Shown here piece by piece: positions 1-64,000 of a stretch of 64,000 nucleotides of DNA. The stretch's first letter is position 1, and each line of letters opens with the position of its first letter. The notes below the pieces were generated by a model that saw only the letters and a program-made list of their open reading frames with translations, had not been told where the DNA came from and ran no database searches. Location of the stretch: the NCBI GenBank assembly GCA_019721035.1, contig JAHEAA010000005.1, positions 62,001 through 126,000 of the forward strand, given 5' to 3'. The position numbers were made by a program, and so were the translations under genes. Source of the stretch: Candidatus Sysuiplasma acidicola (GTDB lineage Archaea > Thermoplasmatota > Thermoplasmata > Sysuiplasmatales > Sysuiplasmataceae).

Positions 1-189
1 CGATCCGATAGTATTGTTATACCAGTTCTGCGTAGTGATTACTAGATTCAAATCATAAACACCATTGCCGGCTCCCGATGCACCGGCAAGGGGGCCGTAT
101 GAGAATAGAAAACCAGCAAAAATACCTGCGCCAAATACTATCACAACTATGAGTGCCAATGCCTTATCGAAATTGCCGAATATTTTCAT
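1..189 (-). CDS. Membrane-anchored extracytoplasmic protein, N-terminal part (cut by window edge)
   Basis: An open frame of 63 codons runs from an ATG at 189 off the left edge of the window, so only the N-terminus is visible. It begins with a short basic cytoplasmic stretch, then one hydrophobic helix (about residues 10-30, rich in V, I, F and G), then a Gly/Ala-rich linker and the start of a polar, beta-like segment (YDLNLVITTQNWYNNT). This is the layout of a signal-anchored exported protein. The beta-like segment beside Tat and oxidase genes would fit a small electron carrier such as a cupredoxin, but no copper ligand lies in the visible part, so the function is unassigned. A TATA-like box 26 bp upstream suggests a leaderless mRNA. 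Confidence 0.6.
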   Translation of the reverse strand, partial: MKIFGNFDKALALIVVIVFGAGIFAGFLFSYGPLAGASGAGNGVYDLNLVITTQNWYNNTIGS

Positions 190-210
190 GATTGACGATT
201 TACGGGTTCA

Positions 211-220
211 ACAATAAATA
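211..220 (-). promoter_or_regulatory. TATA box of the truncated membrane-anchored gene
   Basis: On the minus strand the sequence reads TATTTATTGT, centred about 26 bp before the ATG at 189. That is the normal distance from an archaeal TATA box to the transcription start, so the mRNA probably begins at or next to the start codon. Confidence 0.45.
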
Positions 221-369
221 CATTGTAACTCACATATAAGGCGAATATGCAATGAACGACCTGCCAGAGAGCGTGATGCAGACCGATCACCACATCTGCG
301 ACAGTCTTGTCGAAGCATTCTGTGTAGCATGCGCAGCCGTATCATAATGAGTATCAGTCACTCTGAGTA

Positions 370-402
370 TCGAAATACCACGTATTCGAAATGTCTATAA
401 GC
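370..402 (+). promoter_or_regulatory. Near-palindrome and TATA box upstream of tatA
   Basis: TCGAAATAC (370-378) and GTATTCGA (382-389) form an imperfect inverted repeat. It is followed directly by a TATA-like TCTATAAGC (394-402) that would place transcription start near 424, just ahead of tatA. A palindrome abutting a TATA box is a plausible regulator site, but it is short and imperfect. Confidence 0.35.
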
Positions 403-432
403 TGCGGCAGGTATAGAGCATCACTCGAGGTG

Positions 433-624
433 ATGGTGCTGATAGGAAACATGTGGGACTGGGCCATAGTAATAATCGTAGCACTCATTTTATTCGGCGG
501 TGCTAACAAGATACCGGATATGTTCAGGTCATTCGGTAAGGCAGCCGGTGAGTTCAAGCGTGGACAAATGGAAATACAGAAAGAGCTCGAGAAAGAAGTT
601 CAGGTTACAGCTGAAAAGAAGTGA
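433..624 (+). CDS. tatA: Sec-independent (Tat) translocase subunit TatA
   Basis: TatA oligomerises in the membrane to form the pore for folded, twin-arginine proteins. The product has the family plan: a short N-terminus, a single helix (WDWAIVIIVALILF), the hinge Gly-Gly, and an amphipathic helix with the conserved IPD/FRSFGKAAGEFK pattern, ending in a charged tail. It is about 63 residues, normal for archaeal TatA. The start at 433 gives the usual seven residues before the helix Trp; ATG 451 or GTG 436 are alternatives, and a GAGGTGAT ribosome-binding match lies at 427-434. TatC is encoded convergently 275 bp downstream. Tat substrates in an aerobe like this would include Rieske-type proteins. 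Confidence 0.88.
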   Translation: MVLIGNMWDWAIVIIVALILFGGANKIPDMFRSFGKAAGEFKRGQMEIQKELEKEVQVTAEKK

Positions 625-631
625 CATCCTT

Positions 632-716
632 CGCACGCTGCATGCGGTGACTTCCTGCGGAAGAATCCGTGACTGTTCGCGCTTCCGCGTGAGCAGCCCG
701 GGACCTCAGAGTCCCG
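632..716. other. Run of short hairpins between tatA and tatC
   Basis: This stretch holds four inverted repeats in a row: CGCA/TGCG (632-646), CTTCC/GGAAG with a 3-nt loop (651-663), CGCG/CGCG with a tetraloop (678-689) and CGGGAC/GTCCCG with a 6-nt loop (699-716). The last is the strongest. They lie between the convergent 3' ends of tatA and tatC and may form the tatA mRNA 3' end or belong to a small structured RNA. A T-rich run follows at about 790-825. No conserved RNA family was recognised. Confidence 0.35.
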
Positions 717-899
717 TCTGATCGTACGTTCACTACACAAGCTCGGATTCAGATGTGTCCCGCCATGCTGCCATTGCAAAGAGTTAGGCCCTGTGTTTTG
801 TTTGTCTTTCGCTTTCGTCCTGCCGTTAAAACTGGAGTCTTCCTACTCGCTTTTATAAAGGAGTTCCCAGCACTCATTCATTTTTGCCAATAGAGGCAC

Positions 900-1790
900 T
901 CAGATTTTCCCTTGTGATTCGACAGTTTCAACTTGTGAGGTCGCATTTTTCCTCGCCACACGCCGTGATGCGAGGGCACCTGCCGCATACAGTCCGGAGA
1001 GTGTGAGCCCGATTATAGTCTCAATCAGACCGCCAGTAACTCCGGGAGAAATGAGCAGGGCAATGATAAATGATGCAAGTATGCCCATTCTCCAATTCTC
1101 CTTCCAAACCTCCGGCCCGACAAAATTGAATTTCGTCAGAGTAACCATAACTATCGGCAGCTCGAATGCCAAACCAAACGAGAATAGGAAGCCGACGATG
1201 AGGGCCACGAGCGATTTAAAACTGATGGTTGCCTGGATGCCCAGCGAAATCATGTACAGTTTCACCACTACCAGGATTACCGGTATGATCACAAAATAAG
1301 CGAAAGCTGCCCCTGAAATGAATAGAAGAAAAGCAGGAATGATCACCAACTTGAGCTGGTTCTTCTCGTGACCATACAGCGCAGGGGAGATAAACTTCCA
1401 CATTTCGGTCAAAATTACAGGCATAGAGATTGCCACACTGAACAGAAGCGATACCTGCATGGAAGAGAGTATTGGGTCGAAGACATTGACATTCAGTACC
1501 ACGACGCCTTTCGGCACCTCATGAGTTATGAAGTACCGCAGTGCGAGAGTGGAAAAACTGTTCAGAAATGACGGCACGACGATCGGTATCCTTGTAATGG
1601 TGAAAGCACCAAACAAAGGGAGAGCTATGTGCGTAGGCGACACAGACACAGATGAAGGACCGAAAAACATGAAAAAAGCGGTGAAAAGCAGAATGGTGAA
1701 TAAAATGCGCCTTAGACGCGAAGCAAGTTCCTGCAGATGATCCAGAAGCGGCGTCAGGGGACTGGGCTCTTTTGCTGCACCTTCATTCAT
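900..1790 (-). CDS. tatC: Sec-independent (Tat) translocase subunit TatC
   Basis: TatC is the twin-arginine signal receptor of the Tat translocase. The N-terminus carries the family signature SPLTPLLDHLQELASRLRR, followed by six hydrophobic segments and the conserved FISPALYGHEK and LAFELPIV regions; the second corresponds to the conserved F-E-x-P motif. The protein is 296 residues with a large extracytoplasmic insertion between the first two helices, longer than the usual 240-250. The ATG at 1790 was preferred over an upstream TTG (1817) because a TATA-like CTATAAAG at 1818-1825 would start transcription close to 1796. It is convergent with tatA, so the two are separately transcribed. Confidence 0.93.
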   Translation of the reverse strand: MNEGAAKEPSPLTPLLDHLQELASRLRRILFTILLFTAFFMFFGPSSVSVSPTHIALPLFGAFTITRIPIVVPSFLNSFSTLALRYFITHEVPKGVVVLNVNVFDPILSSMQVSLLFSVAISMPVILTEMWKFISPALYGHEKNQLKLVIIPAFLLFISGAAFAYFVIIPVILVVVKLYMISLGIQATISFKSLVALIVGFLFSFGLAFELPIVMVTLTKFNFVGPEVWKENWRMGILASFIIALLISPGVTGGLIETIIGLTLSGLYAAGALASRRVARKNATSQVETVESQGKI

Positions 1791-1924
1791 GCCGTGACGG
1801 CTAAGCAAGGCGGTCAACTATAAAGATATTCAAGGAGTGTGAGGAGTTGGCAATGTCAGAAGCCGGTTAACCAGACTTGCCATGGCGAAAGGATGAACCA
1901 TCCGCAGAGCCCGTCTGTGGCCAA

Positions 1925-2518
1925 TCATGTCGGTTCTCTGAGTATGGCGCCTATGTGCCTGACATGACTGTAAACAACAAAGGCAACAACCACATTCATG
2001 AAAAACACCATTGCGATGCCAAGCATCACAAACTGAAACGGCGGGTAAGGAGAAAGAGGTATGTCCGCATGAGAGTAGATCCTCGGCAGAACAAGGAACA
2101 TTACCGATAGACCCGTATCTGCAAGGACCCAGAGCCCCAGAAGAGCGGATTTTGCCTTTGATGACAAGGAGTTGACCGCCGAACCTGCAACAAGTCCTGC
2201 TGTGAACAGCGAAAGTTCTTCGATCAATCTGAAAAAGGGGAGGGCGCCGGACAGGGCAAATGGTATCGGAAGATGCCAGTAGACGGACACTATACTTACA
2301 GGTAGCATTGCCAACCGCGGAATTTTCACCATTCCGTAAGTAATGACAAATCCTGCGATAAACAAAGCATAGTGGGAGAACATGAATACCAGTGCATTCC
2401 GGTATTCTGACGACTCGATGTACGGATTGACGAAGGAGACTAGAAGGACAGCAGATATGACAAATCTCGCGATAAAGCTCCTACTCTGCCTTTTCAGCAT
2501 TCGACGCACGTAACGCAC
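1925..2518 (-). CDS. Multispanning membrane protein, DUF1404-like
   Basis: The product is about 197 residues with four to five hydrophobic helices and a short basic N-terminus. Histidines sit at helix ends (FSHYALF, VYWHLP, YSHADIP, YSHVRH), a pattern reminiscent of the archaeal DUF1404 group found beside terminal oxidases, but this is a weak resemblance. It lies downstream of another membrane protein on the same strand (50-bp gap), so co-transcription with the polyferredoxin genes is likely. The start is uncertain: GTG 2518 or ATG 2500. Function unknown; a cofactor-binding or assembly role in the respiratory cluster is inference from position. Confidence 0.65.
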   Translation of the reverse strand: MRYVRRMLKRQSRSFIARFVISAVLLVSFVNPYIESSEYRNALVFMFSHYALFIAGFVITYGMVKIPRLAMLPVSIVSVYWHLPIPFALSGALPFFRLIEELSLFTAGLVAGSAVNSLSSKAKSALLGLWVLADTGLSVMFLVLPRIYSHADIPLSPYPPFQFVMLGIAMVFFMNVVVAFVVYSHVRHIGAILREPT

Positions 2519-2568
2519 ATCACTACTTCAAAAATGTGCCGGATGGTTTCGATTAACATCACAAACAC

Positions 2569-3399
2569 TCACTTTATATCGCCGGAAACAGTTAGAAACT
2601 CGAACTGCCTCAGGCCGACAGCCAACAGCACGATCACTGAAACAGGCAGCAGATAATAGAGTACGTTCAGCACATCTACCCACATAGGCACGAGGAGTAT
2701 TGATGATGCGAGAGGAGTAAAATCGAGAAAGATGCCCGGAAGAGAAATGCAGCATGAGGCACCGCCAATAACTGCAATCAGGGGATACATAACAGAGCCG
2801 CCGGCCCTTCTTATGAGACCTGCATAGCGTGACAGCCTTTCGAGATGCACTATAACGAGTACGGCGATTATTATTGCAGAACAGAATGAGAAAAGAGTCA
2901 GTTCGATGCCGTAGAAAGGTGGCATAAACATCACAATACTTGGGCTTAGAGTCATTTGTATAAGCGCGTTGAACAGTGTGTGAGGATAAAATGAGCTGCC
3001 CAGCTGAATGAAAACAAGCTGACCAACATTGTAGCCGGGCTGCCCGAAGATAGAGACGAGTATCCTCTCCAGGACCAGTCCGTAAATAAGAAGATGTATG
3101 ACCAGATATGAGGGGAACAAAATCTTCGCCCACAGCCTGTGTCTCAGAATTCCCAGGAACGCAAAGAAAGCATTCCTTAAAACGAGTCCAAAAACCAGTA
3201 TCAGGACGAGCGCCCAGAAGATAACCGAAATGACAGATGCAAGAATTAACGCCCCAACAGCAGATGAGGAATTGCCTGGAACAATCTGCAGCGTGACTAA
3301 CCAGTAGGCGAGAACGGAGACAAAGATGAGCGTGACGATTGCAATAAGCCGAGAATAATCGTTCCTGAGAGACTCCCTGATTGCATTCACCGAGTTCAA
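2569..3399 (-). CDS. Uncharacterised seven-helix membrane protein with a Gly-Gly-Ala-Ser-Cys-Cys motif
   Basis: About 276 residues with seven or so hydrophobic segments. Near residue 218 there is a striking GGASCCISLPG motif in a helix start, a possible metal or disulfide site. I do not recognise a family. Translation is coupled to the polyferredoxin upstream: its TGA overlaps a TTG start as TTGA (3396-3399), with GTG 3390 as an alternative. The overlap suggests that the two proteins are made together and probably form one membrane complex. Confidence 0.65.
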   Translation of the reverse strand: MNSVNAIRESLRNDYSRLIAIVTLIFVSVLAYWLVTLQIVPGNSSSAVGALILASVISVIFWALVLILVFGLVLRNAFFAFLGILRHRLWAKILFPSYLVIHLLIYGLVLERILVSIFGQPGYNVGQLVFIQLGSSFYPHTLFNALIQMTLSPSIVMFMPPFYGIELTLFSFCSAIIIAVLVIVHLERLSRYAGLIRRAGGSVMYPLIAVIGGASCCISLPGIFLDFTPLASSILLVPMWVDVLNVLYYLLPVSVIVLLAVGLRQFEFLTVSGDIK

Positions 3400-5453
3400 T
3401 CACGCTTCCCCCCAATCTTCAGAATGAGACTGTGGCGCTTTTCCGATTGCTTCGATCTGAGCCAGTCCCTGAACCAGTTTCTGACATCGTAGAAGAAGAT
3501 GTTATCCACTGGGCATGCTGAAGCACATTCACCCACACCTATACACTTATAACTCCTGAATTCGCCCTTGCCGATGAAACTTCCTGGCATGGCTGTGAGA
3601 CCGACCGGGCAGGCATTTGTACAGTCTTTTGTTTTGCAGTTGACACAGGCAATGGGATCTTTCACTTTGAGTTTCCAGAATCCGAGTCTGCCAACGAACT
3701 GATTGAACATACCCCAGTGGCATACGCCGGTGGTGACGCAACCATATGTTCCGAAGTAGGGTATTGAAATAAAAATAACATACCAGAGGAAATTGAAGTA
3801 AAAAACGTATATAAAGACAATAGGATCCACTCCAAACAGGCTCACATGAATCACACCGACTGATGTCAGATATGAAAGGAGGACAGCAATGAAAATTGAA
3901 GACCAGACGAGTGAAGCGGTAACGACATAAAGTCTGGACATCGTATTTCGCCGCACTTTCTTCGCTATTTTGGAGGATTTGCCGAATTCCTTCATCGAGT
4001 CGTAAAACGTTCCCTGGTACATCAGCGCGGCCGTACAGAACAGTGAGCACACCTGCCTTCCACCGAAGAAAAAGGAAAGAATGCCGCTTATCAGATAAGT
4101 TCCTGCCATGGCTGCAAGAAGTGCGGGAGCGAATGCTCCAGAGGTACCGACACCCATACTCCACCCGAGGAACGGAATGGTGGACAGCGTGTCTCCGGGT
4201 ATCAGGAAGAACGGAATGAGGACACTGTACACCGAATAGGCAACGACCACAAGAGCCAGTCTGATCTTTGTCTCAATCTGATGCACCTTCCCTATCTGAA
4301 AAATAACAAGCGCCCCCATTTCGGCACCCATCATCACGTAGAACCATACGGAACCGGTGATCAGACCAACGTACTCTATGAAGTCGAAAAGCAGGGCAGG
4401 TATTGCCAAAACCATATTATGCCCGATGACGGCAGTGCCTACGTGCGAAAGAAAAACAGAGCCGAAGAACTGGACATCAAGCAGGCCAGCCATGAAGTAT
4501 TCGCCGGCAAATATCAGGCTGAGCAGAATGAAAGCCCATGAAGGTCGGGTGAGCCATACCATAGCATCTTTCTTTGCAAATGCGTCCGCGTTCAGAATAG
4601 CGCCGAAATAAAGTATCATCTCGGCAATAACCGAAAGCGTCAACGGAAACAAGCCGCCTCCTGCAGACCAGTAAAAGAGGGAAGCCATCATAAAAACATA
4701 AATGCCAAGCAGAAGCATGATGTAATTCGAAATCGGGATTTTCAGATTGCGATTTTTGTACAGATAATCGAAGAGATAGATGAAAAGGAACAACATTGCG
4801 ACGCTGCCCGCATACACTCCGAATTTGCTTCCGTGAAACGGTATGAGCGCAGTAGGAAGAAGGAACATAAAGACAGATTGGAACGAAACTATGATCCTCA
4901 TTTCCATCGGCATCCGCTTCCTGAAGTAGAAGAGTGATGCCAACATCTCGGCAGACATTGTGAACGTGAACCAGTAGGAATTGACGGAAGCATTCAGGAC
5001 ATTGATGATCGTAATCAGTGATATGGAATGAGCCTTCGCAGCGACGGTGCCCGATATCATTGAAAAGGCCCATCCCATTAAAATCTCATTCACAAGAACG
5101 AGAGAAATAACGGACATCCTGTACGCCGTCAGGAGTCTTGCTGCAGGACTCGAAAGCGCACCGGCGGTTGTATCCATATTCGCGCCACCTTGCATCGTTA
5201 TGAAAGAATAAAGGATGGCTCCGATTCCGGCCATCATGACTGTGAAGTTCAGGGCTGCTGAAAATTCAATTGATTCGATAGTCGGATCGTTGACATAAAC
5301 GGCGATGCTAGCAATCATTGCGGCCATCATGCCTAAAACGAAAAGGACGAAAGAGAAGCCTACGCGCTCCCTCATTCTTGAGGACCATTTCACGCTTATC
5401 GCGATGAATAACACCATGAGGGCGGCGATTGGCCACAGAATGATTTCGAACAT
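3396..5453 (-). CDS. Membrane polyferredoxin (multi-helix protein with C-terminal Fe-S domain)
   Basis: A 685-residue protein with about 14 hydrophobic helices followed by a ferredoxin-like domain. The first cluster motif is C603-x2-C-x4-C-x3-CP. The second reads C637-x5-C643-x3-C647-P, with Val where the second Cys of a standard 4Fe-4S motif would be, so it may hold a 3Fe-4S or an unusually ligated cluster. The order of membrane domain then ferredoxin domain recalls NapH/NosR-like electron-transfer proteins, but the membrane part is far larger. The ATG at 5453 was chosen because a TATA-like element lies near 5485; an in-frame ATG at 5477 is possible. It is divergent from the cytochrome oxidase genes and coupled to the next membrane gene. 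A quinol- or ferredoxin-linked membrane redox role is inferred. Confidence 0.75.
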   Translation of the reverse strand: MFEIILWPIAALMVLFIAISVKWSSRMRERVGFSFVLFVLGMMAAMIASIAVYVNDPTIESIEFSAALNFTVMMAGIGAILYSFITMQGGANMDTTAGALSSPAARLLTAYRMSVISLVLVNEILMGWAFSMISGTVAAKAHSISLITIINVLNASVNSYWFTFTMSAEMLASLFYFRKRMPMEMRIIVSFQSVFMFLLPTALIPFHGSKFGVYAGSVAMLFLFIYLFDYLYKNRNLKIPISNYIMLLLGIYVFMMASLFYWSAGGGLFPLTLSVIAEMILYFGAILNADAFAKKDAMVWLTRPSWAFILLSLIFAGEYFMAGLLDVQFFGSVFLSHVGTAVIGHNMVLAIPALLFDFIEYVGLITGSVWFYVMMGAEMGALVIFQIGKVHQIETKIRLALVVVAYSVYSVLIPFFLIPGDTLSTIPFLGWSMGVGTSGAFAPALLAAMAGTYLISGILSFFFGGRQVCSLFCTAALMYQGTFYDSMKEFGKSSKIAKKVRRNTMSRLYVVTASLVWSSIFIAVLLSYLTSVGVIHVSLFGVDPIVFIYVFYFNFLWYVIFISIPYFGTYGCVTTGVCHWGMFNQFVGRLGFWKLKVKDPIACVNCKTKDCTNACPVGLTAMPGSFIGKGEFRSYKCIGVGECASACPVDNIFFYDVRNWFRDWLRSKQSEKRHSLILKIGGKRD

Positions 5454-5763
5454 TATCAGTCCACAATTCAGGCTCATTCAGATAAGCTTACCGCACGTGT
5501 GTCGCTCCACAATACACCGAAACCTGCTGCACCGGACTATCCGCAAGTCGTTCGCCATTCGCTGCATCAACACGACTCTCGAGCAGGAAACAGATAGCGG
5601 CAATTGTGTGGTGCTCCAATCAATCACACTTTAGCCGGAGATTAAGCGTCTGCGAAAGCATCGTTGCTCCCAATAAAGTTTTTATCCTATATGGCAGTTG
5701 AGGAAATTCAACCTTCAAAACAGACGAATGAACCAACTATTACTTCAGGGGTTAAAGGAATTG
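5454..5763. promoter_or_regulatory. Divergent promoter region between polyferredoxin and oxidase operons
   Basis: About 310 bp separate the two divergent start codons. Toward the oxidase a TATA-like GTTTTTATCC sits at 5678-5687, giving a predicted start near 5707. Toward the polyferredoxin a weaker TAAGCTTATC lies at 5481-5489. A GTGTG/CACAC pair flanks 14 bp around 5606-5630. No gene was recognised in between. Confidence 0.4.
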
Positions 5764-8184
5764 ATGGGACACGGTTATAAGGATGAAGCATCTCCGATGA
5801 AGGCTCAGTTGAAGAGATGGCTGTTCACTACAAACCACAAGGACATAGGAATACTGTACCTGTTTACTTCGTTGATCTTCTTCTTCTTCGCGGGCGCCCT
5901 GGCGCTTGTGATGAGAACCCAGCTGTATGTGCCCAACAATACGCTTGTTAATGCGTACTACTACAATCAGCTGGTCACTACACACGGGCTGCTGATGGTT
6001 TTCTTTTTCATCAGTGCATTTGCTTTTTCTTTTGCCAACTATGTCGTCCCGATTCAGGTTGGCGCAAAAGATATGGCTTTCCCGAGATTGAACGCACTGA
6101 GTTACTGGCTCTATTTGTTTGCAGGCATTCTGTTCATAACTGGCTATGCTATGCCTGGAGGCAACATAGCCGGGGGATGGACAATTTACCAGCCGCTCAA
6201 CCAGATAAGATACTCACCCCAGGCCGGAGAGAATGCGGCCATACTCGCGCTGATAGTTCTTTCTATTTCGGTCATCGTAAGCACGGTAAACTTTGCTGTG
6301 ACAATCGCACTGAAGAGAGCCAAGGGATATCGCTGGATAGATCTCCCAATGTTTACCATATCCATAATGTTCACAATAATGATGATGTGGATGGCTTTTC
6401 CAATCTTCGCCCTAGATCTCGGGCTGCTGTTCATTGGCCGTGTGATCGGCGCTTCCGTGCTGCTGTCGCCAGTCGGCGGAGCTCTCCTGTGGCAGCATTT
6501 GTTCTGGTTCTTCGGACATCCGGAAGTCTACATTGTTTTTCTGCCTGCACTGGGTATAATGTATGACGTATCCAGCCTGTTTTCCGGAATGCCAATCTAC
6601 ACCAAGAAACTCATGATAGGTGCATTCGCAATTGAGACACTGATGAGCCTGACGGTGTACATGCACCACATGTTTATGACCGGCACGAATTTGTTCTGGC
6701 TGAATTTTGCGAACGTGAATACACTGATAATAGGTATTCCTGCAGGAGTGCTTGTCCTTGGAGAATTGACTACTAAGATTAAGGGCACATTCAGACCGGA
6801 GACTCCGGCGCTCTTCACAGTAGGAGGAGTGATAGCATTCATCATAGGAGGTGCCAGCGGAATATTCCTGGCAAACATTGCCCTGGACTCGGGGTTTAAC
6901 GGGAACTACCCGGTTGTTGGACATTTCCACTATATTTTTGCGGGCACCATACTCTTCGGCATCTACTCGGGCCTGTACTACTGGTTCCCGAAAATGTTTG
7001 GCAGGATGTACAGCGAGAAACTGGGAAAGCTTCATTTCGTAGCTTCGTTCGTTGGTCTAAACCTCCTGTACTTCCCGATGCTGGCGCTTATCAACATGCC
7101 CAGAAGATACTACACATATCCTGCAGGGCTCGGCTTCACATCACTTAATCAGCTTGCAACCATAGGATCGTATATCTTTGGTTTCGCACAGCTCATTGTC
7201 ATAATCAACATAATTTACTCCATTAAACGCGGTAAACCTGCGAGCGACAATCCCTGGGGAGGGTGGTCATATGAATGGCTCATACCGACACCGCCGCCGG
7301 AGTTCAATTTTGACGGCGTTCCCGTCGTTCAGGGTGACAGGTTGCTCATATTGCCTGAGGTTGCAGGCGCTTCGGAAACTGAGCACCACGGCGGCGGACA
7401 TCTCAGCCCATGGCCATTCGCTCTTTCCCTCGGCATTTTCGTATCCTTGTTTGGTCTCACATTATATACATATTTCAGCGGGATCTATAACCTGGTTATA
7501 GGCCTTGGACTCATGATATTTTCCATTGCTGTTATCGGATGGTTCAACGACGACTATCACGATTATTTCCCCGTAGTGGAAAGGGATGACGACCCTAACA
7601 AAGAAACATGGCCCTTCAGGAATATGGACAGCAAGAGACTTGGAATGTGGGTTTTCATCACCGGCGACATGTTTATGTTCTTCGCGATGATCGGTGCTGC
7701 ATTATTCGTAATCTGGCAATCTCCATACTTCTCCTCACCGTTGCCGAAACCGCTTGTAGACATGACAACACTGGGGGTAAGCATAGTTGTCCTCGGAGGC
7801 AGCATCGTGAGCCTTTATGCCGCACACAGGGGGGTCAGAAGTGACAACAAAGATATGACCGTCGGCGGACTCGTGCTCACAATAATATTTGCATTGATAT
7901 ACCTGGGATATACGATGTCAAATTGGAGTCAACTTGCTGCTTCCGGAAATGGCATTTCAAACATAGCAGAGAGTCCGTTGTTGTCGGTATTCTATGATGC
8001 AGGAATAGTCCACATGATGCACATCATAGCAGCAATTGCATTGCTAATATACTTCCTTATCAAGGGACTGAACGGTAAACTGACAAGCAAAATGAACTCG
8101 CCGAGCATAGCCGCATTGCTCTATTTCTGGGGCCTTATCGCAGTCATGGGAATTCTGCTTAACGGGGCGTTTGCGATGGCGTAA
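5764..8184 (+). CDS. Haem-copper oxidase, fused subunit I + III
   Basis: This is the catalytic subunit of a proton-pumping terminal oxidase, with subunit III fused behind subunit I as in SoxM-type enzymes. Subunit I signatures are complete: TTHG (low-spin haem His), GHPEVY (CuB His, the proton-channel Glu and the cross-linked Tyr of A-type enzymes), VYMHHMF (CuB His pair) and GHFHY (haem ligands). The C-terminal 200 residues begin with WPFRNMDSKRLGMWVFITGDMFMFF and have the subunit III helices. ATG 5764 has an AAAGGA sequence just upstream; ATG 5728 and 5797 are alternatives, and the conserved region starts at KRWLFTTNHKDIG. It heads an operon with the small subunit and subunit II. Confidence 0.95.
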   Translation: MGHGYKDEASPMKAQLKRWLFTTNHKDIGILYLFTSLIFFFFAGALALVMRTQLYVPNNTLVNAYYYNQLVTTHGLLMVFFFISAFAFSFANYVVPIQVGAKDMAFPRLNALSYWLYLFAGILFITGYAMPGGNIAGGWTIYQPLNQIRYSPQAGENAAILALIVLSISVIVSTVNFAVTIALKRAKGYRWIDLPMFTISIMFTIMMMWMAFPIFALDLGLLFIGRVIGASVLLSPVGGALLWQHLFWFFGHPEVYIVFLPALGIMYDVSSLFSGMPIYTKKLMIGAFAIETLMSLTVYMHHMFMTGTNLFWLNFANVNTLIIGIPAGVLVLGELTTKIKGTFRPETPALFTVGGVIAFIIGGASGIFLANIALDSGFNGNYPVVGHFHYIFAGTILFGIYSGLYYWFPKMFGRMYSEKLGKLHFVASFVGLNLLYFPMLALINMPRRYYTYPAGLGFTSLNQLATIGSYIFGFAQLIVIINIIYSIKRGKPASDNPWGGWSYEWLIPTPPPEFNFDGVPVVQGDRLLILPEVAGASETEHHGGGHLSPWPFALSLGIFVSLFGLTLYTYFSGIYNLVIGLGLMIFSIAVIGWFNDDYHDYFPVVERDDDPNKETWPFRNMDSKRLGMWVFITGDMFMFFAMIGAALFVIWQSPYFSSPLPKPLVDMTTLGVSIVVLGGSIVSLYAAHRGVRSDNKDMTVGGLVLTIIFALIYLGYTMSNWSQLAASGNGISNIAESPLLSVFYDAGIVHMMHIIAAIALLIYFLIKGLNGKLTSKMNSPSIAALLYFWGLIAVMGILLNGAFAMA

Positions 8185-8199
8185 AATGGAGGGATGCAA

Positions 8200-8376
8200 A
8201 TGACAGTCCAAGAGACAGATGAAACAATGGGAAACGAAAACGTGGAAAAGGATGCACCGGGTCGCAGATCGTTTGAGATTACCGACAATCTCGTGATTTT
8301 GCTGCTGATAGTGTTTACAGTAATAATCGGCGCATGGTGGTTCCTCAACCTGTACATGGGAAGGTGGATTCACTGA
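8200..8376 (+). CDS. Small single-helix membrane protein of the oxidase operon
   Basis: A 58-residue protein with an acidic, polar first half and one C-terminal helix (LVILLLIVFTVIIGAWWFL) ending in RWIH. It lies 15 bp after subunit I+III and 22 bp before subunit II on the same strand. Its size and topology fit a small accessory subunit (subunit IV-like) of the haem-copper oxidase; no family signature was recognised. ATG 8200 is preferred over ATG 8194 because GGAGGG at 8188-8193 is then properly spaced. Confidence 0.7.
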   Translation: MTVQETDETMGNENVEKDAPGRRSFEITDNLVILLLIVFTVIIGAWWFLNLYMGRWIH

Positions 8377-8398
8377 CAAACTGGAGTGTGAACGAGTC

Positions 8399-9088
8399 GT
8401 GCTGATTTCAAAGTTGATGCTGGCCGCTTCCACCTCCGCGACGTCGGCAGTATGGTGGAGACTTTTCAACATATATCTTGTCCTGTCTATCGTATTCAGC
8501 GCATTCTTCATTGCATGGATATTGTATCTGGTAATATCCACCAGGGAAAAGCCAGGCAGGGAAGTGATAAATCACATCAAACCAGGCATAATACCGTCCT
8601 CTACGCGCGGCCGGCCAAGAAACGTCGCGTTTCTCGTGCTGTTCCTTGTCGTTGTCTTTTTCGGACTCTACATATACTCGCTACCCGCGACATACTACAT
8701 CAGACAGGCTCCTTCGAATTCCTCCAACACACTGACGATCGATGTATATGCGGCACAATGGACCTGGACGTTCAGGTATCCAAACGGATACAATGTGACT
8801 GGTTCAGCCAACGTCAAGAACTACACCGCCGAATTTCCGGTGAATACCACCATCATATTCAGAGTCACGAGCCTTGACGTTATGCATGAGTTTTCTATTC
8901 CTGCATTCAAGGTGAAGGTGGATGCGTTTCCAGGTGTCTGGAATACAATATGGACTAACGTTTATCAGCAGGGAACATACACCGCATTCTGCACCGAACT
9001 CTGCGGACTCGGACATGCCGACATGTACGTGCATATGCAATTTGTGAGCGTGTCTACTTACAACGCATGGATAGCCTCCCAGAAATGA
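8399..9088 (+). CDS. Cytochrome oxidase subunit II with CuA centre
   Basis: Subunit II accepts electrons from a soluble or anchored donor. Two N-terminal helices are followed by an extracytoplasmic cupredoxin domain with the full CuA set: H of VMHEFSIP, then C-x3-C-x3-H-x2-M in FCTELCGLGHADM. An intact CuA shows that the donor is a cytochrome c or blue-copper protein rather than quinol. The second helix is preceded by a basic loop of about 45 residues. The GTG at 8399 has GGAG 12 nt upstream; ATG 8417 is the alternative. It is the last gene of the oxidase operon. Confidence 0.93.
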   Translation: MLISKLMLAASTSATSAVWWRLFNIYLVLSIVFSAFFIAWILYLVISTREKPGREVINHIKPGIIPSSTRGRPRNVAFLVLFLVVVFFGLYIYSLPATYYIRQAPSNSSNTLTIDVYAAQWTWTFRYPNGYNVTGSANVKNYTAEFPVNTTIIFRVTSLDVMHEFSIPAFKVKVDAFPGVWNTIWTNVYQQGTYTAFCTELCGLGHADMYVHMQFVSVSTYNAWIASQK

Positions 9089-9149
9089 TCTGCCAACGAC
9101 ACTTCAGACATGGAGCGAACTGATGCGATTGACATGATTGCTGAAAGTC

Positions 9150-10712
9150 TCAGTCTGACTGCCTTCGGTAAATTGCGTAGGAAACTTCCCCAAGTGTAGC
9201 ACCGTGAAGGAATGTCTTAATCATCGCCGGAATCAGCCCGGCATCGTTAAGTTCCAACGATGAAAGACTGTCGAGAAGGGATGAGACTGACTTTCGTGAT
9301 GATCTCCGCGGCGCTATGGACACAGCACTACGTAGAGATGGACCGACCGCTGACTCAGCGATTCTGCGCCCCTCATGAGTCATTTCACTTCCGAGTATGT
9401 TGACTCCTACCACATACTTTCTACCTGACATGAGTTTTTCATGCGTTTGAGCTGCCTCTTTCTCGATTTCTGAGCGAACGAAGCCTGAAGAGATAGCGTT
9501 CAGCATGCCTCCCATGCCTGAAATGTGTTTGATCAGCGAGTGGGCCTTAGCTTCGAGTTCATCCGTGAGCGATTCCGCGTAATACGAACCTGCCGTGGGA
9601 TCGATTGTGTCCGCAACGCCGCTCTCCTCGTCGAGTATCCGGTGAAGCATCAGTTCACGCCTGAGCTCGGCTTCATTTGAAGAGGCAGACCGTCCTTTGA
9701 TATTACTCACGTGTATCGCCTGTGCCCCGCCAAGAACACTGGCGAGCGCCTGCATTGTCGATCTGATGGTATTGATTTCAGGCTCACTGCCTGCTAGGGC
9801 AAAATCCGAAGATCTCGCGGTGAATCTGAATCTAGCAAGCGAATCCGATATGCCAGGATATCTTGCCTTGATGATTTTGAACCAGAGTCTGCGTGCCGCC
9901 CTGAACTTGGCTATTTCGACAGGCACGTCTGTTCCGACGCCAAGAACAAATGAAATAGTGGAGAGCATCCTTTCCGGCTCAATGCCGTTTTTCTCGGCCG
10001 ATTCGAGATGAGCAAGAGCCGAAGAGAGAACAAAAGCGATTTCATGCACCACGCTGCCGCCATATTCACGGAGCATATAGCCGCTCACACAAAGTGGGGT
10101 GAAGTGAGGGGCATTGTCGAGACAATAATCGATGAGGGCAGCTGACAGTTTCATGGAATCTGCAACAGCGATGTCACTCTTGGTGCCCATCAGCATATCT
10201 TCGATTGGATCGTTCTGAATCATTCCGCCGATATTTTCGGGACCGATGTTCTTTGAAGCGCAGGCCGCAAGGTACATTGACATGATCTGCGGCGCGGCGA
10301 AATTAACGTGGAAACATGGAGAAATTTCGGTTGGTGAAACAGACGACAGGAGTCGCTTCATATCAGCCAGGGAGGACAGGGAAAGGCCTTCTCCACTATC
10401 TTTTCCGCGCCTGGATTTCACCGGATCCAGGCCCATATTCGATCTTGCATCCAAAATCAGGCCGAAACCATTGATACCGTTGGCGAGAAGATATCGGATC
10501 CTGCTGTTTACTGCAGTGGGTGCCGACAGACCAAGGCATTGTGTTATCTGCCACCTTCCTTTCCTGTACATAGCGGCATCTATGCCGCGTGTGAACGGTT
10601 CCAGGCCGGGAAAAGATAAATCACGAAGGTAACGTTCGCCGGGAAAATCTTCCGCAGTGTAGAACAGCTTTCCATCTGCCGGGAAACTTGAAGGCAACCT
10701 ATCCTGCGCCAT
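9150..10712 (-). CDS. Divergent B12-dependent acyl-CoA mutase, large (catalytic) subunit
   Basis: The 520-residue product aligns end to end with the TIM-barrel chain of methylmalonyl-CoA mutase: EPFTRG, MIQND, the A-E-I-A-K-x-R-A-A-R-x-L-W region, GGAQAIH, DPTAGSYY and GGM. It lacks the C-terminal B12-binding domain, so a separate small subunit is needed; none is in the window. By eye alignment, the residues that bind and process the substrate in the well-studied Propionibacterium enzyme are replaced: Thr85 to Gln55, Arg87 to Thr57, Tyr89 to Cys59, Ser114 to Gly84, Arg207 to Gly176, His244 to Met213. Methylmalonyl-CoA is therefore an unlikely substrate. Start chosen at ATG 10712; longer upstream open frame exists but has no homology-like sequence. 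It stands alone, tail to tail with the oxidase operon. Confidence 0.85.
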   Translation of the reverse strand: MAQDRLPSSFPADGKLFYTAEDFPGERYLRDLSFPGLEPFTRGIDAAMYRKGRWQITQCLGLSAPTAVNSRIRYLLANGINGFGLILDARSNMGLDPVKSRRGKDSGEGLSLSSLADMKRLLSSVSPTEISPCFHVNFAAPQIMSMYLAACASKNIGPENIGGMIQNDPIEDMLMGTKSDIAVADSMKLSAALIDYCLDNAPHFTPLCVSGYMLREYGGSVVHEIAFVLSSALAHLESAEKNGIEPERMLSTISFVLGVGTDVPVEIAKFRAARRLWFKIIKARYPGISDSLARFRFTARSSDFALAGSEPEINTIRSTMQALASVLGGAQAIHVSNIKGRSASSNEAELRRELMLHRILDEESGVADTIDPTAGSYYAESLTDELEAKAHSLIKHISGMGGMLNAISSGFVRSEIEKEAAQTHEKLMSGRKYVVGVNILGSEMTHEGRRIAESAVGPSLRSAVSIAPRRSSRKSVSSLLDSLSSLELNDAGLIPAMIKTFLHGATLGEVSYAIYRRQSD

Positions 10713-10920
10713 ATCGCCTTGTCTGCCCGTTCTCCGTTTGCCCGCCACTCTTATCGACACATCATGCATGAATGATATGAAATAGTTTTCAACAGGATTG
10801 AGCCTCTGCGTGTGGGCATACAGAGAAAACGTCAGGTGGAAGTGTGCCCTTTGAAGGAGATGCGAATGAGCGCGGTCAACGCAAAGCCGCAAAGGGCAAC
10901 TTCGGTTACAGATGCAGACA

Positions 10921-11005
10921 TGCGAGGGCTCGGATTTGAACCGAGGAACTCCTTCGAGAACAGATCTTGAGTCTGCCGCCTTTGGCCATACTTGGCTACC
11001 CTCGC
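10921..11005 (-). tRNA. tRNA-Leu, anticodon CAA
   Basis: The 85-nt sequence folds as a class II tRNA: acceptor GCGAGGG pairing with CCCTCGC, a D arm, an anticodon stem GCAGA/TCTGT with loop CTCAAGA (anticodon CAA), a long variable arm, and a T arm CTCGG-TTCAAAT-CCGAG. The discriminator base is A and the CCA end is not encoded. No intron is present. It reads UUG leucine codons. Confidence 0.95.
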
Positions 11006-11073
11006 GCCCTACCCCCTACACACTTCGTATTTTTAAGGATCGCAGGGGATGTTGATGTCTGAAGCATGAGCCA

Positions 11074-11433
11074 TTAATGCTGTAACCTTTTTTGACGCTG
11101 GTTAACCAGTCTGACTTTGACCTTTCCGCGCAGCCCGGCATCAAGCATTATCATTTCCCTGTTTCTGTACGCGGACTCGTAAAGTGATTTGTCGATATAC
11201 ACGTCCGTTTTATCAGGGAAACTGACATGCATTACCTCGCCGGGAGGTACTTTTCCCGTTACGAAGTCTGCGACCGGTTTCTGCAGCATCTGGCACCAGT
11301 CGTCTCTGCACGGACCCTGCACCATAATGACTTTCACATGCAGCGTAACAGGCTCTCCAAACTTCCTGACCATAAGCTCTGTTAGCTTCCTGTCAATCTT
11401 CACGATATGACGGCCCTCTGCCAGTTCCTTCAC
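11074..11433 (-). CDS. Uncharacterised small Cys-pair protein of the copper operon
   Basis: A 119-residue soluble protein with no family I recognise. It contains QGPCRDDWCQ, a Cys-x4-Cys pair that could bind copper, in an otherwise basic alpha/beta sequence. It starts with GTG at 11433, whose last bases overlap the TGA of the copper ATPase (GTGA), so it is translationally coupled to that pump. A role in copper handling is inferred from this coupling only. Confidence 0.6.
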   Translation of the reverse strand: MKELAEGRHIVKIDRKLTELMVRKFGEPVTLHVKVIMVQGPCRDDWCQMLQKPVADFVTGKVPPGEVMHVSFPDKTDVYIDKSLYESAYRNREMIMLDAGLRGKVKVRLVNQRQKRLQH

Positions 11434-13547
11434 ACCGGTCCTCCTGCACCATGCAGAACTGCAGGCGCATAGCTGAATCTGTTGAGCAGAAGCGAATTCG
11501 TAACGACTGTTGTGCTGCTGAAAGCCATAGCGATGGCTGCCAATATGGGCATAACGCCATATATGCCGAGGCCCAGAAGAGGGACCAGCGCTCCGGCCGC
11601 CACCGGAATCAATATTGCATTGTAGGCAAAAGCCCAGAAAAGGTTCTGCTTTATTTTTGCAAACGTTCTTCGGCCAAGACTCAGTGCAACGGCGATGTCA
11701 TCCGGATTCGCATTCATCAGGACTACGTTGCCAGCCGATTTAGCTATATCAGTTCCGCTTCCGACAGCCATACCCACGTCCGATGAAGCGAGAGAAGGTG
11801 CATCATTTATGCCGTCTCCGACCATAGCCACAACATGACCCTTGCCTTGAAGTTCCCGGATAATCTTCTCCTTTCCTTCTGGTCTGACATCTGCATAAAA
11901 GTCAGATATGCCGATTTTGTTCGCAATGCTTGCGGCAGCTCTGCTGTTATCGCCGGTAATCATGATCAGTTTAATACCCATACTGGAAAGGGAAGCCTGC
12001 AATCCGCTGGAACCTTCGCGGACAATGTCCTGAAACGACGCCAGACCGATGATCCTGTTCTCAAGTCCGGTAAGAACAACTGTTCTTGTCTTCTCCTCTT
12101 CCTCGATAATGTCCCGGCGCGCCGCTTCGATGTCTTCCTCACTGACCGACTGTGATCTGGCCATATCGATATTTCCGGCCCAGTACGTCTTGCCGGCCAC
12201 TTTGGCGTGAATGCCCAGTCCTGGTTGTGCCTCGAATTCTGTAACCTGACCTGGACGTATACCAGAAACTTGCGCGTATTCCATCACGGCTTTTGCCACA
12301 GGATGCTCGGAGTGTGCCTCAATCGATGCCAGAATACTTACGATTTCATCCTTGGTAAAATCTGCGTATGATCTGATATTCGACAGTTCAAAACGTCCCT
12401 CGGTCAGCGTTCCGGTCTTGTCGACTACGACAACATCCACTTTGCTCGCCATTTCAATAGAGTCTCCGCCCTTGAACAATATGCCCAATTTCGCACCTTT
12501 CCCAGCGCCGACCATCAATGCAGCCGGAGTCGCGATACCGAGAGAGCACGGGCAGGCCACGACAATTACTGAAACAAAGGCGAGTATTGCAATGGTGGTG
12601 CCCGCATTCGCAACGAAGTACCAGAACAAAGACGAAATAAGTGCTGAACTCACTACTATTGGGACAAAATAGGATGAGATTCTGTCGGCAAGCCGCTGAA
12701 CGGATGCTTTTCCCTCCCTAGCCTGCGTTACCAAATCGATTATTTGCGAAAGTGCGCTGTCAGAGCCAACAGTTGTTGCCCTGATGACAAATGTTCCTGT
12801 TGTGTTAAGTGTCCCGCCAACGACGTCGTTCCCGATGCTCTTCAACACGGGGATGGACTCACCAGTGACAATTGACTGATCCACTTCACTGACGCCTTCC
12901 ACAACGACGCCATCTACGGGAATGATTTCACCCGGCCGCACGCGTATCATGTCGCCTGTCTGAACCTCCTCAACAGGTGTCGACACCTCCGCTCCATTCC
13001 GGAGAACATTCGCGCTCGTTGGCTGTATGTCCATCAGGCGCCTCGCCGCTTCGGAGGCTCTTCCCTTCATCATCTCCTCCATGAGGTTCCCCGTGAGTAT
13101 GAGTGCGATTATGAGCGAAGATGCGTCAAAATAAACACCGGCCGTGCCTGACAGTGGATTCTGAAAAACAATAGCAGCACTGTATACAAACGCAGTTGTC
13201 GTGCCAACTGCAATCAGCGTATCCATGTTTGTTGACCTGCTCCTGATACCGTCAATAAGACCACAATAGAATCTCAACCCCGGCCAGAACTGAACGATGC
13301 CGGCGAGCACCAGAAGGACGAGATAATCGCCGTAGAAATGAACAAAATATGTGATGATAAAGACAGGGATGCCGAGCGACCAGCTAACAGCCGTCTTCAC
13401 TTTATTCCTGTGCCATGATTTCAAAGGAGCGTCGAATTGCTCCTTGCACGATGAAGCGCAGAAATAATAAGTTTTTCCGCCGACTATGCTGGTGAGCGTG
13501 ACCGTCTTCTCATCCACGTACATGCCGCAGATCGGATCCTTGGCCAT
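11430..13547 (-). CDS. copA: Copper-transporting P1B-type ATPase with N-terminal YHS domain
   Basis: A 705-residue heavy-metal pump that should export Cu(I) using ATP. Residues 1-40 form a YHS metal-binding domain (DPICGMYV, YYFCASSC) in place of the usual HMA domain. The core has the membrane CPC motif (VACPCSLGIATPAAL), phosphorylation site DKTGTLTEG, HP motif (SEHPVAKA), TITGDN-type MITGDN, and GDGINDAP. The last helices have the N-Y and M-SS pattern (FAYNAILIP, AIAMAFSSTTVVTN) of Cu(I) exporters. It follows a small YHS protein by 18 bp and is coupled to a downstream Cys-pair gene. Confidence 0.93.
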   Translation of the reverse strand: MAKDPICGMYVDEKTVTLTSIVGGKTYYFCASSCKEQFDAPLKSWHRNKVKTAVSWSLGIPVFIITYFVHFYGDYLVLLVLAGIVQFWPGLRFYCGLIDGIRSRSTNMDTLIAVGTTTAFVYSAAIVFQNPLSGTAGVYFDASSLIIALILTGNLMEEMMKGRASEAARRLMDIQPTSANVLRNGAEVSTPVEEVQTGDMIRVRPGEIIPVDGVVVEGVSEVDQSIVTGESIPVLKSIGNDVVGGTLNTTGTFVIRATTVGSDSALSQIIDLVTQAREGKASVQRLADRISSYFVPIVVSSALISSLFWYFVANAGTTIAILAFVSVIVVACPCSLGIATPAALMVGAGKGAKLGILFKGGDSIEMASKVDVVVVDKTGTLTEGRFELSNIRSYADFTKDEIVSILASIEAHSEHPVAKAVMEYAQVSGIRPGQVTEFEAQPGLGIHAKVAGKTYWAGNIDMARSQSVSEEDIEAARRDIIEEEEKTRTVVLTGLENRIIGLASFQDIVREGSSGLQASLSSMGIKLIMITGDNSRAAASIANKIGISDFYADVRPEGKEKIIRELQGKGHVVAMVGDGINDAPSLASSDVGMAVGSGTDIAKSAGNVVLMNANPDDIAVALSLGRRTFAKIKQNLFWAFAYNAILIPVAAGALVPLLGLGIYGVMPILAAIAMAFSSTTVVTNSLLLNRFSYAPAVLHGAGGPV

Positions 13548-13565
13548 GCTCAGTCCTTCGGTCGT

Positions 13566-13736
13566 TCAATTTCTGACATATCTTGCGGGATTGGCATCGA
13601 ATGACTTCTTGCATGCGGCGCAGCAGAAATAGTATTGGGTGCCCTTGTGTTCTGACCTGAATTTCGCATTCTTTTCATCGACACTCATCCTGCAGACAAC
13701 ATCAACAGCCAAAGTATTCACCTTTGAGGTTAACAT
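13566..13736 (-). CDS. Small YHS-domain metal-binding protein
   Basis: A 56-residue protein that is essentially one YHS domain: C15 in VVCRMSVDEK, then GTQYYFCCAACKKSFDANP with three Cys. It matches the YHS domain at the start of the neighbouring CopA, suggesting a free copper carrier or chaperone for the pump. The Gly after the first Cys of the consensus CGM is Arg here. The ATG at 13736 is preceded by an AT-rich TATA-like stretch. It leads the copper operon. Confidence 0.75.
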   Translation of the reverse strand: MLTSKVNTLAVDVVCRMSVDEKNAKFRSEHKGTQYYFCCAACKKSFDANPARYVRN

Positions 13737-14007
13737 ACTTGCATAATGTATTAGACATTTTTCGTCCACCCTCGTCCGCCGACTTGAAACGTTCAGATCG
13801 GTGGCGAGCATAGCGCCCGGTGACAACCAGCGTCTATGCAACTGTGGAACCCGTCCGTGACATACATGGTCACGGAAAAATGCGGCAACTGCTGTTGCTT
13901 GAGACACAAATCTGCAGATCGTAAAGTACGTACTGATGACATCTGGTCAGGACGTCCGAGAGCGCAGGCCGACAAGATTAAAGTAGTTGTTTCAGAGTAT
14001 CAAAAAT
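13737..14007. other. Intergenic region upstream of copper and prenyl synthase genes
   Basis: These 271 bp separate two divergent genes and so hold both promoters. A TATA-like ATTAAAGTA lies about 30 bp before the prenyl synthase ATG. A Cys-rich open stretch starting at 13836 on the plus strand overlaps the synthase deeply and was not accepted as a gene. No RNA gene was recognised. Confidence 0.4.
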
Positions 14008-14985
14008 ATGAAGGAAGTGCTGGCGTTGGATTTTGGCATCGGAGAGGAGCTTCAAATGGTGGAGCAGACGCTCAAAGAGAGCGTGAAATCCGACAGCGCC
14101 ACGCTGACAGAGATTGCCATGCATGTAATAGATGCCGGCGGGAAGAGGATCAGGCCGGCAATTTGCATACTTTCATACAAGGCCGTGGGCGGATCACCGA
14201 ACGAAATAGGCAGTGCGATTGATGCAGCGGTTGCGGTTGAACTGATTCACAGTGCAACGTTGATTCACGACGACATAACCGATGAGGGCGAGAAGAGACG
14301 GGGCAGAGTGACTGCCTACAGGAAATATGGCGTACACAATGCGCTTGTTGCCGGAGATTTCATGTTTGTCCAAGGATTCAAATACGGCAGATTTCTGAGT
14401 CCTGAAGCCATAAGAATTGCCGCAGAGGCGTACGAGAGACTGGCAGAAGGCGAAATGCTGCAGGAACAATGGAAAAACGATTCTTCGATTCCGATGAACG
14501 AGTATATCAAAATCGTGAATGGGAAAACTGCTTCAGTTTTTTCTGCCAGCGCGCAACTCGGTGCATATCATGGAGGAGGATCGGATGAGGAGATTGAACT
14601 CATAGGTGAATACGGCACCGATGTCGGTATAGCATTTCAGATTGTTGACGACGTCCTTGACATAGTTTCGGATGAAAATACACTCGGCAAGAGTGTTGGA
14701 AATGATATTAGAGAAGGCAATATGACGCTTCCCCTGATATTCGCCATGAACAACGGCGTGGACAAGAAACTGCTTGAGAGCGTCATAAGCAGGAAGAAGA
14801 AGGCAAAGGCTATGATCGGGAATGCCATTGAGATGATCAGGCACAGCGGCTGCATAGATGAGTCCATGAAAGTGGCCGAAGGGTATATCAGGAAGGCTGT
14901 TGCAAATGCCAGGAAATTAAAATCTTCGCCTTATCGCGAAGAACTGATTCAACTCCCTCAATCCGTGCTTGCAAGAACCAGGTAG
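14008..14985 (+). CDS. Geranylgeranyl/polyprenyl diphosphate synthase
   Basis: This soluble trans-prenyltransferase condenses IPP with allylic diphosphates to make the C20 (or longer) chains of archaeal lipids. It has GGKRIRP (45-50), the first Asp-rich motif DDITD (88-92) and the second DDVLD (214-218). The residues just before the first motif are small (S82, A83), which favours a C20 or longer product. Length 325 is typical. ATG 14008 lies about 30 bp after a TATA-like element; an upstream TTG at 13987 is less likely. The next gene is a geranylgeranyl reductase, fitting a lipid-synthesis pair. Confidence 0.93.
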   Translation: MKEVLALDFGIGEELQMVEQTLKESVKSDSATLTEIAMHVIDAGGKRIRPAICILSYKAVGGSPNEIGSAIDAAVAVELIHSATLIHDDITDEGEKRRGRVTAYRKYGVHNALVAGDFMFVQGFKYGRFLSPEAIRIAAEAYERLAEGEMLQEQWKNDSSIPMNEYIKIVNGKTASVFSASAQLGAYHGGGSDEEIELIGEYGTDVGIAFQIVDDVLDIVSDENTLGKSVGNDIREGNMTLPLIFAMNNGVDKKLLESVISRKKKAKAMIGNAIEMIRHSGCIDESMKVAEGYIRKAVANARKLKSSPYREELIQLPQSVLARTR

Positions 14986-15067
14986 GCGGTTACATGACAT
15001 TGCACCCAGACGGCAAATGGAGCCGTTCATCGTCCATGTTACCGCGACCGGCAGGAGATTCGTATCC

Positions 15068-16180
15068 ATGAAAAGATATGACGTTATTGTAGTCGGAGCT
15101 GGCCCGGGGGGGAGCTCTACCGCAGAATACGCTGCAAGGGCCGGGCTCAGTGTCCTTTTCATCGACAGCAGAAAGGAAATAGGATGGCCTGTTCAATGCG
15201 GAGAATTCATGCCAAAGACGGACGAAGTTACCCGTCTCTTTCCTGAAGTGGAATCACCAGGAGAACTGTTCGATGTGCCGGCCAATCTTGTTTCGAAGCC
15301 CACGAAGATCATCAGAATGGTGTCACCGAGCATGAGGGAATACGACATAAATTTCTCTGGATATTCGACAGAGAGAAGAGAATTCGACAAATATCTGGCA
15401 GGCAAGGCGGTCAGGGCCGGCGCGGAACTTATGACCGATACGAAATTCACAGGCAGGGAGGGGAGAAACACCGTGGTCACGACGAAGGGCAAATTTGAGG
15501 CGGAAATTATCGTCGGGGCGGACGGCCCTTTCTCGTCTGTCAGAAAGTCTGTTGGCGGACATACGCCCTCACTGCTCTATCCGGCCATGTCGACAACTAT
15601 GGATGGAGAATTCGGCGATGTCATCTACATGTATTTCGGAAATGTGGCGCCTGCGGGCTACGGGTGGATCATACCCAAAAGCGGAGGAGCCAACGTGGGG
15701 CTCGGTGCAGATCCAAATCTAGCGGATAAGAAGGTGGGTTTCTACGCCCGCGATTTCATAGCCCAGGTTGGGCGTAAATTCAACACGAAACCGAGACAAA
15801 TTGTTGCCGGCGGATGGGTGCCCATGTCCGGACCTATCGACAGGACGGTGTACGACAACGTGCTGCTTGTGGGTGACGCAGCGGGCCATGTGATGGCTAC
15901 CAACGGCGGCGGCATATGCATAGCGATGATTTGCGGCAGAATCGCCGGAAGAGCCATTGGCGAACATCTGAACAGTCACAGGCCGCTGGACGACTACGAA
16001 GAACAGTGGAGAAAGGCCGTGGGAAAGGATCTTGAAACGGCCAGAAAGATGATGAGTTACGCATACTTCACATTCAGCAACGACTGGCTGCTATCAATAC
16101 TATTCAGAATAGCAGGAGCGGGCGGATTAAGCAAGGTGATCAAGTGCAAATCCGTATTTTCCCTGAAAAACTGGAACTGA
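15068..16180 (+). CDS. Geranylgeranyl reductase family FAD-dependent oxidoreductase
   Basis: Saturates the isoprenoid chains of archaeal membrane lipids. The 370-residue protein begins with an FAD Rossmann motif (VVGAGPGGSSTAEYAARAG), carries the PVQCGE motif typical of archaeal geranylgeranyl reductases, and has the second FAD motif LLVGDAAGHVMATNGGGI. It lies 82 bp after the prenyl synthase on the same strand, so co-transcription is likely. The start at ATG 15068 places the dinucleotide motif at the normal N-terminal position. Confidence 0.93.
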   Translation: MKRYDVIVVGAGPGGSSTAEYAARAGLSVLFIDSRKEIGWPVQCGEFMPKTDEVTRLFPEVESPGELFDVPANLVSKPTKIIRMVSPSMREYDINFSGYSTERREFDKYLAGKAVRAGAELMTDTKFTGREGRNTVVTTKGKFEAEIIVGADGPFSSVRKSVGGHTPSLLYPAMSTTMDGEFGDVIYMYFGNVAPAGYGWIIPKSGGANVGLGADPNLADKKVGFYARDFIAQVGRKFNTKPRQIVAGGWVPMSGPIDRTVYDNVLLVGDAAGHVMATNGGGICIAMICGRIAGRAIGEHLNSHRPLDDYEEQWRKAVGKDLETARKMMSYAYFTFSNDWLLSILFRIAGAGGLSKVIKCKSVFSLKNWN

Positions 16181-16240
16181 GCCTTTGGAATGAAAATAGA
16201 CTGAAAGTGTTTGGTTAAATTGTTTGGACCTGCCGCGTGT

Positions 16241-17746
16241 CTATTCAGGAGTGCTCTGCGCCGCATAATCTCCGGAAGCATCCTCGAGCGTCATCTGTTT
16301 TGTCTCCTTGATGAAGACCAGCGTCACTATTGTGCCGGCAATTGCGACAGCCGACAGGAACAGCATCATACCGGAATCATGCCACAGAACGGTCAGTGTT
16401 CCAAATACGAGCGTGCTGAGCGATGCTCCGAGTTTGCCCGCACCCGCGGCTATACCATGTCCAGTGCCCCTGTACTGTGTCGGGAATGATTCGGCAGGCA
16501 GCACGAACGTCGTTGTATTGGGTCCTATGTTTCCGAACAGGAAGGTAAGACCGTAGATGAGGACAAACGGCATGCCGAGCGATATCAGCGACGGATCAAA
16601 TCCGAGGACGCCGAATGCCACAGCCATGACTGCAAAACCGACTGTCTGAAGGGTCTTGCGACCCAGCCTGTCAATTGTTGCAACAGCTATCCAGTAGCCA
16701 GGTATGGTGAAGATGATGTCCACCGCAGCTGTATACTCCTCTGCTATCAGAAGATGCTGCACAGGTGTCAGGCCCGGCGAGTACAGAAGACTGAGCGAAG
16801 AGAGCAGCGTTGGCGTGTAGATTGATGTGCCGTAGAAAGACACATCGAAGAGGAACCAGCTGAATGCAGTGCCGATTATGAGCGGAAAGTAGGTGGACAG
16901 GAAGTTGAGGTAGCTGCCTTTCCTGACTTTCACTTCCCCTTTTATGTCGGAATTCTGGCCGGTCAGTGAGGATATGACCTTTGCTGTCTCCTCTTTATTT
17001 CCCTGGACGTGGTATGTGAATCTCGGTGTTTCTGGCATCTTCCTTCTGTAATAATACACAGATATAGCAGGTATGGCACCGGCTACGAGCAGGAGCCGCC
17101 AGACCAGGTCGAGAGAGTTAGGCATTGCAGCTAGGAGACCTATGCCGAGCACTATGCCGGCAAGGAGGCCGAAACCCTGCATTGCAAATACAGTTCCGAC
17201 CAGTCTTCCCCTGTTCTTCACATTGGCATATTCGCTCATTATTGTCGCGCTCATCGGATAGTCGCCGCCGATGCCGATACCCAGAGCAAATCTGAAAAAC
17301 ACGAGGGAAGCGAAGCTCCATGAAAGGCCCGATGCAATTGCGCCGAAAACCAGTATTAGCATTTCAATGCCGTAGATCTTTTTCCTTCCGAATTTGTCAC
17401 CAAGGCGCCCGAATATAAACGGGCCCACGGCCGCGCCAAATATTGCCGAAGCACTTATCAGTTCTATACCTGAAACGACTGCCGTTTTCCCGCCCAGCGG
17501 GAAGGAGAACACAGAGTGAGGTATTGCAAACGGCGTGTAGAATGCAAACATGGCCGCGAGTATACCTATTACAAAGAGGTCGTACGCGTCCGTGAAAAAC
17601 CCCATTCCTGCGATCAAAATCGTCTTCAGATGATAGCCCTTTACTTTGGAATCATCCATAGATCTGAAGGGACTCGCACCGGCAGATGTCGTCGAAGTGC
17701 CAGCATCCCTTCCTGAGTCTGAGTTTGTTTTTGTACCCATATTCAT
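16241..17746 (-). CDS. MFS transporter, phosphate:H+ symporter-like
   Basis: A 501-residue 12-helix carrier of the major facilitator superfamily. It has the first-helix signature GMGFFTDAYDLF and the GGDYPMSATIMSEYANVKNRG segment that are characteristic of Pht1-type phosphate symporters, plus the MFS loop motif GRLGDKFGRKK. The N-terminal 35 residues are a low-complexity Ser/Thr/Gly tail. Phosphate is the best guess; aromatic acids or other anions remain possible. Two palindromes overlap its promoter, suggesting tight repression. It stands alone and converges with the lipid genes. Confidence 0.88.
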   Translation of the reverse strand: MNMGTKTNSDSGRDAGTSTTSAGASPFRSMDDSKVKGYHLKTILIAGMGFFTDAYDLFVIGILAAMFAFYTPFAIPHSVFSFPLGGKTAVVSGIELISASAIFGAAVGPFIFGRLGDKFGRKKIYGIEMLILVFGAIASGLSWSFASLVFFRFALGIGIGGDYPMSATIMSEYANVKNRGRLVGTVFAMQGFGLLAGIVLGIGLLAAMPNSLDLVWRLLLVAGAIPAISVYYYRRKMPETPRFTYHVQGNKEETAKVISSLTGQNSDIKGEVKVRKGSYLNFLSTYFPLIIGTAFSWFLFDVSFYGTSIYTPTLLSSLSLLYSPGLTPVQHLLIAEEYTAAVDIIFTIPGYWIAVATIDRLGRKTLQTVGFAVMAVAFGVLGFDPSLISLGMPFVLIYGLTFLFGNIGPNTTTFVLPAESFPTQYRGTGHGIAAGAGKLGASLSTLVFGTLTVLWHDSGMMLFLSAVAIAGTIVTLVFIKETKQMTLEDASGDYAAQSTPE

Positions 17747-17791
17747 CTCAGAGCGAAACTAAGTGAACGGAGTAGAATAGCTGATCGGACG

Positions 17792-17833
17792 TAGACTAAA
17801 TAAGTCTAAAGTGTCTATAGTCACTATATAGAC
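17792..17833 (-). promoter_or_regulatory. Two tandem operator-like palindromes at the MFS promoter
   Basis: A perfect inverted repeat TAGACT-AAATA-AGTCTA occupies 17792-17808, and GTCTATA-GTCACTA-TATAGAC occupies 17813-17833. Both share the half-site TAGAC/GTCTA. On the minus strand the second overlaps a TATA box (CTATATAG, about 17823-17832), placing the first near the predicted transcription start (about 17803). This is the classic layout for a dimeric repressor. Confidence 0.6.
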
Positions 17834-17913
17834 GGCGAAATATGCACCTGAGCGAGCGAAACACTCAGCAGTTTCGACGATGCATGGTTGAGCCTGAACT
17901 GTTCAATCGCAGA

Positions 17914-18978
17914 CTACCGGGTCACCGATATCCTGACTTTGCCGAATCTCCCGCCTTCCGAGTGTCTGCGTACAGCAGCCGGCACATCTTCTAACCCGAA
18001 GTCGGAATCAACAGGTATTGTCAGTTTGCCGGCAGCAGCGGCTTCGAGAGCTTCGGCTAGATCGCCTCTCGACCCGGTAGTGCTGCCAATCAGTTCAATC
18101 TGTCTCGAGTAAAGCCTCAATATACTCAATTCGGATGTTGCACCGGTAAGTGAGCCGCATGTGACGTATCTTCCGCCCGGCGCCAGGGCCATGAAACTCT
18201 GCTGAAAGGTCGACTGACCCAGTGGATCGACGACAATGTCTGCGCCCTCTCTTCCTGCGAACTCCTGCAATGCGAGACTGAACTCTTTCATATCCGCGAG
18301 CGAAACGGCATCCGCTCCCATTCGTTTGAGTTTCTGCATATGTGCAGGAATGGAAGACACTGCGAGAACACTGACACCGTGCATCTTCAGTATCTGCATC
18401 GCCGAAATGCCGATACCGCCGGCGGAACCCATGACAATTGCCTTTTCTCCTGGCGCGGCCCTGGCCCGTTTTATCATATGCCATGCAGTCATGCCGCTGA
18501 GCGGTATGCCGAAAGCTTCGTCGAATGAGATTCCGCCTGGAATGGGGACTGTGTTTCTGGCAGGTATCATCGCCATTTCCGCCCAGCCTCCGTCCATGGA
18601 TAACGGTAGCATATTAGTTGACAGATCCACGGGAGCTCTTGACGGTTCCCAGCCGCTCAGGCACGTGCTTTCCTGACCCGAAGTGCAATAACGGCATACG
18701 CCGCAGAACATCTTTGGAAAGACAGCGACTCTGTCGCCCTGCCTGACGTCTTCCACATCAGACGACACTTCTTCGACAGTTCCGACATATTCCGAGCCAG
18801 GCGTCCTCGGCAGCTGTACCCATGGGAAACGCCCCCCGATTGTCATCCTGTCGATGTGATTGACAGATGTCCTTGAGACACGAATGTGGACGAAACCACT
18901 CTTCAGTCGGGGCTCTGTAACATCGCGCAGATTGAATTCGCCGGTGCCGTCAAATTTTGTGATCTGCCATGATTTCAT
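17914..18978 (-). CDS. MDR-family (zinc alcohol dehydrogenase-like) oxidoreductase
   Basis: A 354-residue medium-chain dehydrogenase/reductase with an N-terminal GroES-like domain and a nucleotide-binding fold (GSAGGIG). The structural zinc loop is kept (CGVCRYCTSGQESTC, four Cys). The catalytic zinc ligands appear replaced: the usual Cys-His-x-Asp is NHID, and the usual PGHE is PGSE. That points to a zinc-independent enoyl reductase or quinone reductase type, for example acryloyl-CoA-reductase-like, rather than an alcohol dehydrogenase. It is a single gene with a TATA-like TTATTATTA about 30 bp upstream. Confidence 0.85.
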   Translation of the reverse strand: MKSWQITKFDGTGEFNLRDVTEPRLKSGFVHIRVSRTSVNHIDRMTIGGRFPWVQLPRTPGSEYVGTVEEVSSDVEDVRQGDRVAVFPKMFCGVCRYCTSGQESTCLSGWEPSRAPVDLSTNMLPLSMDGGWAEMAMIPARNTVPIPGGISFDEAFGIPLSGMTAWHMIKRARAAPGEKAIVMGSAGGIGISAMQILKMHGVSVLAVSSIPAHMQKLKRMGADAVSLADMKEFSLALQEFAGREGADIVVDPLGQSTFQQSFMALAPGGRYVTCGSLTGATSELSILRLYSRQIELIGSTTGSRGDLAEALEAAAAGKLTIPVDSDFGLEDVPAAVRRHSEGGRFGKVRISVTR

Positions 18979-19202
18979 GATTACACACCATGTCGGAGTC
19001 GCCGCCTGTAATAATAACAGCCGATTAATGGCTTAACCATCCATTCGGCAATAGCACAGCAGGTGGGCGGCACGAGCGTTATCCTGCTCAGAAATTTACA
19101 TATAATCGTATGACGATGTGTCAGACAGGATGGGATGCTTTTGAAATCGCTTTCACAATGTGCGGTGTGCGCTGAAGAGGACACATACAGGCAGGGACCT
19201 TA

Positions 19203-19934
19203 ATGACGACAGTACGGTGCCCTTCATGTGATGCTCCATTTATGGACAAGCCCTCGGAAGTCCGGGCGATCTGCGCCCACTGCGGAACTGCATTCATGTA
19301 CGACGGAATGGGTTCGCATGTTCCGGAATATGCGGTAGCCAGACTCAGCGACACCGAAGCCGTAGAGAGAGTTCACGACTGGGCTTCAGGTGTTAAGGGA
19401 GGCAGAGAATTTTCAAGGAATATGAAGCTTGCAAAAATGACGTTGAGGCACTTTCCGCTGTATGTTTACGGCAAAGCGAGAACCGGCGAAACCATAACAG
19501 TTATTTCCAGTGCCGTACCGTCGATGCAACCGGGCATCGGAATCATTGATCCAAAGTCTGTGGAGTTGAAAAAACTCTCCGCCGAGACTGACTTTTCGGA
19601 TTTTACAATGCCTCAGACGGAGCCGGACGCATACAGTTCGCTGCTCTCCGTTGACGCATCCACTAGAAAACTCGTCTTTTATCCGTTCTGGCTCACACAG
19701 TACGTGTATCATGGAAGGCTCAATACCATAACTGTCGACGCCTGCACCGGAAAAGTCTCCGGGGATCTCAGCGTGGAGATAGAGAAAAAGAGTTCTCTTC
19801 CTCTTGCAGCAGGTGGCTTTGCCGCAATAAGCGCCGAGGGTCTTGTCGCGTATTTCGGTTACATCTATGCGGTGGCTGCCATAGCGATTACTGTTTTCGC
19901 GCTGATTTTGTATTCTGTCAGGAGGAATGAGTAA
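19203..19934 (+). CDS. Zinc-ribbon protein with C-terminal membrane anchor (paralogue 1 of 3)
   Basis: A 243-residue protein starting with a C-x2-C...C-x2-C zinc ribbon (CPSC, CAHC), then a beta-rich middle domain with FPLYVY and KLVFYPFW motifs, and a C-terminal hydrophobic helix (YAVAAIAITVFALILYSV). The ribbon should face the cytoplasm. It heads three tandem genes of one family. TATA-like TTTACATATAATC lies near 19093-19105. Function unknown. Confidence 0.75.
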   Translation: MTTVRCPSCDAPFMDKPSEVRAICAHCGTAFMYDGMGSHVPEYAVARLSDTEAVERVHDWASGVKGGREFSRNMKLAKMTLRHFPLYVYGKARTGETITVISSAVPSMQPGIGIIDPKSVELKKLSAETDFSDFTMPQTEPDAYSSLLSVDASTRKLVFYPFWLTQYVYHGRLNTITVDACTGKVSGDLSVEIEKKSSLPLAAGGFAAISAEGLVAYFGYIYAVAAIAITVFALILYSVRRNE

Positions 19935-19935
19935 G

Positions 19936-20844
19936 ATGATATCCAAAAGCGGATGTGTGGAGTGCGGGTCACCGGTATTCTTTGATGAATTCGACTTCAT
20001 GACGACATGCTCTACGTGTGGAACTGCGTTCAGGCTGCCGAGAGACAACTCGGGCGCCTGGGTGCTCACGTACGCGTCTGAGATTGACATCAACGAGGCA
20101 ATAGACAGAGGGGTGAGCATCATATCGGCAAAATTCGGCGGAAAGAGATTCGCGAAAGAGATAGAACTCAAGGAAGTTTACCCCGTCTACCTGCCCTTAT
20201 GGAATGTTTCCGCAAAGTCTTCCGGATGGATATGCAGTTCAGATGCTGAAGGCGGAGAGGCGCTGCCCGTGCACCTGGAAAAACAATTCAGGATACCCGC
20301 ATATGACGATGTCCAGACCATTGGCGTGCCTAAAGAAGTGAACGGGACAGACGTTACCATTTCAAATGATATGGTTTTCCCGGCACTGCATGTTAAAATC
20401 AGAACAGATGAACTAAAGAGAAAGGTCGAGGAATTGATGGACACCGAGATTGACGGGTTCCGGCATACGAAACAATCAGCTGAGAACATCAGGACTTCTG
20501 TTACAGTTCAGACGCTTGTAATGTATCCGGCATGGATCGTAAGATTCGGCACTAGAAACGGTGAACATGCGGTGACAATTGACGGCATCAGCGGACAGCA
20601 GATGAATGACTTCGGCTTCAGAGTCACGGACACCGGGATTGTCGGTGAGGCCGTGCTGGCTGCATGCTGCGGCATCACTTCAGGTACAGGCGTAATGATG
20701 CTGGCCTCAGGTGCTTTTCAAAACATAGGTTTGGGTCTGGTCACAGCCGGCGTGTCGCTCTTTGTGCTGGTGAATGTACTGAGGCATGTGCTGAAGAGCC
20801 AGCACCTTAATCCAAGACCGGAAGCAAGGAGGATGTCGATTTGA
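19936..20844 (+). CDS. Zinc-ribbon protein with C-terminal membrane helices (paralogue 2 of 3)
   Basis: A 302-residue paralogue of the gene before it: an N-terminal ribbon (CVECG, CSTCG), the shared YPVYLPLW and TLVMYPAWIV motifs, an ITIDGISGQ-like repeat of the first protein's ITVDACTGK, and two C-terminal hydrophobic helices. ATG 19936 is chosen because AGGAGG (19920-19925) sits 10 nt upstream; ATG 19927 would leave one base of spacing. It begins right after the stop of paralogue 1. Function unknown. Confidence 0.75.
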   Translation: MISKSGCVECGSPVFFDEFDFMTTCSTCGTAFRLPRDNSGAWVLTYASEIDINEAIDRGVSIISAKFGGKRFAKEIELKEVYPVYLPLWNVSAKSSGWICSSDAEGGEALPVHLEKQFRIPAYDDVQTIGVPKEVNGTDVTISNDMVFPALHVKIRTDELKRKVEELMDTEIDGFRHTKQSAENIRTSVTVQTLVMYPAWIVRFGTRNGEHAVTIDGISGQQMNDFGFRVTDTGIVGEAVLAACCGITSGTGVMMLASGAFQNIGLGLVTAGVSLFVLVNVLRHVLKSQHLNPRPEARRMSI

Positions 20845-21419
20845 ACCCTGTTGCGGAAAGATGCCCCAGATGCGGAAAGAACACGAAGGCTGAAAAAGGG
20901 GAAGTCGTCGCATATTGCTCCTCATGCAAGAGTCTGCATGAAATAGGCGACAGATCGGTCATCGATGTTGAAATTGCCAAGTTTGGCAATGTCTCTGATG
21001 GTCACAGGATATACGTGCCATTCTGGAGATTCTTCTGCACGTTCAGCCTTCCGGGCGCAGAAACGGAAATGCACAGGAACATGAAGGAATTCGTGAAAGA
21101 CGGAAATGATGGCAAGGTATTCGTGTATGTCCCCGCCGCCGAACTTGGACCGCAGGAGCTGCTTAAAATGGGCGCCTACATGACGGCCTGCAATCCCGTC
21201 TATTCAACAACCTTCTCATTCGGCGACGTCGAACACCTGAAATGCACGCATCTGAGCGATGATGCGAGAGGGGACATAGAGTATTATTTCATGGCTGCCG
21301 AAACTGCCGACGGAAGAAAGGATGACCTGAGGAACGGTTTCACCATAGACGCTTCACACGAAAAGCTCGTGTTCCTGCCTTTCTACCAGTCCGGTAACCA
21401 GTTCAATCCTGCGGTCTGA
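20841..21419 (+). CDS. Zinc-ribbon protein, shortened (paralogue 3 of 3)
   Basis: A 192-residue third member: ribbon CPRCG...CSSCK, then RIYVPFW and KLVFLPFYQ motifs. It ends straight after the second motif and lacks the segment and membrane helix that follow it in the other two. The start is TTG at 20841, overlapping the previous stop (TTGA) with AAGGAGG eight bases upstream, so this non-ATG start is well supported. Its last 17 bp overlap the end of the convergent Nudix gene. Probably a soluble partner of the two anchored copies. Confidence 0.72.
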   Translation: MNPVAERCPRCGKNTKAEKGEVVAYCSSCKSLHEIGDRSVIDVEIAKFGNVSDGHRIYVPFWRFFCTFSLPGAETEMHRNMKEFVKDGNDGKVFVYVPAAELGPQELLKMGAYMTACNPVYSTTFSFGDVEHLKCTHLSDDARGDIEYYFMAAETADGRKDDLRNGFTIDASHEKLVFLPFYQSGNQFNPAV

Positions 21420-22095
21420 AATACCGCGAGCGCCTGAATTCCTCAACGACCCGGTCGTGGTCGAACGCGAGGCCGGGCAAGTCGGACAGCGGGAAGAAGA
21501 GTGCGGCGGATGCGTCGTCTCCGGCCCTCGGCTCACCTTCAATGTAGTCGATGACGTATGCCGCACTTATCATGCGCACGCGCGGGTCTCTGTCAGGATC
21601 GCTGTAAACGCCCAGGATGCCCCTGATGCTTCCCCTGATGCCAGTTTCCTCCATCAGCTCTCTCAGTGCGCACTGTTCAAGCGTTTCCCATTCGTCAACA
21701 ATGCCGCCGGGCAGGGCATAACACCCCCTGTACGGCTCGTTTCCGCGCCTGACAAGCAGCAGCTTTCCGTCCCTGACGAGTATCGAGTCGGCTGCCACGC
21801 TCGGACTCTTCCACCTGTTGATCAGCTGTTCCCTCGAAAGAGACACTTTATTTTCATAAATATCAAGCGCGCTGAGCAAAGCTTCGCCTGGAGGCATGCC
21901 CTCTGTCTGGAGGGCGCCTTCCCCCGTAAGAGAAAGCAACCGGACAGCGACGTTCTGCATGACACCCGCCGAACGCTCTTCATCGGCCGATTTCATGGCC
22001 CTGTACTCTTCGTCCGTGAAAAGCAGTTTGCCGTCATACAGCATATCAAATCTCGGATTCAGCGAAAAGTGCCTGCTTCCAGCATATCGTGACAT
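21403..22095 (-). CDS. Nudix hydrolase with N-terminal extension domain
   Basis: A 230-residue pyrophosphohydrolase. The perfect Nudix box G-x5-E-x7-REL-x-EE-x-G-I spans residues 131-153, preceded by YALPGG. About 100 residues ahead of it form a helical N-terminal domain, as in two-domain ADP-ribose pyrophosphatase-type proteins. The likely substrate is a nucleoside-diphosphate derivative such as ADP-ribose, but the box does not fix it. ATG 22095 is chosen as the first Met with a protein-like continuation. Confidence 0.88.
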   Translation of the reverse strand: MSRYAGSRHFSLNPRFDMLYDGKLLFTDEEYRAMKSADEERSAGVMQNVAVRLLSLTGEGALQTEGMPPGEALLSALDIYENKVSLSREQLINRWKSPSVAADSILVRDGKLLLVRRGNEPYRGCYALPGGIVDEWETLEQCALRELMEETGIRGSIRGILGVYSDPDRDPRVRMISAAYVIDYIEGEPRAGDDASAALFFPLSDLPGLAFDHDRVVEEFRRSRYFRPQD

Positions 22096-22179
22096 AATGA
22101 CAGAATGATGGAAGAAGCAAAAATAGTTGATTGCACTGATACAGCATGCAGGACAGCGGTTCAAAGGATTGAATGAAGG

Positions 22180-23154
22180 ATGAGATTACCAAAGGTCAGA
22201 AGCGCGGACGACATAATTGACGAGCTGTTTCTCACTGCCTCAAGGGCTCAGGGAAGCGGGGGAGACGGCGACAGGAGAGCGAGAAAGAAGGAAATAAACA
22301 AACTTCACCGTCTGTCGGAAAAAGCAGACAAACTCTTCTCTTCATATGTGACGGGTTTTCCGTCGTTTGAAAAGAATGAGTTCGCATACGAAATTGCAGA
22401 TCTGCTCGTAGGCGTGGATGAACTGAAGAAGTCCCTCGCCTCGGTCCACGGCTGCAAAAACACGATTGTAACGGTTGCCAACAGGGCTGCCAGGGAAGTT
22501 GCCAAGGCTGGCACGACCTCCGAAATGAGAAGTGCAAGGGAAAGAGCATACGGCAGAGTCGCATCTCTTGTGCACGGCATAGACGACAGGCTGTCATTCC
22601 TCGCCAGCGCTTCAGAACTGCTGAAGGAAGTGCCGCAGGTTTCCGGAGACTATACAGTCGTCGTTGCCGGATATCCGAATGTGGGAAAGAGCCTGTTCAT
22701 TTCATCTGTCTCGAATGCACGGACCAGGGTTGAACCGTATCCGTTCACCACTACGGAGCTCATTGTGGGACACAAATTGATTGCGGGCAGGTCCGTCGCA
22801 TTCATAGATTGCCCCGGTCTCACACACAGGGCACTGGCCACAAACAACATCTACGAGAAAAAGTCGCTGCTGGCCATCAGGCATCTCGCATCGATGCTGC
22901 TGTTCATTGTAGACCCTTCCGGAACATGCGGCTGTGAAATATTGCCACAGCTGTCGCTGCTGGATGAGCTGAAGAAGGCGCTTGCCCCTGCAAAGACCGT
23001 TGTGGCGTACAGCAAGGCGGATCTTGCACGACCGGAGGGTAGAGAGCTGTGTTTTTCGGCCCTCACAGGCGTCGGCATGGAAGACGTGATTGACACAGTC
23101 AGGCAGGCTATTCCGGCAGCAAAGTTTGATTATCAATTCAAGAAACCCGATTGA
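22180..23154 (+). CDS. NOG1-family GTPase
   Basis: A 324-residue Obg-superfamily GTPase linked to large ribosomal subunit assembly. The N-terminal 155 residues are the helical NOG1 bundle; the G domain follows with G1 GYPNVGKS (164-171), a PFTTTE switch, G3 DCPG (210-213) and G4 SKAD (278-281, in place of NKxD). It lacks the C-terminal extension of eukaryotic NOG1, as usual in archaea. It is divergent from the Nudix gene. Confidence 0.9.
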   Translation: MRLPKVRSADDIIDELFLTASRAQGSGGDGDRRARKKEINKLHRLSEKADKLFSSYVTGFPSFEKNEFAYEIADLLVGVDELKKSLASVHGCKNTIVTVANRAAREVAKAGTTSEMRSARERAYGRVASLVHGIDDRLSFLASASELLKEVPQVSGDYTVVVAGYPNVGKSLFISSVSNARTRVEPYPFTTTELIVGHKLIAGRSVAFIDCPGLTHRALATNNIYEKKSLLAIRHLASMLLFIVDPSGTCGCEILPQLSLLDELKKALAPAKTVVAYSKADLARPEGRELCFSALTGVGMEDVIDTVRQAIPAAKFDYQFKKPD

Positions 23155-23248
23155 GAACACTTTTGTATAGTCTGCAGCAGATAAAGTTCCCAGCAGACCC
23201 GGTGGTCCACTGGCCGAAACACCCGATATCAGGAGAGCGGCGTTTACG

Positions 23249-23878
23249 TTGAAGAAGGAAGTAGACATGCTCACGTCGGAGTATGCCAGCGCGATCAGGC
23301 TTCTGGAAGACATCGGCAGGACAGGGGAAAAGGAGGATCGGTTATCCTCTATTCAGAGCGCGATAAAGGTACTGAGGATGGAACTCGACAGGGAAATGGA
23401 TCTGCAGGAGATGGACAAGCTCAGGAGAGAGGTCGTATTGCTCGACCCCGATTCAGAACCGGCCAGCGAGACAGCCAGAAGGGTCAGGACAGCAGGGAGT
23501 GAAAAGCAGAGCTACGAACACGCTGAGAGCGAAGAGCCTGAGTTGAAGGAAAAGGAGGCAGACTGGATGAGACAGCCGCTATCCTTCCAGAGGAAACAGG
23601 ACGTTTCCGGCGGCCTCAGGTCTGTGGAGGAACAACCGTCAGGCGCCCGCAAATCATCCGTCCGCGAGACGGATACAGACAGGATACGAATAAAGCTCTC
23701 CTCCATGAAGATTGAAAAAATGACGTCAAAGGGGCATTCCGACGCAGAAAAATCCACTTCCGCAGTCGAGCAGGCACCTCAGGATGACAAGCAGGGCTTA
23801 GTGAAATGCAGAAATTGCGGAACGATGATCAGCAAGAGATCGGTTGTCTGCGTCTCATGCGGAGAATTCATCAGGTGA
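23249..23878 (+). CDS. Coiled-coil protein with C-terminal zinc ribbon
   Basis: About 209 residues: an N-terminal helical, charged region likely to form a coiled coil (about 1-75), a long disordered acidic/basic middle, and a C-terminal ribbon C-x2-C...C-x2-C (CRNCG, CVSCG). No family recognised. The start is uncertain: TTG 23249 or ATG 23267 are canonical, while protein-like sequence continues upstream to a CTG at 23210, about 26 bp after a TATA-like GATAAAG. It follows the NOG1 gene by 94 bp. Confidence 0.65.
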   Translation: MKKEVDMLTSEYASAIRLLEDIGRTGEKEDRLSSIQSAIKVLRMELDREMDLQEMDKLRREVVLLDPDSEPASETARRVRTAGSEKQSYEHAESEEPELKEKEADWMRQPLSFQRKQDVSGGLRSVEEQPSGARKSSVRETDTDRIRIKLSSMKIEKMTSKGHSDAEKSTSAVEQAPQDDKQGLVKCRNCGTMISKRSVVCVSCGEFIR

Positions 23879-24068
23879 AACATCGTCCCTGATATGCAAC
23901 TGGAAAGTTTTGAGCGCATTATTGACAGTAACCAATATCGGCCATGTGGAAAATGTGTAAGACCGTTCGCTTCTCTTCCATTGCCATGTCACGCACAATG
24001 CCACGGCAAAGATTTAATGCAGAGAAGATGCCTGAGGATGAGCAGCGACTGTACACGGCTGATTATCG

Positions 24069-27000
24069 ATGCCAGACATTGAAATGAGTGATGGGGTAAG
24101 GAACTATTTTCGAACTCTCGACCGAGGGGCGCGTGCATGCTATGATATCGCAGCCAAATGCAGGGAGCTCGGATTCGACCCGGAACAGAGAGTGGAAATA
24201 CCGCTGGCCGAAGATATGGCGGCAAGGGTGGAGGAGCTTCTTTCAGACTACAACGTAAAAGGTATTTCCAGGCGGATCAGGGAGCTTGCCGAAAACTACA
24301 ACAGAGAAGAGATGTCCCTGATAATTGCAAAAGAGATTGCGCACGGCGATGGAGATAGACTCGAACTGCTGGAGCGGGCCGTCAGGGTCGGCCTTGCGAT
24401 TCTCACCGAGGGTATACTCGTTGCTCCGCTGGAAGGCATTGCGGGCGTCAAGATTTCATCCGGCGGCTCGGAAGATTATGTTTCACTCTATTTTTCTGGA
24501 CCGATAAGGTCTGCGGGCGGAACCGGACAGGCCCTGAGCGTGCTGATAGCCGATGTAGTCAGGAGAGAGTTAGGCATAGGCAGATACAGGCCGACGGACG
24601 AGGAGGTGGAGCGTTTCAAGGAAGAGATCCCCCTGTACAAGCAGACACAGCATCTCCAGTATCTTCCCTCTTCTGAAGAGACTGAGCTCATAATCAGGAA
24701 CTGCCCCATATGCATAGACGGCGAAGGGACCGAAGATGTCGAGGTTTCGGGCTACAGAGATTTGCCGAGGATTGCTACAAACAGGCTCAGAGGCGGTGCA
24801 TGCATAGTCATTGCAGACGGACTCAGCCAGAAGGCATCGAAAATTATGAAACACGTTTCCTCGCTGAAGCTCGACGGATGGCATTTTCTCGAAGCCATAG
24901 GCAACCGGGCAACCGATGTCGATGAGGGCGAAGTCAGGATAGCGCCTAGCGAGAAGTATGTGAAGGACATGGTTGCGGGCAGACCGATATTCTGTCATCC
25001 CTCGCGTGTTGGCGGCTTCAGGCTCCGCTACGGGAGAGGAAGAACGACCGGACTCTCGGCAGTGGCGCTCAACCCGGCGTCCATGTACGTGCTTGACAGC
25101 TTCATCGCCATTGGAACACAGATAAAGCTGGAACGGCCCGGAAAGGCCGGGGCGGTCACGCCCTGCACAGAGATAGAGGGACCAATCGTCCTGCTGAAAA
25201 ACGGAGATGTAGTTCAGCTCAACAGCCCGGTGCAGGCCAGGAGCGTGCTTTCCGAAGTCAAGGAGATAATAGATGTGGGCGAAATACTGATTCCGTTCGG
25301 GGAGTTTCTCGAGAACAATCATCCGCTGGTTCCGGCCGGCTATTCGCTCGAATGGCACCGCGCGACTCTGAGGAGCAGGATGGGAAGCCTGCCGCCGGAC
25401 TGGAAATCACAATCATGGGAAGAAGCTGTGGCGTGTTCGGAAAAGTATGATGTTCCGCTTCACCCGCGTTTCAATCTGTTCTGGAGCGATCTTTCCATAG
25501 ACGAGCTCTACAGACTCATAGACTATGTTTCGACATCCGGCAGAATGGACGACGGGAGACTGCTGTTGCCTGCCGGTTCCGAAAAACAGATACTTGAGAA
25601 GCTGGGAGCGCTGCACACGGTGGAAGGGCAGTATTTGGTCATAGATTATTTTGCTAAACCGCTGATACGGTGCCTTGGGCTTGACATCAGGGAAGGGATA
25701 ATAACAAGGGTGAGGCAGCCCGGCATGTTTTCCACCACGATGGAAATTGTATCCGGCCTGGCTGGCATACGTGTGCTGCCGCGTGCCGTGACCAGAATTG
25801 GTGCGCGGATGGCAAGACCCGAAAAGGCCGCCGAGAGAAAGATGAAGCCGGCACCGCATGTCCTCTTTCCAGTGGGACAGGAGGGAGGGATGCAGCGCCT
25901 TTTCACAGAAGCGCTCAAGAAGGGTCGGTTCAGGGCTGAAATGAATCAGAGAATATGCGCATCCTGCGGCTCGTCCACATTTCTGTCGAGATGTGTATGT
26001 GGTTCGCACACATATTCAAGAAAACAGACGGCGCAGTTCAATCTCGATGTACAGGAGCTGCTCTATGCTGCAATGGAGAGAATCGGCGAGAACAGGATTT
26101 ACGATATGAAAGGCGTCCAGGGACTCATATCCTCTTTAAAGACGCCGGAGTCCGTGGAGAAGGGGATATTGCGCGCAAAACACTCAATCTCGGTGTTCAG
26201 GGACGGCACGGTGAGGTTCGACATGACAGATGTTCCGCTGACGCATTTCAGGCCAGCGGAAATAGGCCTGAGCGTCGAGATGGCCAGAGCGCTTGGCTAC
26301 ACGACTGACATGGAAGGACGCGATCTGGTATCAGGGGACCAGGTGTGCGAACTGATGGTGCAGGACATCGTTCCATCTATAAAATTTGCAGACTACATGA
26401 AAAGGGTGGCCGATTTCCTTGACGAAACACTGGTAAAACTGTACGGTGTCGAGCCATATTACGCGCTCCAAGACAAGATGGGACTGATCGGACAGCTGGC
26501 TGTGGGACTTGCACCGCATACATCCGGAGGCATACTCTGCAGGATCATCGGATTCACATCATCCAACGTGGGCTTTGGACACCCGTTTTTTCACGCCGCA
26601 AAGAGGCGTAATGCAGACGGCGACGAAGATTCGGTAATACTTCTGCTGGACGCCCTGCTCAATTTCTCAAGGTCATATCTTCCCTCGACCAGAGGTGGCC
26701 TCATGGACGCCCCGCTGGTGCTGTCTCTGCGCATAGACCCCAACGAGATTGACAAGGAGGCGCACAATATCGATGTGCTCAGGGAATATCCGCTTGAATT
26801 TTTCGAGGCAACAGTGCGTTTCGCGAAGCCAAAGGAGGTTGAGAAAACGATGGGGACGATTGGACCGAGAATATACACGAGCGGACAGTACGAGGGTTTC
26901 GGATTCACTCACGACACGCCTGACATATCCGAGGGGCCTGCCGAATCGCGCTACAGTACGCTGGAGACGATGCACGACAAGTTATGGGCCCAGCTGGCAC

Positions 27001-27362
27001 TGGCACAGAAAATACGTGCGGTGGATGCAGGCGATGTCGCCTACAGGGTTATTTCGCGCCACTTCCTGCCGGACATGATCGGCAATCTGAAGAGCTTCTC
27101 TGGCCAAGAGCTGAGATGCACGAAGTGCGGCTCAAAATACAGGCGGATACCGCTGAAGGGAAAATGCTACTGCGGACACGAACTCACGCTCACGGTCCAT
27201 GAGGCAAGCGTGAAAAAATATCTGGAAGTCACAAAGGATATCGTCAGGCAGTTCAACCTTCCCCCGTACACTGTTCAGAGAATCGAGCTCATAGAGAATG
27301 CGATGAACAGCCTCTTTGAAAGCGACGGCGTCCGATCCACAAAGCTGACTGAGTTCCAGTGA
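24069..27362 (+). CDS. polC: DNA polymerase D (DNA polymerase II) large subunit DP2
   Basis: The catalytic subunit of the archaeal replicative D-family polymerase, 1097 residues. The conserved catalytic region has HPFFHAAKRRNADGDEDS (metal-binding Asp residues in NADGDED, about residue 847-853). Two zinc modules are visible: CASCG...CVCG near residue 638, and a C-terminal CTKCG...CYCGH near 1020. No intein interrupts it, unlike several euryarchaeal homologues. The small subunit DP1 is not in the window. ATG 24069 gives a normal N-terminus. Confidence 0.97.
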   Translation: MPDIEMSDGVRNYFRTLDRGARACYDIAAKCRELGFDPEQRVEIPLAEDMAARVEELLSDYNVKGISRRIRELAENYNREEMSLIIAKEIAHGDGDRLELLERAVRVGLAILTEGILVAPLEGIAGVKISSGGSEDYVSLYFSGPIRSAGGTGQALSVLIADVVRRELGIGRYRPTDEEVERFKEEIPLYKQTQHLQYLPSSEETELIIRNCPICIDGEGTEDVEVSGYRDLPRIATNRLRGGACIVIADGLSQKASKIMKHVSSLKLDGWHFLEAIGNRATDVDEGEVRIAPSEKYVKDMVAGRPIFCHPSRVGGFRLRYGRGRTTGLSAVALNPASMYVLDSFIAIGTQIKLERPGKAGAVTPCTEIEGPIVLLKNGDVVQLNSPVQARSVLSEVKEIIDVGEILIPFGEFLENNHPLVPAGYSLEWHRATLRSRMGSLPPDWKSQSWEEAVACSEKYDVPLHPRFNLFWSDLSIDELYRLIDYVSTSGRMDDGRLLLPAGSEKQILEKLGALHTVEGQYLVIDYFAKPLIRCLGLDIREGIITRVRQPGMFSTTMEIVSGLAGIRVLPRAVTRIGARMARPEKAAERKMKPAPHVLFPVGQEGGMQRLFTEALKKGRFRAEMNQRICASCGSSTFLSRCVCGSHTYSRKQTAQFNLDVQELLYAAMERIGENRIYDMKGVQGLISSLKTPESVEKGILRAKHSISVFRDGTVRFDMTDVPLTHFRPAEIGLSVEMARALGYTTDMEGRDLVSGDQVCELMVQDIVPSIKFADYMKRVADFLDETLVKLYGVEPYYALQDKMGLIGQLAVGLAPHTSGGILCRIIGFTSSNVGFGHPFFHAAKRRNADGDEDSVILLLDALLNFSRSYLPSTRGGLMDAPLVLSLRIDPNEIDKEAHNIDVLREYPLEFFEATVRFAKPKEVEKTMGTIGPRIYTSGQYEGFGFTHDTPDISEGPAESRYSTLETMHDKLWAQLALAQKIRAVDAGDVAYRVISRHFLPDMIGNLKSFSGQELRCTKCGSKYRRIPLKGKCYCGHELTLTVHEASVKKYLEVTKDIVRQFNLPPYTVQRIELIENAMNSLFESDGVRSTKLTEFQ

Positions 27363-27374
27363 CGGAGCGGAAGG

Positions 27375-28007
27375 ATGCGGCGGAAGATTGTGACGTTCGA
27401 CATAGACGGCACGCTGACAATCGGTCACGGGTGGTTTTACATCGCAAGCCTTCTGGGCAAAGCGGATGAATACCTGGAATATACGGCCATGTTCAGGTCG
27501 GGCAGGAGCGGAGAAGCGGAGCACCTGTCAAACCTGCTGAGCATTGCGGAAGGCGTGCCGGTGTCGAGAATACAGTCCATACTGCGCAGCATCCCGAAAC
27601 TGCGCAACATAAGCACGGCAGTCCGGATGCTCTCGGCGAATGGGCTGGAGACGATGCTGCTGACGCACAATCCGCAGTATGTGTGTGAATGGTATGAAAG
27701 GAGATTCGGCTTCTCCGATCACTGTTCTGCTTACCAGCCGGTGGAGAATGGAGTTGTCTGCAGGGCAGGCACGTTGCGTCCGGACAAAGTCGCCTGGCTG
27801 AAGCAGATGTGTGCCGAACGGCGCATTTCGCCGCGTGATGTGTTGCACGTGGGCGACAGCGCTTCAGATGCCGCAGTATTCAGGACAACGGGTTCGGGCA
27901 TTGCGGTCAATTCAAGAGATGACGAAACAACAGGCAGCGCAGCCGCGGCCATTAACACAACGGATATGAAGGATGTTGCGAAACTTATACTCAACGGCTC
28001 AGAGTGA
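27375..28007 (+). CDS. HAD-superfamily phosphatase, SerB-like
   Basis: A 210-residue haloacid-dehalogenase-fold hydrolase: motif I DIDGTLT (Asp9 nucleophile, Asp11), motif II LLTHN, motif III Lys in RPDKVAW, and motif IV GDSASDAAVF. The helical cap between motifs I and II and the overall layout resemble phosphoserine phosphatase, but substrate cannot be fixed. It begins 12 bp after the polymerase gene and overlaps the end of rpo3 by 9 bp from the other strand. Confidence 0.85.
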   Translation: MRRKIVTFDIDGTLTIGHGWFYIASLLGKADEYLEYTAMFRSGRSGEAEHLSNLLSIAEGVPVSRIQSILRSIPKLRNISTAVRMLSANGLETMLLTHNPQYVCEWYERRFGFSDHCSAYQPVENGVVCRAGTLRPDKVAWLKQMCAERRISPRDVLHVGDSASDAAVFRTTGSGIAVNSRDDETTGSAAAAINTTDMKDVAKLILNGSE

Positions 28008-28835
28008 GCTTACGAGCGTGACCAGTTCGCCTGATTTCTTTTCCAGCAATTCGAGCGATTTTGTCAGTGCCTGGGAAGCCGTCAGCGAGCCGTCCGTTTC
28101 GAACTGCATCACGAACTTTGTGTCGTCACCTTTTACCTCAACTGCTCCTTTCGGGGCGGCGTCCACACAGGCCTTGCAGAGCGTGCACTTCTCAACATCC
28201 GTAACTGCAATTTTCGAATCCCTCTTCTCCAGTATCTTCTCCGGGCAGCAGCTTACATCAAACTTGTTCACGTCTAACTTGTCGTAATTGAATTTCAGTG
28301 AAGGGTAGTATCTGTAACCGGGTGCCTGAACGGCCTGAAACTTGGCGTGCTGTTTTCCCGTGCCCAGTTCGGCTGTGGCATACACAAGCACTGCCTGATT
28401 CGTTCCGAGTTTGACAATAGGGATGAATTCGTCCTTGACCCTGAATTTGTCGCTTCCCAGAGGCTCCATGTCTCCCGAATATACGGTGCACGGTCCCTTC
28501 TTGTTGAGAGAATACATCACGGTGCAGCTCGGACATCCCTCACCCTTGCACGTGCACTCACTCCTGAAGTTGAACTCGTCGAGGTATGTGGGCAGAGGTA
28601 TGAGGCCAAGCCTGTGCGCTATCATTTCATCGAAGAGAGGAGTGACACTCTCATATTCAGTGCCGTCCTCTCCCATAATCGGGCCAAGGTGAAACTCCAC
28701 ATTGTGCACGGCCATCTTCGGAACGTCCGAGAGCAGTGTGCGCCTTATCGAGTTGACAATCTGCGGGGCAGCGTCAGTAATGACAAATCTGATGTAATTT
28801 TCCCTTACCTCTCTGAATTCTACATCCATAGGCAA
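27999..28835 (-). CDS. rpo3: DNA-directed RNA polymerase subunit D (Rpo3)
   Basis: Assembly-platform subunit of archaeal RNA polymerase, 278 residues. It has the alpha-type dimerisation motifs (IRRTLLSDVPKMAVHNVEF), a zinc-like C-x-C-x4-C-x2-C (CTCKGEGCPSC), and an inserted ferredoxin-like domain with Cys in VSCCPEK and CTLCKACVDAAP. The last would-be Cys of a CxxCxxCxxxCP motif is Ala, so a single cluster using one Cys from SCC and three from CTLCKAC is likely. It ends the rps13-rps4-rps11 operon. Confidence 0.95.
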   Translation of the reverse strand: MPMDVEFREVRENYIRFVITDAAPQIVNSIRRTLLSDVPKMAVHNVEFHLGPIMGEDGTEYESVTPLFDEMIAHRLGLIPLPTYLDEFNFRSECTCKGEGCPSCTVMYSLNKKGPCTVYSGDMEPLGSDKFRVKDEFIPIVKLGTNQAVLVYATAELGTGKQHAKFQAVQAPGYRYYPSLKFNYDKLDVNKFDVSCCPEKILEKRDSKIAVTDVEKCTLCKACVDAAPKGAVEVKGDDTKFVMQFETDGSLTASQALTKSLELLEKKSGELVTLVSSL

Positions 28836-28844
28836 GCACCATTT

Positions 28845-29231
28845 TCAAACGCGTCTTCCCCGTCTGCCGCCCTTTCTCTTTGTGCCGTCGTGCGGAACAG
28901 GCGTCACGTCCTCAATCCTTCCGATCTTCAGGCCCGCTCTTGCGAGTGCCCTGATCGCGGCCTGTGCTCCCGGTCCGGGAGATGCCGATTTGTTGCCGCC
29001 GGGCGCTCTGACCCTGACGTGGACAGTATCGATTCCCTTCTCCTTAATCTGTTCGGCCACCTTTTCAGCAGCCCTCATTGCAGCATACGGAGAGGATTCG
29101 TCCTTGGCTGCCTTTACAACCATACCGCCCGTGCACTTGGCCAGCGTTTCGGCACCGGTAATATCTGTGACAGTAATGAGTATGTTGTTGTAGCTCGCAA
29201 ATATGTTGGCTATACCTATCTTCATGTTCAT
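28845..29231 (-). CDS. rps11: 30S ribosomal protein S11
   Basis: A 128-residue protein of the small-subunit platform with the expected [17 protein letters not shown] start, the [13 protein letters not shown] region and the basic tail [16 protein letters not shown]. It starts within 4 bp overlap of the rps4 stop and is 10 bp ahead of rpo3, matching the conserved archaeal S13-S4-S11-Rpo3 order. Confidence 0.97.
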
Positions 29232-30022
29232 TCCTCCTTTTCGGTCTTCTTTCCTTCACCGTTGTCCGCGTCAGGAAGCGCGTCCTCGCCTGCAGACGCA
29301 ACTACTCCGGACGTCTCAATGGCCGAATCGATTTCAGGTACAGCTTTCTTGACTTCCTTCTTCACGACTTTTTCCACGACCTTTGCAACCGCCCTCGGCA
29401 CAGCCGGTCTGGATGACGGCCGCCGCGAAGAATAACGCGATCCCGGGCGTCCCGTCTCATCAGCGTCGGGTCTCTTTTCCTTAAGAACGCCGGTGAATCC
29501 GGGTTCTGGCCTCATCGGATGCATATCGCTGGAAAGCGGTGACTTGGCTGTGTAGATTATGGCTGCATCCTCCCCCTCCCTGACGATGTAGCCGGGCACA
29601 GTGAGCTGTCTGGATCCGAGTGTAACGTGACCGTGGACTATGAGCTGTCGCGCATGTCCTATGCTCCGTGCGAGCCCCTTCTTGAATGTTATTGTCTGGA
29701 ATCTTCTGGAAAGCACGTCCTCGATGTTTATCAGCAGTACGTCGTTCAGATCGGCATTCTCTTTTATCAGGCCCAGGCGTCTGCACTTTGCAATGAGTGC
29801 AGCAGTTTCCCTGGCTGCCTGAGGATCTCCGGTCCTGTTCTTTGCCTGCAGGAGTCTTGACTGCCTTCTCAACTCCCTGAGAAACGACTGGACCCTCCAC
29901 AGTTCCTTCTTGTTCTTGAGCCCGTACTTGAATACCAGGTTGCTTTCCCTCTTTATGCGTTCCCCTTCCCAGGGGTGCGCTGGCCTGTCATATTTTTTTA
30001 CCGGAAACTTTGGATCGCCCAT
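29228..30022 (-). CDS. rps4: 30S ribosomal protein S4 with long C-terminal tail
   Basis: The first 180 residues are S4: [17 protein letters not shown], the [27 protein letters not shown]4 RNA-binding domain. After it comes a tail of about 85 residues rich in Pro, Arg, Ser, then Lys, Val, Glu and Asp ([29 protein letters not shown]). Archaeal S4 is usually 170-195 residues, so this is an unusual extension, probably disordered. It is coupled to rps11. Confidence 0.96.
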
Positions 30023-30040
30023 TCATTCACCACTCAAAGC

Positions 30041-30676
30041 TCAGCTGCTCTTCTCTTTCGTTGCAGTTTTGGGTGCAGCTGCCGGTTTCGGTGTGCCTGC
30101 CGGTTTGGCACCGGCCTTGGGGGCCGTCTTTGCAGCAGGAGCCGTTGCTGCTGCCGCGGCAGGTTCTGCAGCGGCCGCCTTCTCTCCGCCTGCGGCCGGA
30201 GGCGCACCTGCTATCCTTGTAACGCCCATCGTCAGGCCGGTCCTGCCATTGGCCCTGGTTCTCTGACCCCTCACCTTCTGACCGGTCTCGTGCCTTATTC
30301 CCTTATAGCAGCGTATCATCTTCATCCTGTTGATATCTTCCCTCACCGCGATGTCGATTTCAGTGCCGATGGCATGCCTGCTGTCGCCTGTTTCGAGTTC
30401 TCTTGGACGGTTGACCATCCAGTGCGGGAATTCCTTGGAAATGGAAGCTATTGCCTTCTCCAGCTCGGCATGTTTTGATTCCGGATAGGAGCCTATCTTG
30501 ACCTTGGCGTCAAGATTGGTCATAACCGCGATTCTCTCAGCCACTCTCTTTCCCATGCCCTTTATCTTCATCAGAGCGACAACCGATTTCTTGTTACCAT
30601 CGAGGTCGGTATTCGCAAGATGAACGATGAAATGGAAGTCTTTCTTTGAATCCTGTTCTGCTGACTGATCCGGCAA
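30041..30676 (-). CDS. rps13: 30S ribosomal protein S13 with Ala/Pro/Lys-rich tail
   Basis: Residues 1-155 are archaeal S13 (FIVHLANTDLDGNK, IKGMGKRVAERIA, GIRHETGQKVRGQRTRANGRTG). The remaining 55 residues are almost only Ala, Pro, Lys, Thr and Gly, like a histone-H1-type tail. The start is a TTG at 30676 because the N-terminus matches the family there. A TATA-like GGTTAAATACAG at about 30722-30733 gives the operon promoter. Confidence 0.95.
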   Translation of the reverse strand: MPDQSAEQDSKKDFHFIVHLANTDLDGNKKSVVALMKIKGMGKRVAERIAVMTNLDAKVKIGSYPESKHAELEKAIASISKEFPHWMVNRPRELETGDSRHAIGTEIDIAVREDINRMKMIRCYKGIRHETGQKVRGQRTRANGRTGLTMGVTRIAGAPPAAGGEKAAAAEPAAAAATAPAAKTAPKAGAKPAGTPKPAAAPKTATKEKSS

Positions 30677-30740
30677 CAGTAATCATTCCTCTGGTAATAT
30701 TTGGCTAAATTGTCGCTGTATTTAACCTATTCGTTGAAAT

Positions 30741-32252
30741 CTACAGGAGTGCCAGAAGTGCCCTCGCGGCTCCGTTGCATATCGATATCACGGGTCCGGG
30801 ATACAGACCAATGGCAACCGTCGCCACTGCCGCTATCCACAACGACAGTTGCGCAAACCTGGTAATTGGAAACTTCGGAATAGGCTTGTCCGTATCACTG
30901 AACATTTCCTTTATCACACGTACATAATAAATCAGTGAAACAGCGCTGTTGAGCACGCCGGCAATCGCGAGCCAGATGAGCCACGAATATCCACGTATAA
31001 TCGAGCCGCCGACCGCACTTGAAAACAACAGCAGCTTGCTGTCGAAACCGGCAAGAAGCGGTATGCCGAGCAGCGAAAGAAGATACAGCGTGAGCGACAC
31101 GGACAGCAGACGGTTGTTGCGGAAAAGGCCCTTGAATTCATCTACTGTCGGACCGCTGATGTTTGTAGCAATGATGGCCACAACCATGAAGGCGCCGGCT
31201 GAAGCTATAGCATGTGTCAGTATCTGAAAGATACCGGACGACAGAGAGAACACCTGAAGATTGGAACCGTAGACGCCGCCGGCCCCGAATGCTGCTGCAA
31301 AAACCGGAAGCGCAATGAGCATGTATCCTGCCTGTCCTATGCTGGAGTACGCAAGCATGCGCTTCACACTCTTCTGCTGTAACGCAGCTATGTTGCCCAC
31401 GGTCATCGTGAGTACGGCGAGTGCACCGAAAATAGGAGCCCATTCTGTCCTGAATGCTATAAGCGCAACGACGAACAATTTCAGAAGAGCTGCGAATCCA
31501 GCCTTCTTTGAGCCGGAAGACAGCAGACCCGAGACGGGCGTGGGAGAGCCCTCATAGACATCGGGTGCCCACATGTGGAAAGGAACGATTGCCACCTCGA
31601 AACCGAAACCCGCGATGATCAGTACGAGGGCGACCATCGCAGTGGGAAAAGATGGGCTGGAGGGCGTTATGCCCTGAAGAGAGGATGCAAGCGCCGAAAT
31701 CTGCAGCGTGTGCGTCAGACCGTACAGAATGGATATGCCGTAGAGCGCGAGTCCCGCTGAAAGTGCACTGATGATATAGAATTTCATTGCCGCTTCTATG
31801 CCGGTCCTGTCCTTCTTTCTAAATGCAATGATGGATGAACTCGCCAGCGCCGTGAGCGCAATGCCCACGAACAGCGTAATCAGATCTGTCGACGCGGAAA
31901 TGACCATCATGCCCACGACAGACAGCATCAGCAGGCTGTAGTATTCACCCTGGTTCCTGTCATCCTGAATGTATCTTACTGAAGGCAGAACAGAAATGAA
32001 GCCTACTGAGAGGAAAATAAGCTGAAAGACCGCCGCAAAATCATCCTCCACCATAACGTTCCCGAACGACTGCGGATTCGGTATCTGCCCCCCTATGATC
32101 AGGAAAAGGAGTCCGAAGGTTATCAGCATAGTAATCACCGAGAGCCAGCCGAGAACCCTGTTGGACACGTAGAATGAGAGCGCCGCTGCCAGTATTGAGC
32201 CGGCGATCATGACCACAAGCGGAGACATGCCTGATGCAAAAAACTGTATCAT
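30741..32252 (-). CDS. nuoN: NADH-quinone oxidoreductase-like subunit N
   Basis: Antiporter-like proton-pumping membrane subunit of complex I, 503 residues and about 14 helices. It keeps the functional charged positions of the family around PFHMWAPDVYEGSPTPVSGLLSSGSKKAGFA and the helix with KRMLAYSSIGQAGYM. It starts by ATGA overlap with nuoM and is the last gene of the operon. Confidence 0.95.
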   Translation of the reverse strand: MIQFFASGMSPLVVMIAGSILAAALSFYVSNRVLGWLSVITMLITFGLLFLIIGGQIPNPQSFGNVMVEDDFAAVFQLIFLSVGFISVLPSVRYIQDDRNQGEYYSLLMLSVVGMMVISASTDLITLFVGIALTALASSSIIAFRKKDRTGIEAAMKFYIISALSAGLALYGISILYGLTHTLQISALASSLQGITPSSPSFPTAMVALVLIIAGFGFEVAIVPFHMWAPDVYEGSPTPVSGLLSSGSKKAGFAALLKLFVVALIAFRTEWAPIFGALAVLTMTVGNIAALQQKSVKRMLAYSSIGQAGYMLIALPVFAAAFGAGGVYGSNLQVFSLSSGIFQILTHAIASAGAFMVVAIIATNISGPTVDEFKGLFRNNRLLSVSLTLYLLSLLGIPLLAGFDSKLLLFSSAVGGSIIRGYSWLIWLAIAGVLNSAVSLIYYVRVIKEMFSDTDKPIPKFPITRFAQLSLWIAAVATVAIGLYPGPVISICNGAARALLALL

Positions 32253-33781
32253 CGCAACGCACCTGCCATAGATGAATAATAATGAGCGGCCGCCATATTA
32301 ATCGGGTTGAACATCAGCCAGGGAAGTATGCCGAACGCGATAATAACGAGTATCAGCACGAGCATCGGCACCCATTCATACCATTTGGCATCGTGTATGG
32401 TTGCGAAGTCGAGGCTTGTGGAATCGGCACCGAATATCGTGCGCTGCATCGACCACAGATAGTAGCCGGCCGTTATTACAACGGTCAGAATGGGTATTAT
32501 CAGCAGAACGCCGAACGACAGGAAGGTGACATAAAATACGCTGAATTCCGCTGCGAAACCTACCATGCCTGGCATGCCGAGCGATGCGAGGAAACCGGCC
32601 ATCATCATCGTGGCGAGCGTAGGCATCTTCCTCGCGAGCCCGCCCAGTTTCTTCATGTCCCTGGTTCCCGCGTGATGCTGGACAACACCGGCGGACATGA
32701 ACAGGACCGCCGTTATCAGCCCGTGGGCAAACATCTGGAAATCCGCCACGGTGATGCCAAGGGCATTGATGCTTCCGGTTTTAGGATTCAGAGTGAATAC
32801 TGCGGCGGCTATGGCCAGCAGAACGAGTCCCATATGACTGATCGAGGAGTTAGCTATCATCCTCTTCAGATCGCGCTGTGCCATGCTCACCCATGCGCCG
32901 TAGAGTATGCTGATCACGGCGAGCACCAGTATGACATACTCGAAGTATTTCGCGCCGTACGGAAGCGTGGGCACCGCAATCCTGATTATACCGTATGAGC
33001 CCATCTTCAGCAGCAGTGAAGCGAGCATGACGCTTCCGCCGGTCGGTGCGTCTGTATGCGCGTCCGGAAGCCATGTATGGAAGGGGAAGACAGGCATCTT
33101 TACAATGAAACCGAAGAAGAGTCCTAGAAAGACAATTTCCTGAAAGAGCACGGGGAACAGCGGCGAAACCTGCGCTATTTTTGTCATTGAAAACGTGAAG
33201 GGTTTTGCCGGGAAAAAGCTGTGATATTCGAAATACAGCGCGAAAAACGAAAGTAGCATTACAAGGCTCGAAGCATGGGTATAGATGAAGAACTTGGTTG
33301 CGCTGTATACCCGCCTCTGTGAACCCCATATCAGTATTATGAAGTACATAGGGACGAGAACGATTTCCCAGAAGATGTAGAAGATGAAGTAATTGGTCGT
33401 GGTGAAGACGCCGAGCACCCCCACCTCCACGAGCAGCAGCATGCCGAAATACTGGTTGCTCCTGTGTTCCACGTCCCAGGAGAAGATGACTACCAGGAAA
33501 GAAACGAGGGACGTCAGGAATACCATGGGCAGCGCTATTCCATCGACGCCAACGGCATAACTTATTGTGAAATACGATGTGCTTATCCATTTGTAGTGTT
33601 CGACGAACTGGTAGCCCGGATTGCTGTAGTTGAACGAGACGAGCATATATATGCCAAGCACCAGAGGAATGCCGCTGAACAGCGCCGCGGTGAGTCTGTT
33701 CCTGGACAGATTGGCGGGCATGAGGAGCAGCAGGGCGAAACCGATAAACGGCGAAAGCAGCATAAGCGAAACGAGCAGCAT
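32249..33781 (-). CDS. nuoM: NADH-quinone oxidoreductase-like subunit M
   Basis: Second antiporter-like pump of complex I, 510 residues. Signatures are FPFHTWLPDAHTDAPTGGSVMLASLLLKMGSYG and DLKRMIANSSISHMG. The ATG at 33781 has a GGGG stretch seven bases upstream; a GTG at 33787 overlapping the nuoL stop (GTGA) is the alternative. It is coupled to nuoL and nuoN. Confidence 0.95.
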   Translation of the reverse strand: MLLVSLMLLSPFIGFALLLLMPANLSRNRLTAALFSGIPLVLGIYMLVSFNYSNPGYQFVEHYKWISTSYFTISYAVGVDGIALPMVFLTSLVSFLVVIFSWDVEHRSNQYFGMLLLVEVGVLGVFTTTNYFIFYIFWEIVLVPMYFIILIWGSQRRVYSATKFFIYTHASSLVMLLSFFALYFEYHSFFPAKPFTFSMTKIAQVSPLFPVLFQEIVFLGLFFGFIVKMPVFPFHTWLPDAHTDAPTGGSVMLASLLLKMGSYGIIRIAVPTLPYGAKYFEYVILVLAVISILYGAWVSMAQRDLKRMIANSSISHMGLVLLAIAAAVFTLNPKTGSINALGITVADFQMFAHGLITAVLFMSAGVVQHHAGTRDMKKLGGLARKMPTLATMMMAGFLASLGMPGMVGFAAEFSVFYVTFLSFGVLLIIPILTVVITAGYYLWSMQRTIFGADSTSLDFATIHDAKWYEWVPMLVLILVIIAFGILPWLMFNPINMAAAHYYSSMAGALR

Positions 33782-33783
33782 CT

Positions 33784-35787
33784 TCACGCCCCCATCATAG
33801 GCAGCAGGATCAGCAGAATAGCCAGCACGATGATACCTAACACGATCACGCCGGCATATTGCTGCACATAGCCTGTCTCCGATCTCCTGAGTTTTTCCGA
33901 CGAGAAGACGAAGAACCTGCCGGTTCCGTTGACTATGCCGTCGATGACTTTGCTGTCGAAAAAGTCAAGCACCCTTGCAATGTTGTAACCAATCCATATT
34001 CCAAGCGCATCGTACATCTGCGGGAAGTAGTAACGTTCTGCGAGCACTCTGTAGATGCGCGATGTCACAGGGCCCGATACGGCTGCCTGACCAGACTTCT
34101 CTCTTCCCCAGACCGCATATGAGAGACCGATACCTCCGAAAGCAAGGAGCAATGAGAGGTATGTGGCCGGATCGCTTAGAAGGCCGAAGACGCCGTTGAA
34201 CTGTGCGTACGGCGAAACCGCAGAGGGAACGACCGCCGGATAATGCACGGCCATCGCAAAGCCCGCGACGCCCAGCACTGCTGCACCCACAACAAGCGTG
34301 AGGACTGCGAGTATTATCAGCGGCACCGTCATTACGCGGGGTGATTCGTGCACATGAATCTCCGGCGGGTAGCGCGGCTTACCCGTGAACGTCATGAACC
34401 ACAGCCTGAAGATGTACACGGCAGTGAGGAATGCGCCGGCGATGCCGAAGAGCCATATCACTATGAACAGGGATGAATAAGCGGTGCCTCCAAGCGCTGC
34501 CTCCAGCGCTGCGTCCTTGCTGAAAAAGCCGCTGAACGGTATTATGCCTGCCAGCGACAGGGAGCCGAATAGCATTGTCACAGATGTTATTTTCAGTTTT
34601 GAGCGCAGTCCGCCCATCTCCCTCATGTCCTGAGTTCCGCCGAGCGAGTGCATGACGCTTCCCGCGGCGAGGAACAGGAGTGCTTTGAATATCGCCTGAT
34701 TCATCAGATGAAAAATACCGGCAGAGTACCCGAGAGAATATGAAACCGTGCCGACAGACTGCCTGGAAAGCACATACGCGCCGGCGCCCAGTGCCATGAA
34801 CATGTATCCCAGCTGGCTTATCGTGGAGAAGGCGAGTACGCGCTTTATGTCGAATGTGCCGAGAGCCATCGTTGCGGCGAACAGGGCAGTGAACGCACCT
34901 ATGAACGACACAAACAGTGCACTGATCGGCGCCTGACTGTAAAGCGGATACAGGCGGGCGACGAGATATACTCCGGCATTGACCATTGTCGCACCGTGTA
35001 TCATGGCCGACACAGGCGTCGGGCCCTCCATTGCATCAACAAGCCAGTCATGCAGCGGGAACTGTGCGCTCTTTCCCATGGCGCCTCCGAACATCGCAAG
35101 CGTTGCGAGCGTCAGCAGGCCGGAACCCTTGAGAGCAGTCACGGAACCAGGCTGAAAGAGCGTCTGGTACATGAGCGTGTGATTGCCTATGTTGAGAAGC
35201 AGTATAATGCCGAAAAGAAGGAACATGTCGCCGAAGCGTGTCACGACGAACGCCTTCTTTGCCGCTTTTGCCGCAGACGGCTTCTCATACCAGAAACCTA
35301 TGAGCAGATAGGAACCGAGGCCGACCAGCTCCCAGAAGATATACAGTTCGAACAGATTGTTCGCCATGATCAGGCCGAGCATGACACCGACAAACATCGA
35401 TATGACGCCGAAATAGCGCTTTCTTCTCGCACCCTCTGCGTGCATATAACCGACGCTGTAAACCACAATGAGCAGGCTGACCGACGAGACCACAGCAATC
35501 ATGACGACAGTGAGCCAGTCGACGTAAATGCCGAGCGTGACGGCTGCACCGGCAGAAAAGCTGAGGAAAGGAATCTGCTGTTGAAAAGGAACGGGCGATA
35601 TGCCGCTGCCGCTGCTGAAGAATTCGACAGCGAGAATGAGCAGCGACAGTGCGGCCGACACGCCGACGCCGATTACGGCTATCCATTCGGACAGTCTCGG
35701 TCTGGACGAAGGCACAATGGAGATTAGCGCAAAGGCGATGATCGGTGACAGCGCGACCAGCGAAGAATATTGCAGCAGCGGATCCAC
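33784..35787 (-). CDS. nuoL: NADH-quinone oxidoreductase-like subunit L
   Basis: Largest antiporter-like subunit, 667 residues, with the LFELYIFWELVGLGSYLLIGFWYEKPSA region, FPLHDWLVDAMEGPTPVSAMIHGATMVNAGVYL and DIKRVLAFSTISQLGYM. The C-terminal part carries the lateral helix and final transmembrane helix that clamp the pump modules. GTG 35787 is favoured because GAGGTGGT lies four bases upstream; GTG 35796 is possible. Confidence 0.95.
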   Translation of the reverse strand: MDPLLQYSSLVALSPIIAFALISIVPSSRPRLSEWIAVIGVGVSAALSLLILAVEFFSSGSGISPVPFQQQIPFLSFSAGAAVTLGIYVDWLTVVMIAVVSSVSLLIVVYSVGYMHAEGARRKRYFGVISMFVGVMLGLIMANNLFELYIFWELVGLGSYLLIGFWYEKPSAAKAAKKAFVVTRFGDMFLLFGIILLLNIGNHTLMYQTLFQPGSVTALKGSGLLTLATLAMFGGAMGKSAQFPLHDWLVDAMEGPTPVSAMIHGATMVNAGVYLVARLYPLYSQAPISALFVSFIGAFTALFAATMALGTFDIKRVLAFSTISQLGYMFMALGAGAYVLSRQSVGTVSYSLGYSAGIFHLMNQAIFKALLFLAAGSVMHSLGGTQDMREMGGLRSKLKITSVTMLFGSLSLAGIIPFSGFFSKDAALEAALGGTAYSSLFIVIWLFGIAGAFLTAVYIFRLWFMTFTGKPRYPPEIHVHESPRVMTVPLIILAVLTLVVGAAVLGVAGFAMAVHYPAVVPSAVSPYAQFNGVFGLLSDPATYLSLLLAFGGIGLSYAVWGREKSGQAAVSGPVTSRIYRVLAERYYFPQMYDALGIWIGYNIARVLDFFDSKVIDGIVNGTGRFFVFSSEKLRRSETGYVQQYAGVIVLGIIVLAILLILLPMMGA

Positions 35788-35789
35788 GC

Positions 35790-36104
35790 TTACCACCTCA
35801 ATGTTGCGACTTCGTTGACTTCCACCGTATCACTCGCCTTCCAGAGGACAAGCAGTATTGCCAGGCCGACAGCGATCTCCGCGGCGGCAATGGCTATGGA
35901 GATCAGCGCATAGACCTGACCGTCTGCAGCTGCTGCTGCAGTCGGCGCGGTACCGGAAAAAACGACGAAATTTATGTTCGCGGCATTGAGCATCAGCTCT
36001 ATTGAAAGGAGGACCATTATCGCGTTCCTCCTGTAGAGCACTCCAAAAACACCGATGGCGAAGAGAGCAGCGGAGAACATGGTAACATAGAGGACGGGTA
36101 TCAT
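35790..36104 (-). CDS. nuoK: NADH-quinone oxidoreductase-like subunit K
   Basis: Three-helix subunit with the conserved membrane Glu in LSIELMLNAANINFV and the second Glu in AIAAAEIAVGLAIL. About 104 residues, normal. ATG 36104 is chosen because GGAGG lies seven bases upstream inside the end of the preceding gene; a GTG overlapping that stop (36110) is the alternative. Confidence 0.95.
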   Translation of the reverse strand: MIPVLYVTMFSAALFAIGVFGVLYRRNAIMVLLSIELMLNAANINFVVFSGTAPTAAAAADGQVYALISIAIAAAEIAVGLAILLVLWKASDTVEVNEVATLRW

Positions 36105-36106
36105 GT

Positions 36107-36337
36107 TCACTCCTCCTTGGCCAGATAGACTCCGCCGATCATGGACGCAACCAGCAGCAGCGCCAGTATGAGGAAGGTGATGCCGTACCCTCCGGGATTA
36201 AACATCTGTTTCGATAGTTCAGTGGTACCGGGAACCAGTGTTCCGACGCTTCCCCATTGAGGACCGACAAGAGTGATCGACATCGTCACAAACAGCAGAA
36301 ACGATGCAATTACAGCAATGAGCTGATATCTTTCCAT
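36107..36337 (-). CDS. Complex I subunit J, C-terminal half (split)
   Basis: A 76-residue membrane protein with two helices; its last helix pattern (GYGITFLILALLLVASMIGGVYLAKEE) matches the C-terminal helices of NuoJ. The N-terminal half is the separate gene just upstream, 17 bp away. Splitting of subunit J into two genes is known from some archaeal complex I-like enzymes such as Fpo. Confidence 0.82.
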   Translation of the reverse strand: MERYQLIAVIASFLLFVTMSITLVGPQWGSVGTLVPGTTELSKQMFNPGGYGITFLILALLLVASMIGGVYLAKEE

Positions 36338-36354
36338 AACACATCACCTGCACT

Positions 36355-36609
36355 TCAGCCGAGCAGAATGCTCCTTCTCGTCAGCATGATCCCGAACAGT
36401 ATCAGCACTACCACTGCACCGACGTAGATCAGTATCTGAATGATGCCCACATAGAACGCACCCATGAGGAAGTACAGCAGAGATATGCCTATGAGCACTC
36501 CTGCGAAGTAAAGCGCGCTGTGCACGATCTCCCTCGAAAGCACCATAGTAAGCGAAAGCAGCAGGGAAGCTGCCGCGACAATGATAAAAAACAGAATATC
36601 GAGCGTCAA
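36355..36609 (-). CDS. nuoJ: Complex I subunit J, N-terminal half (split)
   Basis: An 84-residue protein with the first three helices of NuoJ, including the ALYFAGVLIGISLLYFLMGAFYVG and QILIYVGAVVVLILFGIML signatures (the pi-bulge helix region). It overlaps nuoI by four bases and is followed by its C-terminal partner. The two halves together equal a normal NuoJ. Confidence 0.9.
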   Translation of the reverse strand: MTLDILFFIIVAAASLLLSLTMVLSREIVHSALYFAGVLIGISLLYFLMGAFYVGIIQILIYVGAVVVLILFGIMLTRRSILLG

Positions 36610-37367
36610 ACTTCCGCCTCCTGTTTCTGAACCTGCGCTGCGCCGCCGAGCTGCACGACCGGGTCACTTGCAGACGTGCTCCTGGGAAGCATCTCCAGCG
36701 CGTCGAATGGGCATGCTTCGACGCAAAGAGCGCAGCTCACGCATAATTCGTAATTGAACATGGGCAGCTTCTTTTCAGGACCGAGCGAACCGTTGGGTCT
36801 CTTCTTTGCCGTGCCAGGTATGCTTACCATGTCGATGACGTCATGAGGACATGCCCTGTCGCAGGCACCGCAGCCCGTGCAGTTGATCTCATACAATTCT
36901 GGATACGGGAACGGGCGCTGATCGGGTGCCTCCTCCGGCTTCAGTGCCCATTCGTGCGGCCTGAATATCTTGTCGTTGCGGTCGGTCGTTGCCGTCTCGT
37001 AGTTATTGGTCATATGCAGCGCGGTGGACGGACAGACCTCTACGCAGAGACCGCAGAACATGCACTGCGCCATGTCCAGTGCGGGCATCCATTTTGTCAC
37101 TCCGGCACCTGTCTCGTCGAGCATCATGTCCAGGCATTTGTTGGGGCACACTCTCGCACACGATTCGCAGCCGACGCATCTCTCCATGACGAGACCCAGC
37201 TCTCCCCTGAAATCATCCGCGAGTTCCATTTTCTCTTCAGGGTAGAGAATGGTATTCGGCTTGCCTCCGGCAAGAGAAGTCCTGAGGAGCGTCCTCAGCG
37301 AAATCCACATCGGTTTGAAAGCATAGTCCATCAGTCCTATTCTCTTCCTGTTAGACGATTGTGCCAT
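36606..37367 (-). CDS. nuoI: NuoI-like iron-sulfur subunit with four 4Fe-4S motifs
   Basis: A 253-residue subunit that passes electrons towards the quinone site. Four complete C-x2-C-x2-C-x3-CP motifs are visible: C64-C74, C102-C112, C163-C173 and C209-C219. Standard NuoI has only two, so a second ferredoxin domain (about residues 155-225) has been added. As nuoE, F and G are absent, the extra clusters may take electrons directly from ferredoxin or another carrier. The C-terminal tail is Gln/Glu-rich. It is coupled to nuoJ. Confidence 0.93.
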   Translation of the reverse strand: MAQSSNRKRIGLMDYAFKPMWISLRTLLRTSLAGGKPNTILYPEEKMELADDFRGELGLVMERCVGCESCARVCPNKCLDMMLDETGAGVTKWMPALDMAQCMFCGLCVEVCPSTALHMTNNYETATTDRNDKIFRPHEWALKPEEAPDQRPFPYPELYEINCTGCGACDRACPHDVIDMVSIPGTAKKRPNGSLGPEKKLPMFNYELCVSCALCVEACPFDALEMLPRSTSASDPVVQLGGAAQVQKQEAEV

Positions 37368-37368
37368 T

Positions 37369-38406
37369 TCAGAACAACCCCATTGACTTGAACAAAACAG
37401 CTATAAGGATATTGAGCAGCGACAGCGGCAGAAGACTTCTCCAGCCGATGTTCAGCACCTGATCGATGCGCACCCTCGGTAGGGAGCCGCGGAGCCACAC
37501 AAAGAGCGTGAAGACCGCATACACCTTAATGTAAAACCAGACAATCGGCGGCAGCAGGGGGCCGGTCCAGCCGCCCAGGAACAGGAGGACCATTATCGCT
37601 GCGCCAGCGAATGAGCGGACGTAGGAAGCGAGCTGGAACATTGCGAACTTAATGCCCGGATATTCGGTCATCCAGCCGTGGACGAGTTCTGCCTCTGCTT
37701 CGGGCGTGTCGAACGGTATCCTCTCGATCTCCGCTACCATGGCTATGAGAAACACTACAAAACCGATTATGAGCGGTATCGCGTACCATACATGGGCGGC
37801 CTGCAGATTCACAATCGTGACGAAGTTGAAGCTGCCTGCCAGCACGGCGACAGAAATGACGGTAATGAGCAGTGGCACCTCGTAGCTCATCATCTGAGCG
37901 GTGGAACGGAAACCGCCTAGCAGTGAATATTTGTTGTTTGAGGCCCAGCCTGCGATTACAACGGCGAAGGGTTCGATTGCGAAAACCGCGAATGCAAGAA
38001 GCAGCCCGAGATCTGAATTGACAAAAAAGAAGTTTGGAGCCTGCGGCACCAGGGCGAGAATGAGCAGTGATGACGCGACGATAATCACAAGCGTTCCGTT
38101 GAATCCGAGCGAATCCGCACTCTCCGGAAGAATCATTTCCTTGACGAGGAACTTGAACGCATCCGCAAAATTCTGGAAAAAGCCGGCAGGACCCACCACC
38201 ATCGGACCCCTGCGATCCATGAATCTGCCAAGCTCCTTTCTCTCAACGTATATCATCACTATGACGTTGACGAGAACAACGACGAGCAGGAAGACCGATG
38301 CTATTACCCATGTGAGGACATATGCAAGTAGCGCATCATGACCAAGACCCACAAGACCGAGAAGCAGAGAGGCAATCGAGTTCGAAATGAAGTACAGGTA
38401 GTTCAT
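37369..38406 (-). CDS. nuoH: NADH-quinone oxidoreductase-like subunit H
   Basis: The 345-residue membrane subunit that forms the quinone-binding cavity with B and D. Conserved segments are ERKELGRFMDRRGPMVVGPAGFFQNFADAFK and the acidic loop EIERIPFDTPEAEAELVHGWMTEYPGIKFAMF. ATG 38406 has GGTGA six bases upstream. It follows nuoD by four bases and precedes nuoI by one. Confidence 0.96.
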   Translation of the reverse strand: MNYLYFISNSIASLLLGLVGLGHDALLAYVLTWVIASVFLLVVVLVNVIVMIYVERKELGRFMDRRGPMVVGPAGFFQNFADAFKFLVKEMILPESADSLGFNGTLVIIVASSLLILALVPQAPNFFFVNSDLGLLLAFAVFAIEPFAVVIAGWASNNKYSLLGGFRSTAQMMSYEVPLLITVISVAVLAGSFNFVTIVNLQAAHVWYAIPLIIGFVVFLIAMVAEIERIPFDTPEAEAELVHGWMTEYPGIKFAMFQLASYVRSFAGAAIMVLLFLGGWTGPLLPPIVWFYIKVYAVFTLFVWLRGSLPRVRIDQVLNIGWRSLLPLSLLNILIAVLFKSMGLF

Positions 38407-38410
38407 TCGG

Positions 38411-39493
38411 TCACCGATCCGATTCACCCAGACACATGTCCAGGCTTCCCATTATGGATGGAACGTCGGCGAGCTTGTAACCGCGGAGCATCACCGGCGA
38501 AGCGGATACTGTGACAAAAATCGGGCTTCTGATCTTGACCCTGTACGGCCTGTCGGTGCCGTCACCCTGTACATAGAAAAACGCTTCCCCGCGCGGGTCT
38601 TCTGTCCTTGCCCATCCATCAGCTTTCGGTATATGCCTCGGCACCTTCCCCAGTACCGGCCCTGCAGGCATCTTTTTGAGTGCCTGCCTGATTAAGCTGC
38701 AGCTCTCGCGCATCTCGTTGATTCTCACTCTGTACCTGGCAAATACATCCGAATCCTTTTCCACGCATATGTTGAAATCAAAATCGGCATACGCCGAGTA
38801 AGGATCGTGCTTCCTCAAATCGATCGGAACACCGGCGGCCCTCAGCGGAGGACCGGTGACGCCCAGATTAATTGCATCAGAAGGACTGAGATAGCCTACG
38901 CCCTGCGTCCTGATTCTGAATACCTCGCTCTCCTCAATCAGATATTCATATTCACTCAGTCTCTTTTCGAACAGGTCCAGCTGTTTCAGGCACTGATAAG
39001 GAAAGTTTTTTGGAATATCCTGGGAAACGCCGCCGATTCTCGGGTAATTGTAAGTGAGTCTTGCGCCGCAGAGTGCCTGCAGCATGTCTATGAACATTTC
39101 CCTTTCCCTCATGGCATAGAGGAATGCCGTGAGATTACCGAGATCTGTCATGAATGACGCGAGCCATACGAGGTGCGAAGCAATGCGCTGTATCTCGAGC
39201 GCAACTACTCTGATGTATTCGGCGCGCTGCGGCACAGCAATGCCCAGCATGTTTTCCACGGCCGACACATACACATGGTCCCAGCTCATCGATGCAACGT
39301 AGCACAGTCTGTCACAGATGGGCACTATCTGCGGGTACGTCCTGTTCTCACACAGCTTCTCGAATCCCCTGTGCAGATAGCCAATCACTGGTTCTGCATC
39401 CACAATTGTTTCGCCATCGACCTTGACTTTGAGCGTCCACAGGCCATGAGTGAACGGATGCTGCGGCCCCATGTTTATCCACATTTCAGCCAT
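38411..39493 (-). CDS. nuoD: NADH-quinone oxidoreductase-like subunit D
   Basis: The 49-kDa-type subunit, 360 residues, homologous to the large subunit of NiFe hydrogenases. It shows MGPQHPFTHGLWTL (with the quinone-site His residues), GYLHRGFEKL and PRGEAFFYVQGDGTDRPYRVKIRSPIF, and ends SIMGSLDMCLGESDR. The NiFe Cys ligands are absent, as in complex I. ATG 39493 lies five bases after a GGTGAT ribosome-binding match in the end of nuoC. Confidence 0.96.
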   Translation of the reverse strand: MAEMWINMGPQHPFTHGLWTLKVKVDGETIVDAEPVIGYLHRGFEKLCENRTYPQIVPICDRLCYVASMSWDHVYVSAVENMLGIAVPQRAEYIRVVALEIQRIASHLVWLASFMTDLGNLTAFLYAMREREMFIDMLQALCGARLTYNYPRIGGVSQDIPKNFPYQCLKQLDLFEKRLSEYEYLIEESEVFRIRTQGVGYLSPSDAINLGVTGPPLRAAGVPIDLRKHDPYSAYADFDFNICVEKDSDVFARYRVRINEMRESCSLIRQALKKMPAGPVLGKVPRHIPKADGWARTEDPRGEAFFYVQGDGTDRPYRVKIRSPIFVTVSASPVMLRGYKLADVPSIMGSLDMCLGESDR

Positions 39494-40085
39494 CTGCATC
39501 ACCGAATTTCCTTTCATCATCGGCCGAAAGTGTCTGGGGAGGCGGTCTCTTGCCCTTGTTCTCCCAGTCTATCTTCCAGTGATCCATCGACTTGAAGTCC
39601 TTCCTGAAGGGGAAGAAATCAGTTCCTTCAGGTGTCAGGACACGTTCGAGCTTCGGGTGGTTCCTGAACACGATGCCATACATGTCGAATGTTTCGCGCT
39701 CGTGCCAGTTCGCGCCGCCCCACAGCAGACTGACGCTTTCCACAGAAGGGTCGTCCCTGGGCAGTTCGCACCTGATCTGAATGAGGCATCTGTTCCTGTA
39801 TGAACTTATGTGATAGAAGACTTCCCAGCTCCGCCTGAGATCGTTGCCGCCCATGCACGTGAGATGATCGAAATCCTGTTTTTCCTTCAGAAAGGTGCAG
39901 AACTCCAGAAACTTCTCCCTCGGCACTTTGTTTGCCTCGAGCCTGTGTGCCGTCTTCACCCTGACATCAATGCCGGGAAAGGACGACTTGATATCATTGA
40001 CAATATCATCCGCGCTTCTTACGTCGGTAAGGCCGAGACCTGAATAATCCTCCTTCTTTGCAATAACAACTGTTGGTGTAGACAT
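39486..40085 (-). CDS. nuoC: NADH-quinone oxidoreductase-like subunit C
   Basis: The 30-kDa-type subunit, 199 residues, with its signature NWHERETFDMYGIVFRNHPKLERVLTPEG and a C-terminal motif DFFPFRKDFK. It is separate from nuoD (some bacteria fuse them) but overlaps it by eight bases. It lies ten bases after nuoB. Confidence 0.95.
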   Translation of the reverse strand: MSTPTVVIAKKEDYSGLGLTDVRSADDIVNDIKSSFPGIDVRVKTAHRLEANKVPREKFLEFCTFLKEKQDFDHLTCMGGNDLRRSWEVFYHISSYRNRCLIQIRCELPRDDPSVESVSLLWGGANWHERETFDMYGIVFRNHPKLERVLTPEGTDFFPFRKDFKSMDHWKIDWENKGKRPPPQTLSADDERKFGDADG

Positions 40086-40095
40086 GTTATATGCC

Positions 40096-40629
40096 TCAGC
40101 GAGGTATCATGAATTTTTCTTTCTCTCCCCTTATCTTGTTCTGCAGTTTCAGTATGCCGTCGAGCAGCGCCTCCGGCCTCGGCGGGCATCCCGGAATATA
40201 GATGTCTACAGGAAGGAAAGTGTCCGCGCCCCTGACTATGTTGTACGAGTCCCACCACGGGCCGCCGGATATTGTGCATTCACCCATGCATATCACCCAC
40301 TTCGGATAAGGCATCTGCTCGTATAGCCGTGTGAGAACGGGCTTGAGTTTCATAGAAATCCAGCCGTTGAGAAGGAGCACATCGCACTGCCGCGGAGAAT
40401 TCCAGAATATCACGCCCAGTCTTTCCACATCGAATCTTGGAGCGGCTGCCGCAGCCATTTCCATCGCACAGCATGCGATACCGAAATGAAGAGGATACAG
40501 GGCATTCCGTGCCGCCCAGTTGAAAACTGTACCTGTAAGCTTGTTCTGCCTGGAATGAGTGGCTTCCTGCCTCTGCTTCACCATCTCAGCCACTTCGCCG
40601 CTCCATTTCATGAATGTATCGTGCGACAT
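40096..40629 (-). CDS. nuoB: NADH-quinone oxidoreductase-like subunit B
   Basis: The 177-residue PSST-type subunit that holds the last Fe-S cluster (N2) beside quinone. The ligands are present: the adjacent Cys pair in GIACCAMEM, the Cys of MGECTISGGPW and that of IPGCPPRPEAL. ATG 40629 lies 51 bp after nuoA; a much longer open frame upstream of it overlaps nuoA and has no family similarity. Confidence 0.96.
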   Translation of the reverse strand: MSHDTFMKWSGEVAEMVKQRQEATHSRQNKLTGTVFNWAARNALYPLHFGIACCAMEMAAAAAPRFDVERLGVIFWNSPRQCDVLLLNGWISMKLKPVLTRLYEQMPYPKWVICMGECTISGGPWWDSYNIVRGADTFLPVDIYIPGCPPRPEALLDGILKLQNKIRGEKEKFMIPR

Positions 40630-40679
40630 TGCTATCGCGCTTGGAGCGTTGGGCTGATTCCTGCTTTCTGCCGTCGACT

Positions 40680-41039
40680 TCAGATCCAGATAACTTCCTC
40701 CTTCTTCAGCGCGTACAGTATACCTATCGTGAGAAGCGCCGTGAACAGGAACATCATAAGTTTTGCCTCCATCGGCATGGAGGAGAATGTGTATGCCCAG
40801 AGCGCAAGAAAGACAGTAAGTACATCGGCAATGACGAAGATCAGGGCGAACATATAGTACTGGAAATGAAACTGAATACGGGTGTCGCCTATGGGCACTT
40901 CGCCGCATTCATATGTAGTCTCCTTAAGAGGCTCCTTCTTCGAAGGACGCAGCAGCGAGGAAAAGATGAGGCCCACGAACACAAAAACTACAGATATCGC
41001 TGCAAAAATGAAGACTGGGACATAGGGCCCGTAGTTCAT
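40680..41039 (-). CDS. nuoA: NADH-quinone oxidoreductase-like subunit A
   Basis: A 119-residue three-helix subunit, first gene of the operon. The conserved YECGEVPIGDTRIQFHFQYYMFALIFVIADVLTVFLALWAY stretch is present: the loop Cys and the membrane Asp are both seen. A clear TATA box lies 29 bp upstream of the ATG. Confidence 0.95.
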   Translation of the reverse strand: MNYGPYVPVFIFAAISVVFVFVGLIFSSLLRPSKKEPLKETTYECGEVPIGDTRIQFHFQYYMFALIFVIADVLTVFLALWAYTFSSMPMEAKLMMFLFTALLTIGILYALKKEEVIWI

Positions 41040-41061
41040 GTTTTTTCGATTAGGATTGACT

Positions 41062-41074
41062 CTTATAAGTATAT
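41062..41074 (-). promoter_or_regulatory. TATA box of the complex I operon
   Basis: On the minus strand ATATACTTATAAG is centred about 29 bp before the nuoA ATG, so transcription should start only a few bases before it. This single promoter appears to serve all twelve nuo genes, as no gap inside the operon exceeds 51 bp. Confidence 0.6.
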
Positions 41075-41187
41075 TTCTAAGACTCGGCTCTGCGGCGTAA
41101 CGTCTAATGTTTGAATCAGACGGAGAATATTGTTAAAATATATCTCGGAATCATGCGCGGAGGCAGAGTGTAATGTTGAAGCTGGAA

Positions 41188-41220
41188 CCGTGCGCCAGCA
41201 TGCGATTTCGCTATGCACGG
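41188..41220. other. Hairpin downstream of the MFS gene
   Basis: CCGTGC (41188-41193) pairs with GCACGG (41215-41220), and GCG/CGC pair inside with an ATTT loop. It sits 22 bp past the stop of the minus-strand MFS gene and may mark its mRNA 3' end. A TATA-like GTTAAAATATATC at 41134-41146 nearby points the other way, but no convincing gene follows it. Confidence 0.3.
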
Positions 41221-41241
41221 CGCGATTGCCGTCTTCGAGGC

Positions 41242-42528
41242 TCAGTCTTCAAGCGTCTTGGGTTCACGTATTTTCAACAGCAGCAGGACTGCGCCGAAGA
41301 ACACCGGAATGGATATGACAAAAGGCAGAATGGGTTCTATTGAGTAGAGGTAACCGCCCAAGATCTGGGCAGGTATGGAGAGCATCAGCGGGAGGGCGCT
41401 GAACATAGCCATTATCCTGCCCCGCATGACGCGCGGAATTAGATCCGACTGCAGGGACGTTAGGGGTGGACCCAGCAGTGCGTTACCCGTGCCGCCTACA
41501 ACACTCCATGTGACGAGTTCGTCCATGTCCTTTGCCTTGGTGAAGAAGAGCTGGTTCAGCGGAACCGACAGAGACGAAAGGACCACGGACTTCTTCAGGC
41601 CGAAGCGCTCGACCATCCTTGCGGCAGGAAAGAGGAGTAGAAGTATAACGAGTGCGGACAGCCCTACCATTATGCCGTATACGTACGGACGGAAGTGGAG
41701 TGACTGTATGAAATACAGCACTGAAAACGAGGATGTGAGCCCTACCGCGAAAGCGGCTACAGTCGAATATGCAAGAAGAAGTTTCGCATCCCGTCCTGTC
41801 CTCGCGAGTGCGACTCGCGTATCATGGAATAGTGATTTCCAGAACTGAACGAAATTCGGCGATTCGGATGCAATATGACTCTCTTTGAGCTTCAAGCCCC
41901 GATAGCTTATGGCTAGAACGCCGAACGTTCCTGCAATCAGGAAAGAATAGCGTATACCCTCCAGGTTTCCAAAATAAAGTATCATGAGGCCGCCGAGATA
42001 CGGCGCAAACACTGCCGGAATCGTGTTGACGAACGAGTACGAAGCAATGCCCCTTGGCCTCATTTCCGGTTCCATCGATTCTGTCAGTGACGTCGTAAAG
42101 AGCGGACCGTAGATTCCGGAGATGGAGCCGACCATTACCGGTATGTAAAGCCAGAATGCGTCCGGCACCATGAAATAAATGAAATTGTTGAGGACGCCTA
42201 CAAAACTGAAAAGGATGATTGCCCTTTTCCTTCCCCAGACGTCGCCCACATAGCCTCCAATGAGCTGTGCGACCGCCGTGACGAGCGATGTTATGGCGGC
42301 AAAATAGCCGATGAGAATAGCCGACGCGCCAATCGAGTAGTAAAACAGTGACTGGTACGGAGATGCCATTGCGCCTCCGATGGACCACACGGCGGATGTG
42401 CTTGTGAGAATCCAGGCATTTCCGGGAAGATAGAAGTGCCTGTTGAGCCTGTTCATAGCTCTTCCAGATATACCGGACTTGAAAATAGTGCTTGCCTTTC
42501 CTTTTGAAGCATTTATCGTCTCTGCACC
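41242..42528 (-). CDS. MFS transporter, multidrug/sugar-efflux type
   Basis: A 428-residue major facilitator with about 12 helices. It has the loop motif GGYVGDVWGRKRAI between helices 2 and 3 and a matching VERFGLKKSVV in the second half. Substrate cannot be deduced. ATG 42528 is chosen because a strong TATA box (ATATAAAT, about 42572-42579) predicts a start near 42550, which excludes the longer upstream frame. It is divergent from the PAC2 gene. Confidence 0.85.
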   Translation of the reverse strand, partial: GAETINASKGKASTIFKSGISGRAMNRLNRHFYLPGNAWILTSTSAVWSIGGAMASPYQSLFYYSIGASAILIGYFAAITSLVTAVAQLIGGYVGDVWGRKRAIILFSFVGVLNNFIYFMVPDAFWLYIPVMVGSISGIYGPLFTTSLTESMEPEMRPRGIASYSFVNTIPAVFAPYLGGLMILYFGNLEGIRYSFLIAGTFGVLAISYRGLKLKESHIASESPNFVQFWKSLFHDTRVALARTGRDAKLLLAYSTVAAFAVGLTSSFSVLYFIQSLHFRPYVYGIMVGLSALVILLLLFPAARMVERFGLKKSVVLSSLSVPLNQLFFTKAKDMDELVTWSVVGGTGNALLGPPLTSLQSDLIPRVMRGRIMAMFSALPLMLSIPAQILGGYLYSIEPILPFVISIPVFFGAVLLLLKIREPKTLED

Positions 42529-42744
42529 CATTGGTATCAGTTTGCCGTTTTTCCAACCATCAATCGTGGCAATATAAATCCTTAACACAGTGAGTTTCGC
42601 AAAAGAAAAACTGTCAAGAACAAATGCGCATCGCGAAAGCTGCCTACATCCAGACGTGTCAAAAACCCTGTGCGATGTCTTGATTATCAAACTGAATGTT
42701 TTTTCAGATTAGCTTTTAATGGAAAACAATGCACTCTTCGCCTT

Positions 42745-43485
42745 ATGAAAAGACCGTCCACCGGAGCGGACAAGACCGAAAGAGGGCCCGTCATCATAGA
42801 GGGTTTCCCGGGCATAGGCGGCATATCGTCCATTACCTCCAGGTACATCATAGATTTCTTCAGCCTCAGGGAAATGTTGCCACTGGAGCTGGAATCGATG
42901 CCTCCTGTAACAATCGTGAGAAAAAGCAAGCCCGTGCCGGCTGTAACCGTTCATGGAGGAATATTGCCCAATGGCACAAAGATTGCAGTAATACATTCAG
43001 AAATACCTGCACCTGAAGCTGGTGTCAGGAAAATCGCCAGCGAAATTACAGAATGGGCAAAGTCCATTGACGCCGAACTCATACTTTCTCCCCAGGGAAT
43101 GATGGTCGAAAGAGAAGGAGACGTGCCTGAGGAGATGTCGATATATGGCACATCATCATCGGAAGGCGGCATGGAAATGCTCAGGAACGCAGGAATAGAG
43201 ATCATGGAGGAGGGCGTAGTATCCGGAATACCAGGACTGCTTCTGCGTGAGGGCATAAAACACAATATGACCACTGTGGCACTTCTGGCGGAGACCAGGA
43301 ACGGAATGGCTGATACGCGGGCTGCCGCGCTGATGATACACGCTGTCGACAAACTCTGCCTTAAGAGCGAAATGGATTGCGGGCCCATGTGCAATTTGGC
43401 CGTCGAGGCAGAAACCGTCAGGATAAACGGTATCCGGACGGAGATGAGGGAAAAGAGACTCGTTCCCGGCACCGTTTACAGGTGA
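42745..43485 (+). CDS. PAC2-family protein (proteasome assembly chaperone-like)
   Basis: A 246-residue archaeal PAC2-fold protein: IIEGFPGIGGISSITSRYIIDFF at the N-terminus, then a nucleoside-phosphorylase-like core with SGIPGLLLREG and a MADTRAAALMI helix. The family is related to eukaryotic proteasome-assembly chaperones, but archaeal function is not settled. A TATA-like CTTTTAAT lies 28 bp before ATG 42745, indicating a leaderless mRNA. Confidence 0.85.
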   Translation: MKRPSTGADKTERGPVIIEGFPGIGGISSITSRYIIDFFSLREMLPLELESMPPVTIVRKSKPVPAVTVHGGILPNGTKIAVIHSEIPAPEAGVRKIASEITEWAKSIDAELILSPQGMMVEREGDVPEEMSIYGTSSSEGGMEMLRNAGIEIMEEGVVSGIPGLLLREGIKHNMTTVALLAETRNGMADTRAAALMIHAVDKLCLKSEMDCGPMCNLAVEAETVRINGIRTEMREKRLVPGTVYR

Positions 43486-43500
43486 AATGCCTTACACCAT

Positions 43501-43764
43501 TCATTCATCCTGGCCGGGGACCAGATGTTCCTTATAATGCTGAAAAATTTTATCATACTTACCGGCGGCAGCTGCAGTCCTCTCTTCCACCCATTTCTCC
43601 ACATCTTCCTTTGACGTTTTTTTGAGGCATTCGTCACACCACCAACCCAGGATATACAGATTCTCGGTATGGAAGAACTTGCCTTTGGGATAATCGTCGT
43701 ATTTCAGTTCGCCGCATCTCACGCATTTCTTGCGCACTTCAGTACCCAATGAGATACCCGACAT
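43501..43764 (-). CDS. Small zinc-ribbon protein
   Basis: An 87-residue protein with two Cys pairs (CVRCGELKYDDYP and WWCDECLKK) forming a probable zinc ribbon, followed by a charged helical C-terminus. No family recognised. ATG 43764 is preceded by GTTAATAAC about 21 bp upstream. Its 3' end is 15 bp from the end of the convergent PAC2 gene. Confidence 0.7.
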   Translation of the reverse strand: MSGISLGTEVRKKCVRCGELKYDDYPKGKFFHTENLYILGWWCDECLKKTSKEDVEKWVEERTAAAAGKYDKIFQHYKEHLVPGQDE

Positions 43765-43859
43765 GGAAGATTTGCGTGTGGTTATTAACCTTTGCTCAAA
43801 CAGACACGGCACATACACTTTGAAAATACAATACAATATATACAATAATGAGTAATAAA

Positions 43860-43875
43860 AAGTTTTAAGCTTAAG
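43860..43875 (+). promoter_or_regulatory. Promoter of the succinate dehydrogenase operon
   Basis: The sequence AAGTTTTAAGCTTAAG includes a perfect 10-bp palindrome (TTAAGCTTAA, 43865-43874) within a TATA-like stretch centred about 37 bp before the sdhA ATG. A GTGAT ribosome-binding match follows at 43899-43903. Confidence 0.4.
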
Positions 43876-43904
43876 ACCATTATCTTATTTTTTGTCTGAG
43901 TGAT

Positions 43905-45650
43905 ATGGAAATTCTGGAGTATGATGTGATAATTCTCGGTTCCGGCCTCGGAGGGCTAACTACCGCGATTCATGCCAGCCTGAAGAGCAAGAAAAAGCTG
44001 AGGATTGCTATTGTTACCAAGCTGCATGCAATGAGGAGCCATTCCGTGTCCGCCGAGGGAGGCATTTCCGGCGTCCTCTATCCGGAAACTAACAAGGATT
44101 CCAAGGAACTCCATGCATATGACACCGTCAAGGGTTCAGACTACCTCGCCGATCAGGACGCCGTTGAATTGCTCGTGGAGAATGCGCCAAACGAAATAAG
44201 GTTCTACGACCACATAGGCGTTGCGTGGAATCGCAACGATGCAGGACAGATACAGCAGCGTCCTTTCGGTGGCATGAGCATTCCGAGAACTGCATTTGCC
44301 GCCGATAAAACAGGGTTCTTCATGATGAGGGCACTCTATGATGAAGTGACGGGTTTCGAAAATATCGAAGTCTTTCACGAACACTTCGCGACAAAGATCT
44401 TCCTTGACGGGCAGAGGTTTACCGGTCTGTTCGCAATTGACCTTTCGACGGGCGCCATGAAGCTTTTCAAAGGCAGTGCCTGTGTTATTGCCACCGGCGG
44501 TTTTTCCAGAATATACGGGTTCACCACAACATCCCATTCCAGTACCGGTGACGGGATAGCACTGGCATATCGTGCCGGGCTTCCGCTGAAGGACATGGAA
44601 TTTGTTCAATTTCATCCGACGGGACTCGTCCCGAGCGGCATACTGATTACTGAGGCTGCCAGGGGAGAGGGTGGATATCTCAGGAACAACAAGAATGAGC
44701 GGTTCATGGAGAAGTATGCGAAGAGCAAGATGGAACTTGCTCCGAGGGACATAGTCTCAAGGGCAATAGTCACTGAGATCGGACAGGGTAACGGCTTCAC
44801 GCATGAAGAAACGGGAATGAAATATGTTCACCTTGATCTCACTCATCTTGACGGAAGACTTCTCGATGAGCGCCTCCCTATGATAAAGGAGCTGTCAATC
44901 AAGATGCTGAACATAGATCCGCACAAGGAGCCCCTGCCGATAAGACCGGCAGCACACTTCACCATGGGCGGCATACACACGAACATAAAAGGCGAAGTTA
45001 TGGCTGGAGCAACTGGCAAGCCTGCAGGCGGCATTTGGGCCGTGGGAGAGTGCGGCTGTGTGAGCGTGCACGGATCCAACAGGCTGGGAAGCAATTCGCT
45101 CAGTCAGTGCTCCGTATGGGGAAGATTTGCTGGAGAAGCTGTGCCGGGTTATGTAAACAGCATCGGAGGAAGAGCGGACGGTGCTGAAATCGTGCGCCAG
45201 GGAGAGGCGGAGGAGAAGAGGGTCAATGCGCTGCTCGAAGGCGGAGGATCCGTTAATCCGTACGAACTGCAGACGAAGCTGCAGAACACAATGGACGAAC
45301 TCGTCTATGTGTACAGAAGGAGCGATGAACTGCAGAAAGCATCAGCCGCTATTAAGGAGATAAGAAAACAGTATGCAGACATACACGTTACAGACAGGGG
45401 AACGGCATACAACACAAACCTGAGGGATGCGCTGCAGGTCGAGAATCTGATAGACCTTGCCGAAGTTGTAGTTGAGGGTGCATTGAGAAGGAAGGAAAGC
45501 AGGGGTGCCCATGCAATGATAGAGTATCCGAAACGGGATGATGCCAACTGGCTGAAGCACACGATTGCATCCAGGGGTAAAAAGGGAGTCAAGATTGAAT
45601 ACATTCCTGTTACGCTCACGAGGTGGGAGCCGCAGGAGAGGGTGTACTGA
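43905..45650 (+). CDS. sdhA: Succinate dehydrogenase/fumarate reductase flavoprotein subunit
   Basis: A 581-residue FAD subunit that oxidises succinate. It has the dinucleotide motif ILGSGLGGLTTAIHA, the FAD-linking His in MRSHSVSAEGG, the substrate residues in QFHPTG, TEAARGEGGYLRN, RPAAHFTMGGI and NRLGSNSLS. It starts the operon with the two following genes. Confidence 0.96.
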   Translation: MEILEYDVIILGSGLGGLTTAIHASLKSKKKLRIAIVTKLHAMRSHSVSAEGGISGVLYPETNKDSKELHAYDTVKGSDYLADQDAVELLVENAPNEIRFYDHIGVAWNRNDAGQIQQRPFGGMSIPRTAFAADKTGFFMMRALYDEVTGFENIEVFHEHFATKIFLDGQRFTGLFAIDLSTGAMKLFKGSACVIATGGFSRIYGFTTTSHSSTGDGIALAYRAGLPLKDMEFVQFHPTGLVPSGILITEAARGEGGYLRNNKNERFMEKYAKSKMELAPRDIVSRAIVTEIGQGNGFTHEETGMKYVHLDLTHLDGRLLDERLPMIKELSIKMLNIDPHKEPLPIRPAAHFTMGGIHTNIKGEVMAGATGKPAGGIWAVGECGCVSVHGSNRLGSNSLSQCSVWGRFAGEAVPGYVNSIGGRADGAEIVRQGEAEEKRVNALLEGGGSVNPYELQTKLQNTMDELVYVYRRSDELQKASAAIKEIRKQYADIHVTDRGTAYNTNLRDALQVENLIDLAEVVVEGALRRKESRGAHAMIEYPKRDDANWLKHTIASRGKKGVKIEYIPVTLTRWEPQERVY

Positions 45651-45651
45651 C

Positions 45652-46059
45652 ATGGAAAAGAAAACGTATGATGCGCGCGGAAGCATCGGGAATCTCGGCA
45701 GGCTTACCGCTTTTGACAGAGAAGCGTTTTACCATCTGATTTCGTACAGGCTGCTCATAATCGCATCAACCATAACAGTCGTTCTGTTCATGCTGAGCCT
45801 CGGCTTACATTCGCTGGAAATGGCATGGAAGATAATGCTCGTAATTGTCTGGCTGCTGCTCACATCCCAGGTTTACGAATCTGCAAAGGCCTTTGTCCTT
45901 GTTGGGAGTGGAGGAATAGCGTTCGGGAAGTTGAATGAATCATATCTGAGTTCGATGAGAAGCGGCAGCAAGGATGCGGGTTTCATGGGCTACATTCCAT
46001 ACGTCGTGCTGCTGATCTGGGTCGTCGGCTTTTTCATCTTTGCGGCGGTGGTCCTCTGA
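45652..46059 (+). CDS. Small membrane protein of the succinate dehydrogenase operon
   Basis: A 135-residue protein with three hydrophobic helices and His residues near helix ends (YHLISY, LHSLE). It begins two bases after sdhA and overlaps nothing downstream by more than a few bases. Position suggests a membrane-anchor subunit, SdhC/SdhD-like, though sequence alone does not prove it. Confidence 0.7.
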   Translation: MEKKTYDARGSIGNLGRLTAFDREAFYHLISYRLLIIASTITVVLFMLSLGLHSLEMAWKIMLVIVWLLLTSQVYESAKAFVLVGSGGIAFGKLNESYLSSMRSGSKDAGFMGYIPYVVLLIWVVGFFIFAAVVL

Positions 46060-46078
46060 AAAACGGGGTGGTGATTCA

Positions 46079-47074
46079 ATGAAGAGATCATGGATTTCAA
46101 TCGCAACGGTGTACGCACCGATGCTCGGCGTGCCTGTCCTGCTGTATCTCTACCTCATAGCGCTGCTGGCACATGCGGGTTCAGTCTCGAGGATCTTGCT
46201 GTCGCTGATCATGCTCGGCCTCATCATCTTCGGGATCATGGGATTCAGGGACGTGTTTCTTGAGAACGAAAAGCCTGCCCACTTCATTGAGCTTAAGGAA
46301 GGAGCGTCGGAGACCCATGTGCAGGAAGCGGCAGCCGGCGGCGAAGGACAGAAGTCTGTTGAGATTGTCGTGAAGCGATTCAACCCGTCTACCGGTTCAC
46401 TCGACAGTCATACCTTCAGGACGAGGGTACATCACTTCTCAACGGTGCTCGACGCGCTGATTGATATCAAACAGGAGCAGGACAATACACTGTCAATGCG
46501 GTACAGCTGCAGAATGGGCATCTGCGGATCGTGTGCCATGGTCGTCAACGGAAAACCTGTGCTGGCATGCGAGACAAACATACTGCAGAACCTGAAGGAA
46601 GACAGGATTGAAGTGTCGCCGATGCTGGGACATCCGCTTCTCAGGGATCTGGTGACCGACTTTGACGATTTCTTCGCACGGCATAAGCGCATTAAGCCGC
46701 ACATAGTCAGAAAAGATGAGGAGGAAAAGTATCTCGCCGACAAGGAATATCCTCAGTCGAAGGAGGAACTCAGCAAGTACCTGCCTTTCTCCTACTGCAT
46801 CATGTGCGGCCTGTGTGTAGATGCCTGTCCGGTTGTCAACATCAATCCGCGCTTTATCGGCCCGCAGGCGCTGTCGCAGGTTCAGAGATACTATTCCGAT
46901 TCCAGGGATGAGCTTGGCGCCGCGAGGCTGGACATGGTGGACAAGCTGGAGGACGTCTGGGACTGCGAGTTTGCAGGTGCGTGCTCGGTTGCCTGCCCGA
47001 AAGGGGTGGATCCTGCATTTGCAATACAGCTTCTGAAGTCTGAAATTGTCCGGAGAGATCTTACAGGAAAGTAG
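46079..47074 (+). CDS. sdhB: Succinate dehydrogenase iron-sulfur subunit with N-terminal membrane segment
   Basis: A 331-residue protein. Residues 1-58 form two hydrophobic helices; from about 93 on it is a normal SdhB: 2Fe-2S ligands C144, C149, C152 and C164 (CRMGICGSC, LAC), and two cluster motifs, C240-x2-C-x2-C-x3-CP and C296-x5-C-x3-CP. Fusing the anchor to SdhB is unusual. ATG 46079 has GGTGAT upstream; it includes the membrane segment. Confidence 0.93.
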   Translation: MKRSWISIATVYAPMLGVPVLLYLYLIALLAHAGSVSRILLSLIMLGLIIFGIMGFRDVFLENEKPAHFIELKEGASETHVQEAAAGGEGQKSVEIVVKRFNPSTGSLDSHTFRTRVHHFSTVLDALIDIKQEQDNTLSMRYSCRMGICGSCAMVVNGKPVLACETNILQNLKEDRIEVSPMLGHPLLRDLVTDFDDFFARHKRIKPHIVRKDEEEKYLADKEYPQSKEELSKYLPFSYCIMCGLCVDACPVVNINPRFIGPQALSQVQRYYSDSRDELGAARLDMVDKLEDVWDCEFAGACSVACPKGVDPAFAIQLLKSEIVRRDLTGK

Positions 47075-47142
47075 CGGACTTGAAACAGCATGAGAAGCAC
47101 AGGCGCGCATGCACAGCCAGGAGCGTAAGCATTGAGACGAGT

Positions 47143-47346
47143 TCAGAGGCTTATGCGGTGACTGGAAGATGCGTGTTCCCTGGCTTCATCCAGCGACTTG
47201 AATGAGATGTTATCCGCAGGGCAGGAGAGATGCCTGACCGCTCCGTGGAGCATCCATCCCTCATAATTCTGGAACGACATGCCGCATTGACGGCACTCGA
47301 GCGTCACCATATTATCAATTGAGCAAAGGGCATCTAGGCTAATCAT
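47143..47346 (-). CDS. Small C2H2-type zinc-finger protein
   Basis: A 67-residue protein with a canonical finger C-x2-C-x12-H-x4-H (CRQCGMSFQNYEGWMLHGAVRH) and a second, degenerate Cys...H-x4-H (SCP...EHASSSHR). Possibly a DNA-binding regulator. It lies downstream of argH on the same strand. The start is uncertain: ATG 47346 was preferred; an upstream ATG (47409) would overlap argH. Confidence 0.6.
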   Translation of the reverse strand: MISLDALCSIDNMVTLECRQCGMSFQNYEGWMLHGAVRHLSCPADNISFKSLDEAREHASSSHRISL

Positions 47347-47386
47347 TCTTCCGTAACGATCTGTAGCACACCTGCCTCCGCGTGCT

Positions 47387-48799
47387 TCATCGAAGCAGCC
47401 TGCGTTCAATCGACGACAGTCTGCCGGTCTCCCGCCGGACCCATGCCTGTTCGGCAGCGAGCGCTTCGGCGGCGTCGCGAAGCTGTTCTGTAATTCGAGC
47501 GCTGCTGCTGCCTCCCCTGGACGATCTCATCTCTATCGCCTCGGAAGCGCCTGCAGGCAGGATGGTTCCCTGTTCCGAAAGCGTCTCCCTGAAACTCCTG
47601 CCGGAGTCGAGCGATGCTTTCACCGCCCTGCCTACTGTTTCATGAGCCTCCCTGAAGGGCATGCCCGCCCTCACCAGCATGTCCACGGCTTCCACCGAAA
47701 AGGAAAAATCGTCAGAAGCTGACAGGCGCAGCGCCTCGCTGTTGAATCTGACGCCCGTCAGCAGTGCGGAAACCATTGAAAGCATCGAGGATAGCGTATC
47801 AAATGATCTGAAAAGCGGTCTCTTTGTATGCTGCATATCGCTCGCGTAGCCCACGGGCAGGGATTTCAGTATGGACATCACTTCGAAAAGGGCGGAGAAG
47901 AGCGAAGAACTCTTCCCCCTGATGTGTTCTGCCATATCCGGATTCTTCTTGTGCGGCATTATGCTGCTGCCGGTGGAAAGAGAATCGGGCAGCTCGATGT
48001 AGGAGAATTCCGCACTGCTCCACAACACCATTTCCTCTGCAATCGAGCTGAGATGAAGTCCAAGCATGGCGTTCGCGAAGCATGCATCGATAACGAAATC
48101 CCTGTCGGATGTGGCATCCATTGAATTTGAAAAGGGCCTGCTGAAACCGAGCAGTTCCGCCGTGTAGCGAGTGTCAATCGGATGGCTTGTGCCTGCGATG
48201 GCTCCGGCGCCGAGGGGGGACACATCCATCCTGCGGCCGTTCCCCCTGAGCCTGTCGAAATCACGCTCAAAACGCCAGAAATGTGCGAGCATGTGATGGG
48301 ACAGGAAGACAGGCTGTGCCCTCTGCAGGTGTGTGTACGACGGCATCGCCGTCCTGCGGTGCGCCCTTGCAACATTCAGCAGCGTCTTCTGCAGCGCGGC
48401 TACCATGCGTGCCGTCTCAGATGTCTGCTCCCTGACATAAAGACGCAGGTCCAGTGCAATCTGGTCGTTTCTGCTCCTCGCTGTGTGCAACTTCTGTCCG
48501 GCGACGGGTAGCATGGCTGTCAGGCGGCTTTCGACGGCCATGTGAACATCCTCCTCACCCTTCAGGAAAAGACCGGGGTCGGAAGCGTTCTCCCGGTATA
48601 TCGCCGCAAGGCCGGTCTTTATTTCGGCGAACTCCTGAGGCGTGAGCAGGCGAGCGCGCCTGAGCCCGCCAGCATGAGCGATGCTGCCAACGATGTCGTG
48701 CTTGAACAGCTTGAAATCCTCGGGAGAGGATGAAAAATCCAGTGCGTCAGGATTGAGACTATCGCTGAACCTTCCGCTCCAGAGTTTCTTTTCTGACAT
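47387..48799 (-). CDS. argH: Argininosuccinate lyase
   Basis: Last step of arginine synthesis: argininosuccinate to arginine and fumarate. The 470-residue protein has the start SEKKLWSGRFSD, HTARSRNDQIALDLRL, TSHPIDT and the superfamily signature GSSIMPHKKNPD. It overlaps the end of argG by 41 bp, so the two are one transcript. Confidence 0.96.
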   Translation of the reverse strand: MSEKKLWSGRFSDSLNPDALDFSSSPEDFKLFKHDIVGSIAHAGGLRRARLLTPQEFAEIKTGLAAIYRENASDPGLFLKGEEDVHMAVESRLTAMLPVAGQKLHTARSRNDQIALDLRLYVREQTSETARMVAALQKTLLNVARAHRRTAMPSYTHLQRAQPVFLSHHMLAHFWRFERDFDRLRGNGRRMDVSPLGAGAIAGTSHPIDTRYTAELLGFSRPFSNSMDATSDRDFVIDACFANAMLGLHLSSIAEEMVLWSSAEFSYIELPDSLSTGSSIMPHKKNPDMAEHIRGKSSSLFSALFEVMSILKSLPVGYASDMQHTKRPLFRSFDTLSSMLSMVSALLTGVRFNSEALRLSASDDFSFSVEAVDMLVRAGMPFREAHETVGRAVKASLDSGRSFRETLSEQGTILPAGASEAIEMRSSRGGSSSARITEQLRDAAEALAAEQAWVRRETGRLSSIERRLLR

Positions 48800-50033
48800 C
48801 CGCCTTTTTCAACTCCCCGGCTGCCGTTCCCCTCATAGGGAGTCCTGCAATATAGATGAAACCTTCCGCAGCCTTCTGATCAAATGTGTCGCCCCTGCCG
48901 TATGTGGAGAGTCTCGACTCGTACTTCGAATATTCAGAAGAAGTGCCGGTGACCGTTGATTTTCCCTTGAACAGCATGACCTTCACTTCACCGGTAACAT
49001 GCTCCTGCGTTTTGTCCAGAAATGACTCAATTGCGGTTCTGAGCTCGGTGAACCACATACCGTTATAGACGAGTTCGGAGAACTTCGCCTCCACGAGCGG
49101 CTTGAACAGATTGACTTCCCTTGACAGTACGAGACTCTCCAGCGCCCTGTGTGCCTGTAGTATTACCGTTGCAGCAGGGCACTCATAATTCTCCCTCGAC
49201 TTGATGCCCACAAACCTGTCCTCGACATGATCTATTCTGCCGACGCCGTTCAGACCGGCAACGGCGGTGACCTCCCTTATCAGCCTCGACAGCTTCATCC
49301 TGCTGCCGTTGAGCGATACAGGCACGCCCTTTGAGAATCCTAAAGTGATTCGGGCCGGAGTGTCCGGCCAGAGATCCTGATGCGACGTCCATTCATATAT
49401 TTCCTCCGGCGGTTCGACGGAGGGGTCTTCCAGCTCGCCTCCCTCGATGCTCCGACCCCAGAGATTCTCGTCTGTGCTGAATCTGGACGGCTGAGATTTC
49501 TTCAGCATGATGCCGTGCCTGGCTGCGTACTCAATCTCATCCTCCCTGTTCATGTTCCATTCACGGATTGGTGCTATGACCTTCAGAGAAGGGTCCATGG
49601 CGGCGAACGTGAATTCAAAACGCACCTGATCGTTGCCCTTCCCCGTGCAGCCGTGGGCTACATAATCCGCCCCGTACTTCTTCGCCACATCCGCTATCTT
49701 CGCCGCAATAAGGGGCCTTGCGAGCGCGGTGCTGAGAGGGTACTTGCCCTCATATAGCGCATTCGCTTTAATTGCCGGAGCAACGTAGTCTTCTGCGAAT
49801 TCATCCTTAGCATCGATGACGGCCGCGTCGATGGCCCCGTTCGAAAGAGCTCTTTCTGCGCCTTCCTTCAGATCCTCCTTCTGGCCAACGTCCACAGATA
49901 CAGTAATCACATCAACAGAGTACTTTTCTTTGATCCACCGTATAGCCACACTCGTATCCAGACCGCCCGAGTATGCCAGGACGGCGATTTTGCTTTCCTT
50001 TGATGACTTCAAATAATGCACCTTCAAGCGCAT
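48759..50033 (-). CDS. argG: Argininosuccinate synthase
   Basis: Joins citrulline and aspartate with ATP. The 424-residue protein has the ATP-binding loop AYSGGLDTSVAIRW, the substrate motif HGCTGKGNDQVRFE and DENLWGRSIEGG. It heads the argG-argH pair. The promoter region 50034-50113 is short and AT-poor. Confidence 0.97.
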   Translation of the reverse strand: MRLKVHYLKSSKESKIAVLAYSGGLDTSVAIRWIKEKYSVDVITVSVDVGQKEDLKEGAERALSNGAIDAAVIDAKDEFAEDYVAPAIKANALYEGKYPLSTALARPLIAAKIADVAKKYGADYVAHGCTGKGNDQVRFEFTFAAMDPSLKVIAPIREWNMNREDEIEYAARHGIMLKKSQPSRFSTDENLWGRSIEGGELEDPSVEPPEEIYEWTSHQDLWPDTPARITLGFSKGVPVSLNGSRMKLSRLIREVTAVAGLNGVGRIDHVEDRFVGIKSRENYECPAATVILQAHRALESLVLSREVNLFKPLVEAKFSELVYNGMWFTELRTAIESFLDKTQEHVTGEVKVMLFKGKSTVTGTSSEYSKYESRLSTYGRGDTFDQKAAEGFIYIAGLPMRGTAAGELKKADVRKETLERKVQR

Positions 50034-50113
50034 CCGCCGGACTGCTGTTAATTGTGATGTAAACTGTACGACTGAATCACGGCATAGAGTCTGAAAATAG
50101 ACAAAAACAGTCT

Positions 50114-50764
50114 TCAGCTCACCAGACGGCTGAGAATATTGTATGCCCTGAGCACGTCGGACTCGCTGACAACGAACGTGGATTCGGTGTTACAGCTCAC
50201 CACTTCAAGGCAGTTTATTCCTTCCTCCGCCAGTGCCGAAGAAAATCGAACGAGCACGCCAGGCGTCCCCACAATGGATTCCGGACTCTGGACCGTTATT
50301 TCACTCAGCCTGTGTATGATCTCAGTCACAAGATCCCTGTCGAGGATTGCGAGCGTTTCTTCAACCATCTCCTCGTCAAGAATTATCGTCAGCACCTTGC
50401 TCCCCTGCTGCACAGTAAACATGCTGTTGTTTCTAGACAGCGCATTCTGCTGTATGCGCTGGAGAGCCTGAAGCGTCCTGGGCTCGTTCCGTGCGGCAAT
50501 AATGGAAACTTTTGACTTCATCCGCACGCGGCTGTTGCGGATGGTCGCCATTATATTCATTTCTCTGGCCTTGCGGTTGTGTAACTCCTGCTGAAAGCGC
50601 CTGCAGGCCACCATGACTGCCTCTTCGTTTTTAGCGCCTGTCTCCTCCATTATCTTTCTGGCGAGCGCAGAAAAATTAACAACATCGTATGACAGGCAGT
50701 CCATTATGCTTGGATGCTGACCTATGTAATCCCTGGTGATCTCCGCTGAAGTCTTCTCGGTCAA
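50114..50764 (-). CDS. ACT-domain protein in the arginine cluster
   Basis: A 216-residue protein with a helical N-terminal part and two ACT-like segments in the second half (VLTIILDEEMVEE and TPGVLVRFSSALAEEGINCLEVVSCNTE), as in aspartokinase regulatory domains. ACT domains bind amino acids, so it may sense an amino acid in this cluster. It lies between argD and argG on the same strand. It starts with TTG at 50764; a TATA-like TTTTTTAAC is near 50800. Confidence 0.75.
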   Translation of the reverse strand: MTEKTSAEITRDYIGQHPSIMDCLSYDVVNFSALARKIMEETGAKNEEAVMVACRRFQQELHNRKAREMNIMATIRNSRVRMKSKVSIIAARNEPRTLQALQRIQQNALSRNNSMFTVQQGSKVLTIILDEEMVEETLAILDRDLVTEIIHRLSEITVQSPESIVGTPGVLVRFSSALAEEGINCLEVVSCNTESTFVVSESDVLRAYNILSRLVS

Positions 50765-50875
50765 AGTGATATCGGGGCGTCGTATACCATTTTCAGTTAA
50801 AAAACTAACCTGAGCGCCCTGAACGTGATGTCATCACACAATCGGGCTTTTCCGCGTATCGCACTCACACACGCA

Positions 50876-52084
50876 TCACTTGACCGTGGTCACGAAACTC
50901 TTTGTCATCGCAACGAAGGCGGCGATATCATCCTCCGTGACAACGAGCGGTGGCACCAGTCTGACCACCGAATCGTGTGCCACATTTACGAGGAAGCCCC
51001 TGCTGAACGCGAATTCCGCGAATTTTTTTGCGTATTCGGCATTCAGCTGCACACCAATCATCAGTCCTCTGCCGCGGACTGTTTCGAAAAATGGCCTGCC
51101 GGCGAACGATTCCGTAATACCCGATGTCAGCGCATCGCCCTTCCTCAAGACGCTGTCCATGAATCCGTCACTTTCGATAATATCCAGCGTAGCGAGTGCC
51201 GCCGCGGAAGCAAGCGGGTTTCCGCCGAAGGTCGAACCGTGGTCGCCGGCGTTGATGCGCTCCGCTGTTTGAGCGTTAAGAATGACAGCGCCGATTGGCA
51301 CACCCCCGGCCAGGCCCTTTGCGACGGTGACTATGTCCGGTGAGCATTGCTTCTCCCACTGATGCGCAAACATCCTGCCGGTCCTTCCCATGCCCGTCTG
51401 AACTTCATCCATGATGAGAAGAGAACCATTTGCATGCACGGCTTCGCTTATTTCACTGAGGAAGCCTTCGGGCGGCACGACCACACCGCCTTCTCCCTGA
51501 ATTGGTTCGATAATCACTGCGGCTACATCTCCGTCAAGTTTTGACCTGAGCGAGGATGCGGAGCCGTAATCGAAGAAATCCACATTTCCATAGATGAGCG
51601 GCTCGAAACCTTTCCAGTATTTCGGCTGTCCAGTGACAGACAGGGCCATAAGAGTTCTTCCGTGAAAAGAGTTGTGGGCTGCAATGAACTTCTTCCTGCC
51701 GGTGGCCTTGACCGCAAACTTCAGCGCAGCTTCATTCGCCTCCGCACCGCTGTTGCAGAAGAATGATTTCATCTGCCTTCCGCGGAAAACCTTCGCGAGT
51801 CTTGACGCGAGCTTCGCCTGGTTTTCCACTTCATAAAGATTGGATGTGTGTATGAGATTGCTCGCCTGGTTGCATATCGCCGCAACGAGCTTCGGATTGC
51901 CGTGACCGACGACGTTGACGGCGATGCCGCCGACAAAATCGACATACTCTTTACCTGAAGTGTCCCACAGTCTGGCGCCCTTTCCACGCACGAAGGAGAC
52001 GTTCTGCCTTTTGTAAACGGACAAAAGGTCTCCGCCTTTCTGATGCTCTGTATGAGCCATTTCAAACCCGTATTTCTGTGCCAT
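50876..52084 (-). CDS. argD: Acetylornithine aminotransferase
   Basis: A PLP-dependent class III aminotransferase of about 402 residues that forms N-acetylornithine. It has FFCNSGAEANEAALK, the Asp of LIMDEVQTGMGRTG, the PLP lysine in VTVAKGLAGG and STFGGNPL. Activity on lysine-pathway intermediates cannot be excluded. ATG 52084 has GGGAGG nine bases upstream and overlaps the end of argB; ATG 52060 is the alternative. Confidence 0.93.
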   Translation of the reverse strand: MAQKYGFEMAHTEHQKGGDLLSVYKRQNVSFVRGKGARLWDTSGKEYVDFVGGIAVNVVGHGNPKLVAAICNQASNLIHTSNLYEVENQAKLASRLAKVFRGRQMKSFFCNSGAEANEAALKFAVKATGRKKFIAAHNSFHGRTLMALSVTGQPKYWKGFEPLIYGNVDFFDYGSASSLRSKLDGDVAAVIIEPIQGEGGVVVPPEGFLSEISEAVHANGSLLIMDEVQTGMGRTGRMFAHQWEKQCSPDIVTVAKGLAGGVPIGAVILNAQTAERINAGDHGSTFGGNPLASAAALATLDIIESDGFMDSVLRKGDALTSGITESFAGRPFFETVRGRGLMIGVQLNAEYAKKFAEFAFSRGFLVNVAHDSVVRLVPPLVVTEDDIAAFVAMTKSFVTTVK

Positions 52085-52886
52085 TCAGAATTCCCTCCCT
52101 GAAAAATGCAGACAGGCTGTCCGGCCTGCTGCCCATTATACAGACTCTTTCCACGCCAGACATCACTGCACTGCCCGCGGCATTGATCTTTGGCAACATC
52201 CCGTCGCGGATATCTCCGCTCGCGAGCAGAGGGCGTATATCTTCATAACGTATGCTTTTCAGCACATTGGCGTTGACAATTATGCCGGGCACATCCGTCA
52301 TGAGCAGCAGCGTTGATGCACGGAGCGCCGAGGCTACGGACGAGGCAACTTCGTCAGCATTTACATTATACAGCGTGCCGGAACCGTCGGCACAGAGCGG
52401 ATAAATGACCGGAACGGCCTTCATGTCGAATAGAGCATCCAGTATCTTTCTGTTGACGGAAACAATCTGCCCTACGAGCCCTAAATCTATACCGTCGTTC
52501 GAGCGCTCCCTGCGTCTGCATGTAACCATTCCGCCGGAAAACGCAGGAAGAGGAATGGCCGTAATGCCCAGTCTCGTAAGCGAAAGTGCAATCTCAGCGG
52601 ACTTCTTTGAGAGAGACATCTGAACTGCTTCCAGCACATCCGGCGTCGTTATGCGGAGGCCGCCGGCTTTGGCCGTCTCAATCGACAGTCGTTTGCAGAG
52701 CTCGTCAATCTCTTTCCCGCCGCCGTTCACTATGACGATACGGCCACCCCGTGTCAGACCTTCTCCCACAGCCGTGGCAATTTCGTCGATGGCACTTGCT
52801 GATTGTATTGCGGCGCCGCCGAATTTTATGACGGTAACGTCATCATTCCTAAGTTGTGTATGCCGAGTTAATCCTGACATAACCAT
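52062..52886 (-). CDS. argB: Acetylglutamate kinase
   Basis: Phosphorylates N-acetylglutamate. The 274-residue amino-acid-kinase-fold protein has VIKFGGAAI, IVNGGGKEID, the MTDVPGII segment and a GMLPKINAA C-terminal ATP-site motif. It overlaps argJ by 38 bp and argD by about 23 bp. The LysW carrier protein of the alternative archaeal pathway is not present in this cluster, so free N-acetylated intermediates are expected. Confidence 0.92.
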   Translation of the reverse strand: MVMSGLTRHTQLRNDDVTVIKFGGAAIQSASAIDEIATAVGEGLTRGGRIVIVNGGGKEIDELCKRLSIETAKAGGLRITTPDVLEAVQMSLSKKSAEIALSLTRLGITAIPLPAFSGGMVTCRRRERSNDGIDLGLVGQIVSVNRKILDALFDMKAVPVIYPLCADGSGTLYNVNADEVASSVASALRASTLLLMTDVPGIIVNANVLKSIRYEDIRPLLASGDIRDGMLPKINAAGSAVMSGVERVCIMGSRPDSLSAFFREGILNGTEIRV

Positions 52887-54072
52887 AACTCATATCACAT
52901 CCCAGCGCTACAGCGCTGCCCTTTCCCTTGTGCAATTCGATTGTGAATTTCACTTCCCTCTTCCTCATCAGATTCGCGGCCCTTCCGGGTTTATCCGAAA
53001 CTATGCCGGACGAAATCACAGGATATTTCCTGTCTTCGCCTATCGATACATCGAGTTTTGAAAAATCGATATCGCAACCCGAGCTGCCCAGTGCCGCGGC
53101 TACGCGGCCAACGTTGGGATCGCCGCCAAAGACCGCACACTTTACCAGATTTGATTTGACCACGGCTCTTGCGGCGAGTCTTGCCTGCTGCACATTTCTT
53201 GCACCGTTGACTTCTACCGTCAGCAGCTTCGTCTCTCCCTCGCCATCCATGGCAAGCATGCGCGCGAGCTGGTGCATGACATAACCAAAGGCTTCTTCGA
53301 ACATCGGATCGTTGCGAATGGAGGGTCCGCCTGCAGAACCGTTGGACAGCACAAGCACAGAATCATTTGTGCTCTGATCTCCGTCGATGCAGACCATGTT
53401 TAATGTGTCCTCAATGTAACTGTCAAGACACTTCTGGAGATAGCGGCTGGAAACGGGAGCATCCGTTGTTACAAAGGTCAGAGTCGTTGCGTGAAGACCC
53501 TTCATATCCGGAGCAATCATTCCTGAACCTTTGGTCATGCCTCCTATTCTTATCCTGCGGCCATCGGAAAGTGTCTGTTCAACGGCAACCTCCTTTCTGG
53601 TTTTGTCAGTTGTCATTATGGCTTCTGCCGCCTTTGTGCCCGCGGAAAGAGAATCGGACAGAGAGGAAACGGCGTCCTTGATGCCTGCATAGACCTTCTT
53701 CATCGGAAGAAACTGGCCGATTACTCCTGTGGAGAAAACGGTCATTTTTCCGGCAGGGACGCCGAGAAGCTTTGCCGCATATGCGCCCATCTGCTTTGCG
53801 TCTCTAATCCCCCTCACGCCTGTCAGTGCATTGGCGTTTCCGCTGTTGATGACAGCGCCGTTGATTCTGCGCTTCCCGGCAGAAATAATGGAGGCAGTGA
53901 CAAGGACAGGTGCAGCCTTGAGCCTGTTTGATGTGAACACAGCTGCGGTGTTGCAGACCTTTCCCGAGTAAATCAGGGCAATGTCGTTCTTTCCCGACTT
54001 TCTCAGCCCTCCTCTTCCCGCCGAGGCGGAAAAACCTGCCGGCGCGGTAACGCCGCCTTCTATTACTTTCAA
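52849..54072 (-). CDS. argJ: Glutamate N-acetyltransferase / ornithine acetyltransferase
   Basis: Moves the acetyl group from N-acetylornithine back to glutamate, making the pathway cyclic. The 407-residue precursor has NSGNANALTG, TGVIG, KGSGMIAPDM and the self-cleavage site before Thr196 (HATTLTF). Residues C-terminal include VFGGDPNVGRVAAALG. It starts two bases after argC. Confidence 0.95.
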   Translation of the reverse strand: MKVIEGGVTAPAGFSASAGRGGLRKSGKNDIALIYSGKVCNTAAVFTSNRLKAAPVLVTASIISAGKRRINGAVINSGNANALTGVRGIRDAKQMGAYAAKLLGVPAGKMTVFSTGVIGQFLPMKKVYAGIKDAVSSLSDSLSAGTKAAEAIMTTDKTRKEVAVEQTLSDGRRIRIGGMTKGSGMIAPDMKGLHATTLTFVTTDAPVSSRYLQKCLDSYIEDTLNMVCIDGDQSTNDSVLVLSNGSAGGPSIRNDPMFEEAFGYVMHQLARMLAMDGEGETKLLTVEVNGARNVQQARLAARAVVKSNLVKCAVFGGDPNVGRVAAALGSSGCDIDFSKLDVSIGEDRKYPVISSGIVSDKPGRAANLMRKREVKFTIELHKGKGSAVALGCDMSYGYVRINSAYTT

Positions 54073-54074
54073 TT

Positions 54075-55097
54075 CTATCTACCCACGCCCGTCGGGCCTG
54101 CCAGAAGCCCTGATGTTTCCGGAAGGTTCAGCATGATGTTGGCGTTCTGGACGGCCTGCCCGCTGGCCCCTTTCATAAGATTATCAATGAAAACGAGAAG
54201 TATCGTCCCGTCCTGTGTGCTCCTGACGTCAATCACGCAATGGTTCGTGCCGCTGACCATGTTCAGGCTCCCTTCAATACCTGCACGTACGAACGGCGAA
54301 TCCGAATAAAATGAAGCAAGCTTCTTTCCAACTTCGCCCGCGTCAGTGCCTGGAAGATATATCGTTTCTTCAATACCCCGTATGATCGGGACAAGATGCG
54401 GGACGAATGTAAGACTGACTTTCCTTCCCGCCGCCTCGTCAAGAAGGCCCCTTATCTCGGGCATGTGCCTGTGCCTGTTAACGTTATACGGCGCTATGTT
54501 TCCTGCGATCTCCGAATGGTGTGTGAACTGCGACGGCTCTTTTCCTGCGCCGGACGTGCCGCTCTTGGCATCTATGATAACTGGCCCCGAGATTAAGGAC
54601 GCGATCGGAAGAAGCGAAAGCAGCGCTGCAGTTGGATAGCACCCTGGATTCGCGACTATGCTTGCTTCGGAAATCATGCGCCTGTTAATTTCAGGCAGCC
54701 CGTAAACGCTGTTCTCGAGATTGACCGCGTCGAGATGCTGCATTCCGTACGTCTGTTCAAAGAGCGAAGCAGGGTGCAGTCTGTAGTCCGGTCCGAGATC
54801 CACAACCCGTACGCCCGCTTCTATCAGTTTCGGGACTGTCTTCATGGACGCACCTGCGGGCATGCACAGGAAAGCCACATCCATTCCGTCCGCCTCGCCG
54901 AAGTCCTCCCTGCCGGAAACTACAACCTCACTGTTGAGCCACGGATAGATGCTACGGATTTTTTTGCCCGCCATGCTCGCCGATTGTGCAAACGACAATT
55001 CGAGACCAGGATGGCCGGCGATAATGCGCAGTAGCTCGTTTCCCGTATAACCGCCGATACCGAACACGCCGGCTCTTCTGGCTTCAGATATGTGCAT
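54075..55097 (-). CDS. argC: N-acetyl-gamma-glutamyl-phosphate reductase
   Basis: NADPH-dependent reductase of arginine synthesis, 340 residues. It has FGIGGYTGNELLRII (nucleotide binding), the catalytic Cys in ANPGCYPTAALL and the SGTSGAGKEP segment. It is first in argC-argJ-argB-argD. TATA-like sequences (TTTTTATC at about 55109-55117 and ATATG near 55123) lie just upstream. Confidence 0.95.
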   Translation of the reverse strand: MHISEARRAGVFGIGGYTGNELLRIIAGHPGLELSFAQSASMAGKKIRSIYPWLNSEVVVSGREDFGEADGMDVAFLCMPAGASMKTVPKLIEAGVRVVDLGPDYRLHPASLFEQTYGMQHLDAVNLENSVYGLPEINRRMISEASIVANPGCYPTAALLSLLPIASLISGPVIIDAKSGTSGAGKEPSQFTHHSEIAGNIAPYNVNRHRHMPEIRGLLDEAAGRKVSLTFVPHLVPIIRGIEETIYLPGTDAGEVGKKLASFYSDSPFVRAGIEGSLNMVSGTNHCVIDVRSTQDGTILLVFIDNLMKGASGQAVQNANIMLNLPETSGLLAGPTGVGR

Positions 55098-55263
55098 TTA
55101 TATGCGCAGATAAAAACGTGGACATATTCCCTCTGTCCGATTCTATACATTATCCTGTTGCAAATGTCTCTGCCGTGACAACACGAATTGGAGCGCTCTG
55201 GGGGGACCTGTGCCACACAACGAAATGCGAACAGCTTAAATTGCCGCCCGGGATTTGATCGGC

Positions 55264-55656
55264 ATGGCCAAATGGCTGTTCAAGGAAGAACCCTCAAATT
55301 ACAGTTTTGAGCATCTGGAGATGGACGGGACGGCAACCTGGGACGGGGTGCGAAATAACACGGCTCTCAGGAATCTGAGCCTCGTGAAGAAGGGTGATGA
55401 AATCATCTATTACCACACGGGTGATGAGAAAGCCGCTGCTGGGCTCGCCGAATCGACATCCGATGCCTTCAGAGATGACGAAGGATTCTGGGTTGTCAGA
55501 ATAAGACCGGTGAACAAATTCAGGAAGAGCGTGTCCCTCAGACTGATCAAGGATGCAGGTCAATTTTCCGCATCGCCGCTTGTAAGACTCCCAAGAGTGT
55601 CGGTGTTGCCAGTCGACGACAAACTGTGGAATTTCATTATTGAACACAGCAAATAG
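55264..55656 (+). CDS. EVE-domain protein
   Basis: A 130-residue single-domain protein of the EVE/PUA-like fold: KWLFKEEPSNYSFEHLE, WDGVRN, GDEIIYYHTG and the trailing P-V-RLPRVSVLPV strand. Such proteins bind modified bases in nucleic acid; the specificity here is unknown. A TATA-like GCTTAAATT lies 26 bp before the ATG, so the mRNA is probably leaderless. Confidence 0.9.
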   Translation: MAKWLFKEEPSNYSFEHLEMDGTATWDGVRNNTALRNLSLVKKGDEIIYYHTGDEKAAAGLAESTSDAFRDDEGFWVVRIRPVNKFRKSVSLRLIKDAGQFSASPLVRLPRVSVLPVDDKLWNFIIEHSK

Positions 55657-55780
55657 AATTGCCATCATTACATCACCTCACCATTGATTTCTCTAATTTC
55701 GCACCTTGCCTGGACGATGCATGTTAAGTCGCTCTGCGGCAGAAAAAAAGCCAAATAGTTGATACCGATGGTTTTCCGCA

Positions 55781-56323
55781 ATGAAAGAAATAAAGATTGC
55801 GGGTTTCGGCGGAAGCCTCAGAAAAGGATCGTTCAACAGGATGCTTCTCGGAGCGGCGTCGAGTCTGATGCCGGAAGGATCCACGCTGGAAATAGCCGAG
55901 ATCTATGACATACCTCTGTTCAACCAGGATCTGGAGTCAAATATACCTCTGCCGGTTGCTGAATTCAAGCGAAAGATATCCCAGGCCGACGGCGTGCTGA
56001 TAAGCACGCCTGAGTACAACTACTCCGTCCCTGGCGTCCTGAAGAACGTCATAGACTGGGGCTCGAGACCGTACGGGCAGAACTGCTTTGACGGCAAGCA
56101 TGTGGCACTCATTAGTTCCGGAGGCAGACTAGGCGGCGCGCGGGCACAATACAGTCTGAGACAGTCATTCGTTTTTCTGAACATGAGGCCGGTAAACATG
56201 CCCGAAGTGTTCATTTCCAATCCTGCAGATAAGTTTGATGAAAAAGGCAATCTGAAAGATGAAGACATCAAGGCGACAATAAGGACATTGCTGCAGAAAC
56301 TGGTCGACGCGTGCAGACAATGA
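55781..56323 (+). CDS. NADPH-dependent FMN reductase
   Basis: A 180-residue flavodoxin-fold reductase with the phosphate loop GSLRKGSFNR and the conserved TPEYNYSVPGVLKNVIDW. It likely reduces FMN or quinones with NADPH. It is a single gene; the TATA element is not clear. Confidence 0.9.
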   Translation: MKEIKIAGFGGSLRKGSFNRMLLGAASSLMPEGSTLEIAEIYDIPLFNQDLESNIPLPVAEFKRKISQADGVLISTPEYNYSVPGVLKNVIDWGSRPYGQNCFDGKHVALISSGGRLGGARAQYSLRQSFVFLNMRPVNMPEVFISNPADKFDEKGNLKDEDIKATIRTLLQKLVDACRQ

Positions 56324-56422
56324 CGTCGCTGGCACACAGGGTGCTGAAGGAATCATCGGATCGCCGCAAAGCACAGTCGTGACTAGCATGACAATAATAA
56401 AATACGGCTCCTGTCTTGAATT

Positions 56423-57112
56423 ATGCAACTGAGTTCCATGAAGGGCAAGCGCTACCTGATAATAAATCTCAAAGGATACGAGGAGGCATTCGGCAGCCGT
56501 TCTGTAGAGATAGGCAGGATTGCCAAAGGTGCATCGGAGGAGTATGGTGTTTCCGTCGTTGTCTGTCCGCCAGTTCCGTGGCTTTCGCAAGTGGCTGAAA
56601 CGGGTGCCGAGACGTTTGCGCAGCACTGCGACCCGTACAAACCCGGAGCGTTTACGGGCTTCACTTCTCCTGAGATGATTAAAGCAACCGGAGCGACTGG
56701 CATTCTGATGAACCACACTGAGCACAAGCTGAGACTGCATGAAGTAGAATTCCTTGTGGAGAACTGCCGGAGAACCGGTATGAACGCAACTGTCTGTGCA
56801 GATACAGTCTACACAGTCGCGGCGATAAGCGCGCTCGAGCCGGACATCGTCGCAATAGAGCCGCCGGAACTCATCGGCACAGGTATATCCGTTTCGACCG
56901 CCAAACCCGAAATAATAACACGGGCAATCGAATCGGTGAGGAAGATCAACAGAGAAGTGCCGGTAATCGCAGGAGCTGGTATATCCAGCGAACAGGACGT
57001 GAGGCGCTCCATCGAGCTCGGGGCTAGCGGAGCGCTGGTAGCATCCGCCATTGTCAAATCCGGTTCGCAACGGGAACTCATTTACAGAATGGCGGCCGAA
57101 TTATCAGGATAG
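56423..57112 (+). CDS. tpiA: Triosephosphate isomerase, archaeal type
   Basis: Interconverts glyceraldehyde 3-phosphate and dihydroxyacetone phosphate. The 229-residue protein has the catalytic Lys17 (NLKGY), His98 (MNHTEH) and Glu146 (AIEPPELIGTG) and the phosphate-binding AGAGI. Archaeal enzymes are this short. A TATA-like AATAAAATAC lies about 23 bp upstream of the ATG. It converges with a GapN-like gene, both in lower glycolysis. Confidence 0.95.
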   Translation: MQLSSMKGKRYLIINLKGYEEAFGSRSVEIGRIAKGASEEYGVSVVVCPPVPWLSQVAETGAETFAQHCDPYKPGAFTGFTSPEMIKATGATGILMNHTEHKLRLHEVEFLVENCRRTGMNATVCADTVYTVAAISALEPDIVAIEPPELIGTGISVSTAKPEIITRAIESVRKINREVPVIAGAGISSEQDVRRSIELGASGALVASAIVKSGSQRELIYRMAAELSG

Positions 57113-57139
57113 ACGCTCGCCGGCAGCCTATTCAGACAT

Positions 57140-58690
57140 TCACCTGGTTCTTCTCGAGTTTGTGAGCAGTTCGCGCGATTCCTCTTCTGACTGCCATATT
57201 CTGCCGCCGGCCGTGTCGAACACTATGGTCTTCATGTTGGTGAATTCATCGATGCTGTATCCGATGCCTTCCCTTCCGAGACCGCTCTCCTTGACGCCGC
57301 CGAACGGGAAGAAACCCACGCCGTGGGCAGGGAAACTGTTGACAGTCACTTCACCGACCTCAAGCCGCTTGGACACCTTCCATGCGGAGTTAAGGTCCTT
57401 TGTGAAAACGGCGGAGTCCAGGCCGTACTCCGATCTGTTTGCTATCTCAATCGACTCGTCCACAGTATCAAACTGATGCACAGGTATGACAGGGCCGAAT
57501 GTTTCTTCCCACATGATCCGTGCGTCGAGCGGCACGTCGAGTATGAGCGTGGGTTCCATGAAGTTGCCTTCGCTCTTGCCGCCGTGAACGACCTGTGCAC
57601 CCTTGTCCACCGCATCGGTTATCAGGCCAAGCACATGCTCAACGGCACTCCTGTTTATCAGAGGACCTATCTTCGTATTCTTGTCCCTAGGATCGCCTAC
57701 TGTCCATGTCCGTATCCCTTCAGCAAGCAGCCCGCAGAATTTCTGGTACACCTCGCGCTGCACGAGGACACGGCTTATGGCATCGCACCGCTGACCGGCA
57801 TTCTTCAGCGATCCTGCAAGTGTTTTTGAAGCCGCGGAGGGAATATCGGCATCATTGAGTATTATGGCGGCACCCTTTCCGCCTAGCTCCAGGTGTATTT
57901 TCTTTATGCCGGATATCTTCGTCAGATTCTTACCGACTTCTGTGCTGCCAGTAAAAGTGACTACATCGACGACCGGACTCTCGGCCATGTAACTTCCCAG
58001 CGCGCCCTTGCCGGTGATGATGCTTACTGACCCGGAAGGCAGTCCGGCCTCCTCCATGATCTTGGCCATCAGAATAGCCGGGATAGGATCAACGCTCGGC
58101 GGTTTCACAATTACCGAATTGCCTGCAAGAAGAGCTGGAATGACTTTTGTGTATGTTATGAAGAGCGGGTAGTTGAACGGCGAGATGGCCAGAACCAAAC
58201 CGACCGGTTCCCTGATTATCAGCGCGTATTTGCCTATATTCTCTTCAGCCCAGTCTCCCGGTATGTAGTCGCCGAATATCTTGCGAGCCTCTTCGAACGT
58301 CAGGGAGAGCCTGTGCATAGTCGCATTTATTTCACCGCTTGCATCGGCAAGTGTCTTTCCGTTATTGAGGACGATAGAATCCTGGAGAACTGCAAAATTC
58401 TCTTCCACGATCCTGGAAGCCTTGGTCATTGCACCCATGCGTTCTATTGCAGGCATCCTGCGTATCAGAGATTTTGCCTTATATGCGTCATTGAGCACCC
58501 TGTCAGCATCTATTTCAGAAGCTGCAGAAATTCGAGCTATGACGCTGTTGTCGATAGGACTCATCACATCAGTAAACTCACCTGATTCGGGAAAATGCCA
58601 TTTCCCGCCCGAATATATCTTGAAATTCGGTATTCCGTCTTTACCACTTTCGTAGATTTCACTGAAGAAATCATTCAGTTCCAGTTTCAT
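57140..58690 (-). CDS. GapN-like (non-phosphorylating) glyceraldehyde-3-phosphate dehydrogenase
   Basis: A 516-residue aldehyde dehydrogenase that would oxidise glyceraldehyde 3-phosphate directly to 3-phosphoglycerate with NAD(P)+. It shows ISPFNYPLF, FTGSTEVG, the catalytic Glu in LELGGKGAAI and the Cys in NAGQRCDAISRVLV, which resembles archaeal GapN. Other aldehydes remain possible. ATG 58690 has GTGAT upstream and a TATA box (AAATATAATAAC, about 58750) further out; an ATG at 58762 is less likely. Confidence 0.85.
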   Translation of the reverse strand: MKLELNDFFSEIYESGKDGIPNFKIYSGGKWHFPESGEFTDVMSPIDNSVIARISAASEIDADRVLNDAYKAKSLIRRMPAIERMGAMTKASRIVEENFAVLQDSIVLNNGKTLADASGEINATMHRLSLTFEEARKIFGDYIPGDWAEENIGKYALIIREPVGLVLAISPFNYPLFITYTKVIPALLAGNSVIVKPPSVDPIPAILMAKIMEEAGLPSGSVSIITGKGALGSYMAESPVVDVVTFTGSTEVGKNLTKISGIKKIHLELGGKGAAIILNDADIPSAASKTLAGSLKNAGQRCDAISRVLVQREVYQKFCGLLAEGIRTWTVGDPRDKNTKIGPLINRSAVEHVLGLITDAVDKGAQVVHGGKSEGNFMEPTLILDVPLDARIMWEETFGPVIPVHQFDTVDESIEIANRSEYGLDSAVFTKDLNSAWKVSKRLEVGEVTVNSFPAHGVGFFPFGGVKESGLGREGIGYSIDEFTNMKTIVFDTAGGRIWQSEEESRELLTNSRRTR

Positions 58691-58867
58691 TTCGTATATC
58701 ACTTCTTCATTTTGGTTCGAATCATGTACGCGAACATACTGCTTGTTATTATATTTTGACATTCCTTCTTCTCGAAATTACTATGAGAGGGATCACACGA
58801 TAGGCGTGCGCGGTATAGCCGATAGAAGTGCATTGAAGTTCTGCGCAATGGTTAAGTATTACGATCC

Positions 58868-59671
58868 ATGTCGAAACCGGGAAAATACAAGTGCGATCAA
58901 ATGAGCGAAGTAAGCAGTTTTGTCTCGTATTCTGGAAACAGAACCAGCCCCTTTGTCATCGGCCACAGAGGAGCGGCAGGTCATGCGCCTGAAAACACAC
59001 TGTCGTCATTTTCGCTCGCAATAGAAATGGGAGCCGATGCGGTTGAGTTTGACATCCATCAGACAGCCGATAACAGAATAGTCGTGATTCATGACGAGGC
59101 GCTCGATCGGACGACAGACGGCGAAGGAATGGTCATGTCGACAACGTTAGGGGACATAAAGAAGCTGGATGCCGGAAGCTGGTTCGGCGAAAAGTTTTCC
59201 GGAGAGAGGATTCCAACGCTTGAAGAGACGCTGACACACATATGCGGAGGCGCCATAGCCCTGGTTGAAGTAAAACACGGTACTGACTTCTACCCTCATA
59301 TCGAGGAAAACATAATCAAAACCGTTTCCGGGAAAAAGGAATGGCTGAGGAAGGCAATTTTCATTTCATTCGATCCTTCAGTAATAGCGAAGCTCAAGGA
59401 ACTCAACCGGGAAATAACGGTAGGTCTGCTGACGCTTGATCCGCCTGAGGAATATCTGGAGATAGCGAAAGAATTCGGAGCCTCTGCTCTATTTCCGCGC
59501 TGGGAAAAGATGAAACCGGATTCGGTGAAGCTTGTTCATGAAGAAGGCTGTACCGTTCATCCATGGGTCATGGACAAAGAAGAGGACATAAACAGGGTGC
59601 TCGAAATGAGACCGGACAGTCTTTCCTCGAATTTTCCGGATCGGTTGCTGACTGCCGTACGCTCGCGATAA
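58868..59671 (+). CDS. Glycerophosphodiester phosphodiesterase
   Basis: A 267-residue TIM-barrel enzyme that cleaves glycerophosphodiesters to glycerol phosphate. It has GHRGAAGHAPENT, the metal residues in VEFDIHQTADNRIVVIHDEALDRTT and VEVKHG. The start is uncertain: ATG 58868 or 58901. It could serve lipid turnover. Confidence 0.92.
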   Translation: MSKPGKYKCDQMSEVSSFVSYSGNRTSPFVIGHRGAAGHAPENTLSSFSLAIEMGADAVEFDIHQTADNRIVVIHDEALDRTTDGEGMVMSTTLGDIKKLDAGSWFGEKFSGERIPTLEETLTHICGGAIALVEVKHGTDFYPHIEENIIKTVSGKKEWLRKAIFISFDPSVIAKLKELNREITVGLLTLDPPEEYLEIAKEFGASALFPRWEKMKPDSVKLVHEEGCTVHPWVMDKEEDINRVLEMRPDSLSSNFPDRLLTAVRSR

Positions 59672-59794
59672 CGCATTTGGATGGCGCCGTGGCAGCATAT
59701 CCTGCACATCTTCAGCGCCAACAATCACGTTCGTCTGCCTTTAGTGCCGAGCGCAAAGCGTGCATTAACCCATGCTGCGCCTGAACGCGGCGCA

Positions 59795-60280
59795 CTATTT
59801 TGAATGGCGCGCGGAAAGTTTGCCCACCTGATCGGATGTCAGCGTCCACTCCGGTCTGAAGTTGAATTCTCCATGCTGCAGCAGTTCCAGGGAGGTTACT
59901 CCTCCGCACTCGAAATGCGGCAGTTCGGGGTTGTCAGTGGAGCACAGAAGCGAAAATATCCTTTTCAGGTTCGGAAGATGGCCCACAACTACGACGTCAC
60001 TATCAGCGGTTTCACGCAACACTTCGATGAAACCGTCCGGATCCGCCTCCGGTTCGAGGCAATCGAGCACGATGCGCGGTGCGCCGACAATTCCTGAGAC
60101 GATGTCGGCAGTCATGACAGCTCTTCCGACCGGGGAGGTGTATACTGCACGCACATTGCGGGAATGCTGCGTTATGACAACTCCGGCTTCCGACGCCTGC
60201 TTCATGCCGGAAGCCGAGATTGGCGGATCGCGAGAGCCGTTTCTGACGTATTCCCCGTGTCTCACAATGAATAAATGCAT
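59795..60280 (-). CDS. SixA-like phosphohistidine phosphatase (histidine phosphatase family)
   Basis: A 161-residue member of the histidine phosphatase superfamily. The RHG motif (IVRHGEY) gives the nucleophile His; TSPVGRAVMTADIV and GHLPNL supply the other active-site Arg and His. SixA-type enzymes act on phosphohistidine proteins, but archaeal substrates are unknown. The start at ATG 60280 places RHG at the N-terminus as usual. It converges with the phosphodiesterase. Confidence 0.88.
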   Translation of the reverse strand: MHLFIVRHGEYVRNGSRDPPISASGMKQASEAGVVITQHSRNVRAVYTSPVGRAVMTADIVSGIVGAPRIVLDCLEPEADPDGFIEVLRETADSDVVVVGHLPNLKRIFSLLCSTDNPELPHFECGGVTSLELLQHGEFNFRPEWTLTSDQVGKLSARHSK

Positions 60281-60403
60281 TTGCGCTGCAACTCCCTTGC
60301 ACATGAGGAATCGCGTGCATGTTTCATAGCCTGTTTGCTGCTCATGCCTGTCCCCAATTGATGCGAAAGTGTTATTTGCACCACTGACATCCATCATCTC
60401 CGA

Positions 60404-60820
60404 ATGAAGATATCGATGATACTCGGGGGTCTTCTTTACATTTTCAGGGGAACAGTCGTCCTGTTTCCATTTGCAATCGCGGCAATGCTCGGGCTGCTCC
60501 CGGTGCATACCGGATCGTCAGCGACTTCACTGACGACAGAGGAGCCGTTGTGGGTGCTTGGCGGCGCGTCCATATTTATTGCATTCCTGGAGGAACATTA
60601 CTTCAGGGAGAAAGAGTACGAGGCATTCGTTATTTCACTGGTAGGAACGGCACTGATATTTTCAATTTCTGCAATATTCTACACTGATGCGGTGAACTTC
60701 CTCCCCATTGTAGCCTATGCTCTCTTCTCATTCGGCGTCATCGACTTCATACTTGGTCTCGAATATCACAAGCCCGGACACAAGGGCAGGATGAAGAAAA
60801 GAACGCCTGAGAGTGCATGA
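60404..60820 (+). CDS. Four-helix membrane protein, function unknown
   Basis: A 138-residue protein with about four hydrophobic segments, an EEHYFREKEYEAF loop and a basic C-terminus. It resembles no family I can name. It is divergent from the SixA-like gene. Confidence 0.65.
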   Translation: MKISMILGGLLYIFRGTVVLFPFAIAAMLGLLPVHTGSSATSLTTEEPLWVLGGASIFIAFLEEHYFREKEYEAFVISLVGTALIFSISAIFYTDAVNFLPIVAYALFSFGVIDFILGLEYHKPGHKGRMKKRTPESA

Positions 60821-60848
60821 GGAAAGATGACAGAGCATTCGTGCAAGC

Positions 60849-61036
60849 TGCACTACCCCATGGTCTGACTGTTTTCTGCTCTCAGTCGGTGTTGCCTCCA
60901 TGCCATACGGCGGGGCAGTAGTGCATTCTGTAAATGACAATAGGCATGCGAAACGACGATGCCGAACTAGTGCTCTGTTTCATGAGCCATGCACCGGTTA
61001 AGGGAGCGGGTGCACCTCCACGCATTGGAACAGAGC
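60849..61036. other. Two long-range inverted repeats in a convergent intergenic region
   Basis: TGCACTAC (60849-60856) pairs perfectly with GTAGTGCA (60918-60925), with GACTG/CAGTC (60867-60871 and 60883-60887) nested inside. Next, GCTCTGTT (60972-60979) pairs perfectly with AACAGAGC (61029-61036), with GCACC/GGTGC (60991-60995 and 61009-61013) nested inside. The 274-bp gap has no gene. It may encode small structured RNA. Confidence 0.4.
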
Positions 61037-61094
61037 AGCGGCTAGCACAATTATGAGGACCTCGAGCATGGCGCGCGGAGGAAATGGGTGTCGT

Positions 61095-62225
61095 TCATTT
61101 GTGTGAAACGGGCTGGAGAACGCGCGCATCAGGTCCCGTATAATTTGCACGGGGGCGCATGATCCGGCCGCCATTTTCCACATATTCAGACATGTGCGCT
61201 ATCCAGCCGACTGTACGCGAAAGAGCGAATAGGGCCGTAAACATGTGAAGCGGGAAGCCTATGCCCTTGAATGCGACACCTGAATAGAAGTCCGTGTTGG
61301 GAAAGATGTGTTTTGGAGCGAATCGTTCCACGCCCAGTTTTTCCAGCTTCTCCGCAATTTCCAGCGTCTGCCTGTCCTCGACACTCGTCGAAAGCTCGAT
61401 TGCCATCGACTTGAATATGGCCATCCGCGGGTCGTATGTCCTGTATACCCTGTGTCCGAAACCCATGAGTCGCCTCTTGCCCTCAACCACGTTTGTCTGG
61501 AACCAGTGATCCACGTTTTCCGGACTCCCGATGTCCTCGAATTGAGAATATGCTGCCTCCGCCGCACCGCCGTGGAGAGGGCCCTTCAACGCCGCAATTG
61601 CAGCGGCAATGGAAGAATACATATCGGAAAGCGTCGAGCATGAAACAATGGCTGCAGTGGTCGAGGCAGGCACCTCGTGGTCCGCATAGAGCACGAGTGC
61701 CCTGTTCATCACGGTCACGGCCCGTTTGTCTACAGCGCCGTCAAAACATGCCTGAAGGAAACTCCTCGCATAACTCTCGGTCGGCTCCGGCAACTTCAGT
61801 TCTTTGCCTGCCATATGCCTGTATGCTGCGGCGACCACTGCTGAAGCGCGACCGAGAGCCTCGGGCGCCTTGAGGGCAACGTTCTCCCTGCTCCAGACAA
61901 AGCCGTCCTCACCGCAGGAGAGCGAGGCGAATGCAGTTTCGAACACGGACAGTGCATCGGCATCTTCAGGTAGGGCTGAGATGACACGCCTCGTGAACTC
62001 AGGGAGCACATATCCCTTCTGCACAGACGAAGTGAACTCTGCGAGTTTTCTCCTGTCAGGCAGTTCGCCGAACAGCATCAGAAAACTTACTTCCTCATAG
62101 GAACACTTCTCTACCAGATCCTTTATATCGTAGCCGCGGTAGCGCAGAATTCCTTTCTCTCCGTCGATTGATGTCAATGCAGTATTCTTGATATAGATGT
62201 CTTCGAGACCGTTGCTTATTTCCAT
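61095..62225 (-). CDS. Citrate synthase / 2-methylcitrate synthase
   Basis: A 376-residue citrate synthase of the short archaeal type, with the catalytic residues in LYADHEVPAST, GPLHGGA, GFGHRVYRTYDPR and the Asp of PNTDFYSG. Its place next to prpB and prpD suggests it also (or mainly) makes 2-methylcitrate from propionyl-CoA. ATG 62225 follows GGAGGT by seven bases, settling the start. It is on the same strand as prpB, 127 bp away. Confidence 0.93.
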   Translation of the reverse strand: MEISNGLEDIYIKNTALTSIDGEKGILRYRGYDIKDLVEKCSYEEVSFLMLFGELPDRRKLAEFTSSVQKGYVLPEFTRRVISALPEDADALSVFETAFASLSCGEDGFVWSRENVALKAPEALGRASAVVAAAYRHMAGKELKLPEPTESYARSFLQACFDGAVDKRAVTVMNRALVLYADHEVPASTTAAIVSCSTLSDMYSSIAAAIAALKGPLHGGAAEAAYSQFEDIGSPENVDHWFQTNVVEGKRRLMGFGHRVYRTYDPRMAIFKSMAIELSTSVEDRQTLEIAEKLEKLGVERFAPKHIFPNTDFYSGVAFKGIGFPLHMFTALFALSRTVGWIAHMSEYVENGGRIMRPRANYTGPDARVLQPVSHK

Positions 62226-62351
62226 TTTTATACCTCCGCCAGGAATCGCACAGGCACATGTCATGGCCCAATATGGACAGTTTCGTGAGCCAGATGTCCA
62301 CCCGCGAATGAGGTTGCGAGTTTTTGCGATGTTATTTGATAATCCTTTGCA

Positions 62352-63248
62352 CTATTTTTTAACTTTCATTCCAGTGTGATTTTTTGTCCCGGAATTTGCA
62401 TGCTTTTTTGATGAAAAAGATGTATCCATCGCCTCATAGTCATGATACCGGAGGACTGCATACTGTTCATCCCTGGTCATCATCCTGTCCATAATACCCT
62501 TCTGAGTGCCATCTTTCTTCAGCGCGATGAGTGCTGAGGCTGTTGCCTTCGCAGCCGCCCGGAATGTCGTGACAGGAAAAATCACGTATCTGTAGCCTGC
62601 CTCTCTGAAGAACGATGCGGGAATCAGAGGCGTTTTGCCGAATTCGGTCATATTCGCTAGCAGGGGGCTGCGCACTGCTTTTGAGAAAAGGGAAAATTCC
62701 GACGTGCTGAGCAGCGCTTCAGGGAATATGATGTCAGCCCCGTTTTCGACATATGAATGCGCCCTGTCGATTGCTCCGTCCATGCCTTCGACCGCTCTTG
62801 CATCTGTCCTTGCAATGATCAGTGCGTTTTTCCTGGCGGCAAGCGCCGCCCTTATCTTCTCATTCATCTCTTCTGTTGTAACAAGCTCCTTGCCTTCCAG
62901 ATGGCCGCATCGCTTGGGCGATTTCTGGTCTTCCAGCTGCACGGCGTCCGCTCCCGCCTTTTCCAGCGTCCTGACCGTCCTCCATACACTGACGGGACCG
63001 CCGAATCCGGTGTCTGCATCCACTACTACGGGTATGTCCGTCACCTCTCTGATCTGGGCAACAATGCCGCTCAGTTCACTGAGCGTTATAAGGCCGATGT
63101 CCGGGATACCCATGGAAGAGGTGAGCGCACCGCCTGAAAGGTAGACTGCGTCAAAACCGGCTTTCTCCGCCTGAAGAGCGGTGAAAGCGCTGTATACGCC
63201 TGGAATGACAGTGAATCGCTTCTTCAGAAGGTCAGACAAGCTGATCAA
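62352..63248 (-). CDS. prpB: Methylisocitrate lyase (PrpB)
   Basis: A 298-residue isocitrate-lyase-family enzyme that splits 2-methylisocitrate into pyruvate and succinate. It has the catalytic motif KRCGHLEGK, DADTGFGG and the QLEDQ metal-site segment. Isocitrate lyase itself would normally be longer with KKCGH. It starts with a TTG at 63248 overlapping the prpD end by 17 bp; the conserved N-terminus supports this. Confidence 0.92.
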   Translation of the reverse strand: MISLSDLLKKRFTVIPGVYSAFTALQAEKAGFDAVYLSGGALTSSMGIPDIGLITLSELSGIVAQIREVTDIPVVVDADTGFGGPVSVWRTVRTLEKAGADAVQLEDQKSPKRCGHLEGKELVTTEEMNEKIRAALAARKNALIIARTDARAVEGMDGAIDRAHSYVENGADIIFPEALLSTSEFSLFSKAVRSPLLANMTEFGKTPLIPASFFREAGYRYVIFPVTTFRAAAKATASALIALKKDGTQKGIMDRMMTRDEQYAVLRYHDYEAMDTSFSSKKHANSGTKNHTGMKVKK

Positions 63249-64000
63249 CCCTCGTTTTTTCAGCTAAATGCATCTTCTCGAGCAGCTTCCTGTCTTTCGT
63301 CAGCATCAGGAACTTCTCGTCCAGCTCTGCATCCGTCATCGGATTCTTGTAATGACCGTGCGGCACGCTGAGTTCCTCCTGGTGAATGCCGTTCGAGGCG
63401 TGCACGACGATGCGTGTGGGAAGAAGGCCGGGATATGATTCCGTGAAATCTCTTCTCTCAACAACTTCAACCTTGCTCATCAGTTCCCGGACTCCTGCGT
63501 CTCCAATCAGCGAATACGTATCGAGCCAGAATCTGCCGGTGTGCAGGGCTGCCGCGACTATGAACGGCAGGCTGTGATCGGCGGTCTCACGGTTAGCCGG
63601 TGCCCATTTTTCAGGGTCCGCGAGAATTGATCTGCCTGCTTCGTATGTTTCCACCTCGACACGTGAAATTGCAGCACCGTCCAGTTTTGAGTGAATCTTC
63701 AGTGCAGCGTCCACGGCGGCCTGCGCGTGGTACTCCACCGGATATTTCTTGATATATGTTCTCAGAATCGCATCGGCCTTCTTGATATCGTGGAGCTTTG
63801 AAACGTCGAGTTCGGGAAGGAGCACATTGCGCAGTCCGAGCTTGCCCGAAATGGGCGTTGACGGCGCGGTGAAACCGTTCAGCGTGGCGAGCGCGGCGAA
63901 AGTGGCGTTCCTACTGGCGTTTGCCGCGGCGCCCGCCTTCCACATGGAAAGGTCTCCGACTCTGCTTTCCCGAAGCGCAATGTGAGGAACGGTTGTAATG
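63232..64000 (-). CDS. prpD: 2-Methylcitrate dehydratase (MmgE/PrpD family), C-terminal part
   Basis: The frame is open from the window edge, so about 255 C-terminal residues are visible. The sequence VGDLSMWKAGAAANASRNATFAA and the YPVEYHAQAAVDAAL segment are family signatures. It dehydrates methylcitrate to methylaconitate. It overlaps prpB, forming a prpD-prpB unit with the citrate synthase downstream. Confidence 0.9.
   Translation of the reverse strand, partial: ITTVPHIALRESRVGDLSMWKAGAAANASRNATFAALATLNGFTAPSTPISGKLGLRNVLLPELDVSKLHDIKKADAILRTYIKKYPVEYHAQAAVDAALKIHSKLDGAAISRVEVETYEAGRSILADPEKWAPANRETADHSLPFIVAAALHTGRFWLDTYSLIGDAGVRELMSKVEVVERRDFTESYPGLLPTRIVVHASNGIHQEELSVPHGHYKNPMTDAELDEKFLMLTKDRKLLEKMHLAEKTRVDQLV

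Follow-up and report, generated by a model that had tools for sequence, protein, structure and literature searches.

Does a gene that profile searches place among the B12-dependent acyl-CoA mutases still encode a mutase when most of the residues that bind the substrate and take part in catalysis have gone? This question is raised by one locus of Candidatus Sysuiplasma acidicola, a member of the archaeal class Thermoplasmata, lying in the window studied here (the whole stretch of DNA that was analysed, 64,000 nucleotides of contig JAHEAA010000005.1). Automatic annotation would label the product of this gene a methylmalonyl-CoA mutase and thereby credit the organism with a reaction that is probably not done there, the loss of the active site being invisible to profile scores alone. 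The product, a paralogue of the acyl-CoA mutase large subunit, is referred to below as the pseudo-mutase. The explanation that we favour, with a probability of about 0.78, is that of a non-catalytic paralogue consisting of the barrel only (a pseudoenzyme), kept by selection on its fold, whereas its pockets have been released from constraint.

The features of the locus are collected in Table 1. The stop codon of the pseudo-mutase gene occupies positions 9150-9152 on the minus strand. The start placed earlier at 10712 gives a protein of 520 aa and an in-frame ATG at 10769 one of 539 aa; the second is the likelier start, since the first residues encoded from it (HDxxIxVxGKR) align with the N-terminus of the orthologue from another genome of the genus, G006, which is 63-65% identical to the pseudo-mutase of the window. 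The original prediction took the protein, by overall alignment, for the large chain of a B12-dependent acyl-CoA mutase, and it is indeed a real protein of the mutase fold: the match to Pfam MM_CoA_mutase (PF01642) spans the whole domain and reaches 394 bits against a cut-off of 22 (E 1e-117). The match to TIGR00641, at 315 bits, is barely above its cut-off of 303.8, and the two most diverged orthologues score below this cut-off. By these profiles and by the barrel fold, the protein belongs to the family of acyl-CoA mutase large subunits. The DxHxxG motif of a B12-binding domain in cis is absent from the pseudo-mutase sequence of the window.

Table 1. Coordinates of the pseudo-mutase gene and of its neighbours in the window.
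Feature	Position	Strand	Description
Pseudo-mutase, acyl-CoA mutase large-subunit paralogue	9150..10769	-	539 aa, substrate-binding barrel only, active site lost
tRNA-Leu(CAA), upstream landmark	10921..11005	-	ARAGORN in all four genus loci and two sister-genus loci
119-aa ORF	11074..11433	-	syntenic in both genera; no Pfam match
Metal P-type ATPase with YHS domain, landmark	11430..13547	-	Pfam; synteny
Cytochrome c oxidase subunit II	8399..9088	+	Pfam; convergent neighbour in G000, G006, G005

The residues of the pseudo-mutase were mapped with phmmer against 1REQ chain A and with MAFFT against the large subunits of 125 orthodox mutases. Apart from Tyr89 and His244, the contact residues of 1REQ considered here are those of the P. 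shermanii structures. Tyr89 and His244 themselves are residues of the Catalytic Site Atlas (PMC3205055). The six substitutions reported in the original prediction are exact, phmmer and MAFFT agreeing on T85 to Q55, R87 to T57, Y89 to C59, S114 to G84, R207 to G176 and H244 to M213. Further losses are S164C, T166H, T195M, N236T, F287V, H328T, Q330R, G333D, S362A, N366S and E370G, along with R283T, which is confined to the protein of the window. The accompanying statement that every recognised residue had been lost is slightly too strong, as Y243, E247, S285, Q361, Q197 and D199 remain in this protein. Among the acyl and CoA contacts (T85, R87, S114, S164, T195, Q197, R207, N236, R283, Q361, S362), only Q197 and Q361 are left.

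The possibility that the His and Arg are present at shifted positions was checked as well: the motifs SGY, RE.G and QND line up without any shift, and in the alignments no His or Arg able to replace the lost ones lies near the lost positions of the pseudo-mutase. Since the motifs on both sides are in register, the residues have been lost and not merely displaced. In the orthodox mutases, H244, R87, T195, N236, S362 and E370 are each found in 125/125 sequences, position 89 is occupied by Y or F, and position 207 by R or Q. The expectation that the His is retained in the known subfamilies holds for all the sequences examined, namely these 125 and HcmA. Where an active AdoCbl-dependent acyl-CoA mutase has His244 together with Tyr, Phe or Ile at position 89, the pseudo-mutase has Met and Cys, respectively.

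The letters that replace the lost residues differ between the four orthologues: position 244 is M/G/H/N, position 207 is G/D/S/S, and position 85 is Q/Q/R/E, with His244 kept in the G007 orthologue and Arg87 in that of G006. At 30 substrate- and cofactor-contact sites the paralogues are 32% identical versus 43% elsewhere, and the orthodox enzyme of the genus is 96% identical versus 86% elsewhere. The protein is constrained, but least so in its pocket, opposite to what active mutases show. In the same vein, 138 columns have at least 95% invariance in the 125 orthodox mutases; the four paralogues all retain 46 of them and have all lost 48, and the invariant ligand columns keep 1.05 of 4 letters versus 2.16 of 4 for the other invariant columns (permutation p 0.0055). 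Still, some constraint remains at the barrel mouth, because none of the four paralogues has lost Y243, E247 or S285, all have Arg in place of Q330, and 14 columns (Q330R in the barrel among them) hold a letter common to the four and differing from the mutase consensus. This partly constrained mouth might conceivably accommodate a new ligand.

The AlphaFold2 models, built from alignments that included orthodox mutases, which helps fold prediction, had a pLDDT of 80 and a pTM of 0.83 for the protein of the window and 76 and 0.81 for the most diverged orthologue. All eight barrel strands are predicted in both, even in the latter; the confidence is low at the termini, in the linker and in some loops of the barrel mouth. 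The Foldseek comparison gave a TM of 0.83 to 1req_A and 4r3u_B, and of 0.66 to MutA (1req_B).

All four genomes of the genus carry the paralogue, the other three proteins being 63, 39 and 37% identical to that of the window, and in all four it occupies one locus, with the order P-type ATPase, ORF of ~119 aa, tRNA-Leu(CAA), paralogue; cytochrome oxidase genes come next in the genome of the window (G000) and in G006 and G005. Within the genus, the paralogue is inherited vertically. It is absent from 4/4 genomes of the sister genus, where the slot after the same tRNA-Leu is taken by a Na/H exchanger in G002 and by a response-regulator/PAS protein in G004, and no mutase remnant was found in the slot of either. 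The 515-aa ORF in the slot of G002 was considered as a hidden orthologue and turned out to be the exchanger. The slot between the tRNA-Leu(CAA) and the UbiA/cytochrome-oxidase genes contains a different gene in each lineage (L201:7399-8946 and L202:5960-6823 versus 9150-10769 in the window), and this tRNA-adjacent slot looks like an exchange site. The slot thus holds lineage-specific genes; either the ancestor of the genus acquired the paralogue there, or the sister genus lost it. In G006, part of an IS605-type OrfB/TnpB protein is encoded in the interval separating the pseudo-mutase from the tRNA-Leu (L043:11696-12175).

Beyond the genus, no relative closer than the orthodox mutases was detected among 400 genomes of the class and 390 genomes of the phylum sampled; the best profile scores in these samples were at most 413 bits, versus 899-927 bits for the four paralogues, which are themselves in the profile. 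A search of the contigs of other genomes with the single pseudo-mutase gave no match, and a four-row profile run on the same contigs, among which genomes near the source may be missing, retrieved nothing but mutases, none of them above 38% identity. No account of such a paralogue was found in the open-access literature searched, which is not proof of absence.

The 119-aa ORF always comes after the YHS-domain P-type ATPase and is ~30-48% identical within the genus, i.e., far below most of its neighbours. In the window, a single 828-aa ORF (5698-8184, with COX1 and COX3 Pfam matches) joins cytochrome oxidase subunit I to subunit III, and three consecutive ORFs at 19203-21419 have paired CxxC motifs at their N-termini (zinc-ribbon-like), the first two ending in a hydrophobic stretch. 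The neighbouring isoprenoid genes, named by inspection, encode a GGPP synthase and a geranylgeranyl-reductase-like protein, and point to an archaeal source of the DNA.

In the phylogenetic tree, from which the characterised EcmA and HcmA sequences were left out, the four paralogues form a clade of their own with 100/100 support and very long branches, and the tree suggested as a check on the first reading places the pseudo-mutase outside the subfamilies included. Neither by this clade nor by the letters at positions 89, 207 and 244 (C, G and M) does it belong to the isobutyryl-, methylmalonyl-, ethylmalonyl- or 2-hydroxyisobutyryl-CoA mutases. For the paralogues joining the ICM-type enzymes, the AU test gave p 0.40, a figure to be read with the long branches in mind, and the diagnostic columns stand at 8 vs 7. 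The candidates for the origin of the paralogue are the ICM-type enzyme of the lineage and an MCM-type donor, the raw identity leaning slightly towards the MCM-type.

Apart from the pseudo-mutase, the genome of the window encodes one other large subunit (G000:C4:33437-34960; L047:9411-11105), an orthodox one with F89, Q207 and H244, which we take to be the signature of isobutyryl-CoA mutase. The best NCBIfam models of this sole orthodox acyl-CoA mutase are, in spite of its isobutyryl-CoA-mutase letters, named methylmalonyl-CoA mutase. Its gene is followed by that of the only MCM-type B12-binding small subunit of the genome, at G000:C4:33044-33385, and by MeaB; hence, the search for a small subunit elsewhere in the genome, also proposed at the outset, leads to the orthodox mutase. 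The second B12-binding domain of the genome, tried as a partner of the pseudo-mutase, belongs to a radical SAM protein. Neither a B12 domain in cis nor a dedicated small subunit was found for the pseudo-mutase in the genome of the window; it may share the small subunit of the orthodox enzyme. Both the orthodox enzyme and the paralogue occur in 4/4 genomes of the genus, at unlinked loci (on different contigs in the genome of the window). The orthodox operon is also present in the sister genus, which lacks the paralogue; therefore, the orthodox enzyme does not need it.

Several explanations compete for these observations. That of an ordinary mutase of a known subfamily misread through a poor alignment could invoke the Pfam and TIGR00641 matches above cut-off, but it has been refuted by the alignment and is hardly credible: phmmer, MAFFT and the fold comparison agree with the motifs in register, and neither the separate, fully supported clade nor the yield of the class and phylum samples points to such a mutase. 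A pseudogene drifting towards loss, already largely refuted, is very improbable, too. The evolution of the gene is, admittedly, very fast, since the deeper pairs within the genus are 35-38% identical versus 80-82% for the orthodox enzyme; in the closest pair, G000/G006, dN is 0.26 and dS 1.72 (dN/dS 0.15) for the paralogue, and 0.05 and 1.19 (dN/dS 0.04) for the orthodox enzyme, i.e., the dN of the paralogue is about five times higher, the ratios being rough because dS is near saturation. Still, neither a broken frame nor a dN/dS near 1 is seen: the ORF is intact in 4/4 genomes of the genus, over saturated synonymous divergence and across splits much deeper than G000/G006, the structural invariants are retained, and the fold is predicted to be intact. 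The pseudo-mutase evolves fast but not neutrally, and the initial view that it is not a decaying pseudogene is borne out. It seems unlikely that the old barrel now hosts a new enzymatic chemistry, whether independent of B12 or directed at a different acyl-CoA. The 14 shared derived columns, with Q330R in the barrel, and the retention of Y243, E247 and S285 speak for it; however, the ends of strands 1-4 show no new polar residues that are conserved as a set, the ligand sites are below average in conservation among the orthologues, the protein has no B12 subunit of its own, and the mouth loops are low in model confidence. Of the two guesses in the original prediction, an unknown acyl-CoA or a different job, the second is the better one. 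The loss affects not only the acyl-binding positions but also those of the CoA tunnel and those facing the adenosyl group. A new specificity predicts an active site that is changed but shared; the four orthologues differ in their replacements, so the reading with a new substrate was set aside.

Since the active-site letters differ among the orthologues and the ligand sites are less conserved than the rest, a pseudoenzyme is preferred to a new specificity. In a narrower form of this explanation, the paralogue would be a MutA-like partner forming a heterodimer with the isobutyryl-CoA-mutase-type large subunit of the genus and stabilising or regulating it, which we consider possible by analogy, with the odds clearly against it. 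What the paralogue has in common with MutA is the class of sites lost and the scaffold retained, two MutA proteins keeping 46 of the 64 scaffold columns kept by at least three paralogues (Fisher p 1.5e-4), and the orthodox enzyme is present in all four genomes bearing the paralogue. However, any mutase barrel that has become inactive should show such an overlap, which hence favours an inactive scaffold over a MutA-like partner. One would expect an obligate subunit to be linked to the orthodox operon and to evolve at a similar rate; the unlinked position and the roughly fivefold dN of the paralogue count against this, and, since it is also dispensable in the sister genus, a dedicated partner of the orthodox enzyme is doubtful.

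Overall, because nearly all ligand residues are lost and yet 4/4 genomes of the genus keep the gene under selection, the pseudo-mutase is probably non-catalytic and has a new job. We are fairly confident that it does not act as a mutase, and it probably works via protein-protein contact. In the history proposed for it, the paralogue would have entered the slot after the tRNA-Leu(CAA) in the ancestor of the genus (or would have been lost from the sister genus), and purifying selection on the fold would have kept it while the pockets for acyl-CoA and adenosylcobalamin lost their constraint. It would now act through protein contacts, in the way that the inactive MutA serves MutB; on general considerations, the best candidate for its partner would be the isobutyryl-CoA-mutase-type large subunit of the genome or the protein itself, as a homodimer. 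There is perhaps an even chance that a non-catalytic subunit of acyl-CoA mutase has arisen here a second time and independently, in an archaeal genus and from a barrel-only large subunit, and that it either regulates the isobutyryl-CoA-mutase-type enzyme or does an unrelated job via the part of the barrel where constraint persists (Y243, E247, S285 and the shared R330). Should the pseudoenzyme explanation hold, the catalytic site of a mutase barrel has disappeared outside the MutA lineage and selection has kept the barrel nonetheless, in a cell that offers an active paralogue for comparison and with a sister genus that manages without the pseudo-mutase.

Among the known systems, MutB / MUT (1REQ chain A) shares with the pseudo-mutase the barrel fold but, unlike it, also has a C-terminal B12 domain and both catalytic residues, Tyr89 and His244. 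The IcmA-type enzyme of the same genome belongs to the same Pfam family and is ~30% identical to the pseudo-mutase, but the F89/Q207/H244 letters, the neighbouring B12 subunit and MeaB are found only on its side; within the genus, its identity is 80-92%. Among solved structures, that of HcmA, the large subunit of 2-hydroxyisobutyryl-CoA mutase (4R3U), is nearest in sequence (phmmer E 3e-71); HcmA is likewise a stand-alone large subunit of similar length with the GGAQ motif. It keeps the His (SGYH), the R87 equivalent and S114, all three lost from the pseudo-mutase, and it functions together with a separate small subunit that binds B12, whereas the pseudo-mutase lacks one of its own. In bacteria, methylmalonyl-CoA mutase commonly pairs an active with an inactive subunit in a heterodimer (PMC9974510; PMC10481361), and the inactive one, MutA (TIGR00642; 1REQ chain B), is the closest analogue of the pseudo-mutase. 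The latter is not a member of the MutA family: it scores 131 bits versus a cut-off of 617, it ends at the barrel (539 aa versus ~620-745) without a degenerate C-terminal B12 domain, no catalytic subunit shares its operon, the orthodox enzyme being on another contig, and it keeps Y243, E247 and S285, which are lost in MutA. At the same time, both proteins are without R87, Y89, T195, R207, N236, H244 and N366 and retain the scaffold, i.e., the pseudo-mutase, like MutA, has lost its active-site residues within a conserved scaffold, and it is a variant of the inactive mutase paralogues, a kind of protein already known.
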